NCBI GenBank assembly: GCA_029891345.1
Contig: CM057000.1
Location: 134,505,663 to 134,569,662 of the forward strand
Direction of reading: 5' to 3'
Length of the DNA: 64,000 nucleotides
Source: Dryococelus australis
Taxonomy: Eukaryota; Arthropoda; Insecta; Phasmatodea; Phasmatidae
The notes under the pieces were generated by a model. The model saw only the letters and a list, made by a program, of their open reading frames with translations. It did not search any database and was not told where the DNA came from. Positions 1-64,000 of the stretch are shown here, one piece after another. The translations under genes were made by a program, and so were the position numbers. Every line of letters begins with the position of its first letter. Positions within the stretch are counted from its first letter, which is position 1.

Positions 1-2499
1 GTCGTTATTGCAGAGTTATATTCTACTGTGATTTCTTTATTGTTTAGATTTTCCAGGTATTACTGCTAGATATGGAAGTGGATATTTAGGGATTAACGTC
101 ACAATACTTCTAATCCTTCTTCTATTAATATGCATGTACACTGAGAACCGCGTATACGCTCAAGTTGATTATATTTGATTTTGCAGTGTTTGCATAATTT
201 CGCGCCACTTCACGTTTGCTGTCAGCCAAGGACCGTTTACCTTGGGGTTGAGCAGACTTCGCACACAGTTGATCGATAACAGGATCTGACTTACACGGTC
301 GACTTTCTAACGCGAGTTTCCGAACGAACAGAGTAATAATTTCACTCTGACCGGATCAACCCAGTTACTACAAAGTAAATGGCTAAAGAGACGCTGCTCT
401 ACGGTCGGCGAGACATCGTAATTGAGGAAGTGACTTTACGGCGAAGGAAAAGTCTCTGGAAGTGAGGAACAGTGTATAGGCACTTTTCAAAAAGTAGTGT
501 ACCTAGGTGAACCAAAGTGCACTTACAACGTACGCGTAAAGAGAAAATTAAACCAACAATGGCGTGAACATTTAAACTACGAAATAATGGTCACGGAAAT
601 GAAAACCAATATAACTTACGGCCATTAAACATAAAACCTAGTATATTTTCAGAATAATAATTTTATTTGCCGTCGTAATATTATAAGAATACGAAACATA
701 ATTTATTTTCTGCTAATCTCATAGAAATTTAGCGAACAACAGACATAAATTCTAGGAGATTATTTCGTACCTCATCTGAAGGAAAATATATTTTTGGACA
801 TCACACACACACACACACACACTTACATACATACGTGTGTATACATTTATAGAAATAATAAAATAGTTAAGATTTTACTGAACATCTTAACAAGTAGAGT
901 AGAGCAACATTTATCATTGCTGATGTCGAATTGAATGTAACACTGTGCATGCATTGGAATGTGATTAACCCGCAAATAATAATTTTAAGAAATTTGTGCT
1001 TTTGTATTTAATTATTATTTAGGGTGAGTTTTTTTTACACATATGATATATTGTTTACAGTCTGCCTTTAGTGCTACCGATGACATTCACTTTGTGACTA
1101 TTATGTCGGTAAAATCTACATCTGTAAAATATTTCTGGAAACTTAGATAATCTGAAATATCTAAGAATTTTAAATGCTGTAATAAAAGTAATCAAAATTA
1201 AAAACAAATGGAATCATAACCAAAATATATCCAAGCAAACACGAAACAATTTGATAGAGTAAAATATTTTTACAATAGATTTAATTAATTACTGAGTAAT
1301 ACACCCACGGTAGTTTACATTAAATATTATTTACTCCCTTGAAACTAAGTAAGTAAACATGCCAGGACAATTCTTGCGCTGAATTACGCTTACGTTGTTG
1401 TAAAGAATTATTTTTTATTAAAAAAGGCATTACGTTAGTGTGACGTCAGCTACTATAAACGTTAGAATATAGCGTCAATAATCTTAATGGTGTAATAAAC
1501 TAAGTGATCATGCAGTGAAATAAAAAATAACTGAAAAATCTAAAAATCTGAAGGGAATTTTTAAAATTAACCAGAAGCACATTTCAAGTTACAATAGAAA
1601 TGTGTACGGTTTGCAGATGTTCTTTTTTATTTATGAGACAAATCGTCAAACTTCAAAAATCATGCTTGAAGAGTTGGTTATTTGCTCGCCAGAATTACCC
1701 AGAATTTCACTAGCTGATAAATGTTAATGGATTTTTGAAACTGTATATAATTGCGAATGAAACAAAAAAAGATATTGTGGAGGCGTAAGGAGTTCCTCCT
1801 GAATAAAGGTTAGAATACAAATACAAAAATTGTAAGAAGCTCTGAAAGAAGTTGAGATTGCGGAGAAGAGAAATCAATTTTACTTACAGGGAAAGTTTAT
1901 TTTTCCACGTCAACACTCCCGGATTGTAAATGCCGCGTCACTCCTCCTCGCTTCGGGCGAAACCTGGCTTTACGAGCAAAAAAAAAACCTCACACCGACT
2001 CGACTTGCCGGGAGTTAAAATAACACAACTCCTGACAAAACTCTCTCCTAGATGCGAGAGAGACGGAAAATAATTGGAATGAGTAAGGAACGAAGATAAA
2101 AGGCAAAGAGAAGAATTGGTCCAGGACGGACTAAGGCTGGGGTAAGAGTTTTTCTTCCCTCTTCTCCAATCTCTCGCTTTTAAACATCTAGGAGCTCGTA
2201 GTCGGGCGTTGAAGTTATGGCCCCTGCAATCGATAACTTGAGCTCCCTATCCGCTGCTGGACTACGTTCTTCTTCCGCGCAGATTGTACTCAAAACTGCG
2301 TAGCTTTCCAGGGGCCGGCAGGTGTACTGATGAGCGCCGCCTATCTGTCGCGCGAATTGCGTTGCACATTGTTCGAGATCCGCGTTTTTATTAATGAAAC
2401 CACCTAACGTGTTCCCATTATACCGATATACGTAAACACTCTTCAGACGAGCGACGAATAACATTCTGAAGGCGGCGCAGATATTATAAATACTGTAGG
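1..2499. other. Intergenic, no gene seen
   Basis: AT-rich sequence with the (CA)n tract at 802. A small inverted pair AACACTCCCGG / CCGGGAGTT at 1912 and 2010 was noted. The 94-codon - strand frame at 2180-2464 has no family motifs. Confidence 0.5.
802..822. repeat. (CA)n microsatellite
   Basis: About ten CA units, followed by ACATACATAC at 825-834. Confidence 0.9.
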
Positions 2500-2818
2500 T
2501 AGTGTTGGGATAATCACTGGTAGAATAATCGACTATTCGATTATATTAAAACAATTCGATTATTCACGATTACTTAAACAAAACAAAATATTGCAGATGC
2601 CTAAATTTTTCACATTTGTTAAAAATGTAAGAAATAAACAGGAAATTGGTGTGAATAGTATTAAACAAATTTATATAAATATACAATATTTGCGGTCAAT
2701 TTTTATGCACGGATTAGAACAAGACAATCGACTTTTTTTCCCGATTACTTATTCGATTAAAAAAATAATCGTAATTGATTCATTCCAATTATAATATTAC
2801 GGTATTAACCCATCACTA
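2500..2818. mobile_element. hAT-like MITE
   Basis: Ends TAGTGTTGGGATAAT and ATTAACCCATCACTA are inverted with 13 of 15 bases matching and resemble hAT termini (C/TAGTG-TGGG). The interior contains several ATCGATTATTCGATTA-like stretches on both sides. No 8-bp target duplication is visible, so the assignment is tentative. 319 bp. Confidence 0.5.
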
Positions 2819-2929
2819 AGTCGCTATTCTCGTGTCCTCCAGCATGGCTGAAAGCGGCTTTTTCGTACGGCTGTTTTTCAAGATTATACTGGTCGGAAAA
2901 GTGGAAAACCCATTATAGTTACTCGCGCT

Positions 2930-3135
2930 GAAATTTACTGCAAATATTCCATCCAATAAAATGATACAGGGTCATCGCTTAAAGTCCTATAGGTACACGC
3001 AGCATGGCGAGAATATTGCACGCCAGTACAGGGCCTTTCGTATATGAAGAAAAAAATGGGGGGGGGGGGGGCACTAAACAAGCGTGTCAGTGTAGCCCTT
3101 ATTGCTCCCTTTCTTCTCTGTCTCAAACACACAAA
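2930..3135 (+). repeat. Repeat D, sharing its 3' part with repeat R
   Basis: CCATCCAATAAAATGATACAGGG, GTCCTATAGGTACACGCAGC and ATTGCACGCCAGTACAGGGCC match 48775-48965. The final CTTATTGCTCCCTTTCTTC resembles the end of module A. A 13-G run interrupts it at about 3058. Confidence 0.5.
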
Positions 3136-3244
3136 AACAAGTTCCAGGGTACGCGGTGCCCTTAAGGAGTGGTTTCGAAGCATCGTAACATACGTGTCTG
3201 CTCTTACTCACATCATGTCAAAAGCGTTAACGCTGGGATGGACA

Positions 3245-3672
3245 CACGTGGGACCCCCGCTTCCAAGGTCAAGAAACGAGGGAGCGATACGGGCGACAGT
3301 TACACGCATGCCTAGTGCCTCATCGCTCCTACGTGCAAGGCGTACAGTGTTTCCGTCGTAACGCTGTGCTGTGCGAATTATATCTGTAACAGTGGGGTTT
3401 TATTACACGCGATGAAAGACCACAGATTAAACTACGACAGTATCTTTGTACTTTTCTCTTGCCACTAAATGAAACTGCATAGGCAAGCTTTAAATATGCC
3501 ATATATGACCATTGTCACGATTTTTTTTCTCTCCAAGAGTTCGTTTAATATGACCAAATTTAAAAAAAATATGCGCATAGATAATTGTTTGTCATATTTT
3601 CTGATTTAAAAAAAAGTCGTATTTACAGAACATTTATTTACCGAGATACGTTTATTCGCGCAAACGTCACAA
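3245..3672 (-). repeat. Dispersed repeat R, module A
   Basis: Matches the + strand copies at 14215, 34485 and 59648 in reverse. Shared blocks: GTTTGCGCGAATA, ATCTCGGTAAATAAATGTTCTG, AAGCTTGCCTATGCAGTTT, GCGTGTAATAAAACCCCAC, CTTGCACGTAGGAGCGATGAGG and TTGACCTTGGA. About 430 bp, no coding capacity. Classification unknown. Confidence 0.6.
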
Positions 3673-4361
3673 AAAAAAAAAAAAACTAGCGTCCATCCCA
3701 CAGTTAAGCATATCCCGACCGACTTTTACTTACGGTCTCAGGTATCTCAAACAAGAAATTGTTTTTACGCGTAACGTACGTAATTCTACACTATGCTTGA
3801 TCGTTTTAACAACCGATGATCTGTAGGTTTCGTGTTCGGTTGCAGTGACACTGTCACATGCATCGCTTACCTTCACCTGTCCTGCTCGTGCGAGGGAAGG
3901 AGAGTGAGAAGGTCAAGGAAGTAACCCGAGAGCGCACGTGTGTTTTTCAAAGGCGTGCCGCCGCGATAAGTCCACCGCGACGCACACGCTCCTGATATTC
4001 AGCGGATTGGATTTCTCTGCGGTCATCCACGAAAGAATGTTCTGGCCAATGTTCTAGCTTCTCTCGGCGATACTCGGGGTGCCGGGGGAACCTTCCATGT
4101 GGGGATGGAGAGACTATTCAAGCAGACGACGAACCAGCAGAGCGACGAGTGGCGACGTAAGCGACCAGCGGGATTGAAGTCTGCGGACTGCGAGCATCGG
4201 CGCAGTGAAGGTTGTGACTGGCGGACGGGACTACTGAACTGGATGTGTGGGTGTAAAATATCTGTTAGATGCCAATAGACAGACTGAGCATGTGTAAATA
4301 ATGAGTGTGAACCAACATGAAGACATTACATATTGCGCTCGCTGAGAATTACATGGGTAAG

Positions 4362-4780
4362 GGCTGTTCACGATAAAGTGAGCACTTTCGAAATCAACAT
4401 TAGAAAAAAGTCACTGTCCCTGCCTGCATATATTCTAACTGGAGCACTGAGTAACACGTGTCCAGTAATGTTGGTAATGAAGGATGGAAACTAGTTCCAT
4501 ATGTTAATGTCGAATAACAAGTGTCAAGTAACTGTTGGCGATAACTTAAATTATTTCTTACGCTGTCTGTTTTTTTAATGCATCAAAGTGTAAAAATGTA
4601 AACAGAATTGCAAGATATTAATTTTTCTAATGATATCACAGTTTCACTTGACCAACGCATGAATTAAGTGATGAGTTCAATGGCAATGTTAATTTTACAT
4701 ACGGCGGAAGAATACACAACGTGCATACAAGTAGATCTTAAGCAGGGCTTCCAAAAATGCTCATTTTACCGTAAACAGCC
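4362..4780. mobile_element. MITE family A, full copy
   Basis: The termini are inverted: GGCTGTTCACGATAAAGTGAG at the left and TGCTCATTTTACCGTAAACAGCC at the right. Interior landmarks shared by all A copies are CACTGCCC/GTCCCTGCCTGCATATATT, TAACACGTGTCCAGTAATGTTGG and ACAACGTGCATACAAGTAGATC. About 420 bp with no coding capacity. It abuts the fold-back element that begins at 4793. Confidence 0.8.
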
Positions 4781-4792
4781 TCTAATAGTGGG

Positions 4793-5188
4793 TATACAGG
4801 CTGATTCTCAATTAAACCGACAAACTTTGGGAGGTGATTCTTCATGAAAAAGTAAAAGGAAAACATATGTGACACTTTATACCTAAACCGAATATTAAGG
4901 GAGGTATGAGCCCTTAAAAAAACGAGATTTTAAGCCTCATTTGTGCAAAGTATCGGCTCTTATATTGAAGGTCCCAATAACATGCAATAATGTTCCGAGA
5001 GTTGTCATTGTATTTTACTTCGTTACCGATATTTTGCACAAATACGGTTTAAAACCTCATTTTTTAAGGGCTGATACCTCCCTTAATATTCTGTTTCGGT
5101 ACAAAGTGTCACATATGTTTACTTTTTACTTTTTCATGAAGAATCACCTCCCGAAGTTTGTTGGTGTAATTTCTAGTCAGCCTGTATA
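4793..5188. mobile_element. Fold-back element with ~150-bp inverted arms
   Basis: Starts TATACAGGCTGATTCTC and ends GTCAGCCTGTATA. The arms contain GGGAGGTGATTCTTCATGAA, ACATATGTGACACTTTATACC and ATATTAAGGGAGGTATGAGC in one direction and their complement in the other. They flank a ~100-bp centre (GTTCCGAGAGTTGTCATTG). About 396 bp, probably TA-flanked and non-coding. The second copy is at 50103. Confidence 0.8.
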
Positions 5189-5221
5189 CAGTTTATTGAG
5201 CAAATAAAGGCCGCGTAAATA

Positions 5222-5317
5222 AATAATTTATCAAATTTATTTATTTATTTTTATTAAGATCTCCATCCCTCACGAACTCGCATATGACCCTCTGGCGTCT
5301 TGTAACAATATGAACCA
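5222..5317 (-). mobile_element. Terminal fragment of the same LTR-like fossil
   Basis: On the - strand it begins TGTTACAAGACGCC and continues CGAGTTCGTGAGGGATGGAG and TTAATAAAAATAAATAAAT, matching the first ~75-95 bp of the LTR-like element at 19822. Only this terminal piece is visible here. Confidence 0.5.
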
Positions 5318-5327
5318 TTCGTCAAGA

Positions 5328-5609
5328 CCTGCAAAATTCGCGTTATTATTTGGGGACACGTTAAGACTTTTAACAAATGTACCTTTTCAATGCCTTGTCA
5401 TTAGACCGTAGTTTATTTGACACGCCCTGGGTAACTATCCACCAGTAAATGAACACTTCACAATTGCGTAGTCCAGTCACATGCAGATCACTCAGAACGG
5501 GCGTGTCTTCAGATGTATCATGCTGCCAATAGAGAAACGAAGTCATCAGAAGCATATACAGCACAGTGAAGTTCAGCCTAACACGAAATAATAACGCAAA
5601 TTTTTCAGG
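5328..5609. mobile_element. MITE family B, full copy
   Basis: Inverted termini: CCTGCAAAATTCGCGTTATT at 5328 and AATAATAACGCAAATTTTTCAGG ending at 5609. Interior blocks ATTTGACACGCCCTGGGTAAC and AGTAAATGAACACTTCACAAT recur in other copies. It is 282 bp and non-coding. Confidence 0.75.
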
Positions 5610-6748
5610 TACCTAACCATTCATAACCTGTAAAAGGAGCACAGTTGACGAATTATCTTCCCACACAGAATAGCATTGGGTATTGAACCTCTCAGTGTAC
5701 AGTTCCGTCCAAAAATAACATCCATACACAAATACAAGTCTTATGTTGTGCCAACAGTATTGATCTTATACTACAGTAGTATTTTTTTATAAGCGAGGTC
5801 GTCAGTAACTAATGTTGCTTTTAATGTAATATTACATTCTTTGTAAATTTTTTTTATTAAGTACTTTAACAAAATTACCTCCGTACTGTACTGCAAACAT
5901 TAAGATCGTTGTTTGTGGTGGTGGAACAAATTTCGTTTTTAATTAATTTCAGCTCTCGTGTAAGACTTCTCTTGTATTTACTTCAGTTTAAAACAACATT
6001 TCGATGTAAAATAAATGAAGTACAATTATTTTGTCACAAAAATAAATATTGCGGACGAACAAAAAAACTAAGGCAGGCGGGAGAAGCGAACCCGCTTTTT
6101 GTGCGCATTAGTGTTTATGACGTAATCAAAACAGCGCCTTTAACGTCACTGTTATTCATGCGATAGTAGCAAGTTATCAAAATGTTTTTAAAAATGTTAA
6201 TATGGAATAACACTGTGTTCTCTTTTTACCAAGAGAGCACATGATATTTTTCTTAATGTTTAGTATTGAACACTGTAATTGAAGCGGAAATTTTAGTTCT
6301 ATGGGAGTCATATTCAAGGATATTCACATTGATGTTTCACACGCTATTTGAACACAGAACCTTTCGTATATTAAAAGTCAACAAATTAGACTCGGAAGAA
6401 TTATTGCATCATAGAAAAAAAAATTCGTGTCAAGTTATTTTATCGCATATGCTGTGCTTATGAATAAAAATTGCATGTCAGTGCTTTTAACTTCAGAGTG
6501 ACCTTTTATGCTATCTCGCATACCTGTCAGCCTGTGATGTGACGTTCAAACCTGCTATGCCGAGAAGATATAGCCATCCAGTTATCTATATTTTATTAAC
6601 TACACCATCAAAAATGTAACTTAAAAAATCGCTTCCGTCACTTTTTCCTCCAATACAATATAAGTTCCTTCTAATGACTTCTGTAAATGCGATCGTTTTT
6701 CAACGTAGCTAGCAAGCTACACTCTTTCAGTGCTCTGAAATTTTGTCA

Positions 6749-6846
6749 GATAATGTTGATTTTACACACAGCTGAAGAATACACGATGCGTATGCAAGTA
6801 GATCTTACGCCGGGCTTTTCGAAAGTGCTCAGTTCACCGTGAATGG

Positions 6847-6848
<2 letters not shown>
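6749..6848. mobile_element. MITE family A, right-end fragment next to a (TA)n tract
   Basis: The last 100 bp of family A are present (GATGCGTATGCAAGTAGATC, then AAAGTGCTCAGTTCACCGTGAATGGCC), followed at once by a long (TA)n tract. The left part is missing or too diverged to see. Confidence 0.65.
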
Positions 6849-6918
<70 letters not shown>

Positions 6919-6922
6919 ATAC
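6849..6922. repeat. (TA)n microsatellite
   Basis: About 74 bp of nearly pure TA dinucleotides with one break near 6908. It begins exactly at the end of a MITE family A fragment. Length is likely polymorphic. Confidence 0.95.
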
Positions 6923-7020
6923 ACTGTGTGATGCGTAGGGAACTGGAAAAATTCGCGAGTTCAATGACCTGCAGGCTAGACTCTACAGTCTTATGTATAA
7001 TTATGCCGATATCAACTGCA

Positions 7021-7380
7021 CATTGGTTGCCTGCTGTCACAGCGGCAGGCGACTATTGGGACGGCGATCTCCAGGAGAGGTGCCATACACCGTGTGGACC
7101 AATGGCTAAAGTTATACAAACACACGTGTTTTGAATCCTAGCTTGTCCTGAAACGAATCCGCGAATTCTTCTGGTCTCTAACTATTGGTTGCTTGTTGCC
7201 ACAGTGGAGGATGATGATTTCGACGTTCATTTTACTATGTGTTTCTCATTGGCCCAGGGTTCTCCAGGAGGTGCCTTAACACCGCGTCGACCAACGGCAA
7301 AGGTGACACAAACGCAAGAGTTCCCCAACTCTAGCTTGTCCCATGATTAATCCGCGAATTTTTCCGGGCCTCTAGCGAAG
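7021..7380 (+). repeat. Tandem pair of ~165-190-bp units related to MITE B ends
   Basis: Two consecutive units share ATTGGTTGCCTGCTGTC / ATTGGTTGCTTGTTGCC at the start, CTCCAGGAGAGGTGCCATAC / CTCCAGGAGGTGCCTTAAC in the middle, and TAGCTTGTCCTGAAACGAATCC / TAGCTTGTCCCATGATTAATCC at the end. The second unit starts near 7185. No coding content. Confidence 0.6.
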
Positions 7381-7760
7381 CGAGCTCGCCAAGGAAAGAG
7401 CGGGTGTGCGTGTTAGCACACGAGAGACGTCGACCCCACAGTAAAGTCGCAGGACCTGGAACGCCCTGCGAGTGATCAGTTCATTAGTCGCGATGCGATC
7501 GCATAACTCAAGGGGCTCCCAGGAGACCCGGGGACGACGACGATGATCTGCGCGGGTAAGGGGGGGGGGAGAAGAGGGGAGCAGGAGATGACGAACAATG
7601 GTCCAGACCCAGATGCTATTATGCCCCGCCGGAGTAGACGGCAGGGGTAGTGTCGGCGAGGAAGGGGTGTGGGGCTGGATAGCTGGCTCATTAGCCAGCC
7701 GGGTCAAGTATCGAAGGGCAAGCGCTCCCACAACTCACCGGCTGGATCAATGCTGTGTGG
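7381..7760. other. GC-rich segment after the tandem repeat
   Basis: CpG-rich sequence with G runs at 7560 and 7768 and GACGACGACGATGATC. Open frames on both strands lack known motifs. Nothing else recognisable. Confidence 0.3.
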
Positions 7761-7968
7761 AAAAGGGGTTGGGGGGGGGGGGGACAGTTTCCTCAGACAG
7801 TAGCACCTCCGGCAGACCTCAAACGACGCACGCCCAAGACGCTGTTCCGTTTAGTATTGCATGTAACATGTACAATGTAAAAAAAAAAAAAAATTCATGT
7901 AAACCTCCTCAACTTTAATAGAAGTTCTTAACCTCTACAGTGTATGGAAATTGTATTACTAGATATAT

Positions 7969-8388
7969 GCTGTTCACGGTAGTGAGCGCTTTTGAAATCA
8001 ACCTTAGAAAAAAGTCACTGCCCTTACCTGCGTATATTATAATGGGCGCACTGAGTGACATGTGCCTAGTAAAGTTGGTAACGGTTGATGGGAAGTAGTT
8101 CAATATCTTAACGCCGAACAAAATGTGTTAAGAAACCATTTGTGAGAATTTAAATTATTTATTTCGCTTTCTGTTTTTATTAATGCAGCGAAGTGTAAAA
8201 ATTAGCAAATTTGTAAAAAAAAAAATTACTTTTATAATAAATACCACAATTTTACTTGTCCGATGCATGAATAAAGTGATAAGGCCCATGGAAATGTTAA
8301 TTTTGCACAAGGCGGAAGAATACACAACGTGCACACAAATAGATCTTAAGCAGGGCTTTCAAAAGTGCTAATTTTATCGTGAACAGCC
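7969..8388. mobile_element. MITE family A, full copy
   Basis: The copy runs from GCTGTTCACGGTAGTGAGCG to AAAAGTGCTAATTTTATCGTGAACAGCC, with the same interior as the 4362 copy (GTCACTGCCCTTACCTGCGT, ACAACGTGCACACAAATAGATC). It is flanked by TA-rich sequence. MITE family B sequence follows directly. Confidence 0.8.
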
Positions 8389-8390
8389 CA

Positions 8391-8935
8391 TACCTGCAAA
8401 ATTCGCGCCGAAGTTCAAACACGTGCACATGTGCAGCAAAGAAGAGGCTCGGAAATTTCGCGGATACATCTGAGGACAAGTTAAACTGCATTCGCGTATA
8501 AACATGTGCTTGTGCGTCCATTGGAGCGTAGTTTGTTGGACACGCCCCGAACGACTTTGAACCAATAACGAACCTACACGAACCGACGAATCCTGCGTGA
8601 CCTGGTCTCGCGTTAACGTGGAGAAACAGCCGGTGAACTAACTGATGCCCGAATGCATACAGGATCGTGGAGTCTAGCTTGTTGACGAATGAACCCGCGA
8701 CATATCCTGGTCTCTAGCAATAAGTATGTCACTGAACCGTACTTTATTTGACACGTCATGGGTTAACTCTGCGCCAGTTAATGAACACTCCACAATTGTG
8801 AAATCCAGTATAAAAAGGCGTGTCTTCACATCTACGCAGCAGTAAATGGAGAACCGACGCCAGCTCGAGTATATACAATACTGAGAAATTCAGCCTGATG
8901 CCAAATAATAACGCAAATTTTACATGTCTCCAGGT
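8391..8935. mobile_element. Cluster of MITE family B sequence
   Basis: It begins TACCTGCAAAATTCGCGCC and includes GTTGGACACGCCCCGAACG. A second unit follows (ACTTTATTTGACACGTCATGG, CAGTTAATGAACACTCCACAA) and ends AAATAATAACGCAAATTTTAC near 8925. At least two overlapping or tandem B-type units are present. The internal boundary lies near 8680-8715. Confidence 0.55.
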
Positions 8936-9099
8936 ACTACACATCGGGCTGGAAATATGGGAACGTTTAGCATCATTACTATACAAAGTTGGGAACTTCC
9001 CTGTGTATCTGGCTGTTGCCTGGGTGACTGTAAGAACGTTACCGTGGATGTATGGCGAAAATATTTCACCATTCGCGCTTTGTCACTGTATGTATACAT

Positions 9100-9720
9100 G
9101 TTATGGTAAATCTACAGGCGATTTCTTAGCTTGTACGCCTTTCGCGAATAATATAGTTAATTCGCTGTTACTTCGCACATCTTTAAAACAAACCTTTGAA
9201 AATTTGTATTCTAAATATTTCTATGTCATGTATTGGGCCGCCTGTTTTTTGGGAAGAGATTTACGCGGAGGCTAGACTTCAATTAACTACGTGAACCCTT
9301 GTAGGCTTCACTTGACTGTTGGTATGGCCGCCTGGCTTTGTGCGAAGGCAGTCTGTTAAACGGGTGAGCCGACCAGAATTAACTCTTTCAGATTGGCTAC
9401 TGACCTTTCGTGATTCGCGGGCAGACAGATAAGACACTTAACAATTCAAACTATCCAATCGCGAAAGTGGTTCTGAACTGAAGAGCGTTGGAACACAGCT
9501 TGTCCTGAAATCTTTTCGTAGAAAACAGGTGCCTCTACAAGAGTTTTATACTCGCCTTTACTTATATTACATCTATAAAATAAAATATTTCAATTATAAT
9601 TAATACAAATAAAAACAAAGAGAAAATATGTATGTTGGTAACGCCTATTAAGAAATATTTCTTATGCAAAATTATAATTGACGGAGTGAACACGATTGCG
9701 ATATGTTGTTACTTTTCTAG
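9100..9720 (+). repeat. Dispersed repeat related to 16420-16760
   Basis: TTAAAACAAACCTTTGAAAA and CTAAATATTTCTATGTCATGTAT correspond to TTAAATCAAACCTTTGAAAA and CTAAATATGCCATGTATCC near 16475-16550. GTTGGTAACGCCTATTAAGAAAT corresponds to GTTGGTAGCATCTAGTAAGAAAT near 16683. No coding content; family unknown. Confidence 0.45.
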
Positions 9721-9967
9721 TATCAGTTATTATTTGTTTGTACGAGGTGAAGGGATAGCCTGGAAGTTGAACTTTAGAGGGAACTTAGAAAATTAGGAAG
9801 TAACTTAGAATGAACTATAGCGAGTTAAATAATAAAAATAATTATCTCTTGCTTACGAAGGAAATAAAAATGTGATGGTGACCACCTGTTTGAAAGTATT
9901 TTACGGTAAAAGTGTTTAGTAGGAGAGACACTCGATCATGAACTTACGTAATTCCTTCGTAACTTAG

Positions 9968-10222
9968 GGGCCGTGGCGGCTGAGTGGTTAGCCTGCCCGC
10001 CTCCCAACAAGGCGGACCGGGTTCAAACCGGGTCTCTCCTAGATTTTCGCACGCGGAGGAATCGTGCTGGACGATGCAGCTGGTCGGCGGGTTTTCTACG
10101 GGATCTCCCGTTTCCCCCGCTCTTTCATTCCGACGTTTCTCCATACTCACAACAATCGCCCTAGTCGGTTTCCAAGACCTCGCTCTTAAGAGCCACCCAA
10201 ATTTCTTCACTCACTCTTCAAT
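9968..10222 (+). mobile_element. tRNA-derived SINE, full-length with target duplication
   Basis: The head reads as a tRNA-like promoter: GGCTGAGTGGTTAG as A box and GGGTTCAAACC as B box. A body follows (AATCGTGCTGGACGATGC, GGGTTTTCTACGGGATCTCC, CATTCCGACGTTTCTCCATACTCAC). The tail ends in a short T/C-rich stretch without a long poly(A). Flanking direct repeats CTTCGTAACTTAG (9955-9967) and CTTCCTAACTTAG (10223-10235) match at 12 of 13 bases, marking retroposition and exact ends. The same family occurs at 19386, 38261, 42949 and 51412. Confidence 0.85.
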
Positions 10223-10723
10223 CTTCCTAACTTAGTTCTCAGAGTCACTAATCAGAAACCAATCTTGTAAATGCACAAAGAACATCTCAAGAGTTATTTC
10301 GAAATTCAGCACATTTTTTCTTTTCATTACTTTCATAGACATAACCTTAGTCAGAGTGTTCGTTATTATTTAATCAATTTCATCAGACACGAGAAAATAT
10401 GGATGAAACTTAAAACGTGAAAACTTCAAAAATTATGTCTGGCTGTCCTCTATGCCAGGTAAGCCTTGGTTTTTAATTCCAGGAGACGAATTTTTATTAC
10501 GAGGATTTGTAAAATAATGTCTAAGGTGTATGGGATCTCTCCACGATGAGGTCGATTCAGGCACTCGCACCAATCATATTATCGCCTCTATGTGAAAGGC
10601 ACTTGACTGGCATGTAGTACTTCGTTCGCAAACGCGCATGAATGAGACTTTCAGCTGCAACCATATAATTTTACTCTGGTATAATAATCATAATAAAGGT
10701 GTCCAGTACGTGGCTATACACAG

Positions 10724-11014
10724 AGACACGCAAAATTCGCTTTATTATTGTACATCGGTTTGAACTTCACAGTACTGTGTACAACAGAGACGGCGCCGTT
10801 TTTCCATTCGCTGCTGAATACATGTAAAGCCAAGCCCTTTCTGACTCATCCGCACGTGACTGGTGCACACAAATGTTAAGTGTTCATTTATTGGCGCAGA
10901 GTTACCGAGGGCGTGTTATATAAAATATGGCCCAATGAAAAAAAAAAAATTATTGCTAGAGTACATGTGTTTGAAGTTTAATGTGTCCCTAAATAATAAC
11001 ACGAATTTTGCAGG
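10724..11014. mobile_element. MITE family B, inverted copy
   Basis: ACACGCAAAATTCGCTTTATT at the left and AATAATAACACGAATTTTGCAGG at the right are the termini. The interior GTTAAGTGTTCATTTATTGGC and GGGCGTGTTATATAAAAT is the reverse complement of the 5328 copy. Confidence 0.7.
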
Positions 11015-11539
11015 TCTCTAGCTATACCACATTAACCTTTTGTCCTGCTGCGTTGCCTGCTGTCGTAAAGGTTATCCTTCGGCTTGTAGGCGAATGGCGT
11101 CCCAACCGTAGACTGTCAATGAGGTAAAGATCTCATTCGTTTTATGCGCATGTACCCAACACTGACCTACCCCAAAGAAACACAACTGTTTAAAGTCACT
11201 TGGTCAACAGTAACGAACAAGTTTGTGTATACCTTAATTTTCAAAAGACGATCAATTTTATATGAATAAAATATTTTCACCAATTTGAATTATATCAAAC
11301 TGCATTACAAATTGGTTAGAGGAATTATACAAACATCTCAAAGCACTTGTTTAGTAGACAGTGTTCTAACCTCAAATACAATCCACGCCATTTTTGATAG
11401 CCGTGTTGGCAGAAAATCCTTTCAATGTTGGGACACGGAGACTGGACTGGTTATGCGCAGCCAGCGAGATCGGTCGACCTGATTTTTTTTTATGGTTCCA
11501 AAATGTTTATGGCCAGTGACGCCATTCTGCTGGAGTGTG

Positions 11540-11965
11540 TACAAGCAGCTGTTTCACCTCTGTACTACTGACTTCTCTGTGCTCGGGGCAAGCATGCCGC
11601 TCAACACAACCTTCGAGGCAGAGAAGGGAAAAGAGCCTCAGAAGATCGCTAGGGGCCGCTGATGCAGGACGAGGGGACGTCAACTATGCGGGCAATGAGT
11701 GTAGGAGGCCCGCAAACAGCCTCTTTGAGCCTCTTCAGAGGGGAAGGTATTCAAGACAGGCGGAGTGGCCTCTCCCGCGGCGTCGGCTTCTTATCAGGGC
11801 CGGGCCATCTCCACCAGCCTTTTGAGGGTATTAACATTCTCCTGCCGGACGCCGCCCCACTTAAAACAGATACGAGCCGCGCCGCTCTGTCACCTCTTCC
11901 TACCAACCCCTTATAAACCGGCGCCAAAATTTACCCCACGTCACGTGGCTTGAAGGACATTTCAG
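11540..11965. other. GC- and CpG-richer segment without a recognisable gene
   Basis: This stretch is clearly richer in GC and CpG than its surroundings and ends with CTTATAAACCGGCGCC. That could be a promoter-like TATA box or an undated repeat. Overlapping frames are open in several phases, as expected in GC-rich DNA, and show no family motifs. Confidence 0.3.
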
Positions 11966-11969
11966 TCCT

Positions 11970-13040
11970 GCGCTGGGATTCTGTAACTATCTTTCACCTC
12001 GTTTCGATCGAGATCGTCTTCAATTTCGATCGAAATAAAAATGCAATTCTGTAACTTGTTTTTCTTTCATTTCGATCGATTTCCGGCATTTCGATCGAGT
12101 TCTTATTATGATCGAAAATATTAGTCGTTTTCAACATGGCGGAGGGTTATAAGACCCGTATTTGATTAAGATTTAAAGATTTCAATTTGTATGGGGCTGC
12201 ATATTCACACATTTTTGTTAAGAGAATGTATTTATGAATATGGAACACAGTATATACGATTATATTGTGATTCTGCACACAGATTCGTTTCACAAAATAT
12301 CCTGTAATTCGTATACATCAGTAATAGTTGCGTTGCTGCTCATAGATAGCGCCAAAATAATAAATTATATTCTTTACTCTAAACTTTTATTTTTTATCGT
12401 ATATGAGTGTAAATTATTAAGATGGGTAATTATTAATTCACAAAACATTACACGTATTACGCTAGTATATTTACAATACATCAAAATATTTTTACAAAAT
12501 CGTACCATTGCTCATATTTTGTATTTTGTCTATTCGTTCAAGCAGCACTAAATTAACTATTTTATAGGTGCTGCAGGTGTATTGCTAATAATTTATATAC
12601 CGACTGCGCTGTCAGATTAATATTTAAATGAGAGGGTAGTTACAGATTACGAATCAAATTAAACACACACGTTGTAAGCAACGTTCTTTGGTAAAAAAAT
12701 ATATTTATTAAATGTTAAGCATAAAATACGTGCTTACTCTCTGTTCTAAACAGTTACTACTTACCTCAACACTTAAAATATAAGAAAATAATAGTGTACA
12801 TACAAATAATTGGTAAAGAATCTAAATTCTGATTGGTAACTGGTTGCCAAGATAATGCACTTTCATTTTCTCCAATGGCCATCCAATGTTGCCACTTAGT
12901 CATTAGAGAAAGCGATCGAAATTCCTTGTACCTTATCGATAGACTTGAAAAAAGTTACAGAATCGCTATCTCACAAACCGATTGAAATGGAACTCTATCG
13001 TAATCGAGACGAGAAGTTGAGTGAGAGACTCCAAGCGCTG
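11970..13040. mobile_element. Non-autonomous DNA transposon with ~135-bp TIRs
   Basis: The left 135 bp (GCGCTGGGATTCTGTAAC..., CCTCGTTTCGATCGAGATCG, GCAATTCTGTAACTTG, CATTTCGATCG) align with the reverse complement of the right 135 bp (AGCGCTTGGAGTCTC..., CTCGATTACGATAGAG, GCGATTCTGTAACTTT, AATTTCGATCG). The TIRs are built of short TTCGATCG- and ATTCTGTAAC-type repeats. The ~800-bp AT-rich interior has no convincing coding frame. Superfamily not identified; no clear target duplication. Confidence 0.65.
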
Positions 13041-13164
13041 ACCGGCGCGGCAGTTCCCGGTGTGCGGAGCATGTGTTTTGACCCGTCGATGCTATAGTAC
13101 ATTCACGGCTACGTCAAACTTTTCGGCAGCCCTGCCAAAGTTCAACTCCCAGAATATTTCTCCG

Positions 13165-14110
13165 TGTCGTACAATATTATGTTACACCGAAGCAATTACA
13201 CGCCGTATTCGAGTGCACTCAGTGTAATAACATTCTGCATAAAAATTATTTATTACCAGGCATTAACAACTCACCTGTTTTATCACTGTTTTTATTCGTA
13301 TAAATTATAAATGAAATATTATAATTTACAGAAGAAATGTAATTAAAATTTTAATTTAACCGAAAATAACTTACTTTAACGTTGACAAAGTTGTAAAACA
13401 CTTGTGATAAGTGGTATATTTAGGAAAATAACTAAACACACCACACATGGGTTGATTATTCAAAGGTTTGATTCAAAACATGTGAAGAAACCGGGAATCG
13501 ACTATATAGTTCATTATCCACTATCAGCCACTTTCAACTTTCCTGAAGCTCATCTAGTTCTACTTCCATAATATTCTTCCGCCTGATGCAAACAAAGCTT
13601 AGCCGAGTCACTGCAACTTTTATTACATGTTGGGAAGATCGATGTTAAAAGTTTTGCAAACCAAAAATTTTCGCTTCTAAGTAAGCGCTAGTTTCGGCAA
13701 CGTACCAGATTTTTTCTTTTTTTTTTTACGTTAAATAACAGTATAATTATAATAATCATATATCATAGTAACTAAGTGAAATTTTTATTTGTTATTATTC
13801 ACGTAACTTGAAATTTTAATTATAAGTAACCTTGGGGAACACTGCGCACCTAGCGGGGGAAATCTCCCGTATGCCAAACTCTCCCATAGGAAATAAAGTT
13901 TAGTTTATAACCTGAGTACATTAATTCTTAACCGAATGCAGAAAACTGCACCAAAGGAACAACGCGCCCCATTCGTGCGCAGTCAGTGTAATAATATTTT
14001 GAATAAGAACGATTTATTCGTAGGCATTACCACCACGCCTGTTTCGTCGCTGTTTTTATTCATATTAAATATAAATATAATTGAATGGATGTAAATACAA
14101 TTTAAGTTAA
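13165..14110 (+). repeat. Dispersed repeat R, modules B-C-B'
   Basis: Module B at 13165-13495 (GTGCACTCAGTGTAATAACAT, CAAAGGTTTGATTCAAAAC), module C at 13550-13640 (TACTTCCATAATATTCTTCC, GATGCAAACAAAGCTTAG), and a second, shorter B at 13945-14110 (GTGCGCAGTCAGTGTAATAA, AGGCATTACCACCACG). Together with module A at 14215, this is the order expected from a tandem C-A-B array that has lost pieces. Confidence 0.55.
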
Positions 14111-14132
14111 ACGAAAAAAGAGATACTTTTTA

Positions 14133-14216
14133 TGTGTCTTGTGTTAGATGAGTAGGGTGGATCCCCCTGGTTTTTGTGTCTTGTGTTAGATGAGTAGGGT
14201 GGATCCCCCTGGTTTT
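14133..14216 (+). repeat. Perfect 42-bp tandem duplication
   Basis: The unit TGTGTCTTGTGTTAGATGAG... occurs twice without a mismatch and ends in GGATCCCCCTGG plus T's. As 42 is a multiple of three, an open frame on the - strand reads it as a doubled 14-residue block, but nothing suggests real coding. The lack of mismatches points to a recent event or an assembly artefact. Confidence 0.9.
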
Positions 14217-14680
14217 TGTGAAATAATTGTTTGTGCGAATACACGTATCTCGGTAAATAAATGTTCTGCAGATACGACCTTTCGTCAGAACAGATAAAAA
14301 ACAATTATCTATGGCCCTATTTTTTTTACTTTTGTTATATTAAGTGCATTCTCGGAGAAAAAAAATTCGTGAAAATGGTCAAATATCGCATTTTTAAAGC
14401 TTGCCTATGCAGTTTCCTTAAGCGGGATGAGAAAAGTACTAAGATACGGGCGTAGTTTAATATGTTGGCTTTCATCACGTGTAATAAATCCCTATGTTTG
14501 CAAGATCTAATTAGCACAGTACAGAGACAATGACGGAAACACTGCACGCCTTGCACGTAGGAGCGATAAGGCCCTAGGCGTGCGTGTTAGTGTCGCCCGT
14601 ATTGCTCCCTCACTTCTTGACCTTGGACGGTGAAGCGGGGTAGAAAGGGTGTCTGTCCCTCTCTTAACACAATTATAAAA
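14215..14680 (+). repeat. Dispersed repeat R, module A
   Basis: Blocks ATCTCGGTAAATAAATGTTC, AATGGTCAAATATCGCATTT, AAGCTTGCCTATGCAGTTTC, CACTGCACGCCTTGCACGTAG and CCTCACTTCTTGACCTTGG recur in the copies at 34485 and 59648. Preceded here by module B-type sequence (13945-14110). Confidence 0.65.
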
Positions 14681-15499
14681 CGTTTGTGATACATGAGAAA
14701 AATAGGACACACGAAGATTTCCGTACAGGGGCTGGTTTTTCAATGGTTTGTTGTAAAAAGTGAGTTTTACGTTGTACCGTGTTTCAGATCGCGTTTTAGC
14801 GATTGTGATCGCCGTCCCTTGCCATTATCCCTTTCTTTTTCTTCGACGCAAAAATTTGCGTCAGCAGTTGGCAACGCTTTTATGGTAAAATAACTCTTTT
14901 TTTTTTTTAAATAATAATCGAAGCAAATTTCTGGCTTCAAATTTTTAAAAGCCTTATGATCAACACGTCCGCAAATAAGAAAATGATTACAAATACACAC
15001 GCTACAATGAGTGATCAGACGCCCTGCTTTTCGCAGGGCAGTAAAAAAAAAAAAAAAGTCCTGCGGGATGCTGAAGGCCAAATAAAATCATGAAAATGTT
15101 CTTCTTTAACGAAATGTCTTACGAAAAGCCCTGATTTCTATTCATAAACAATGAATAGAATATCTATGTTATTTTCACATGCTGCGAATTTCATGAAATG
15201 ATTTTAACAAAACAACTTTTTGCTGCTCGCCATTCACTCAAATGAAAAATATATTTGAAATTAATATGAAAGTATAACTGTTCCTTCTGCCGATTTATGT
15301 TATAATTAAAGTGTGATAGTAATTCTGATTTATATTAAGATATTTGAGTGTAGGCCTGCTGTTTTAAATTTTTTTAACCACTTTAGCCTGTATTTATAAT
15401 ACTGAAACGCCTGTTAGTAGATCACATTCATTTTATTATGAATCACGTTTCTTATCACTTATGTCCTGCTTCATGTACAGTGTTAACAAACCTGGCCTG

Positions 15500-15565
15500 C
15501 CTAAATTACTAACGTCTGGTAAAATTACTAACGTCTGCCTAAATTACTAACGTCTGGTAAAATTT
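15500..15565 (+). repeat. Short tandem repeat of AAATTACTAACGTCTG
   Basis: Three copies of AAATTACTAACGTCTG lie in a row with alternating GT and CCT spacers. Confidence 0.85.
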
Positions 15566-16419
15566 TGAATTGTGTTCATACTTCACAAAGTTGAGAATTC
15601 TGATGTTTGATATTTTTCGAATAATGTTACACTTGTTACCGATAACCATAGTGTATACAGACTAACAATTTCAGTGTAATTATAAAATTCGAAGTAAAAA
15701 TTGGGAGTTTTTGAGAAGATGCGGTGTTTTGAAGCAATGCAATTTTGGGAGACGTGAAATTTTTCTCAAACAACACAATCCAACGATCAACATTACAAAT
15801 TGCACATACTTAAAATTTTGAATAGTTTATAATTTAAAATAACTAGTCAGTTAAAATACGCAAATATAACAGTTCCGCAACAAAGTGAAATCGAAAATGT
15901 AATCATATTCTGCCTTCAGTTCGAAGGTTACGAAGCTCAGTTACTCACTATAGTATACTTAAACCTTCACACATCTGTTAGAAATAATTGTGATATATTT
16001 TGCATCGTTGATTAAACGTTTGCGTGTTTCTGATAGTACACAGATTCGCGTTACGATTTTGTGCGTTTCCCCCCAATTGAATTTAATTTTACACGATTTT
16101 CGTTTATGTTCGTTCGTTTTTAGAAAAAATATTCCTCGCGTGGAATGAACCAGATACGTATGGTATACACGGCGACTTATAATTATTAATTACTCATTAT
16201 GACAACAAATACCTTTTTTTTTTTCTCAGAACACGTAGTGACGTGCGGTGACATGTTGCAAGGTAAGCTGGTGCTTGCTCACTGCTGTACATTCTCGGTG
16301 CACGCAGCAGGAGCCAGTGACCAGTGTGGATCCATGGGGAAATTGAATATATTCCGACCACTCACAAGCGAGCAGCAAGGAGTCCGTTACACGCGTCCTG
16401 TGGCGTCAGCTGCCGAGCT

Positions 16420-16760
16420 ACGTTTCAGCGGCTGAAGTGTAAACTGTAGTCTGTTCGCGGTTTCTTAGCACTTTTTTAAATCAAACCTTTGAAAAATTAC
16501 CGCATGTACGACTGTGTTTAATAATTTCCTAAATATGCCATGTATCCCAAACGTTTCATACATCTGTTAACATGGAAGTATCTTATTTTTCATAAAGATG
16601 AATTTTTATCTGTAGTTTATTTATAAATTATAATAATTCATTTATAATAAATACGAGGAAAAACAGTGGGAAATTAAGTGCGTTGGTAGCATCTAGTAAG
16701 AAATAGTTCCCATGCAACATATCATTACAACTTAGTGCGCATGAATTCGCTGCACTGTCC
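16420..16760 (+). repeat. Dispersed repeat related to 9100-9720
   Basis: Same collinear blocks as the 9100 copy (AATCAAACCTTTGAAAA, TTGGTAGCATCTAGTAAGAAAT). It is shorter, so the 9100 copy carries extra sequence or this one has deletions. Confidence 0.45.
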
Positions 16761-16824
16761 TCTGGTGTAATTTGCTAGACTCGGCTAAGCTTTGTTTGTG
16801 TGAGCCGCAGGAATATCCAGGCAG

Positions 16825-16872
16825 TAGAACTTCAGCAGGGCTTCAGAGAAGGGTGAGGTAACCGTGAATGGA
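16825..16872. mobile_element. MITE family A, right-end fragment
   Basis: AGCAGGGCTTCAGAGAAGGG followed by GGTAACCGTGAATGG matches the last ~45 bp of family A with substitutions. This is a short, low-information match. Confidence 0.4.
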
Positions 16873-16876
16873 TTAT

Positions 16877-19300
16877 AGCAAGGGACAGGGCATTGCGCAG
16901 AGCTACAGTTCAACACACTGTAATGCTCAGACAAGACAATAAAATAACTTGACTTTAGCGAGGTAGTAATTTGTTAGGAAATAATGTAGTTTAGACGTAT
17001 TATTCAATCGGTAAAGGAATATAAAAACCTATGTTTTCTTTAGAAATAATATATTCAAATAAATACTATTTACTACTTCTTATTCATTTCTCATACAATA
17101 TATCATCTGACCATGAACAGTTTCGTAAGAATACCCTCTTTTATTTTGATACGCACGCATTCATTACGTATACTATTTTTGTTTATCGTGAACCAAGTGT
17201 AAGGATTATTCTGCTTAAGCAGACAACAAAACGAGATTACTTATGGGATAGTTTGGCATCGGAAAAACTTCCCACCACTTGAAAGATGGCGGTAAATTCA
17301 GCAATCTTCTTATCTGCATGTAGGAGATTGTGCTTGGCCCAGATAGGGATAGTGATAGTGATAGTGAGTCCCAGCCAAACTATTAAGTGTTGACTTTACT
17401 TTGTAACTGTTATACACGAACTCCAATGGTACTTACAAGAGTAAACAATAAAATTACATATTTGTTTGGCATTGAGCGTTCATAAAGAAGCTCACTTTAG
17501 TGAAAAAAATTAGGAATTTAATTTGTTTAAAGGGTCTTTTAGACTCAGTTGTAACAGTAACATAAAGTAATTTCCGTAAGCGAACGTTTTGCTATATCCC
17601 AGATTTAGGACTGATTAACACAACAAGTTGACGTACTTCGTTAAATTTTCTTTCTAGCGAGCTGAACAAAGTTTATTTTTTATATAGGTTCTAACGAAAT
17701 ACAAAACCGGAAGATTTTAGGACTTCACAATTATATTTTTCAGGAGCAAAGCGGATAATATCTGGTATACATGCAGCATTAGTGCTACAAGAGGGCGAAA
17801 ATTTTTTATTTAACCAAACTATAAACACTGAGCTTCCCAACGTGTGTAGCTCAAACCTCAGCTAAGATATATACCGTTCACCATTATCTAAGCATTTTTG
17901 AATTTGAAAAAAAATACCTAGGGTCTTTATATGTTTGTGTTGTAACGAAACAGACTAAAATACTTGTGATAAAGTGGGCAGCGAATCAGTTCCAAGTATT
18001 CATAGAAATAAAGATATGCACCCAAGAAATAGTGAAATATAAAAATACAGTACTAGAAACTCAGTTAAAATTAAAGCAATAACACAATACAAGGATTAAT
18101 GTACGCCAGAATGAAGTTGTATAACAAATTACCACTAGGTTTGACCAATGTTACAGCTTAGCTTAATAATTAAAAAAAAAAAAAAAAGTTTTAAATGGTA
18201 CTGTTCCAGTACCCTTCCTACAATTTCAAGGAATTCTTTGAGCCTATTAAAGAAAAAAATGTAATGATTTACGGATTACATAAATCAAAAATTGCATGTG
18301 CATTTTTGAAATTCTTGTAATGATCTGGCTCATGACATACAAATACGGTTTATAACCACATTTTTGTATTTGCCTTGTATTATTACTGTATACAAGCATT
18401 ATCATAATAAATAGCCATGTATAAATTGTTTTAATTAATGTACAATATATTGCATGATGCTGATAAATGTATGGGAGTGTATTTAAAGATTGTATTTACT
18501 TCTTGATGCATTCCATATACCGGAGCACTGGCTCCATGTGGGATCGAAGGATCAAAACTGAATAGGCGAATGAATGATAATAAACGTTTCAAAGATGCGT
18601 TGTTAAAATTTAAGGACGCTGAATGTTTTAAATATATTTCCTGTTTATTTTGAGAAACAAGTGTGATAATCAGGATAATGGCAATATATTAGGTTGAAAA
18701 CAATTTCACATTTACGCTTGTCGTATGATTAAAGTGAGGGCTATTCTACGTATAGCGGAAGGACATAAAATAGAAGATAATTAAATCTTAAGAAGGACTT
18801 TTAACAGTCCTAACAATATACCTTGCGAAGGTAAACAAAAATGTTATATTTGTTTATACGAAATTTTAGAACTTCAGAAAAATCAATTCGTCTAGCTTCT
18901 TAAAAGAAAAACAAATGGTGTGCTCTTTTTAATTTTTTTCTGTCCCGCTTCACGGTACTGCTAGGTATTAACAGAAAATCATTCATTTGTTCACTTACGT
19001 TGCATGCAAACTGTGGAATGACTCGCCAATGAAATTTCAATCGAATCAAAGCAAGCTCAAGTCCACTGTAAGAACATAGTGATAATTTATATAATTATAG
19101 TGGAAATACAGTGTGTAAAATAACAAAGTTGTGTATATAATGTCAGTAAGTTAAGCGTGTTGGGTCGAACGATTTAATATTGCTAAGATATTAATTTTTT
19201 TACTTTAATTTCTTCCTGTGATGACACAAACATGTGTTAGGCTGAGCTGTACGAGTGCCAATGAACAAAATAATAATATAAAATAAATACGTAACGTATA
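16877..19300. other. Intergenic, AT-rich
   Basis: Only minor features: a GATAGTGATAGTGATAGTGA run at 17345-17368 and a possible very decayed MITE family A left end at 17872-17935. No gene supported. Confidence 0.5.
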
Positions 19301-19385
19301 TTATTTTAAATCTCTTTCTCTTGACATAAGCAAGTTGTAATGACGAGGTTGAAGACCACGACATTTAGCGGCCTGAGCGGCTCGT

Positions 19386-19614
19386 AACAACTGGGTCAAG
19401 AGAGTGGATAAGGTTGAAACGAGGTGGAAACGGAGCAGCGCTGGAATGCAAGAACGGGGGAAATTGGAGATCCCCGAGAAAACCCGTCCACCAGCTGCAT
19501 CGTCCAGCATGATTCCCCATGTGCAAAAATCTGGGAGCGGCCCCGCCGGGAATCGAACCCGGTTCGTCTTAGTGGGGGAGGCGAGTGTCCTAACCGCTGC
19601 GCCAACGTAGTCCC
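19386..19614 (-). mobile_element. tRNA-derived SINE, near full-length
   Basis: On the - strand the head carries GCGCAGCGGTTAGGAC and the B box GGTTCGATTCC, then the family body (CATGCTGGACGATGCAGC, GGGTTTTCTCGGGGATCTCC, TTGCATTCCAGCGCTGCTCC). The 3' limit is uncertain and no convincing target duplication was found. The tRNA-like head resembles a tRNA gene, but the conserved SINE body downstream shows what it is. It lies 40 bp from an A2 MITE copy that starts at 19655. Confidence 0.8.
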
Positions 19615-19654
19615 GTAGCGATGATGAAAAAGTGGCTCGCCCAAGATAACTATA

Positions 19655-19821
19655 GGCTATTCACGGTAAAGTGAGCATTTTGAGTCCCCAGTTACGTTTT
19701 TCCTATCAGCCATTTTTTATCCTCCCACCACTTTAAAAAAAAAAAATTGCAATGTAAGAAATAAACACAGTGTATATATTTCACCGGACTTGGCGGTTAA
19801 CGTCTAAGGCTACATAACATA
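19655..19821. mobile_element. MITE family A2, left part, interrupted by an LTR-like insertion
   Basis: GGCTATTCACGGTAAAGTGAG and the A2 interior (AATAAACACAGTGTATATATT, CGGTTAACGTCTAAGGCTA) are present. The remaining right part resumes at 20658 (ATTCCAAATGAGAAGTCTTC, CCGTGAATAGCC, ending about 20722). Comparison with the uninterrupted copy at 60350 places the insertion inside its AAATAAATTTATTG stretch. Confidence 0.75.
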
Positions 19822-20657
19822 TGTTGATACATGGACGCCTGAGAGGCGTATCTGAGTTCGTGAGGGATGGAGGTGTTAATAAAAATAAAATAACTAGATT
19901 CAATAATTATATTTATTCCCAATGCTATAAACAGTCAAATGTCTATTATTTACCAGTCTGAGCGCCCTATTAACTCTTATTGTTCTTATTGAGCATAATA
20001 CTTAATCAATCACTCTCTCCATTTAAATTAAAGTATTTATCGCAGCCTTTACTCTTGCTAATGTCCCTTAAAGTGCTTCAATTATTTCCACACGTTTAGT
20101 TAAAACTGTATATTTCCATCGTCCCGAATGTCTTTTCACTCACGCATCCAGTCCACAGTCCCGCAGATCAGTCCCTCTCTTCACTGCACACAAGCTCGCC
20201 GACGCAATCTCGCAGATTGCGGCAGTCGTCCCTTGTCGCTCCGGTATCACCCTACTGACGCTTAAGGTCGCATGAGACGCCAAACTCTCGGCTTTTGACC
20301 ACTCTCCCCTCAGAGGCCTGCATGTGGTATTTACACTTGAGGTAGGTAGCGTCTAGAACTTTCTCGGAAATCCAAGTTGTTATGGGAAAAAGTAACGGTG
20401 ATGATGACGACGTTACTGTGTGGTAAATGGAGAAATATGAGCTTCTCGGAGTCAGCGAGGGGCGAGCTGCGATAAGTTTATCGGTATGTGCGGCGGCGTC
20501 CTTTATAATAGGCCGCTCGCTTTCTGTAACAGATACGTGGCCACCGGCATATCGCTCGCCTGTTCATTCAAAACAATCCTTTGACTTACTGCCGCCACTA
20601 TCGTATAACTTCACATGTATTCGCTCACGCGAGATGCGATGCAGCGAGCGCGTAGCA
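19822..20657. mobile_element. LTR-like fossil (possible solo LTR) nested in a MITE
   Basis: This 836-bp insertion starts TGTTGATAC and ends GCGTAGCA, the TG...CA ends of LTRs. It has no coding sequence, so it may be a solo LTR. ATA flanks both sides, too short to prove a target duplication. Its first ~75 bp recur inverted at 5222-5317. Its second half is GC-rich. It is younger than the MITE it splits. The retroelement clade cannot be named from this window. Confidence 0.5.
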
Positions 20658-20722
20658 ATATTTATTGACTATTATTCCAAATGAGAAGTCTTCAAAAATT
20701 GCTTACTTTTCCGTGAATAGCC
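20658..20722. mobile_element. MITE family A2, right part of the split copy
   Basis: ATTTATTGACTATTATTCC, AATGAGAAGTCTTCAAAAATT and CCGTGAATAGCC align with the last 65 bp of the intact A2 copy at 60350. This completes the element begun at 19655. Confidence 0.75.
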
Positions 20723-23700
20723 TACATGGATAATAACTGTATGGATGTTTACTACTGTCTTCTGAGCTTTTATGTGACCAAGAGACACAAAAAACTCGAA
20801 AAATTTCAAGTGTCGCTGCCAGTAAACGAATCCTAATTTTGCTATGGACAAAATAATATGTACATCTAAATGGAAAACAGTTTCTCAAAACCTATATTTT
20901 GTAATTGAAACACATATTTTATTCATCTAGCTTTGCATAATGTTAAAGGAAATTTAAAAGCTTTATTGTCAAACCGAAACATAAACGTACGTCATTTACA
21001 TTGCGCGTATTAATAAAATATTCGCTGTGCTGGCCCAGTTACGTTATACATATTTAGAATATCTGCGGCTGGTGTAATCACAGTTGCTCTAGTTGCCGAA
21101 TGACTTTATGGCGGTTTAACGATTTCAGTTGTGAAAATCGAATCTTTCCTTGTTCGAATAATCCTCTGTGACTCACACCAGTAGGTTTGTATGAAACACG
21201 GTCATTAAAGGATTCATCTCTTATTCTCCATTACAGAAGTGTTTGGCATCCTATTAACTGATTAATTCAGTGAGACTATAATTATTTTCTACATTTATAA
21301 CATATTACATAGTTTTTTTTTGTTGTGATACGAAATAATTACTTGCGAGGAGTATGAAAATGAAGGAAAATTACTATTTAAAAATGAATGAAAAGGGCCC
21401 ATAAGAATTAAAAATTTGTATTTTTTTTCTGAAATTTTAAAATAGAACAAAATTCATGTTATTAGAATGTTATTAAACTATATATATTTTTAGTTAATTT
21501 GTTATGCCTTTCGCCCTTATTTTGAGATAAAAGTTATAGGCAAAATAGCTGGAAGTTTTACTTTTATCGCAGCAGAAGAAAGATTCGGATTCCAAAGTAA
21601 TTCCAACACGCAGCTCGAGACACTTCAATAAGGACTTAACCGAAGCCAATCTTCTTGCTAAAATAAAACTTTATTGTGATCGCTGGTGGCTCTTTAACTT
21701 CGATCATAAACTCTTAATTTAAATATAACCAGAATAATTTTTAAACGTTTTGTTTATATTCTGAACTCTCTAGTTTACTATATTTGACATATTTTCCAAA
21801 GTAAAATTTTGATTAATTTACGGAATTTGATAGGGTTTTCCCCTAGTAAAATTCAGCTTATCAGGCACCTGGTAGTATTCCAAGTCCATAAAGCTAAGTA
21901 TTTTAAAGACAAAGTAATTGGGAGAGGAAGAGTATATATTTTTTTCGATGTACAACCTCCATTTTATGTAGAGCAAAGCGAATATATTTTTCAGTGGCTA
22001 GAGCCATGTTAAAAGAGTTTAATTACTTTATGACCCGATCAATTTCTACGACGTAAAGTTTTAACTTCAATATCTGCAGTTAGGTTATACAGCTACGCCA
22101 CGGATATTAAATTAAATTCCTTTTCCCGCGCATCTGAGGTTTGAAAATAGTTAGTTCATACTGGAAACGTATTTACACTCGGCGCGATTTATTTTGGCTG
22201 AGATAAAAGCTACTTCATCTCCCGCACTAGACGTGATCGTCATACCGTACACGTCTTCCGCGTCTCCCCATACGCGCGGAATCACGTTTAGCAGAACGAG
22301 AAGCGATTGCAAATCCCAGATAATTTGCATTGCGAATCTTCCTGGGAAATCCCCGTTTTACAATTCAAATTCGCCCTGTAACTTCTTTTATTTATTTATT
22401 TATCTTTTTAATCTAAGCTTCAGGACGGGACTGCTTGGTTACCTATCACGACATCGTTAGTGGTTAATTGCAAATTTACCCAGACACGTTTCCTAGTCCA
22501 CGGAACTCATTACAACCGGGAATTATCATCGCTAAAGTAATTAAATTGAAACAAAATGTCTGCCGTTTTTAAAAAGGAACTAAAACTCCTGGAAACTGGG
22601 TTTGTGTTCACTTACTGGATATACACTGGCAGTATTGTCTGTACCATTCAGTGCTTTAATTGTCGCTATTAGATTTTAACGAGGACGGGAATCGATAGCT
22701 GGGGCATCTGCCCTACGTGGAAAGAATTTTAATGGACAGAGGTTGGTATACATTTGCGTGCAGCTAGAATTCCGTACAGTACGTGTAGTTAACGCGGTTC
22801 TAATTACAATAAAATCTCTTAATCACAATTTGAACGTGATTATTAATAAGCTGGTGTTTCAGAAATGATTAAAAGGAACTCCAACCAATTACAATGAGAA
22901 TAAATTGAAAAAATATTTTCTTGTTCATTGTGTGACCAAACACAGTACGTTCTGAAGTGTGTTCATTTTCCACCGTGTGTAACTTCCGGCTGTTTAATTT
23001 CAAGAGCAGAATTTGTACGATTACCATATTTCATTTAAATGAATAACTGTGACCACCTTCTAATGCAACCATTATGCTGTCATTCTAGGCCTAGCGTTAC
23101 TTGCAAGTATTTCCATGTCATTAAATTTTTTTCACTCAATTTCGGCATTTCAATTACGCACTTCTCTACGTACTGTATTAATATCGTGTTAAATAAGAAA
23201 ATATTATTTTACAATCGCACATTATGTTTTTTTTTTTTTTTTTTGCAAATTTTAATTTGTAATCATCAACAACCACTGAATTGAAATTATTCTTAAAATT
23301 TTCTTTAAAGTTTAGCAACACTTGATAACTGTTACAATGAGATATACAATGTAATAATCATTTTCGCACAATCTGAAAGAATTTATGTTTTGTTTCCACA
23401 CGTCACTTTGTAACATTCCAGTTTTTTTGGGGTTATGTTTACCGTTGATCACAGATATTTTAATTATATATTATTACAGAGCACTAGCTTATGTCGTCAC
23501 TTTCTTTAATATAATTTCCCAATTATATTTTTTTTATATGAGTTAATAGTATAATCTTTGGTTATTTTAATATTTTTCTGTTATCTACCATTTTTTTCCT
23601 AGAGGGTAGTCGGTATTAAATGTTTATTAAACAAAAGTTTTAAATAAAACTATCCTGGGTTTCTCTCGTCTTGCCATCGCTGATTGGCGGAGAGATGAGT

Positions 23701-25639
23701 CGGGGTCAGATGACAGCCAATCGGAGGCAAGGAGACAACACAAGCAAAGGCAGATGTAAATTATGACTAATTATTCTTCAAACCAATTCTCACCACATCC
23801 AAACATGGACGTGTGAACATTTAAATTATATATGAAATTATACATTTGAGATAATTACAGTAAGATGTTTGTAAATATGAATAATTAACAATGGAATAAT
23901 AATAATACTAAATCTTTGTGTTTGAGAAGATGATGTAAGTAATTGTAGATTTTGTTTAAGAATAGGTTTTAATTTTTCCCCGATAACAAGAATCGAGGGA
24001 TAATTGTATGCATTGTCTTATGCATTGAAGAAGACGTATGAGGTAAATATAAAATTGAAAAGCTAGGAATTTGAACTTTTGGTTTTAATGAAATGTTATA
24101 AACGGCGCTCAACGTATTAATGGCAGAGTTGTGAATTTTCTGAAAAGTTACAACTTTTTCGAAACGTGTTTATACATCATTAAATTAACTTAGTGATTTT
24201 TTTGTTACTTAATGAATATATCATAATTTCAGTGGACCGTTATTTTCAATGAGCAAATGTTCATCGATTTATCTCATAAAGTAATGATTTTGTCGCTACT
24301 AGGAAATATTCTCTTTTGATTCATCGTCAATCACATTTTTTCATTGCTAAAGTATAACTCACTCTCGCCGAAAACTATATACGTTTTTTTTTGTTAAGAT
24401 GAAACGTTGTCCCGAATATCGCGATTTCCTTTCATTGGATGTAACTGACTAAACGGAAGTAAAATTACTCCTCATTGCGCTCACAGAATGAAATGTCTTC
24501 GTAGAGAACCCAAGTGGATTTTTTCGAAGCGGACAACGTTTTGAGATACAAACCATTGAATAACTTTGAGAATAGAAGAAGACGTTTCAACAAAACGTGA
24601 GTGATAAATTTCGCGAGTATTTGTCTATTTGAATCACAGCATAAACAAATGTAATGGAAATAACCTACTCAATCTGGTTCTCACTAATTAAACGTATAAT
24701 CGAACATGTAATAATAATTCAACGAATTGGGATGACATCTCTTAAATTAATTCAAAACCAATCTCGCGAAACCGAATAACACTAATTTGTGAAACGAAAT
24801 CGAATTAAACGCCAATGAAGTGAATGGATTTTTCACAAAATTGATTACACGGATAATTCAACTAATCAGTGTTCCATCATTATAGTATATGAACATTTAC
24901 TATTACGAGATAAAAGTTCATGATGTGGTATTCAAGAACGAATCGATAAATATTCCGAAATAGATTAATCATACTTATGCGTAAAGCTTTGATAATTTTT
25001 GTCAACAACGTTCAAGTATGAACGTCAGGTGTGCTTACAGAAGTTGATATATATATATATAACACTATGCCAAATTCAACAATAAATTCATAGACGATGA
25101 ACACCCACAAATAGAATAGCTAGTATTATGTTCACAGAGTGAAGGGGAGAAGGGTATTCTGTTTATTCTGTTTACTTAGTGCGCAGATATTTTTACACAC
25201 TCAGCATCCATAAAACGGATGAATACACAGAATTTCATAACGAGAAATTCGACCAATAATCTACGAAATTTATAAACACCCACAAACAGAATGGATAGAT
25301 ATAATATGAGAATTCTGGGCCACTTAACTATAAATTTAAACCTTACAAAGACAATAACGTTTGTGTTAAAAATGGAGACTGAAAAGATGATGTAGCTACA
25401 TCATTACTTACGAACCTAATCATACAATGTTAGATAGTATGGAGAAAAATTTACTGTGAACTAATCATCGATCACTGGAATCAACATTAAATAAACATCT
25501 GCTCACGCTAAGTGTATCCCTAAAATAATATTTAAATGAACATTAGTAGTAGATAGGATATAAGAAATTTTAAACACTTTTTGTCATACCAAAAAACAAC
25601 AAAATCGTAGTTTTGGACAAAATATCAAGAAATAATATT
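20723..25639. other. Long AT-rich stretch, no gene seen
   Basis: Almost 5 kb without a motif-bearing frame or recognised repeat, apart from an imperfect inverted pair around CTGATTGGC / GCCAATCGG at 23660-23740 and a short TA run at 25049. It may be intronic or intergenic. Confidence 0.5.
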
Positions 25640-26110
25640 TTCCACTGGTAGAATGATTATGCCGATTTTGGCCCATCTGGATCCAGTATTGGATTGTCGG
25701 AGCTGTTCATGCTCTTGTCATTCCGATCCACCGGCGGCCATCTTGTCCGCTATGTGAGATGTCTATGACCTTGACTTTCACCTTGACCCTGGTGACCTAG
25801 ACTCTCAATTATTAGAAAACTGATTTAAAATGATTAAAATATTATTATTAAAAATATATAAAAATTACATTCGAGATGTCCCCCCAGCACCACATCCAGC
25901 GGACTACTCAACCCCTCCAATCAATAACATTGTCTTTACATTCCCCTCCAAATTCCCTCACCACTACTCATTCCATCATATGCAGCCATCTTGTTTTTTT
26001 TCTTTCATTTGTCGTTTGTTTATACATTGCTGGATGACGACATACTGTTCGTCATGCTGGATGTCGGTGACCTTTAACTTGATCTTTGACACTGATTAGA
26101 GTTATTAAAA
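25640..26110. repeat. Repeats with GGTCA-rich core and CCATCTTG box
   Basis: GATCCACCGGCGGCCATCTTG precedes ATGACCTTGACTTTCACC and TTGACCCTGGTGACC. A second, weaker unit (GCTGGATGTCGGTGACC, TAACTTGATCTTTGACAC) lies at about 26055. On the - strand this gives spaced AGGTCA-like words ahead of AAGATGGCCGCCGG. A related array lies at 61405. It looks like an interspersed repeat family. Confidence 0.45.
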
Positions 26111-26115
26111 TCAGA

Positions 26116-26939
26116 AAATTGCAAAATTTTTGGGCCATAAATTAAAAATAAAGCCTAGCAGAAAATGAAAGAGGAAACAAATAGCATTTCCACATCAGGA
26201 AAGTCAGTGTAACATTAGAGTGGAAACCTAACTGTTCCCGAAAAATAATCTAAGAGCTGCAAGTCTAATTAAATTTTGTATTTTGAATAACTGCAAGGCC
26301 AAACAAACACTCAACAAAGCTACAGTAGTGAAAAAGATTTGTTTCAATGTATTATGGAAGGAAACTTGCCGAAGGCTAATCGCATTGTACACGTATACAG
26401 CCTATAGTTTATCAATTCACTTCTGCAGCCCAAGTAGCTGCATTAGTCATACATACAAATATATCACACACCACAAGTAACCGCTATAAATTGCTGGTCT
26501 GAATACAGTGCATTGTCTTAGGGTGTATTTTTACAGTGGCTGATTGTTTTCTCTTGCCCCATTCCTCGTAGTCACCGTGTCTATTGTCTGACATATGAGA
26601 AATAAATACGTATTCTCATCCTTAACCAAGGTGGAATCGTGTGCACATTTTGTAACAGGATATTCAGTTGTGAGAACGAGGATAGGAAAATGCTTGAAAC
26701 TGGAGCTGTGGATCACATACAAACCGAGCTCCCTCTGCTTAGCGCACAAGCACACACATACCTAGGAGGTCGGACTCACGACCATCCGCCGCCCGTCCGC
26801 CAGTCCCTTGATATTCTACCAATCACTGGGTAACTATTTTTTCTATCCGTTACTCCGTCATATATTTCTCAAACTTTAACTTTCGACGGACCGACGGATG
26901 GGCCACCGCCATCTGGCGACATTCCGTAGATGCAATGAA
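26116..26939. other. Left flank of the two-gene transposon
   Basis: No gene supported. GACGGACCGACGGATGG at 26885 resembles the GACGGACGATGGACGGATG run beyond the right end (32892). Confidence 0.4.
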
Positions 26940-27021
26940 CCATTTGCGGGAGGCGTGACTTAAGAGCTTCCAGAGTTTGCCGCTAGAATTCGCCACGGTT
27001 TGTGGGACAGTTTCGTGAACA

Positions 27022-29033
27022 ATGGCTGAAAACGTATGGCTTCGGGGCTACACGTGGTCCAAATCGCTGTTAAATATTAAGAATTTTTACCATTTCCGTT
27101 GGACTGAAATACGCGAGCAGTGAAGGGAGTGAGAGATTAATCAGAGAAGGCTACAGTGTGTTTGTTTTCTCATATCATAAAGACGAGTGGGCAGCAGGAA
27201 CAGAAGATGGCGGTACCATAGTGAAAGATTCGTGCTATCCACGTCAAAGAAAAAACGACGGTCTCCGGACCGTGTACTTTAAAGTTAAAACATCGGACAC
27301 AACTCTAGAAATAATGGATTCGTACCGCACTTGCATAGCTGGGTATGTTTATATATATATATTACATTGTATAGGTATTCCATGTGCTTGTTTACTTGTA
27401 GGGTTTCTGTATACAAAGTGTGTCTCTACGATTATCCTTAATACTACATACGCAATAATAAACAATGATTTTATTTCATTGGTAGTAATAATATATTAAA
27501 ATTAGATTTGCTTTTTCATAATTTAAGTTAATAGTTTTCAATAGGTTAAATAATTGTGTTGAACGAATAAAAGGGTGTAAACCTGTCAGATTAGAGGTAA
27601 CATTGTGTAGAACTATGCCTACAGTGTAGCTGAATCTTTATTTTTTACTATAAAATAACTTTTTAATAACTTTATAACATAGGCCTATGCGTTCTGTGTT
27701 TGTTTTTAAATCATTTAATAATCAAATAATATTAACCAATTACAAGTAGATTTCGTTGGTGGAAATTTATTTATTTACAGATTTGGAAAATGTATTCTTC
27801 TCATGGGTCTATTTTATCTAATAAATAACTGTTGCTGCAGTGGGATGAGGGAGTTACCAGTAGATCTGACTTGCACAAGTGTAGAACAACAGTGGCACAA
27901 ACCACGTGGAGACAAAATAAACCCAGAGCTCGTAATGGAATGCATATTGGCCAAACCGAAGGCGAAAAGGAAGAGGCAACCATTGACCTGCTCTATAACC
28001 AGAATGAAACCACACTACATACCAGAATCGAAAGGAGTAGGTAAAATGCATGCTAAACTGAAGGAAACTAATACAGACTTCCCATTTTCATACCTATTAG
28101 AAGGCCATAAGAATGATAGAATATGTGTAACACCATTAGGCCATGTTCCTTCAAACAGTTGTGTTGCTTATCAGGTAGTAAATACAGACATTATAAACTT
28201 ATGTAAAAGTAGTAGTAAAAAAAACTTAAACGATTTCCTGATCTTCCTGTGAAGAAGATTAACCGTGGCATACAACTCTGTGACATAATTTGTCACTTAA
28301 ATATTTAGGTGTAACAAGAAAACAAGCTGTTGATATTGAAAAATTAACTCTTAAGTCAATCAAGTTCACAGGAATGGCTTTCTCAGAGGAGATTAAGGTT
28401 AACTGCTTCTAGGTTTGGTGAGGTATGCCTCGGAAAAAAATCCGTAACTGATAACATTTTTAGCAAATTTGCATGATACAAAAAATTTATCGTATGTGAG
28501 TGCAGTTGCCTATGGTCAGAAGCAAGAAGCGAAAGCTAGAATGCTATACTCAAACTTAAATGACAAACATGTGACTGTTTTTTTGATTTGGACTTGTTAT
28601 TAACCCAGGATTGCAAGTTTTAGGCTGTTCACCTGATGGCAAGGTTACTGAACCCACAGAACACCCAGTGCATGGCTTGTTGGAGATTAAATGTCCAAAA
28701 TCTATAATAATTCTTACACTTCAGGAAGCTTGTACTGACACAAAATTTTGTTGTACACTGCTGAATGGTTCTTTGCATCTGAAAATAAATCATAAATACT
28801 ATTTCCAAGTCCAAGGACAGCTATACATAACATATATAGAATGGTGTGATTTTGTTGTGTTTAAGGGGAAAGAAGTTTGGGTGGAAAGAATTAGGAAAAA
28901 TAATGAATTTTGTAAAGAGATGGCGAAGAAAATATGTATGTTTATACTGGCCACTTTGCCCCATTTCTATATAAGAAACTCTCCACTGGCTATCACTAAG
29001 AATGTGTTCTTGGACCCGTGTATAGACATGTGA
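27022..29033 (+). pseudogene. SWIM zinc-finger + YqaJ/lambda-exonuclease-like accessory protein of the transposon
   Basis: Exon 1 reads through LIREGYSVFVFSYHK and ends ...YRTCIAG at 27342. A GTATGT donor and TTTACAG acceptor bound a 438-bp intron (27343-27780). Exon 2 continues FGKCILLMGLFYLINN, then GMRELPVDLTCTS and QQWHKPRG, the typical post-SWIM block of this family. Further downstream are ASRFGEVC (about 28400), YGQKQEAKARMLY (about 28510) and the nuclease core CSPDG (28626-28640), LLEIKCPKS (28680-28706) and YFQVQGQLYITYIEWCDF. The metal-binding Asp, Glu and Lys (D at 28635, E at 28683, K at 28689) are kept. SWIM is CxC...CxH in the family; here it reads RxC...CxL (Arg at 27326, Leu at 27797), so two zinc ligands are lost. 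The first ATG (27022, MAENVWLRG) is out of frame with the rest of exon 1. The frame also breaks near 28252, 28290, 28470 and 28580. A polyadenylation signal AATAAA overlaps the stop at 29031-29038. Expected role, by family: 5'-3' exonuclease or end-processing activity aiding transposition; this is unproven. Confidence 0.85.
27343..27780 (+). other. Intron in the SWIM/YqaJ gene
   Basis: The GT-AG intron has donor GG|GTATGT and acceptor TTATTTACAG|A. Splicing joins the GG of exon 1 to the A of exon 2 as a Gly codon and restores the SWIM reading TCIAGFGKC across the junction, which supports these borders. It is a phase 2 intron of 438 bp, AT-rich, with no further features. Confidence 0.7.
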
Positions 29034-30051
29034 ATAAAATTAATCTTAAAATACATTTAGCAGTTTTCAGTAAACAGTGTGATTTTGTTTGTAAACTGAG
29101 TTAACTGAAGCAGTTCACAATTTTTTTAAATATAACTGTGCCCACGTAGTCCACATTTGTTTTTGCTTTTTGTTTATGTTTCTTCAGACATTTACACAAA
29201 CTGTTTTAACAGTAATAAATTCCCTCAATGGTTTATTCTACTGTGCCATTATGAAAAATATGCTTATATTATATCTTGGGTTAATGTAGAGGCATGTTTG
29301 CTATTATTTTAGTGATATATTTTTCGAGTGTATTTCAGAAAAATTATAGTGCCATTTAAAATTCCTGTATATAGATTTGAATGACAGAATAATTTTGTGT
29401 AAAAGAATGTTTTTAATTCATTTTTTTTTTCATTAATTAGCTAAATACCTAGCTCACAAGGACTCCTTTCACAAAACCATGTGCTTAATTTTCAGTCCAA
29501 GAAACATGTCAATATATCTGAAAAAAATAGTGAAACTATATTTCATGTTGTGCACATGTATCACTCATGTTGCTGGAATGAATGTTACACAGCCAATGTA
29601 AAAATATGCATGTAGTATTTAGTATAGGAGTTAACAAAATTAAATATAGGATAATATTAATGAAGCCAGTAAATAATATCTGTTTACAAAGAAAACATAC
29701 TGTGAACTATGACTTTTTTCACATATGTGGTATCATCATGTCTAATGAGTTTCAGTTGATATTATAAATGATTGAAATTAGTACTTGCATTTATTAATTA
29801 ATTTTTATAGCATACCCAAACTAGGATATCTAATTAACAAGAATATCAGATTCTAGTTTTCAATTACTATTCTAGTTTTGTTACAATGATACACAATGCT
29901 AACTGTTTTATGTGAAAGAAAATAATACCACCTGCTGCATTATTTACAACGATACTGCTGAATTATCAAAAGAAATTAAATGTTTACCACATATTGTTAA
30001 GGGATTTTACATTTTACCATATGCAAAATATTTTTACATTTGAGTGAAAAA
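29034..30051. other. Spacer between the convergent transposon genes
   Basis: About 1 kb of AT-rich sequence separates the 3' ends of the nuclease and transposase genes. The only signal I see is the AATAAA at the end of the nuclease gene. No reading frame here has recognisable motifs. It is probably the shared 3' untranslated region of the two convergent transcripts. Confidence 0.5.
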
Positions 30052-32504
30052 CTACATCATTGCAAATAATACTGAAAATATACATATTTTAAGGCTATTT
30101 TGGGTGGTATTATAATTTGTTGAGTGTTTCCTTTTGGTAACTACCCTGAAATTACACAGAAAACAACACACTGTCCATATCTGATTGGTGTGTGGCAGTA
30201 GAATAACAGGGACAGTTTTTTTTTAAAGTATTTTGAAAGATTCTATCTTACTTATAGTACGCTCTATTGTTACTCTAGCTGTGGCTATTTTCTTTGCTAC
30301 CATAACTTCTTCCTCTGAGAACTGACATTGTGATGAAGCCATTGGGGTGGGAGGGGGGTGGTGATGTTAATTTTCAAACCAAGTGATTCAATCTCATTCT
30401 TAATGTTAAAACCTTTATCAACCATTATCCCATCACCCTTATTGACTTTAACAACTGCAATTTTTTGTTTAATAATTTTACAGGAGCCACTTGACTGGGT
30501 AATTTGTTTGTCAGATGTACTACCTGTGTACAACTGTGATACAAAAATTACTCCACCCTTAAAGTCACACCCTACTAATCCTTTTACTGTATTTGCAGAT
30601 TTATAGTTGTAATATGACTGTGACTGTAAAACTAATGAAGATGGAATTTCTGTTTTCATTTCAGTTGCATCAAGGAAGATAAGAGTATTAGGGAACAATT
30701 TTGTGAATGATATAAGTGTATTTCTCAGGATTATATTCCTGTAGGGCCAAATATCAATTGAACCAAGCCTATAAAATAAATAGTTAATCCATTCTGTAAA
30801 TACAGTTCCAACTGTGGTTTTGTGACACTTTAAACCTCACTGACAAGTCAAATAATTCGAAACCTTGCCTCAGCTTACACAGAACCATAAAACTTCATCT
30901 TCAACCAGTTTGGACTGTAACCTTCCTGTTACTTTTGAAGTAACAGGATTAACTGCATTTGGAATAACAAACTTCAAAAATGTGTCAAAAACATGAACAC
31001 TCCTAAAACCTGTATAGTAACTCAGCACTTTTGCATTATTTTTTTTCATTGAGTTACAGGAAAAAATTGGGTAACAGAGTTTATTTCTAAAGTGCTTGCA
31101 GCTTCAATGAGAACTGCATTTGTTTTATGAAGTTGTTCAATTTCTTTCAGCTTGAGATCTAGAAACGATTCCAATATCAGTTTTTCTCTTCCTAAACTTT
31201 GCACTCGTACTTGAAGCTCTTCAGTTTCGTCTGATGTTCTTTTTAACTCACATGCAGCTAGTAGACAGTCAAGGCCAGATGTACTTTGTTGTGCTAGTTC
31301 CAGAGAAGGTTGAGAGCTTTCTGTACTTTCTTGATGTGTTGATGTTTTCTGAAAAATGCATAAAGTGAATGTAACTGCAGGCATCCATTTTTTGCAGCAC
31401 TGATTAGGAACTTAATGACGTGAACTAAACTGTATAGTTGTGAGATCAATTTCAGTAAATAGTATCATTTAGGTTTATTGCCCTCCTTTGTAAAATATTT
31501 TCATGTTAAGGCTATGTGATTTCGATCAAATTTGAATGCTAAATAGCATAGTCATAATCTCTACTTGCTTTAGTTACATAATTTTTTACTTTACCAAAGT
31601 AAGGAAGAATTAAACTGTTTCCATATTTCGCAAAATAACTGTAATCAGTATACAGGGATAAACTAGTGTTTACACTGACAGAAAAATATTAGAATTTAGT
31701 GAACGTTAGACTTTAAAGATATTGTCACTTTTAGTAGATAATAAAATCAATTAAATATTAATTTTCCTTTTCAAATACGTGCTGTTGTGTGTAACTTGAA
31801 AACTTACATTATGCCTATAATACCGTACACAGGCGAGGTTTCTGTGGGACGGAGAAGGGGAGTTGGGGGTTAATCACACATAAAAGTACTGTTCAATAAT
31901 GAAAAACTTTATTTTGAAAAAAAAGTTACTCTTCTGCAGAGTGTAATTTTTACTAGTAAGGCAATTTTACGTTTAGTGTGTATCAGCTCAATAGCCTACA
32001 AGAATTTTCTCCCGCACTGAGGTATTTAACATAGGCCTACGCAGTAATGAAACAGGCATGTCAAGAGGCGTTACGATACAAATAGTTGCTTATGGTAATA
32101 AAATATTTAACAGTGTTGATTATTCAGTTGCCTGTAAACAAAGTAAATTACTTACTTTAATCTCCTGTTCGTTTGAGAATGCAGTGTCATCAACATGCCT
32201 CTTGTAACTTAGTTTACGTCTCGGAAGTTTGTTGCTTAGGTGCGATGTAAATGAAAAAAACACTCGGAATTGCATTAGGTTTTAAAATGTTTCGCCCTAA
32301 ACGCCTATACATGAAACTGTTTTCTGTAAAATGTGACGAACAAACACGCATCGTGTCGCTGATTTTCTTGCCGCGCCTATCATCACGGCGTATTTTATGC
32401 AGCCATTGTTTGCGGATATTTACGTCCTTTGAAATGGAATAAAAAGATATCCCTTTCATCGTAGCTTTGTTTTTACATTGCGGCACTATACAGTACTGCA
32501 CCAT
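30052..32504 (-). pseudogene. THAP-DDE transposase of the two-gene transposon
   Basis: The chosen start is the Met of MVQYCIVPQCKNK (32504), because it places the THAP zinc finger at the N-terminus as usual. THAP features are Cys-x4-Cys, a central Trp (RKQWLHKIRR), CSSHF, and the closing AIPSVF that matches the family's AVPTIF. Exon 1 ends at 32156 (EQEIK) before GTAAGT; exon 2 starts at 31348 after TTTTTCAG and holds a coiled coil (EELQVRVQSLGREKLILESF). The DDE_Tnp_4 core follows: VFTEWINYLFYRLGSIDIWP, FLDATEMK (Asp at 30671), LVGCDFKG, GSTSDKQI (Asp at 30512), VDKGF (30422) and EEEVMVAKKIATARVTIER with the expected catalytic Glu at 30262-30264. The C-terminus resembles the usual QIWTVC block. 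Damage: one extra T in a 7-T run in exon 1 (about 32260), a stop ending the exon 2 frame at 31046, at least two stops between 30830 and 30890, a frameshift near 30350 and another near 30215. Likely role: DNA cutting and joining at element ends. Confidence 0.85.
31349..32155 (-). other. Intron in the THAP-DDE transposase gene
   Basis: This 807-bp phase 0 intron runs from GTAAGT (rc of 32150-32155) to TTTTTCAG (rc ending at 31349). It separates the THAP exon and its basic linker (KLPRRKLSYKRH) from the coiled-coil/DDE part. The interior is AT-rich with no other motif that I recognise. Confidence 0.6.
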
Positions 32505-32660
32505 ATTTGTTAGATACCGTAAATCATTAAAATATCCAACAGAGTTCGTCACCGTCCGTACTGCACTTCTAGCTCTTGTCCCACGAACAACTGCGCGTGG
32601 CAGCTGTGGGCGGAGCTATGACGTCAGAAGAGGCGGAGCGACCAACTTGTCCATTACGCA

Positions 32661-34399
32661 CTTTGAAATAAAATGCAAGGCGATTGATCTGTGTATATTA
32701 TCATTGGTGGTGAATTCAGGAATTAAATATGTAAACAATAATATAGTTTAATTTCTTATCACGTAAAAAAAATTATCTGTTCACACTGCTTCTATCTTGA
32801 AAATGTATTTCCAACCAAGATAAACCTCGTACTAAAGAAATATCACGATGTTAAGTTGTCACGCTGAAATTTTGCCGTACAGAAGGATTGACGGACGATG
32901 GACGGATGACTGACTGACGGACGGGCGACTGACAGATGCGACGGATGTTTGTGGGCCCAGCTGTACAAAGAGATAGGTGACAACTAAATTACAAGCACAG
33001 CTGATAGAGAGCGGTGTTCGTCCACAATACAGTTGAGACAGCGCAATTTTTGCAGAGTGAAAATGGGGATTACACGATTGAAATGAGACTGTCAGGTTTC
33101 GGTTACAATTTCCTGGTACAACTTGGATGCGCGTGCCGCTTACATATATGAGTTTGTGTTAATCTAGAAAGTAAACCACTCCCAATTACCTTATTCAAAC
33201 ATGGCAGTTGTCTTGGGTGTGACATGAGAAAATGAATATTCGAATACCCAAATATGTGAAGCGAATTTATCAATATTAGGTATAATAAAACAAATTTGGC
33301 ATTATTAATATACTTTCAAGCAATTGTTTCTTTTTCCATACATATATCGGCCATGTCGGTACATACTACTAAAGCGAGAGAGAGAGAGACAGAGAGAGAG
33401 TGAAAAAAGGGGGGGGGGGTTATTTACAGTTACATTTGTTTCCACTTCCCTTCATCGTTTTGATGGGTCTGGGCTACCAGTAAAAAATTTACTCTGCATA
33501 ATATTTCGCAGATGATAATGTTTTCTTATTTCTTATTGCTGGGAGCAGTGGATGGGGGAAGCGCATTGGCAATTACAAAGTCTATCAAAGGGAGAAGTTG
33601 TCAGATATCTGGTTGTTATGGTAATACGGGATCGTATGCGACAGGCGAGAGATTCACAGGAGCGACTGAAGTAAAATGCAGGAGAGTGTGAGCCAGAACC
33701 ACTGTGCTCCCGCTACTAACATTATAGTGACCAGTATTTTCTGTTTTATCGCGAAGACATATCTTCTCAATGAAGGTAAATCTATTATCTGCGATACTGG
33801 AGATACTAATGAAAAATAAAGATATCACATGATAATATTCAAAATTTGGTTTTACAGTGTTAACTGACGAAGTAAATATACATAAACAAGTAAACAGATA
33901 ATACCCTTGGCTACCCAGAGACTAGCAATGTAATTACAGCTGTGTGAAAGCCGAAGTCCTGCAGTGCAGAAGACAGATCACGGGGACAATGGCAAACTGC
34001 GCTCCGTAATACAGCAGGCTAGCCACACTGTTTAGTAATCAGGGGGAAGACAATGTCTTGGCCAGAACAGGGTAAGTCGTGTCCGAAGGGTTGGTACCTT
34101 GTTGCCGACATGGGATCCAGTAATTGATGTCCCTCCAGCGGAAGCGAGTGAGGGAGAGGGGTAATTAGCATGCTGACTGGAGACAGTCTAGGGACGCTGG
34201 GCGTCTCAACCATCTCTGGCGCCTGGCTCCCTCCCCTCCCTCGACAGAGGACTTCTGCACGTGCGACAAGGTGGGAGGTTCTGGATTGTGCCACGTCGAG
34301 AGTTGAAATCCTTCACCAGCACCCTCTCTCATTTTCCTTCCACTTCAACGTGTACTGCGACATAGCCCGTTCACTGTTACTCACAACTTTTCTGAGACC
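32661..34399. other. Right flank of the two-gene transposon, no gene seen
   Basis: Contains a GACGGACG/GACTGACTGACGGACG simple repeat at 32890-32950, a (GA)n run at 33374-33402 followed by a G run, and a GC-richer segment at 34100-34300 with no motif. Confidence 0.4.
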
Positions 34400-35250
34400 C
34401 TGCTGAAGTTATACTTCCAGAATATTCATCTGCGTCATGCAAACAAAGCTGGAGTAGCGTGCATTGAAACATTTTTTCGTGGTATCGTTGTTTGCGCGTA
34501 TTCGCGTATCTCCGATAACATATGTTCTGTAAATACGACTTTTTTTGCTATAAAAGGTAAAAAAAATTTTTTTATCTATGCTTCTATGTTTTTACTTTTA
34601 GCATATTAAGTATATTCATGGAGAAAAAATCTTGAAAATGGTTAAATATCGAATTTTAAAAAGCTTGGCTATGCAGTTTTCTTAAGCGGCAAGAGAAAAG
34701 TACAAATATACGGGCGTACTTTAACCTGTGGGCTTTCATTGCATGCAATAAAATCCCACTATTGCCGATCTGATTTGCACAGTACAGGACCAAGGCGGAA
34801 ACACTGCACGGCTTGCGCGTAGGAGCGACGAGGCACTAAAGCTGCGTGTTAGTGTTGGCCGTATCGCTCCCTCACTTCCTGACCTTGAACGCGCAGGTAC
34901 ATACGCCTCTTAACCGAGTCTAGCAAATATCGCCGAAGGGACCACGCACTGAATTTCTGTGCACTCGGTGTAGTCATATTTTGCATATGAACTATTTCTT
35001 AGTAGGCATTATCAACACGTCTATTTTATCCCGGTTTTTACTCATGATTATTATAAAAGAAATATTGTAATTTATAGATAGAATGTAAGTAAAATTTCAA
35101 ATTAACATGAGGTGAGAGACTATTGTGTTAACAGAGTTATAAAATGCTTGTGATATCTTCATGGCATTTTCCCAACAAAACTAAACACCTCATGCATGGG
35201 GTGATTCTTCGAAGGTTTGGTCCAAACAGTGCGAAGAAACAGCGAATAGA
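34400..35250 (+). repeat. Dispersed repeat R, modules C-A-B
   Basis: Module C (ACTTCCAGAATATTCATCTG, ATGCAAACAAAGCTGGAG) is followed by module A (34485-34905) and module B (34935-35250: GTGCACTCGGTGTAGTCATA, AGGCATTATCAACACG, CGAAGGTTTGGTCCAAACAG). It is the most complete copy here and defines the order. Confidence 0.65.
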
Positions 35251-35847
35251 CCTTACCAACTGGACGATGAAATGTTTTTGTCTAAGCCCCGTATGAAATT
35301 GTTTTCAAAGACTCAGGTTCGCACCTACTAGAGAAGACAATGGACTCGGTGTTTCCATACTTTCTATCCGAAAGCTTTCCAGTGTGAACGCGGTTATGTA
35401 AATCGCCTTATCAGCGACGCATCACGGTTTTAATCCCATTCACAAATCTGGTATCTTTGTGTGGTAGATGTCTCGTTGCTAAAACTACAAGCTATTTCAC
35501 CATCCCCAGACCCCACAAATAAGGAAAATAAATAAATTCTTTAAACATAGATAGTTAATTTAAGGGATTTAAACCATGATAAATTTACATTCAAAAATGT
35601 TTTTCACCTTTGAGTGGCAACATTTTTGTGGTACAATCTAAGAGCATGGTTTCAGATGACATTCTACTGTAATATGGGGGGGGGGGGTGGTGAGGGGGGA
35701 CATTCATAGAGGAAATATAAGACAAAACTACTTAAAGAATAGAACAAGCAGCCAACGTCGTTTGTGAACGTTCTATGAAATATCAACTTAGTGAATTCTT
35801 TTTGTCACTCAATGAATGTATTATAATTTCAATGGAATGTTTCTTCC

Positions 35848-35955
35848 GCCCCTGCGTTCCGGAGCTGCTCTATACTCAGCCTCGATTCACCCTCATCGGT
35901 TCTCAAGACCTCGATGTTCAGATCCGTCAAATATTCCCGTGCCACTCCTCGTCAG
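35848..35955 (+). mobile_element. SINE 3' fragment
   Basis: Only the 3' half of the family is present: GCGTTCCGGAGCTGCTCTA, then TTCACCCTCATCGGTTCTCAAGACCTC. The tRNA-like head is absent, consistent with a 5'-truncated insertion. Confidence 0.65.
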
Positions 35956-38249
35956 TATGTTAGTTATTGCCCATAAATAGGACCACCTGTTTTTTTGCTC
36001 AAATAATTCAGGATTACTTATACCACTGTGACGGCTGGTAAAATGCCACATAATTTATGCACAGAAAGACTGACGTTTAGAGATGCAAATGCAGATATTG
36101 AATATATAATTATTTATTTTATCATGGTATATAATTTGATTTGACGCGTTGTGTTAATTTGCATATGGTCAGAATATTATTCTTTTTCTATGATTCACGT
36201 ATCAGATACAATTATTTAGTTATTTGCTTAGTTATGCTTGTTTACATATTTTCTCATATGTTTAATATTTAATATAGCTCTGTTGTTTTGGTAGCTATAG
36301 GCCGTTGCCATGGGCAACCTAGTTTGTTGAAAGATTAAGGAAGTAGCCGCCCTGTGATTGGCCTGTTTGCCGGCGTCACCTAAGTTTTAGCTGAACTTAG
36401 TACGGCCTTGTCGTCTTATCCAGGGGATGTTCACATAATAAGGAACAACAGGTCGATTATTTTTTCAGGCCTTCTCCACGCATACCCACATTATAGTAAA
36501 ATATTTTGATACCCATTAAAGCGATTACTGATTGTTTCCTATTTGTTACACTGCGTGAGCTTAAGTATTTTATACATGAAAAAAAAACTATGCATTCTCA
36601 CAGATTTACGCGAAAAAAATCGCCTCTTAGTTATTATTATGTTGCCTGGCCATATTGTTGTTGCTTACGATAGCGTAACACCAAGTTAATTGTGAATTTC
36701 TGAAATATGTTGCAGATCTTGGCAGATCTCCGTAATCATCTGATCTCGCCCATCGCCCATAATTCATTGTATCCCACAAGTGTTCAAATTTCCTAAAGAT
36801 ATTGAACGGTACGTGTGATTATAATATGTGTACTGCAGTTCCAAGAAGTTCACGGTATATCCCCAAGAAGTGCTTTAAGTACTGAGTAGCGTCAACTTCG
36901 TAATTTGAAGTGATGCAGTAGTTGTGCCGTCTGTGTTGGTATGTGTGGAGCGTGTCAAAAAAATTACCGACCGCCCAATAACAATGCTGTTGCCACTTTG
37001 GTATACACCTTATTTACTCTATGGTCTTATCGCAGCTCCAGGCAGGGTTACACGTCTTATGCACCCGGTAGGATTTTATTCGGGAGATTTAGGGAAAGTG
37101 TCGCGAATGCCGCAATCGTATAACAGGCCAATAAGAAGAACACCAGGACGTGTATCAAGACAAGAAGAGGGTCTGTTTCGGTATGTTACATACGATTTTA
37201 GTTGATTTAGTTCACCTTCCGCGAAATACCGAGTGGTACTTAAGAAACTGTATTACCGAGTACCTAGGCCCGAGAGCCTGAAGAGAGGGAAGATTGTAGC
37301 TGGAGAAGGAGTAGCCTTGCGGTAACGCTGCTGAATTACTGCGTCAGACAACTACGATTATTAACGTGTTAGTTATTAAGATTTTTAGAAGCTGCAAGTA
37401 TAATCTCACTTAAGATGGCCGCGGATATAAATTGGATATTAATCAGCTACGTACGCCATTTTGTCGAACTGAGGCATAATTAATTTTATGTATCTGTTAT
37501 AACCCACTCCTCCCGAGCGATAAGAGCACGGATCCCAATTAGATTGGTGTGAGCGTTGATTAATTTTGAGAAGTAATTATTAATTTTTTAAGGGCTATCT
37601 ATAGTGAGATATAATTAGAAGAGGCGTACATCACAAGGCATTTTCTACTTCCGTTACGGCAACTTAAATATGCCAGACGCAAATGTTACGAATGTTTTCT
37701 ATTTGTTATTGGAAATAAGTTTAAAAACTAATATTACATTTAAGAAACAAGAGTTCAGCATAATTGAATTATTTGCAAATAAAACTTCAAAGCTTGACCT
37801 TTATTTGTAGAGTATCATTTCCAGTAGTTAATTCCTGTCAGCATAGTGTTGGAAAAGAGAATATGGTTTTGGTTTGTTGTGTTCATGCTCTCTAACAACC
37901 ATCAAGCTGTTCGAGTTTACCTATATGGCAAGTGTGCTGCAAAACTTCCTTCAGGCGCCTGTGTTCACTTCACTTGGTAAATGTGTGGAATATAACCTGA
38001 CGGCTTATACGTGGTTAGTGTCACGCCCTTCTCAAGTACTCATTACTCTGGAAATGTTTCTCTGCTCACACCTACTGCACTAAACAACACTTTAGCCCAC
38101 TTACGGCACCCATCTGTGCGGTTTCCACACACCACACAAGAATTCTATATTGCCTATTACAGGATTTTTGGCGCCATTACACGGGGCCGGCCACATACAG
38201 TCGCTGTCAAATAAACACTACACTACAAAACACTAAACTCATATACGCT
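35956..38249. other. Intergenic, no gene supported
   Basis: A 93-codon + frame at 36924-37205 was examined and shows no family motif. No repeats recognised from other parts of this window. Confidence 0.4.
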
Positions 38250-38260
38250 TTCATAATGGA

Positions 38261-38512
38261 ATGAGTGAAGAGATTTGGGCTGTTCTCAACAGCGAGGTAT
38301 TGAGAGGCAATGAGGGTGATTGAGGTGAGTATGGAGCAGCGCCGGAATGAAAGGGCTTGGGAAACTGGAGATCCCCGAGAAAACCCGCCAACCAGTGGCA
38401 TAGTCCGGTACGATTCCCACATGCGAAAATCCGGTAGTGAACCGGCCGGGGATTGAACCTGGCTCGCAATAGTGGGAGGCGAGCAGGCTATCCGCTCAGC
38501 CACTGCGGCCCC
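38261..38512 (-). mobile_element. tRNA-derived SINE, full-length with target duplication
   Basis: This - strand copy starts GGGGCCGCAGTGGCTGAGCGG and has a B box variant GGTTCAATCCC. Its body is that of the other copies (CGTACCGGACTATGCCACTGG, CGGGTTTTCTCGGGGATCTCC). Flanks TTCATAATGGA (38250-38260) and TTCATGACTGGA (38513-38524) look like an aged target duplication, so both ends are probably intact. Confidence 0.8.
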
Positions 38513-38524
38513 TTCATGACTGGA

Positions 38525-40334
38525 TTATTTTAACTGTCACACATTCGAGGTGTCTGCCCGCCAATCGCGAACACTCAGTGTCGGAGTTATCTAAATCTGA
38601 TTGGTCCAGCAGGTGCGTAAGGAACTGTCTCCCAGCAAGATATGCGTGGCCTTAAACCAAGTGAAAACTACCGGTATGCCACCGGATATTGGAGTCTAGC
38701 CTTCACGTAAATCTTTTCGTAAAAAAAAAAAAAAAAAAAAAAACAGGTAGGCCTACCCATTCATTTTTTTTTCTCAATAATATGTCACAATCATTTCCTC
38801 ACATTGTCTTGTGAATGAAACTACAACTGTTCTGTGTTGAATATGAAACTCCGTATTTGACTGTTTTGGTGGTTGTTTTGATCGCATGTGTTCCACTTGC
38901 TTTTGTTAATTTAAACAGGGCTCTTGCCGTCTAAACAATCGATTCGCTGTGTCGATCCTTCTGCATCCATGAAATTTTTTTAAGTAAAATTATAGATATA
39001 TTTTTATATATAAAGTGTGATCGGAAAATTAATTGATTTTTTTTTCTCGCCGCACAGTTTTCTAGGGTATAATAGCCTCGTGAATATATATTCCATTTGG
39101 AATTGATTATTACCATCTTATATTGGCAGTCAATGGTACTAGAATGTGACTAAATACGAATAACGCATGGAAATAATTATGTGACGCCGGAGACATTAGT
39201 TATGAAATTTTTTGCTTTTCATAGCATAACTGTTTTCGAGATGGCGTATTCTTTTGAAGTTATTTTGCAGTGAGGCATGTTTTTACTCTGCTCCATAATA
39301 TGTCCTCTTCTTTCAATCAGTCACTTTAGACATGGAGGGCGAAAGGACGGGCCATTTGACGTAAAATACAACGCAACAGGAACAGGAAAGCGCTGAAATT
39401 ACATACGAAAAATCAAAACTTTAATTCCCGCCGAACACGAAAATGCATCTTCTCCGAGAGAGAACTGTCCGACCGAACCAGGGCCATTAAATTTGATGAT
39501 GTTTGCCGACGAAAGCAGTTTAAAAATACCCACCAATTAAAAGATGCAAATAAAAACTAATTAGTGAGCTGTGCAAGCAAAACATTACGAGTGTTTTGAT
39601 AACGCCCCCAAGCTTTGCAGCATCCACTCTGTACCAAATGTTACACGCAACCGCCACAACGTATCTGCGAATTACAACACAGAAGTGTAATTCTCAGACA
39701 TAAACAACTTCTCACATCCGATTTATTCAGTCAGAACGATATACGCGACAGTGGACATTACAGATAATACAACTGGCTCAAAATTTTTGTAATTTTTATT
39801 TACTTCTCTGCATGTATGTCTTACACGTTATAAACTCAATGCTAGATTATGTATTTCTTTATTTAACGTTCATGAATTTTTTTTTTTCAAAGACCAGTAA
39901 TAAAACATATTAATGCTCCTTATTCTCTTTGAAGTTTAATGGTAATGATGTTGCAGGATTTATGTGACCATTAAAAGAACTTTGTCCATCGCCGAAAATA
40001 AGTCTACGAACAAAAACCGGATAATTCACAGATAATGAACAAGAAATAACAATGAACTGCGGAAGAACATAGCAGTCAATGGATTATGAAGCAAAGGGCG
40101 TCAGATAACAAACTGGGCCAGAAAGTTCGTGAACAACAACCACAACGACAAAATACAATAGGTAATGAATCGAACCAAAAAAAATCAGAGGAGACAGTGC
40201 TGCAAATGGATACATACACTCAGAGGAAACCTTATATAAGTCTACACAGCTACAATAAAATAATATAGATCTGGGGGAAAAAATGATTTCCTTGTCAATA
40301 TTTATGAAAAATAATACAAAACAATTAATAAACG
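38525..40334. other. Intergenic, no gene supported
   Basis: A 25-A run at about 38719 and possible MITE family B traces (AATCGCGAACACTCAGTG at 38562; TGGAGTCTAGCCTTCACGTAAATC at 38690). Otherwise nothing. Confidence 0.4.
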
Positions 40335-40454
40335 TGGCCAACAAACACAGTGTAAACATTTCACCACCATCAAAATTTAACGCCTAAGGCTGCAATAAGA
40401 TACATTTATTAGCTGTTAATGCTTTAAAAAGTGCTCACTTTATCGTGAACTGCT
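40335..40454. mobile_element. MITE family A2, right-half fragment
   Basis: AAACACAGTGTAAACATTTC, AATTTAACGCCTAAGGCTGC and AAGTGCTCACTTTATCGTGAAC match the second half of family A2. The left TIR is missing. Confidence 0.65.
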
Positions 40455-40937
40455 TGTAACGTTCCAGGGCCTGGAACCAGTTCGCTTCTTCAGGTCAGAC
40501 ACTGGATGCAGCTGCGACTGTTTATTGAATGTACCAAACACGCCTCCGTCTAGTAATTCCAGCCTTAGAGACTTTTTTTTAAATAAAATTAGTATTAATA
40601 TATTTGGGAGAACAGTCTGATAAGAACATTTTCTTCCGGTGTTAAGTTTTAGATAGTTATACAGATTATTGAAGGACATCCGTCATCAAGGAAGCTGTTA
40701 AAAGTTTTAGTGTAAGTTGAATGCATTGGCAAATAAAATACTTTGTACGTGCTTTGTCTCCATAACTACCCTCTAGAAATAACTCTTCGAACAATCATTT
40801 CTATACTGTCGTGTTTTAGTCGTCTATGTTTCAAAACACTGCAAAACTTGTTTTGTGCGTCTGCCAAGAGCAACTTCATTAATTGTATCGCACAGAGCGC
40901 AGCACTGGTGCGGATTGTCAGGAAACTTCCAAGACTT

Positions 40938-41510
40938 AGGGCCGTGTTCCAAATAGCAAGAAATGCGCACTCTCGTGCACTCGCACTCCGCAATGACGTC
41001 AGAGAGTGCTGTTCCTAATGTCCATCGAGAGCGAGTGTCTGTTTACGTGTGTTGGCACATGCGTGCTCTCTATCCATGCTCGCTACAACCGCCATTCTTT
41101 TGTTCGTTTTCTACAGGACTGAGAACACTATAATGGCACAGGAACAAGTATTTTTTCACTGTAAATTATTTTCAGTGAATATTTAATATATGTATAAATT
41201 CGGAACTTATTTATTAATTTTAGAATAAACTGTGCTAAAATTCCAAGATAAAACTTTTGATTTCAAATAAAATTTATACCTGACTCTTTTCATACATTAC
41301 TATCATATCCATTATCACCCCTACTGATCAATCTATTGTTAATTGAAATGTAAATATTAATGAATATATTGTTTTTTTAAGTAAGTATTATTGTGTTCAT
41401 GCACAATAACAATCGATTGCAGACAGTATCGATTAATTTGAAAAGTGCGAGTGACGATAGTTTCATAATGAGGGAATGCGAGTGCAAGAGCTATATTGTC
41501 CGTTTTTAAT
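40938..41510. mobile_element. Possible non-autonomous element with inverted ends
   Basis: CTCTCGTGCACTCGCACTCC near the left and the reverse complement of GGGAATGCGAGTGCAAGAGC near the right (41471-41490) face each other. The left edge GGGCCGTGTTCCAAATAGC resembles some Harbinger-type ends, but the right edge is not a clean match. AT-rich interior. Confidence 0.35.
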
Positions 41511-42948
41511 ACGAGAAAAAATATATTTACCAGCTGACGCAGTCCTGTTTGTTCAGAAACCACAAAAAAATAATTCCCGAAAAAATTATATTCCAACGCC
41601 TTTTTTTTTCGGGGAAAAACCTTGCGAAGTATTAAAAATGTTGTCCATCGCGATCTCAATGAAAGACTTAATTACACATTAAATAAAACGAATTTTTCCT
41701 CGTCTGGAAATTGTATTGCGTTCCAACGGTCACGAAATGCCTACTGAATAAATACGACCTGAAATATAGAACGTTTTATTCTCAGATATCAGTTTCTGGA
41801 GAACCTATGTGGTTATTGTCAACATAAGAAATTACGCCGAAATATGATATTGGAATTTATGAAATATAATTTTAAAAAATATTAAACATTTATGATTGCT
41901 TGTAATAAAAAAAAAAAATTCTCAAATTTGCAAATATATATATATATATATTTGTAATACCTCATCTGAAGGACTATTATTTTTGATATTGAGTTTTCAA
42001 GTTTTCTTTGTAAAGGCTCTACGAGGGCAGCACAAGCAGACATTCCAATTTTCACATGTAATTTGAGTTCGTTCGTACCTCAAACCGTCCTTTCAACTTA
42101 TCGCAGCAGGTCATCAAGTAATAATGAAGCATGTAAGGGAAAAGGCTAAGATAAGGATCGGCAACCCAGCTTCTGTTTTAAGACTCTCGGGCGCTGCGCG
42201 AGAAAAGTAAACAGACCCCTCCCCCCCCCCCCTTCCCCAAAGGCGGCTAACGTGAATGCAAACACGGAAAACACAACGCCGTGACGGTACACAAGCCCCA
42301 GCGCCAAAGAGAAGCGGGAAACCGGTATTTGCGTGGATCCGCCAACCAACGTGACATATTACTCCCTCCGCGCCGAGTCTGTTTACGCAGTTCGCACTTT
42401 GGGAACGTAATCGCATGATCTACTGTGAGAATGGAAGCTTTTCCACGTAAAAGGGGATTGTTCCTCTAAAACAGTGACTGGGCTCAGAACTCACTTAAGT
42501 AGGTCTTGGGGGGGGGGGGCGGCAAAGTTTTGAAACATTCTGGAGAGAATCATAATGTTAGAACTCATAAGCTTATAATTATGTGTACAAAGGAATGGAC
42601 CACATCATTGTCTATATTTCAGATTTTTTTTTATCACCCACCACGTCGACAATAAGTGATTATACTATAGTTTCTACCATTTTGAGATGAATCGTTGAGG
42701 AAAATGAAGTAGCAAACGTCATAATATGACAATGTTGCATAACGCGGTCGTTTCGAGAGAGAAAGAGACAAACTTAAAAATTGGGAATTGAAAATAGTTA
42801 TTATTGACATATAAGACATTACGTAAAATGAAATAACAAATTGTAAAAGCATTATTTGCTATCGGCCACCAGTGAACAATGGCGGATTATAAAATCGTTC
42901 ATCAGTAAGAAAATAAGGTTGTATTGACTGACCTGGCAGACGACGTAC
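41511..42948. other. Intergenic, no gene supported
   Basis: Holds an (AT)n run at 41936-41952, a C run at about 42220 and a G run at about 42508. Frames on the - strand at 42114-42416 are open because of CpG-rich sequence, without motifs. Confidence 0.4.
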
Positions 42949-43178
42949 GGAAGAGATTTGGGCGACTCGTAATGTCGAGGTCTAGAGGTGAGTATGGAGT
43001 AGCGCCGGAATGAATTGGCGTGTGGGGACGGGAAACCCTGAGAAAACCCGCCGAACCAGCGGCATCGTCCGGCAAGATTCCCAAACATGCGAAAATCCGG
43101 ACGCGACCCCGCCGGGATCGAACCCGGCTCGCCCAGTTGGGATGCGAGCAGTCTAACCACTACAACATCCGCGGCTCC
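42949..43178 (-). mobile_element. tRNA-derived SINE, near full-length
   Basis: On the - strand the head reads GTTGTAGTGGTTAGACTG, and the B box GGTTCGATCCC is near consensus. The body follows the family but has a small internal deletion around the GGGTTTTCTC block (43020-43045). No target duplication is evident. A tRNA gene caller may score this head as a tRNA. Confidence 0.75.
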
Positions 43179-45938
43179 ATTTCCCTGAAAGCGTACACCA
43201 AGGCAACGCTTCGTGTTCCTTTGACGTACAATGAGACCGCTTGTCTCGTGTGCGCTGCTTCAACTTCCCTACAGCCTTGAGGAACGGACCCATTTGTCAA
43301 CCTGCTCCCTGACGTGTTTCTCGCGCGTACTCAAAATCACCGTCATCGTTCGAAAACACATTTAAGGACTCTCAGCAGGAATAATACTACAGTGGGAAAT
43401 AGAGTGTTTTTTACATTACCTTATTGATGAGCTGAACTCTTGTGTTGGAACATTTTACCTATGCGGCACGATAAATGGACTTTCTACAATGTTACTGGCA
43501 CGGAGCGGCGGCATGTCTGCTCAACAAACTATTGACCCGATGTCTGACATGGCCGGCGCTGTTTCGGCAAGGCACCACGTGTGAGAGCAGCACCGTCGAT
43601 TGGAGTGCTACCACTCATCGGCAAATATGAATATAGGCAGCGCCACTTCCACTCTTTTTCCTAGGATTGTAGACCAAATCGAAGGTTCCACTTATGGTGA
43701 TTGGTGGAATTCTTATTGTCCGTTTTGCGTTTTTGTTGTTGAAAACTTCGTGTATATAACGATTCCTGGAGCCTGCCTCTAGGCAAGTCGTCTCCTGGTA
43801 TCGTGTCAGTTAAATCTTGATAGTGTTTCTCTGATAATGTAGCTTGCAGTTCTAAAGCGTCTCAGGCTACTAGCTATGAAGGAAAAACACTGAGAGGTTC
43901 TCAATATGATATTGAATTTCGAAATTTTGTGTACATTGGACATATATTTTAAGATATGTGAAATTTTAGAAATTGTAAAATTCTAGCCAAAAGTTGCCCT
44001 GAAAAATGGTGACATCTTGCGATTGGAAAGTAATTATGGTCAATAACGTCACGTAAGGTAATTATAACGTAACGTTTTTTGAAAATAAAAATTGTTAGAA
44101 AAATAATCATCCCTTCTAGAAGCCTTTTAAGATCAGGATTATTTTTATTTGAGTCAGCCTCATGTGGAAAAATACAAATTCCAGTAAAAAAAATGAAAAC
44201 ATATTTATGAGAAAGAATAATGTTTCAAGACATTGAAAACATTTAAAGACCATGGCTATGAGAACTTGTAAAAATATTCAGGAAAGACTAAAACGTTGCT
44301 AGTGGAGTTTGTAAAGATTTCTGGAATAGCATAGGTTTTGAAAATTTCAGAACATTGTGTAGTCATTAGTATTTTCATGTATAAAATCAGTGTCAACAAA
44401 AATGCAGTATAGATTGTTGTATGAGGTTTTTACGCTTTTTCTATATACATTTTGAATGATAGCCTCATGTGTTAAGGCGCTCCTAAATATTTTTCTAAAG
44501 AAAGATTTGAGAAAATATATTAAACAAAATGTTGTTTCTCAGTGAAATTCATACATGTGTTTGTAAATTCAAGCAAGTGAATAATTATCAGTTTTGTCAA
44601 ACCATGCATGTCTTTGATTTAATATTTTTTATTAAAGCGCGTTTAAAGTTTGACTTATATATTTTTGCTGTTCCTCTGCTGTAGTGTTTTGTCGCGTTTT
44701 TTTTTTGGGATGTTTTGGAGCTTTTGATAACTGTGGCTTCGTCTTGTATGCGCAGTTGGGCGTGACCACATCACATGATTAGTACTTTATAACAGTTGAT
44801 AAATATCCACGAGTAACACACATTTGTTGGTCTATTAAGTTACTTGCATGGCAGCCCCTAACTTCCTAAGGACGGACGATGCTATTACCACAAAATATTC
44901 ACAAATAGCATATGTAGAATCAAGCTACACTAACCATGACTTGGTTATTTAATCTCACGTAATAAATATTTTGCAAGTAAATATAATATTTTGTAATCTT
45001 CATATACGTGTCTTTCTCGCAATAACCACGTTAGATCACAGGACTCAATACATTTGCTACTTAACTATCAATAACGAATCATCTCGTTTGTAACTGAAAT
45101 TCAGGATAAGTCTATGTATAACACACACCTGCATTAGTTAAAAGTAAAAGTATATTACCCAAGTGAATACATCATCCTTGTATAGTGGACGTCCTTGAGA
45201 AATCAATACAAATCTTGAATCAAAGTTACTCCTCACATTGGGTAAGGGAAAAAACATCAAGACTTGTATAGATGATCTCGTTTCCAGTAACCAACATTTC
45301 CGAAAATCCGATTTGAGGATAATCTTGGTAAATAAAGCTCTAAAATCTTTAAAATTTCAAAAATGTGATTTAATAATGTTAAAACACAAAAAAATAAAGG
45401 GCATGTTATTGTACTTCTGTCTACATAATCGTAGTGGTACAGAATGTCTGGAATCTGATTTTTTAATGCGCATTGAGATAAGACAAAAACTACCTGACGT
45501 ATTAATTAATACACGCAAGTGCGATAATTCACTCCTTGTTTAATTTGTGTCCAGAAGCCGGCATTCCAGCAATTGCAGTCAGAGATCTGTTAGACAAGAG
45601 TTCTTAACTACACCCCCCCCCCCTCGCTTCAACGTTCAACAATATTTAATATCTGATCTTTGGTGTAATCTTGAGTTTGGTCTCTAAGATCCGTCTTGTG
45701 ATTTTCGGAACGACCAACTCTATCTTGGTCATTGCGTTTATCAACAGCACATGATTACCTGAGGAACCAAATGTACTGACTGTTGTCCATTTAATGCAAT
45801 TTTGCAGGGCTTTAGCAATGTTGTGAGTAACAGTGAAAGAACTGTGCGTATATTTAAATCTCTACACCTCACTGTAAAAAATAATCTACTAAACTTCCCA
45901 AACTACAATGGAAGTTTTAAACGTATGCACTGGATATA
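43179..45938. other. Intergenic, no gene supported
   Basis: AT-rich. A 101-codon + frame at 45238-45543 starts at TTG and lacks family motifs. A C run lies at about 45613. Confidence 0.4.
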
Positions 45939-46352
45939 GGTTGCTCACGGTAAAATGTGCACTTTTAAAAGCCCCGCGTACGATCTACTTATATACACGA
46001 TGTGTAGTATTTCGCCTTATGTAAAATTAACATTGTCATGAGCCTTGTCCCTTTATTTATGTGTTGATCAAGCGAGGCTTTAAAATAACTACGAAATTAA
46101 ATATAATACAAATCTGTTCATTTTTACATTCCCGTGCATTATAAAAACAGAAGCCGAAATAAATTATTTAAGTCATCGCATATACCTAACACTTTTTATT
46201 CGACGTTATGATATGGAACTACTTTTTCTCTATCGTTACCAACTTTACTGGGCGCATGTCACTCAGTGCGCCCATTAAAAAAAATGCAGGTAGGAGCAGT
46301 GAATTTTTTCCAAGGTTGATTTAAAAAATGCTCACTTTATCGTGAACAGCCT
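45939..46352. mobile_element. MITE family A, full copy in reverse orientation
   Basis: Relative to the 4362 copy this one is inverted: GGTTGCTCACGGTAAAATG at the left and TGCTCACTTTATCGTGAACAGCC at the right. Interior blocks GTACGATCTACTTATATAC and GCGCATGTCACTCAGTGCGCC match the reverse complement of the family. About 414 bp, non-coding. Confidence 0.8.
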
Positions 46353-46426
46353 TTAGGAACAATACCACACATCATTAATCTGCAGACATACCCACGTGAA
46401 TGTTTCCTGAGAAAATGTAGGTACAT

Positions 46427-46526
46427 TGCAATGAATGTATAAGGGAAAAAATTTACCATTCCAGCTTTCTCACTAAGCGTATACACTGGTATGGTAAATT
46501 TCCGAATAATTCCTTAAATGGCAATT
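46427..46526. repeat. Imperfect palindrome of ~100 bp
   Basis: AAATTTACCATTCCAG pairs with CTGGTATGGTAAATTT at 15 of 16 positions, and the outer ATTGCAATG and AATGGCAAT also pair. The loop is about 20 bp. It is possibly a small MITE. Confidence 0.5.
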
Positions 46527-47029
46527 TTCACAACTATGACTCGGCTTGACTTACATGGCGTGCATAACGTGAAATATGACCATCTCTGAGTATCTTGCGC
46601 CACGTTTTTAACGCCGACGAATCAGAATGCAGAACGTCATAATAACAGTAATAGTCAAATCACGTTTGCAAGAAACGAAAATGGATTGTGTTTGTCTTCG
46701 GATTCCTGCTGTGCAGTGAAGTGTTATCGTTGTTATTGTTTTGATTCTTCCTGTAGAGATACGTGTAAATACATAAATAAATCTATTAATTCCACGTCAT
46801 TCATAATAAAAACAAATAGCAAGGTATAGCTTTCCTCGTCGCCTATGTATACAATTCATAACCAGGGTAGCCAACGAATGAATGCAAACTATAACGTGGG
46901 AAAATAAAATATTTCCCGTTTACGTCCTCTAACGTGATTGGTCACACAAAACTACACCCAATTACGTCAAGGCCAATTGTGGACAGTCGAGACCCAGTCT
47001 AACGCTCTGTAAGCAACGCTATGTAATTC

Positions 47030-47480
47030 ACGGCAATTGTAGATGAGGCTCTAGAGTGCAGACACGCGCGAATCCGCAGTCGATCGCTAGCGGCCAGCAA
47101 CTCTAGTTCATTAGCCAGCGGCGATCTTGACCGCTAATGTGGAGGTTATTAAAGTGGCGGCTGTTCCGCTCATCCTGGCGGCAGGGCCGATGGACCAGCG
47201 CTGACGCAGCCCTCCGCCGCTTCAACTCCCCTGGATCACGAAGACCACGCCGACGATTTATTACGTCGCTGGTGCCGGACCCCGAGGGGGGGGGGGGGGC
47301 ATAAGTATCCCTCGCTGTTCGTAGGGCCGAGGCCCGGCCCATTCTTCATGCGAGCCCCGGGGCACAAAGGCTCTAGGAGACAATCTCCGCCTACTCGCGA
47401 GTGAAGACGAGGCGCGACGTTATCTCCGCCGCGCAAGGCTCAGGCAGGACGTGGTGTCTTCGCTATCGCGCTCCTGGAAC
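47030..47480. other. CpG-rich island without a recognisable gene
   Basis: About 450 bp of GC-rich, CpG-dense sequence, including a 13-G run at about 47286, stand out from AT-rich flanks. No motif-bearing frame is seen. The 11540 and 7375 segments have a similar character. It could be a promoter-proximal island or part of a GC-rich repeat. Confidence 0.3.
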
Positions 47481-48774
47481 TAAGACAAGTGGCGGTGGTG
47501 GAAAAAAGTGGAGGAACAGAGGAGCCCCATGATTGCTCTTCCTTTAAACCCAGATCCGGAGAGGAAAAAAAAAAAAAAAAAAAAAGGAGGGAAGTAATAC
47601 ACTTCTTTGTCAACGAGGCTGATCAGCCTACAGTACTTTCCGTAGTACAAGTGGCGATCTTTGCTTATGCCTGGTGGCTCTTTTCGGGCCGCGGTGGTGT
47701 AGTGGTTCCACAAGCACAGCGTTGTCCGCCCCTTTACAACGAAGAGATGCTTTGGTGGAAACAATTGAATGTCTACTTGCTTGAACATAGATCTGTATGG
47801 ATACATGGTCAGAACGCTGGGTGGTTTCACAAACCTTGCCTACTGCAAAGGCGCATTTATAAAATCAGCTGAAAGTGTACCATCGGAGTTAAATTGCCTA
47901 GCAGAAAAATACAAAATACTCATATCAATGTGTGTAATTTTGACAATTAACTACCACATCAAATAGCGAATATTTGTTCAAAGCATTAAAATAATGAACA
48001 GGGCCAAACTACACTTTGCTTTCAAATTCTTCTAAGCCATATGGTTACACTGAGAAATCTTAAACTACATATTTAGAGAAAAATATATAGAATCTTTTGG
48101 AATAAATCGTAATAGAAGAATGACGCCTAGGAATGACAACAAAGGTAAGTATAAAAGGCATTATATTTATTTGCTAGGGACACGAGTCACACAGCACAGA
48201 AAAGTCGTGTATGAATTACTTGGAGCAGGTTAATTTTATCATCCGCAAAAAGAAACATTCTGATATCACACAGATAACATCAATGGCAAAAGGCGTTAAA
48301 TTATTATCCCGTAGTGAGTATTATGACACTTTCCCAAGCGATACGATAGGCCCTACAAAGCTTTTTAAGACGGCCTGTTATATTATTCAACTTATTAAAT
48401 AGCTATTGTAGTCTGAGGTAAACTGTCGATCTGACATATACCAGCTAAATATAAACCAGATAACTAAGCTGTCATTATTCACTGGTACTTCGTAAACTCT
48501 GGATACTTCATGTGACATTTTAATTAGGCTCCCAGGTTACTGAATGTTAGAAACACACGTTTTCAACGAAACTATTAAACGTGCGTCAAATGTGCTGATC
48601 TACGAAAAGAACACGCACTTCACACGAAGGCTACTGAGTGCTTTCAAGACGTCAATCACATAGTATTCGCCATTACATAGCACTCCGAAAAAAGGCTAAA
48701 GACTTTAATTTTCTGACCACTGTATCTTAAAATATACACGTCAGATACATACAGAACTTTTCAAGGGCCCTGCA

Positions 48775-48965
48775 TTTCATCTTCCTGCAGACTTTCCACC
48801 AATGAAATAATAGGGTCACCGCTGAAAATCCCATAGGTATAAGCAGTGCGACGAGAACACTGCACGCCAGCTGAGAGCCTTGCGCTTAGAGGCGATGAGG
48901 CACTTGATGTGCGTGGAAATGTCGCCCTTATCATTCCCGCGCTCCTCGGACCCAAGCTCTAGGTA
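48775..48965 (+). repeat. Repeat D, second copy
   Basis: CCACCAATGAAATAATAGGGTC, ATCCCATAGGTATAAGCAGTG and CACTGCACGCCAGCTGAGAG match the copy at 2930. GAGGCGATGAGGCACTTGATG and GTCGCCCTTATCATTCCC match the end of repeat R module A. Confidence 0.5.
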
Positions 48966-49092
48966 GGGAACGGTAACAGCTAAACAGCGCGTCGTGTATT
49001 AGAGATAACATTGCGAGAAATAACTTTGGAGTAAAGGCCGTCAGTCAGCCAGTGTTTGCCGCGTTACAAATATAGCGGTACAGCCACGCAAA

Positions 49093-49487
49093 GGCTGTTT
49101 ACGATAAAGTGAACACCTTTGAAATCTACATCAGAAAAATGTCACTGCCCCATGCCTGCATATATTTTAACGGGCACACTGAGTAACATGCGCCTAGTGA
49201 AGTTGGTAATGATGGATAGAAAGCAGTTCCATATATTAACGTCGAATAAAAAGTGTTAGGTAACCATTTGTGATAACTTATAATTACTTTCGCTTTCTGT
49301 ATTTTGTAATCCACCAAAGTGTAAAAATGAGAAGATTTGTAAAATATTTACTTTTCTTATAATTACAGTTTCATTTGACCGAAGTCCATGGCAATGTTAA
49401 TTTTACCTATTTTGGAGTAATACACAACGTGCATACGAATAGATCTAAAGCAGGGCTTTAGAAATGGCCATTTTACCGTCAACAGCC
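49093..49487. mobile_element. MITE family A, full copy
   Basis: The ends are GGCTGTTTACGATAAAGTG and GGCCATTTTACCGTCAACAGCC. The interior shows GTCACTGCCCCATGCCTGC and CACAACGTGCATACGAATAG. It is slightly shorter than other copies through an internal loss near 49380 (the dyad CATGAATAAAGTGATGAGG is missing). Confidence 0.8.
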
Positions 49488-50102
49488 TCTAAACTGCTGG
49501 GTTTCATGTTAAGAGCTCCGGGAATGCCTCGCAATATGCGCATTCCCGAATCATATAAACAAGAACAGAATTGTAAGAACTTAATATATTTTGACGGGGT
49601 CGGATTAATTGACAAGATATTTACCCGCTGGTAATACTCGTGCAGCAAATTCTTATGGAATACTTATTTTTCGTTTTAATAATTGCCAGTTTTTTTTGTA
49701 AATATTAGGGATATACACCACATATTCAGTAAATACGCCAATAACCGAAACAATGTTATCAACAACAAAGTAGTATTGAAATTTATACGCCCTAAAGGAA
49801 AATAACATTTTATAGAAAAACATTGAAAGAGCTTTTAAATAGCTGAAATTCGGTTTAGATAAAGCTTTTTTTTTATTTGTCTTCTTAAAAGTTCTAAATA
49901 AAATCTTTTCATAAAATTCTAAAGAGTTATTTTAAACATGTACCATTTTGTGGTTTCTGTGTGATATTATTCGATATATAATAATGCGTTTTTTATTCGA
50001 AAAATTGTTACTGTATGTGGTGTTTTTGTTAATTTAAATATACAGCCACTAAAACAAAACCCATATAAATATATTAAATAGCGAAAATTCAGTTCTTGAT
50101 TA

Positions 50103-50474
50103 TATACAGAGGGATTCTCAATTAGACAGACAGACTTCGGGAGGTGATTCTTCATGAAAAAGTAAAAAGAAAACACATGTGACACTTTATACCTAAACCG
50201 AATATTAAGGGAGGTATGAGTCCGTATTCGTGCAAAATATCGGCTCTTACGTTGAAGGTCCCGATAATATACAGTAATGTTCCGAGAGTTGTCATTGTAT
50301 TTTACTTAGTTACCGATATTTTGCACAAATACGGTTTGAAACCTCGTTTTTTAAGGGCTCATACCTCCCTTAATATTCTGTTTAGGTATAAAGTGTCACA
50401 TATGTTTTCTTTTACTTTTTAATTAAGAATCACCTCCCGAAGTTTGTCGGTCTAATTGTGAACCACTCTGTATA
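50103..50474. mobile_element. Fold-back element, second copy
   Basis: TATACAGAGGGATTCTC to CCACTCTGTATA, with the same arms (GGGAGGTGATTCTTCATGAA, ATATTAAGGGAGGTATGAG) and the same centre (TGTTCCGAGAGTTGTCATTG). The left arm is shorter than in the 4793 copy through an internal loss after GTATGAGTCC. The two copies are close enough to suggest a fairly recent common source. Confidence 0.8.
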
Positions 50475-51411
50475 TTTCGGAAATCCACGCACGGTAAGAT
50501 ATATCCATAAGAAACAGTCGTCTTCTATGTTAGCGAAACTGGTTAAGGTGAACACAGGTCCTGCCACTGCTACAGCAGACATCGCCTTGCTGAGAGCAGC
50601 ACCTGATCCCGATAAGAGAAATCCGCTTTCCCGAAGGAAAACACGAATGTGATTTCCGTGAGCCTCCCAAACTGCGGACTGTGTTTTGAGACGGGGGAAA
50701 CTGCAGACATCGCCCAGCTCCGGGCTGTCGCAGTAAGATAGACATAAGGAGACTCGTAGCGGAGTATCTGTGAGCAAGGTCTCACAATACTGCCGTCTGC
50801 TCGCTGTAAGGAACTCGAGAAGATAAGGACCTCGAGCAACATAATTCTGGCAAGGGGGACACCAAGATTTTTCCAAGCGGGGACATAGGGATCACAATGT
50901 GTTTCCTCCAGACGAGTGTAAGATTTACAACTGGGTTTTACACAAGACCAAAATGCAAAAACCTTCCGCGACGTGTCATATGAATAAGTTCGTTTATATT
51001 TAACAACATACAATATAATATTAAAAAATTACAAATTGCTAAACAAAAAACCAAAATAAACATGAAAATAAAATAACGGAAACTTTTCCCAGCAAAAAAC
51101 TTGCATTTGGGAGTTACGTCATTAATGAGCGGTTTACTTATTATTTAAAAAAATCGTTATTTTAATTAGCTGTGAAAATTATTACAAACAATAATCATTG
51201 ATGTAATTGATCTCTCAGATTTTAAGGGGAAAAATCTAGTTTCCAGGAAGGTGGCAAGTTCTCCTTTTGCTTCTTACTGCTGACGTCCATGAATTTAGGT
51301 GAGACGCGAAAAAGTGGATACTTAAACAGAGCGACAAAGTAATTACGACTTCAGGATTTCCGTCGCTACGATTTCTGCAGGAGGAACTACGCATTACTTC
51401 AAAAACTTCTT

Positions 51412-51670
51412 GGGGGCCGCGGTAGCTGAGCGGTTAGATTGATCATATTTCACTAAGGTGAACCGGGCTCAATCCCCGGCCGGTCCACTCCCGGATTTTC
51501 CCAAGTGGGAATCGTGCCGGACGATGCCGCTGTTCAGCGGGTTTTCTCAGAGATCTCCCGTTTCCCTCACCCTTGCATTCCGGCGCTGCTCCATTCTCAC
51601 CTTATTTTACCCTCATCGGCTCTTAATACATCCTTGTTAAGAGGCACCCAAATCTTTCAACTCAAACTCA
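51412..51670 (+). mobile_element. tRNA-derived SINE, near full-length
   Basis: The head has GGTAGCTGAGCGGTTAG and a B box GGCTCAATCCC. The body holds AATCGTGCCGGACGATGCCG and CGGGTTTTCTCAGAGATCTC, and the 3' part contains ACCCTCATCGGCTCTTAA. Possible target duplication: CAAAAACTTCT before and CAAAAGCTCTT after (about 51676). It is the best reference copy for the SINE 3' half. Confidence 0.8.
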
Positions 51671-52076
51671 AAAGCTCTTCCGCTAGGCCTGGCTGATGAC
51701 TACTAATAAACTCCTTTTCTTCGGAAATGAAAGTCAGCTTCTAACAACACAAATTAGGTGCTGTATCAAAAAAAAAGTATAATAACAACAATCCGAAGCA
51801 ATGTGAGACTAAAAAATAGAATGGGCGGCGATGCATGGCTGTTTCTATGGTCTGGGAAACTCCGACAGCGAACGAAACACTGGTCTGCCAACTTAGTCGC
51901 ATCTGGTATCGCTCCGTGCCACTGGCGACAAACGATGTTTTTAGATAAACATATGACTTCTAGCTTAACGAGATCGAGCAATAACATGCCTACGATACAC
52001 CGCGAGCATATCCGAGCATCATACGCGCACATCATTAATCAGCGTATCCTCCAAGTCCGAAAGGGGCGGGTAGATG

Positions 52077-52150
52077 CAGTTCATGGTAAAGTGAGCACTT
52101 TTGAAATCAACCTTTGAAGAAAAAGATCACTGCCCGTTAACTGCACATAC
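52077..52150. mobile_element. MITE family A, left-end fragment
   Basis: CAGTTCATGGTAAAGTGAGC, then TTTTGAAATCAACCTTTGAAG and ATCACTGCCC, match the left 70 bp of family A. The match stops before a short (ACAT)n run at 52146-52160. Confidence 0.6.
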
Positions 52151-52630
52151 ATACATACATACGAAAAGACACACATGATTCCAGGCTCCCAGTTCAATTG
52201 GCAGCGAATCAAGTAAAATAGTTGCATGGCTTGATGTTACATTGTGAGTGTATGTTTAAATTTGTGGTAAATCAAGTTCGGTACAAATGTCTTTTATGGT
52301 AATTCCGGGCGAGATGGACACATTTATTTTTGTTCTTGAATTATTCTGAAATTTTATATTTAACAAAAAATGTAATCCGTGCAGATGAGGTTTATTAATA
52401 TGTACTTTTAGTTAGTCGACATACTTCCGCAATTCAAACAAACAACTATATTATTAGAAACTTTTATTTAACTTACCTTGTTTGTATGTAATGTAGGCGT
52501 CTATCCGGCGTCCACCGAATCACAAACAATCGTCGCGTCTGCCTGCATTGCATCACTGTTCGTCTGGTTGCAGACCGAAATGTGGAAGGGGCCGCCAGTG
52601 TTTCACTTCACTATTTTTTTTTTCTATTTC

Positions 52631-52796
52631 TAGTCTCGCCTATTTTATTATTATTATTATTATTATATAGGTAGACCATATATACATTCACAGTCTCGTC
52701 CGCCATCGGGATCGTAAACGATACCGATGACGGACGAATCTGTGACTGTATAATAATCTACCTATATAATAACACTAATTAAAATAGGTGATACTA
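52631..52796. repeat. Long palindrome of ~165 bp
   Basis: The arms TATAGGTAGA, ACAGTCTCGTCCGCCATCGG and ATCGT mirror ACGAT, CCGATGACGGACGAATCTGT and TCTACCTATA around a centre at about 52716. The outer parts (TAGTCTCGCCTATTTTATTA and TAAAATAGGTGATACTA) also pair. A (TTA)n run lies in the left arm. It would form a strong hairpin; it may be a small fold-back element. Confidence 0.75.
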
Positions 52797-53274
52797 ATTG
52801 TGAAAAGCGTTTAAAACCAAGATTTTATTTATAAATGCACTAAAAAGATAAAAAAAATTAGTAAAAATAATTATAGGAGTAGTTACGGATAACGTAGAAC
52901 TTGTAAAATGTGGTCGAACAGCCATAATAAACTTTATTACAAATTAATATATTTGTGTCAATTTATATTTAGTATATGAAAACCTGATGCGAATAGTCAA
53001 GAGCCTTACGCAAGATAGGTGCTGACAAGTTATACGATCTGTTTAATTTAGATGTGCTGATTCACAGGTTGCCTTTACCAATTGCTTAGAACATTGTGTT
53101 ATAAAGATTGATGCAAACATGGGGTGCCAACAGCCATTTATAAAAGGAAGGGAGAAGATATTACCCAACGCGTTTTTCGATGTTTAAGATCTCCTTTATA
53201 CAAAACACCATTCACCGATTTATTACATAATCACAAACGGTTTCTGATATTTTCAAATAACTCATTTTAAAAGT

Positions 53275-53375
53275 AAAATTTTGGGGGCCCATAGTTCCCT
53301 TGATAATCACGGTAGGAAATAAGTCGTACACATATTTTCGTAAGGAATTACTTGCCGGAGTTTGTCCACGTGTTT
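53275..53375. mobile_element. Diverged half of the fold-back element
   Basis: TTTTGGGGGCCCATAGTTCC, then CGTACACATATTTTCG and AATTACTTGCCGGAGTTTGTCC, follow the right arm of the fold-back family with many changes. No opposite arm is seen. Confidence 0.4.
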
Positions 53376-54375
53376 ATGAAACACGTGGTATAATTTTAGA
53401 AGTATAAAAATATCCACAGTTTGCCGCAAAGCAGGAACGCTCTTCCCCCGTCGATCAAACATAAGGCAAGATTGAGCTCTTAAACTGTCGTAGGAATCCG
53501 CTGGGGGGGGGGGGGGGAAGGGCAGCAGAGGGCACCGATTTCACAAGTAATTAACTGGGGCCCTGAATCACCGGAATGTGGGCTATTCGCCGGGGACGAG
53601 GCCCACGCCTAAAATGTGGGACTTGCCGACACGTAGAGGGAGTCCGGTGGAACGGTAATAGTTTCGGTGGAAGGTGATTTCCCCACCATCAAACACTCAC
53701 CCCAGCAAGTAAATGGTACTCAGCTAATAAAGGGAATTCGGATTTTAATTGGATCTCCATTGCTTACAGTGACTACGAAAATAGTAACAAAAAAAACACA
53801 ATATATGGTCGGGGAAAACAAATGCAATAAAAATGTTTTTGTCTATTTTGCCATCTGTGTTTTTAAACTTGTGCTATCCATGGTGTTTTGTGTTGTTTGT
53901 TGTCTGACGGGATCATAATTATTTTGAATCCATTTATTACTTTGGTAACTTTTTTTTTTTCATGTAAAATTCTCTGATTTTGTCTAGCCACATTGATGCT
54001 GTATTTGTTGATTTTTAATTCGTTCATTGTACGACTGGATGACTATAATTTGTTGCCCGTTTTATATGTTTATTTACTTTGACTCTCTGCATCGTCTGTT
54101 TCAGTTGTGATTTTTGCTGACTTCGTATTATCATAATTGTACTTCTTTCGTCTTTTTGTTTCTGCTTCGGTGTTGGTCTAACTGGACCGTTATCTCTTGA
54201 CCCCATGTGTGTGTTCATCTGTATTATCTCATTTTTATTGAATTTGTGTTCCTCAACCGTGTTGTGTCCTTCGTTTCTTTTTAGTTGCTCTTTTAGAAGT
54301 CGCTGTGTGCAATGGAGATTTATTCAATATCCGAATTCAGTTTCACCACACCATTGCCACTAAATTTCCAGAATA

Positions 54376-54785
54376 ACAAAATTGAGCACTTCTGAAATCA
54401 ACCTTTGAAAATAGTCGCTGCCCCTAACTGCATATACTTTACCGGACATGCTGACTGGTTATGCACCCAGTAAAGTTGGTATCGACGAAGAGGAAGTAGT
54501 TCCATGTTTGAACGTTGAGTTAAAAGTGTTAGGTAATCATTAGTGAATATTGAAATTATTTATTTTCCTCTCTGATTCATTAGTACACATTTAAGAGTAT
54601 AAAATAACACACACATAAGATATTTATTTTTCTATATATTTCACAGCTTTACTCGACTGACGCATGAATAAAGTGATGAGGCCCATTGCAATGTTAATGT
54701 TACATCTGGTAGGAGAATATGGAATGTGCATACAATTACATCTTAAGCAGGCTTTTCAAAAGTGCCTAGTTTACTGTGAACAGCC
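54376..54785. mobile_element. MITE family A, near full copy
   Basis: The left end has lost its outermost bases (starts at AAAATTGAGCACTTCTGAAAT). The right end is intact (AAAAGTGCCTAGTTTACTGTGAACAGCC). Interior blocks match, including ATGAATAAAGTGATGAGGCCC. Confidence 0.75.
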
Positions 54786-55483
54786 TATAGAAACAGACGT
54801 TCGGTGCGCAACTAGGGCTGTGCAATTTGGCGATACACAGTACCCGTCAAAAGTTTAAGACCATTAGTAAATTTGTTAAAATACTTTCTTGGCTTAAAAC
54901 TTTTGGTGCTCTCTATGTTATACAATTTTCTAGCAATGCCACTTTCAAAACACATAATCATAGTTAAATTACTTAAATCAGGCAAATTATTTGCTAGTTA
55001 TGATTCTTTTAACGACTACAAAAAATCTGGAACTATCGTGCACGTTTTTGTGTTAAAAGTTATACAGAAAGCAATGTTTTAAAAATATTTTGAGTGGAAT
55101 ATTTTAGTGATTTCCTGTATAAAACACACGAAAGAGAAAACATACGATGACAATAATAAATTTCCAATCAGATTTTTATTTTTACTATTTTAAATCGCAT
55201 TGCAAGGAAAGTTAGTTGTAAAATTACTAAATTTGAATACTAAATATGTTTCTTACCAGTTCAGCTAGGAAGATATAGGATTTCCAGCGATAGTTATTTC
55301 TCTTTCCACTCAAAAAATAACACCACAGGTTTGTTACCGGGAAATCATACACTCACCGATTATTACCATCGATTCTGAGACATGTAGTTGCAGTGGAAGT
55401 TTAAAATGGCGGGAAAAAGTATATTACTGAACAGAGTCAATATCGCTGTTGAATAGTTTTAACTCGTAAGCGTCTTAAGTAAA

Positions 55484-55782
55484 GGCTGTTCACGATAGAA
55501 TAAGCACTTTTGACATCTAATTTAGAAAAATATCACTGCCCCTGCCTGCGTATATTTTAAGGGTTACACTTAGTGGGGTAGTAACCCTAGTAAAGTTGGT
55601 AACGATGGATGGAAAGTAGTTCCATATCTTAACGTCGAATAAAAAGTGTTAGATAACCACTTGTGATAATCTAAATTATTTCTTTCGCTATATGTTATTT
55701 ATATGCATCGAAGTGAAAAATGACCAGATTAGTATAATATTCACTTTTATATCAGTTCCATAGTTACTGCTTGAATAAGTAG
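55484..55782. mobile_element. MITE family A, 3'-truncated copy
   Basis: The copy begins GGCTGTTCACGATAGAATAAG and follows the family through ATATCACTGCCCCTGCCTGC and GTTGGTAACGATGGATGG. It then fades near the GAATAAGT dyad at about 55775, so the right TIR is absent. Confidence 0.7.
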
Positions 55783-55904
55783 AGTTCTTTTAACTGATGA
55801 ATTAGTGACAATCAGTAAAAAAAATAACTGATTCGGATTCAAAGTGCAGTTTTATCCCAGACCAGGTAGCACGGGATTCGCTCCTTGTTTTATTGCAGGA
55901 TATT

Positions 55905-56025
55905 TATTGGTGCAAATTCGTCCAGGGCGTGACAAACAATTAAAAATTATTTCTAATGTACATGTGTTTGAAGTCTAGCTCGTCCTCAAATGAATTCGTG
56001 AAATTTCCGGGTCTCTAGCAATAAC
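55905..56025. mobile_element. MITE family B-related fragment
   Basis: TCCAGGGCGTGACAAACAATT, ATGTACATGTGTTTGAAGTC and GAATTCGTGAAATTTCCGGGTCTCTAGC match blocks around 10905-11020. It is partial. Confidence 0.5.
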
Positions 56026-57098
56026 TATTTGTTATTGCAACAGATGGCGACATTAGGAACAGCTGTTTCGTTCAACCTCCAAACCTGGAACATACGCACT
56101 TTTATCGAATTTGTAAATTGCACTTAAATTACTATTAACGAACTTATGAAGACAGTTGCTGGTAGTTTAATGACAGTCATGAATTATAACTAAGGAATGC
56201 CACAGCGTCTCGTTGGTGCGAAGCCAATGTAACTTAACCAAACCTGAGTCGACACTTATGCAGAAAATTAAAAAAAACGAACAAATGTAAATTATGTGAA
56301 TTTATAAGTTGCGCACAAACTCCACTTATGTCCTTTCAAAAAACCTTTTCCTTTCCGTATTGAGTTACATACTTGGTAAAGAAGGCCGACTCTGAGCAGC
56401 ATTGTCAGCTTATCTGACAGTCCGTGTGTTAAAAATGGTATAATACGCAGCCAATCAGGGAGAGGTCCCCGATTATTTCATTTCGCAAATCAGTTCATTA
56501 CATCCCTTGCGTTCATCCCTAGATCAAAATATTAAACGGAAAAAAAAAAAAAAAAAAAAAAAACCCAGCCTACGAGCACGTCAAAAACGATTACGTTTTA
56601 GATTTTTATTTCATTACTACTCGTAAACGATAGCTGTTCCAAGAGATTTTATAAATTTTCCCTAATGTTCCATGTCATGGAAACTGATTGCAATTAAATT
56701 TTTGTAGGGACCTTGTAAACGAGTTCATTCGCGAGAATTTGCAAGTAGTATGGCATAACCGTACTCGTGGAAAATTAATTAACCACTTTATGGAGCAAAC
56801 AATTACAATCAATACACATATACCAGTGCTCTCTAATTTGGTCTCCGATTTGAATGACGGATAATGGAACATCAACGAAATGTCTTTTAATTATGTAATT
56901 TTCTCCATGGCTGCCTGCGGCCGTCAATTTTCATCTTCCGAAGGGCGTAATTTGGGAAACAGCGCTGGCTCGGGGAAAATTCATCTGCACGCGAGCTGCG
57001 GATATTGGCGGAGGGGGAGGGGTGAGGGGGAGGGGGACCACAAACGAACTGTGGCTTCGGTAACCTTGGACGTTTCTGTTGAGATATTGACAGGTATA

Positions 57099-57177
57099 GG
57101 CTGTTCACGGTAAACATAAAACTTTTGAAAGCCCCTGCATAAGATATACTTGTACGCACATAATCTCTGCATTCTAA
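57099..57177. mobile_element. MITE family A fragment, reverse orientation
   Basis: GGCTGTTCACGGTAAACATAA, AAAGCCCCTGCATAAGATATAC and TTGTACGCACATAAT match the reverse complement of the right end of family A over about 80 bp. The remainder is missing. Confidence 0.6.
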
Positions 57178-57639
57178 TACACTGACACGCCAGTATATTC
57201 CACTTCTATTACAGCGGTTGCACAGTTCTGAAGTTTCCTGCAACTGAGATTCGCCAGTTGTTTACAATAAGCGTTTTCGCGATGTGTACATATCGTTGTG
57301 AACGCTGGTGAACAGCCTGTTACCGATTCAACCGCGTAAATACGCCAAATATCCCTGTTAAAATACACGCAGGTACGGGTGGTCGCATTTTTCAAACGGT
57401 TATTTCAAATGTGTTGAATGAACCGTCACCAGTGAGCTCTTGTTTCACCTTGCATGTCATTAGGGCTTGTTACATGCGACGTGGAACCTTATCCTGAATG
57501 CTTCGAATACACCAAGGGAATCGTATTTATGATCATCATGTAGAAATACAAGTATCTGCCTCACGGCTGGTTTTCTATAAGAAGATGGTGGTATGCGGGA
57601 ATGACTGAACACTAAATACAACACATTAAACAGATGACT

Positions 57640-58244
57640 AAACAATGAGTGTAACCACACCGAACGACTAAGCATGCAGCAAATTCTGGCACGTTACATG
57701 TCGTACGAACGCTGAATATCTCTTTGGGGTACGGCATTCCACGTTCGCTGGATGCCAGGCGCCTCACACATGCTTGATAGCGCACATATCGCACACGTGC
57801 TTGATAGGGCTGAGATCTGGAGAGCTAGCAGACCATGGTATAGCATGATTACACCGTGTAGAGTACGCTGTGTTGCCATAGCGGCATGGCAACGTGAGTT
57901 ATCGTGCAGGAAGATCGGTTCCTGCAGACTGTCGAGACGGGCGGAGGGCAGGTTTGACGTCGCAAAATGTACAACCCGCCCATACTGCTCCCCTGAACGA
58001 ATAACAAAGGCGATCGGGATGTGTAGCTAACGGCCTCTTGCGCCGTTAAACCCAGGTGTGGACCCGCTATTGTGAGTGCGAATGCACGATGGATTGTCCC
58101 GCTCACCTTTGCGTCTACGAATGCGAACATGGGCAATACTTTGTCCATGGCACAAACGGCTCTCATCGCTGAACACCACAACTCTCCACTCACTTCTCCA
58201 ACTCACTATCTCATGATACCACCGGAGACGTTCATGGCGATATA
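57640..58244 (-). pseudogene. Tc1-like transposase, catalytic part
   Basis: On the - strand: HERLRWYHEIVSWRSEWRVVVFSDESRLC (first catalytic Asp in FSDES), VRIRRRKGERDNPSCIRTH, then in other frames YTSRSPLLFVQG, FLHDNSRCHAAMATQRTLHGV (second Asp in HDN, family QDNARPH), ALSSTCAICALSS in place of SPDLSPIEHVW, and WNAVPQRDIQRSYD near the C-terminus. The order and spacing are those of Tc1/mariner transposases of about 340 residues. Frame changes near 58030, 57905 and 57800 and loss of the SPIEH segment with its catalytic acid make it inactive. It continues upstream beyond the A2 MITE at 58245-58459. Confidence 0.8.
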
Positions 58245-58459
58245 GGCCGTTCACGGTAAAGCGAGCACTTTTGAAGACCTAGTTACTATTTCTTTCAACC
58301 AATTTATACCCTTCCGCCACTTGTTAATGTGAACCCTGTCACGTGAGTAATAAACACAGTGTATACATTCATCATGACCGAGGCCACAATGAAATGTGTT
58401 CATTGGCTATTATGTTTGATGGAACAGCTTCAAATAGTGCTCACTTTACGCCGAACGGC
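58245..58459. mobile_element. MITE family A2 inserted in a Tc1-like transposase
   Basis: The ends are GGCCGTTCACGGTAAAGCGAG and GTGCTCACTTTACGCCGAACGGC, with the interior AATAAACACAGTGTATACATT. ATATA lies on both sides (58240-58244 and 58460-58464), a likely target duplication. Tc1-like transposase sequence on the - strand continues across it (RVPLARLPLTP on one side, YRHERLRWYHEI on the other), so the MITE jumped into an existing element. Confidence 0.8.
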
Positions 58460-58560
58460 ATATAAAAAGGTGTCAGCGGTAAACGTGCCAGAGGTACGCG
58501 AGGAGGAAACACCTTCTTCCGACAATCGATTGTTTAATGTTCGATCACAGTGGCTCTGCA
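58460..58560 (-). pseudogene. Tc1-like transposase, part upstream of the MITE insertion
   Basis: The - strand reads NNRLSEEGVSSS and, after a frame change, RVPLARLPLTP, the linker that precedes the catalytic domain in Tc1-like proteins. It joins the 57640-58244 segment when the A2 MITE is disregarded. Confidence 0.6.
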
Positions 58561-58629
58561 TGCACATTGTTGTGGCGTGAACGAGCCATTACTTGACGCT
58601 CGCGTGAACCTAGCAACACATCCAGGTGG

Positions 58630-58825
58630 GGAATCAGGACACCAGTGATTCCAACAAACGGTAGTCAGTAAACAGTATGGCGATACATCGAACAACTCGC
58701 CGATATAGGCCAGACGCCAGCCAGTGGTCGACCTCTCAAGGTGTGTACTGGGGACCGCCGCTGCCGATACGTCGAGGAGACGCAGCCTCCAGCAACAAGG
58801 ATTGAGGTGGACTGGTTCCAAAAGT
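58630..58825 (+). pseudogene. Tc1-like transposase DNA-binding fragment, opposite orientation
   Basis: The + strand reads TVWRYIEQLADIGQTPASGRPLKVCTGDRRCRYVEE, matching the second helix-turn-helix and GRPR-type hinge of Tc1-like transposases (GRPL here). A stop precedes it, and no catalytic part follows on this strand. It faces the - strand remnant head to head: either an inverted piece of the same element or a second copy. Confidence 0.55.
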
Positions 58826-58932
58826 TTACTTCGGAGAGACTTCCGATTAATATTTAATAAAGTGGTTTTTGAATAAATGAAATGCAGTTAACATAATTAC
58901 CCTCCCGTTTTGGACAACGCAACGAATGTATA

Positions 58933-59169
58933 GGCTATTCGCGGTAAAGTGAGCATTTTTGACAGTCCTCTCATTTGGAATAACGGGTCAGTAAATATAC
59001 TTTATTTTAGCCGTACACGTTAACTTCCAGGGGCGGTGGAATGTATACACCGTGTTTATTACTTAGATAGCAATATTTATTTTAAAAGGTGGCTGAAGGA
59101 TAAAAAAATGACTGAATGGAAAAAGTAACTAGGGCTTCAAACAAAAGTGCTCACATTGCCGTGGACAGC
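58933..59169. mobile_element. MITE family A2, full copy in reverse orientation
   Basis: GGCTATTCGCGGTAAAGTGAG and AGTGCTCACATTGCCGTGGACAGC are the inverted ends. The interior ACACCGTGTTTATTACTTAG and ACGTTAACTTCC is the reverse complement of other A2 copies. Flanks GTATA and ATATA suggest a TATA-like target. Confidence 0.75.
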
Positions 59170-59318
59170 ATATAGAGTGTTGTACTCTTGTGAGTTAATG
59201 AGTTTTATACAAAGACGATTAAAGAAAAACCCGTCTTAGTCTTGTTACGCCATCCATTCTTGCAGGCTCATATTGCACAGTCGGAGACGCCTGTACTAGC
59301 AACCAGAATATATATATT

Positions 59319-59350
59319 CAGACTATATATATATATATATATATAGTCTG
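59319..59350. repeat. (TA)n palindrome with CAGACT/AGTCTG ends
   Basis: A (TA)n core is bounded by CAGACT and AGTCTG, giving a perfect 32-bp inverted repeat. A second TATATATA stretch lies just before it at 59309. Confidence 0.6.
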
Positions 59351-59647
59351 CCCGATCTTGCAGCCAGAACGGTTCAGAACAACGTGCGGTCGCTGCTCTG
59401 TCAGTCAGCGCAGGTCGAACGTTCCTTCGGTCCAGGGGCTCGTCAATGCAGCGTGGGTGGCACTGGTGGGGCTAGGCGGCTGTGAGAACGCTTTATCACC
59501 CATCTTCCCCACTACAGATACACCACCGATACTTCACGCCCCAAGTGACTGGAAGTTCTGTGGAACGTCCAGCCACCCTCTCGGAGAGTCCCACTATACG
59601 GCCATGCTCAAGAGTTCCCCAACAGCCCTATGTACTGAAACGTTTTA

Positions 59648-60015
59648 TGTGAAATCGTTGTTTGCGCGCAAACGCGTGTCTCGGTAAAAAAAAAAAAAAT
59701 GTTCTGGAAATACGAAGTTTTGCCAGAAAGGACAAAAAACTATTGTCTATGTCGCTATTTTTTACTTATATCACACTAAGTGTATTAATGGAGAAAAAAA
59801 ATCGTGAAAGTGGTCAAATATCGCATTTTTAAAGCTTCCCTATGAAGTTTCTTTAAGCGGTAAGATAAAAGTACGATCATACGCAGGTAGTTTGATCTGT
59901 GTACTTTCGTCGCGTGTAATAAAACCCCACAGTTAAGGATCTAGTTTACACAGTAAACGCACGTCTTGCGTGTAAGAGCGATGAGGCGCTAGGCGTGCAG
60001 TGACCTTGGAGGCGC
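59648..60015 (+). repeat. Dispersed repeat R, module A
   Basis: ATCGTTGTTTGCGCGCAAACG, CACTAAGTGTATTAATGGAG, GTGGTCAAATATCGCATTTT and TAAGAGCGATGAGGCGCTAGGCG match module A. The 3' end is shortened relative to the 14215 copy. Confidence 0.6.
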
Positions 60016-60349
60016 AGCTACACAGTCCTCTTAACTGTTCATTTGGTGCTGCTCGTCATTTCCCAGGTACTACAGATACACTCTGTGAGACACGCGCAAT
60101 GCCCTTGCACGGTTAGCTGCACTTGTCGTATTGACGTACTACCTGCGATGATACACTTGGCCTAATGTCAGTAGACCGGTGTAAGCGAGTGGTACCCTTG
60201 AGCTTACAATCAGACTATCGTCTACATACAGTTCGCGTTGTAAATCCCGTTTGGATTGAACGGTGTTTATCTAGGTGGTATTCAATGCATTTCCACTTGT
60301 TTAATTCTTGCCACAATTGTAACACTTTGGTACAATGTTTCTTCCTAGA

Positions 60350-60587
60350 GGCTGTTCACAGTAAAGTGAGCACTTTTGAGGCCCTAGGTACTATTTGCTA
60401 TCAGCCATTTTTTTAAGCCTCCAACCCTCTTTTTTTTTTAACAAATACTGCTACGTGCGTAATAAAACACTGTGTGTATACCACCGCGCTCGGAAGTTAA
60501 CGTCTAAGGCTAAAATAAAATAAATTTATTGCTTATATATTCCAAATGAGAGAGCTTTCAAAAGTGTTCACTTTACTGTGAATAGTC
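60350..60587. mobile_element. MITE family A2, full copy
   Basis: GCTGTTCACAGTAAAGTGAG and AAGTGTTCACTTTACTGTGAATAG form the TIRs. The interior holds AATAAAACACTGTGTGTAT and GTTAACGTCTAAGGCTAAAA. It is the best uninterrupted reference for this subfamily (about 238 bp). Confidence 0.75.
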
Positions 60588-62817
60588 TATACAACACATA
60601 ATTTTCTGTCACAAAAAAAGGTAATGGTTAACTATGAGCCACTGCAACGTAGGGACGTCACGAACAAAGTTTACTTTGAGTTATGTTTCAATGACGATGA
60701 TAACCTCGCATTGTCGTTACATTAGGGCCAGCAGCATTCTTTTCCGTAAAGTCAGTTGCTGTGCATTTTGTAGATCAAGTAATTATGTTTATGATATAAC
60801 GATTATTTTTTGTAAAGTAGCATTTAGTAACTTGCGTTACGAACTGAACGCTACAATGTACGAAATAAAATATTTAAAATGATATAAACGTTTTCTTTTC
60901 AACACAGCAAGATTTCTTTACCGTAAACTAAACAAGCTCAAATATATACATTTTCCTTTGATACAAAGGAAGGTATACCTGCCATTAAACTAAACTGAAT
61001 AAAGAAAATATTAATTGACAGTAGGTCAAAGTTTCTTCAACTTTGCTTTTGAATTAAAGCAAGATTATGTTACAGTAACAAAATGGCTTCGAAGAAATTT
61101 TGTTTCGTTGCTAAACGGAAAGCTTTCACATCATGTTTTTACACTGTAACAAAACTTGACAACAGAACTCGAATGCAAAAAAGGATATTTTTAGAATTCG
61201 TTTGCTTATCAGTACGGCTACTGGTTTTTCGCGAAACGATTTACGCCGCATTGTACTTTAATATTCTACTTGCAAACTCGAAACTTTCTTTTGCTTTCTG
61301 TCCGCGTGCCGTCATGAGAAAATATTCTTTTTAACTGATTAAGCCGATCAAAATTAAGTTACTCTACAACTGAACATCGGTGATTTGCGATTTTTTTGGG
61401 GGGTTAAAGGTCAAGGTCAAATGTCAAGGGCTAAGGTAATGGGTCAGGGGTAAAAGGTCAACGACTTCCAACATGGCGGTCGGGTGACGTCACAACATGG
61501 TGGTCCCCTGGCTCCGGCCATCGATTCCCTTGGCCGTGAAACCCCATTTCCCTACTACTGGCGACAAGTTTGAAATCATGTAGTGACGAAATTTGAGTGT
61601 AACTCGCGTGTTTGGGAGTAAGCCATTGATGGGATATTTTCACAATAAAAACTCGCTTCTGTCAGTTATTTCCGATGAAAGCAGTTCACAACTCAATTAC
61701 ATTCCGTAAGATGAGATAGGCGTACAACGATAAGGCAATATGAACACACAGACTTGATTTTTTTATCGACACCCGTCAATTCCCTTTCGTCGTGTTTCTT
61801 AAATTTACATATTTTCCTCTGAAAATTATCGATTTGGTAGTCAAGAAGTAGTGCCAGATTTACGTATGGCGCACCGTACATATATTATAAAAAAAAAACA
61901 TTTCAACAGGAATCGACTCCACCGACTTTTGTCAGGAAGTGTTTACTTCTCACTAGTCGGAATGCCACATTTTTTCTTAATAAAACGCAATCTACTAGCT
62001 TGTTAAGGTCCTTTCATAAGATAAAACATTTATTGAATTCAATTACCTGAATCCAATTTATTGAACCCAAAAATCACTTTATGTGCCTTTCAATAAATTG
62101 CATGTCTCCACATGAAAATTTATCACAATCTTTTCAACGGAAACAGTAAAAGAAATACCAAAAGTAAATGTTTAGAAGTATCTGCGACTTATGCACGACA
62201 AGAAAATAATTGGCTAAACCGCAATACATTCTCCTCGTGTTATTTACAAATCGGGTTTAAAAAATACGCGTCCTTATTTTGTATCAACTTCATAATATAT
62301 GCACACAACTCTATTATTATCAGATTACTTCCATTAATATTGTCAGAAAATCTGTGATCGAAGATTGATAAGTTTGATTCAAGAAAATTTCTAACATGTT
62401 TAAAATGAAAATTTTGAAAGAAAACAAGTAATTCAAGAAATTGAAAGAGAAAATTGTCGTTATCGTGACATTTTATGACGTCATAGATCATATATTGAAT
62501 TTAATTTAATAATAACTGAAGGTAATTTGAAAATATATATATATATATATTTAGTGTGAAAGTGCCTTTCTGCTATTTAAATGCACGTGTTTAGCATGTT
62601 GATTTAAAAGTGTTTAGCATGGATTTTAGTAGCTGTGGGTATAAAACTAGTCGTGATGTTGTTTTAGGGAATACTTTTCGAGTTTTTGACAGTTAGATTA
62701 GTATAAAGAGTCGAAATATAGTTTTCCGTAGCTACCGCCTACCTGATGTAAAGAATTCGTCTCATGAACTGTGTCACGTGGCTATAACAATATAAAATAT
62801 TAACAGTTCTAGAATGT
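60588..62817. other. Intergenic AT-rich stretch
   Basis: Besides the GGTCA array at 61405 and an (AT)n run at 62535, no gene or recognised repeat. Confidence 0.4.
61405..61560 (+). repeat. AGGTCA-type array followed by ACATGGCGG
   Basis: AAAGGTCAAGGTCAAATGTCAAG, AATGGGTCAGG and AAAAGGTCAACGAC come before CCAACATGGCGGTCGG and CAACATGGTGGTCCCC. It shares layout with the - strand of 25700-25830. No function can be assigned. Confidence 0.45.
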
Positions 62818-62962
62818 GAGCTAGTGAAGAGATTGAGGTCTTGAGAGCCGATCAGGATGAAGCGAGGTGGGTATGCAGCAGCGCCTGAATGAAAGGGTAG
62901 GGGGAAACGGGAGATCCCGAGAAAACCCGCCGACCAGCAGCATCGTCCAGCACTATTCTCCA
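62818..62962 (-). mobile_element. SINE fragment lacking the tRNA-like head
   Basis: The - strand reads GTGCTGGACGATGCTGCTGG, CGGGTTTTCTCGGGATCTCC, then CATTCAGGCGCTGCTGCAT and ATCGGCTCTCAAGACCTCAA, which is the family body and 3' end. The B box and head are missing: the similarity stops at about 62962, where unrelated sequence begins. Confidence 0.7.
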
Positions 62963-63584
62963 CAATATGTATTTGCGTCAAAATATAGAGCATACTTAAA
63001 TATAACATGCTATTTTCTACAGAAAAGTTATTATAGTCTCATTGTAAGACAATTCAAATATTGTTATTTTTCTTAAAAATCTCGTCTCCTCAGCTTTCCG
63101 TAACTTCTTGTGGTAATTGCTTGGTTGTCGAACGCAGACTTTGGAAAGGAAAAAGAAAGTATATAATACATTTATAAATAGAGTCGAAAGCACAAAATGT
63201 TTGTTGTGAATACTTAATTAATTTGTTGTCACAGCAGTTCTTCTATGTGCACTATTTTTTTTTGCAGTAGCTACAAAAACTTTACAAAATATTTTTCTGC
63301 GTGTAGTTAAAATCCATTGCAAACTTAGTTCGACAAACACGCAGCGTAAATCCTATTTTCCACCGTTTAAGGAAGCTAAAATCACGGTCATTTGCCAAAC
63401 ATTTATCCTCGTAAATACAATTCTTATGCCGAGGTACGAAATACATATTTACAGAAAGTAGTGACTGTGTCTTGTATAAACAAGTTGCTTCCAAGTTAAT
63501 ATCACGAGCTTCCTTTATGTGGCGCCTAGCTCAAGACAACTGCAAGGCGAAGCGCATAAGTGAAAATTTGTAAATAAATTCACT

Positions 63585-63880
63585 AGCGGCCCACCCCGGA
63601 TTCGCTCGGGTGTGATTTACAAATATTACGTTGTTTAGGTTTTAGCAAATATAGGCTATAAACTAAATGCTTAAGGTAACTAACATAGGATTAATACTGT
63701 GTTGTTCACAAAGTCTTCGTAAGTGAACCAATAAACGACACAAATAGTTACTGTGGGTCATCTTTACAAGATAAACATATGCTGTCACGGACTTTTTTGT
63801 AGACCTTTTAGAGATGTACAATTCTGTAGCACATTAATTTGGTGTATCTCTGATGTAAGAGCCCGAAAAGCGGCTTTTCC
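63585..63880 (+). mobile_element. Widespread insect interspersed repeat (CTAGCGGCCC...TTCGCTCGGGT type)
   Basis: CTAGCGGCCCACCCCGGATTCGCTCGGGT is followed by AT-rich sequence, then GTCACGGACTTTTTTGTAGACC and TACAATTCTGTAGCACATTA. I recall this motif chain from interspersed repeats of many arthropod genomes. I cannot name the family with confidence. The right limit may lie just past 63880. Confidence 0.5.
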
Positions 63881-64000
63881 GACTTTATTAGAAAACGTCG
63901 ACATTTCTCTATTATTCTTTAATTAAATGATAATGTATTATATACTTTAACCTTCCTAGAGAAATTCTCTAAATGATGGTGAAAGCCGCATCAAAATATT

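Follow-up and report, generated by a model that had tools for sequence, protein, structure and literature searches.

ISL2EU transposons carry two genes, one for a THAP-DDE transposase and one for a YqaJ exonuclease, and generate AT target duplications within A|AT|T (PMC4482050). The locus described here shares this gene content, with one gene of each type, and its candidate ends carry a putative AT duplication of the form A|AT|T. PIF/Harbinger elements have a related DDE transposase and a two-gene design, but there a Myb/SANT protein is the product of the second gene, and the duplication is TWA (PMC4482050). Spy, the sister group of ISL2EU, also has a related DDE transposase and falls with the others in the PIF/Harbinger-ISL2EU-Spy (PHIS) superfamily (PMC11304231). 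It differs from the present locus in that it inserts in AAATTT without a target duplication (PMC4482050) and mostly consists of one gene, lacking the YqaJ gene found here (PMC9179366). In another superfamily, KolobokE is likewise a DDD/E transposon with a lambda-exonuclease-like nuclease, placed downstream of the transposase domain, and KolobokD carries a DnaQ-type exonuclease (both PMC9587614).

Analysis of a 64,000-nt window of the Dryococelus australis genome (GCA_029891345.1, contig CM057000.1, positions 134,505,663-134,569,662, forward strand) uncovered two convergent gene remnants spanning 27022-32504, a YqaJ nuclease on the plus strand and a transposase with THAP and DDE_Tnp_4 domains on the minus strand. 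Since the domains, the gene layout, and the published group description (PMC4482050) agree, the segment 26937..32652 (5716 bp, unstranded, its ends being candidates from one copy) is very probably an ISL2EU-type two-gene cut-and-paste transposon of the PHIS superfamily, preserved as an old, immobile copy in what is presumably an animal genome. Its length of 5.7 kb is of similar order to the published mean of ~4.84 kb for autonomous ISL2EU elements (PMC4482050). This copy is broken, and the candidate terminal repeats are short, with mismatches. The first-pass annotation had proposed such a transposon with a lambda-exonuclease-related gene, and the domains, the layout, and PMC4482050 support this. 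The gene pair is the published ISL2EU signature (PMC4482050), and we therefore report a new copy of a kind already known: the pairing of a THAP-DDE transposase with a YqaJ nuclease is in print.

The nuclease gene begins with an inferred exon 1 remnant (27022..27342, plus strand) that contains one frame change and whose end falls within the opening half of a SWIM-like motif. An inferred intron (GTATGT...TTTACAG; 27343..27780, plus strand), called from sequence alone, rejoins in frame with an inferred exon 2 remnant (27781..29033, plus strand) that carries the YqaJ domain (PF09588) and several frame changes. The unbroken C-terminal piece, at approximately 28605-29030, matches YqaJ with E=1.6e-07, and a read-through of three pieces joined with X matches with E=9.1e-16. 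The locus thus has the YqaJ exonuclease domain that the second ORF of ISL2EU encodes. A comparison to the lambda-exonuclease family TIGR03033 gave 1.9e-4 and 21.6 bits, under the cut-off of 68, and searches against solved structures gave weak matches to protein R354 (0.0051) and exonuclease 3syy (0.044); an eL21 match in the same search was treated as chance. By peptide position on the plus strand, we located a Glu in VAYGQKQEAKARMLY (28526..28528), an acidic residue of the YqaJ/lambda-exonuclease type, as well as the Asp of SPDG (28635..28637) and the Glu and Lys of the Glu-x-Lys in LLEIKCP (28683..28691), all three catalytic-type residues.

The SWIM label that the first-pass annotation attached to this protein found no support. 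No Pfam match to a SWIM domain was found in the read-through at a limit of E=10 (HMMER filters discard most matches above ~0.1), and the SWIM-like spacing spans the inferred intron, the spliced motif reading R-x-C...C-x-L against the expected CxC...CxH, with two of the four ligand positions occupied by residues other than Cys or His. The other three of the four domains put forward for a Pfam check (THAP, DDE_Tnp_4, and YqaJ) were all matched.

On the minus strand, the inferred exon 1 remnant of the transposase (32156..32504), with one frame change, encodes a THAP domain (PF05485, E=1.2e-18) that also matches THAP domain-containing protein 1 (chain 2ko0_A, E=1.5e-08). The following inferred intron (GTAAGT...TTTTTCAG; 31349..32155, minus strand), again read directly from the nucleotides, rejoins in frame, which places the THAP domain on the transposase as in ISL2EU. 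The inferred exon 2 remnant (30052..31348, minus strand) contains, in our own reading, a coiled-coil-like stretch, and further a weak HTH remnant (HTH_Tnp_4, E=0.039 and 0.058, scoring 13-14 bits where the cut-off is 27), the DDE domain, and a stop-ended C-terminal tail. The DDE_Tnp_4 domain (PF13359) was matched with E=1.7e-22 by one piece with X at two stops and with E=4.3e-36 by the read-through, covering the whole model (1-158), so that the Harbinger-like DDE transposase of ISL2EU is present. Inside this match, the first Asp (FLDATE) lies at 30669..30671, the second Asp (MVDKGF) at 30417..30419, and the Glu (TIERT, our own reading) at 30262..30264, all on the minus strand and assigned by peptide position. 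Matches to recA and radical SAM, the sole ones listed for the DDE piece, were treated as chance, and the sub-threshold Pfam rows (DUF4164, Metallothio_11, ANATO, GBD_T9SS_assoc, AntA, and DDE_Tnp_1) were left unused. Together, the values for YqaJ (read-through), THAP, and DDE_Tnp_4 (read-through) lie far beyond chance and confirm the convergent nuclease and transposase genes of the first-pass annotation, and the catalytic residues it had called readable in both genes (the Asp/Glu/Lys of catalytic type and the DDE set) could be located.

Both genes are broken, a feature absent from the first-pass annotation. By our own reading the nuclease gene has approximately five frame changes and the transposase gene approximately three frame changes and three stops, and the decay is alike in both by our count (~5 lesions per 1574 coding bases versus ~6 per 1646). 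Each gene has one inferred intron with GT/AG borders and in-frame rejoining, as might be expected if this were a pair of host genes, native or domesticated, instead of a transposon. The frame changes and stops across both genes argue against host genes, as does the publication of this gene pair as a transposon pair (PMC4482050), and we consider a host origin extremely improbable. A search of the 64-kb window for a second copy, using the element and ~540 bases of each flank as query, returned only self-matches.

Both genes likely lie within a single pair of ends (26937 and 32652) flanked by an AT duplication. The first-pass annotation had set the limits of the element at 26940-32660; the candidate left end lies 3 bases before that start and the candidate right end 8 bases before that end. 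The candidate ends were spotted by eye in one copy, before the end rule was tested. The candidate duplication consists of an AT at 26935..26936, preceded by A, and an AT at 32653..32654, followed by T (both unstranded); AAT at 26934-26936 and ATT at 32653-32655 thus give A|AT|T, in a single copy whose ends were picked by that same rule. The candidate left terminal inverted repeat (26937..26946, plus strand) is short and imperfect (7/10) and begins with GA, whereas ISL2EU terminal repeats usually begin with GG; its candidate partner (32643..32652, minus strand) begins with GG reading inwards. Among outer-flank pairs, 26937/32652 is the only one that fits AAT|G...C|ATT with an inverted match of at least 7/10, and 0.9% of 1000 Markov shuffles yield an outer-flank pair as good (A|AT|T, with a repeat that begins with G and matches at 7/10 or more).

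Support for these ends is modest overall: other measures were mixed, and several failed to single out this pair. In an ungapped 16-base scan with AT duplication, 26937/32652 ranked eighth of 665, tied, with 8/16; two others among the 15 pairs listed fit A|AT|T, neither of them G-first, and one of these two, 26824/32868, has a better match (9/16). Over the outer 75 bases, a gapped alignment scored moderately over chance (9 of 2000 shuffles and 76 of 5000 random real pairs were as good), while the outer 40 and 60 bases were not above chance (227 and 335 of 2000 shuffles, respectively), and the shifted ends 26902/32639 scored 12.0 versus 5.5 for the candidate ends. A subterminal inverted repeat (26998..27009, plus strand), 61 bases from the left candidate end, matches 11/12 bases of a partner 64 bases from the right one (32577..32588, minus strand); 17 of 3000 shuffles gave as good a repeat at matched offset, with thresholds set after the repeat was seen. 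The left-end motif matched only itself, and the right-end motif had four matches including itself, against 6.9 expected by chance. Among the 25 longest of 921 inverted-repeat pairs, only two join both outer flanks, both of GACGGACGG type (26783-26806 with 32885-32908, 75%; 26785-26805 with 32912-32932, 86%). As possible outer ends these were provisionally discounted, since the left-hand stretch can fold onto itself and the right-hand one forms a tandem array.

Another reading is that two separate elements adjoin here, one carrying the nuclease and the other a THAP-DDE transposon, each with ends of its own. The pair 29747/32525 (7/10) fits the end rule and encloses the transposase alone, although 21.6% of 1000 shuffles match it, and no rule-fitting pair encloses the nuclease alone. 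The best ungapped inverted repeat across the outer flanks scores 9, no higher than those for nuclease-alone ends (10) and transposase-alone ends (11), the latter two being AT-rich runs. The lack of a rule-fitting pair around the nuclease, the similar decay in the two genes, and a published ISL2EU content of the same two genes (PMC4482050, PMC9179366) argue against two elements, an arrangement that we consider very improbable.

Searches for relatives in viral contigs confirmed none of 106 pattern stretches for the DDE piece and none of 15 for the YqaJ piece. A degenerate DDE motif scan found four stretches in viral contigs and four in prokaryotic genome contigs, and a degenerate YqaJ N-terminal motif found none in viral contigs. 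All eight motif-scan loci were taken as chance because tblastn of four protein pieces from the window against them gave a best E of 0.44.

While the element was still mobile, its ends would have been bound by the THAP domain, and its DDE domain would have cut DNA and joined it at AATT sites. The YqaJ protein, as a nuclease of lambda-exonuclease type, would have processed the DNA ends arising from excision; most probably it would have resected 5′ ends at the donor break, allowing repair from a sister copy. That the nuclease has an end-processing role in transposition is, by inference, about evenly balanced in our estimate. The persistence of the catalytic-type Asp, Glu, and Lys in a decayed copy suggests that the source nuclease was active, and it speaks against a reading in which the YqaJ protein makes no use of its nuclease activity and acts by binding, either to DNA or to the transposase, much as the Myb-like product of the second Harbinger gene does; we consider such a binding role unlikely, if the more plausible of the two other functions weighed here. 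The second is a TnsA-like catalytic partnership, in which the 5′ (non-transferred) strand would be cut or trimmed by YqaJ, and the 3′ strand cut and joined by the DDE enzyme. TnsA shares a fold class with YqaJ-type nucleases, which counts in its favor, but the known relatives of YqaJ act as exonucleases and not as site-specific endonucleases, which counts against it. The exonucleases of KolobokE and KolobokD (PMC9587614) lend it further support as cases from other transposons. Spy, mostly nuclease-less (PMC9179366) and yet reported active (PMC11304231), weighs against both the TnsA-like partnership and the end-processing role, and we regard the partnership as quite doubtful; if it were true, the YqaJ/DDE pair of ISL2EU would be a eukaryotic counterpart of TnsA/TnsB. 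End processing by the YqaJ protein during transposition remains our preferred, if conjectural, reading; the first-pass annotation had likewise suggested a role in end resection or repair after excision.

The first-pass annotation had held the function of the nuclease in ISL2EU to be unexplained, in agreement with the 2015 survey, which calls the functions of the extra genes unknown (PMC4482050). In the copy described here the gene layout of ISL2EU is complete, each gene has an inferred intron, and catalytic-type residues are legible; it adds a further example of a group whose second gene was given no known function in that survey (PMC4482050).

Two convergent gene remnants lie on opposite strands within 27022-32504, one matching Pfam YqaJ and the other THAP plus DDE_Tnp_4, which bears out the gene pair described in the first-pass annotation. 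The plus-strand nuclease remnant (27022-29033) comprises two exons separated by one inferred intron of 438 bases (borders GTATGT / TTTACAG), across which the exons rejoin in frame. YqaJ is matched in the uninterrupted C-terminal piece at E=1.6e-07 and, on a read-through of three pieces with X at the joins, at E=9.1e-16, spanning positions 6-147 of the 150-position model. The NCBIfam lambda-exonuclease family gave 1.9e-4, well under the family cut-off, and searches of solved structures returned weak matches to protein R354 (0.0051 and 0.0052), which we take to be a mimivirus nuclease, and to the exonuclease structure 3syy (0.044). The Asp, Glu and Lys noted earlier are indeed readable on the plus strand, as the Asp of SPDG (28635) and the Glu and Lys of LEIK (28683 and 28689); to these and an upstream Glu (28526) we assign presumed catalytic-type roles. 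Pfam lends no support to the SWIM label once given to this protein; the spliced motif, R-x-C...C-x-L, has SWIM-like spacing and only two of the four ligands.

The minus-strand transposase remnant (32504-30052) likewise contains two exons and one inferred intron (807 bases, borders GTAAGT / TTTTTCAG), with the exons rejoining in frame. Its domain order is THAP, a coiled-coil-like stretch, an HTH_Tnp_4 remnant and DDE_Tnp_4. The THAP domain (Pfam, E=1.2e-18), whose top solved-structure match is THAP domain-containing protein 1 (1.5e-08), shows both the CxxxxC and the CxxH pair together with an NAIPSVF box, a pattern we take as the THAP motif. The coiled-coil-like stretch was read by eye, with sub-threshold DUF4164 as the only Pfam match there, and HTH_Tnp_4 is weak (0.039). 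On read-through, DDE_Tnp_4 covers the whole model (E=4.3e-36), and by our own reading the previously reported DDE set is present in FLDATE, MVDKGF and TIERT.

This transposon copy is dead. With frames read by eye, the nuclease is interrupted by approximately five frame changes over 1574 bases of coding sequence (28190-28301 being ambiguous), and the transposase, over 1646, by approximately three frame changes plus three stops. Decay is similarly advanced in the two genes, which is what joint arrival would predict. Of eight features considered for ISL2EU, the copy shows three (DDE, THAP and YqaJ) and has weak or candidate forms of three more (HTH, target duplication and terminal repeats). Because THAP and YqaJ separate ISL2EU from other groups of the PIF/Harbinger-ISL2EU-Spy superfamily in the published survey (PMC4482050), we retain the earlier ISL2EU assignment. 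That both genes form one unit is argued from this published pairing, their similar decay and the candidate ends. Separately, eight motif-fetched loci were rejected as relatives, being chance matches.

The same survey describes an AT target duplication in A|AT|T and terminal repeats that usually begin with GG and are 6 to 259 bases long (PMC4482050). A scan of 26700-27021 against 32514-32900, requiring AAT then G on both sides and an inverted match of at least 7/10, passed a single pair, 26937 / 32652; 0.9% of 1000 Markov shuffles yield one, with thresholds set after these ends had been noticed by eye. An 11/12 inverted match sits 61 and 64 bases inside them, equalled in 17 of 3000 shuffles (within 5 bases of the matched offset). 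Several results weigh against these ends. In a plain 16-base scan with AT duplication the pair came eighth among 665 listed, in a tie at 8/16; two others among the best 15 also fit A|AT|T, one at 9/16, neither G-first. Gapped end alignments were reached by 227, 335, 9 and 47 of 2000 shuffles at 40, 60, 75 and 90 bases, respectively, and by 783, 584, 76 and 116 of 5000 random real pairs; a local alignment at 75 bases was equalled in 79 of the shuffles and 521 of the random pairs. Shifted ends outscore the candidates. For separate ends around each gene, top ungapped inverted repeat scores were 10 (nuclease alone) and 11 (transposase alone) versus 9 for the outer flanks; the end scan found no nuclease-alone pair fitting A|AT|T, and the transposase-alone pair that fits is at chance level (21.6% of shuffles). 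From sequence, 26937 and 32652 are likely, but not proven, to be the true element ends.

The left flank contains a fold-back stretch (26783-26906, CATCCGCC... to ...GACGGATGG), possibly a small separate palindromic repeat close to the insertion site; when 26770-26925 is folded as single-stranded DNA, its score is matched or bettered by 1 of 200 shuffles. A short tandem array in the right flank (32889-32947, period 19, consensus TGACTGACGATGGACGGA) has a motif resembling it. The window (37.7% G+C) holds many decayed dispersed repeats, which together with the inferred introns indicate eukaryotic DNA. One, whose reference unit includes GGCTGTTCACGATAAAGTGAGCACTTTCGAAA, has nine copies at ≥60% identity (4355-4409, 7959-8013, 49086-49140, 52068-52122, 55477-55531, 57092-57146, 58238-58292, 58926-58980 and 60343-60397), plus inverted copies; a second, with core GAGAAAACCCG, occurs in both orientations (10058-10150, 19394-19519, 38295-38420, 42985-43054, 51508-51600 and 62837-62962). 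Two related compact inverted repeats (4792-5189 and 50102-50475, arms 87-90% complementary) possibly represent a fold-back miniature transposon family. No tRNA genes or Rfam families were found in the window, and 10 of the 18 ORFs of at least 100 aa outside the element, scanned against Pfam, gave no match at E ≤0.1.

The DDE and THAP parts would have acted as in established cut-and-paste transposases. The nuclease would process DNA ends, most likely by 5′ resection at the donor break; a bolder option is that it may be TnsA-like and act on the non-transferred strand. Among the matches listed in the open-licence literature, no experimental test of ISL2EU nuclease function was recognised by title or abstract. 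A counter-argument to the proposed role comes from Spy, the sister clade of ISL2EU (PMC11304231), which is mostly without the nuclease (PMC9179366) and is reported to be active, including in mammalian cells (PMC11304231). Analogies for the ISL2EU nuclease come from KolobokE, with a lambda-exonuclease-like nuclease, and KolobokD, with a DnaQ-type exonuclease suggested by the authors to degrade DNA intermediates (PMC9587614). By such analogy, end processing is the function we would favour for the nuclease of ISL2EU transposons.
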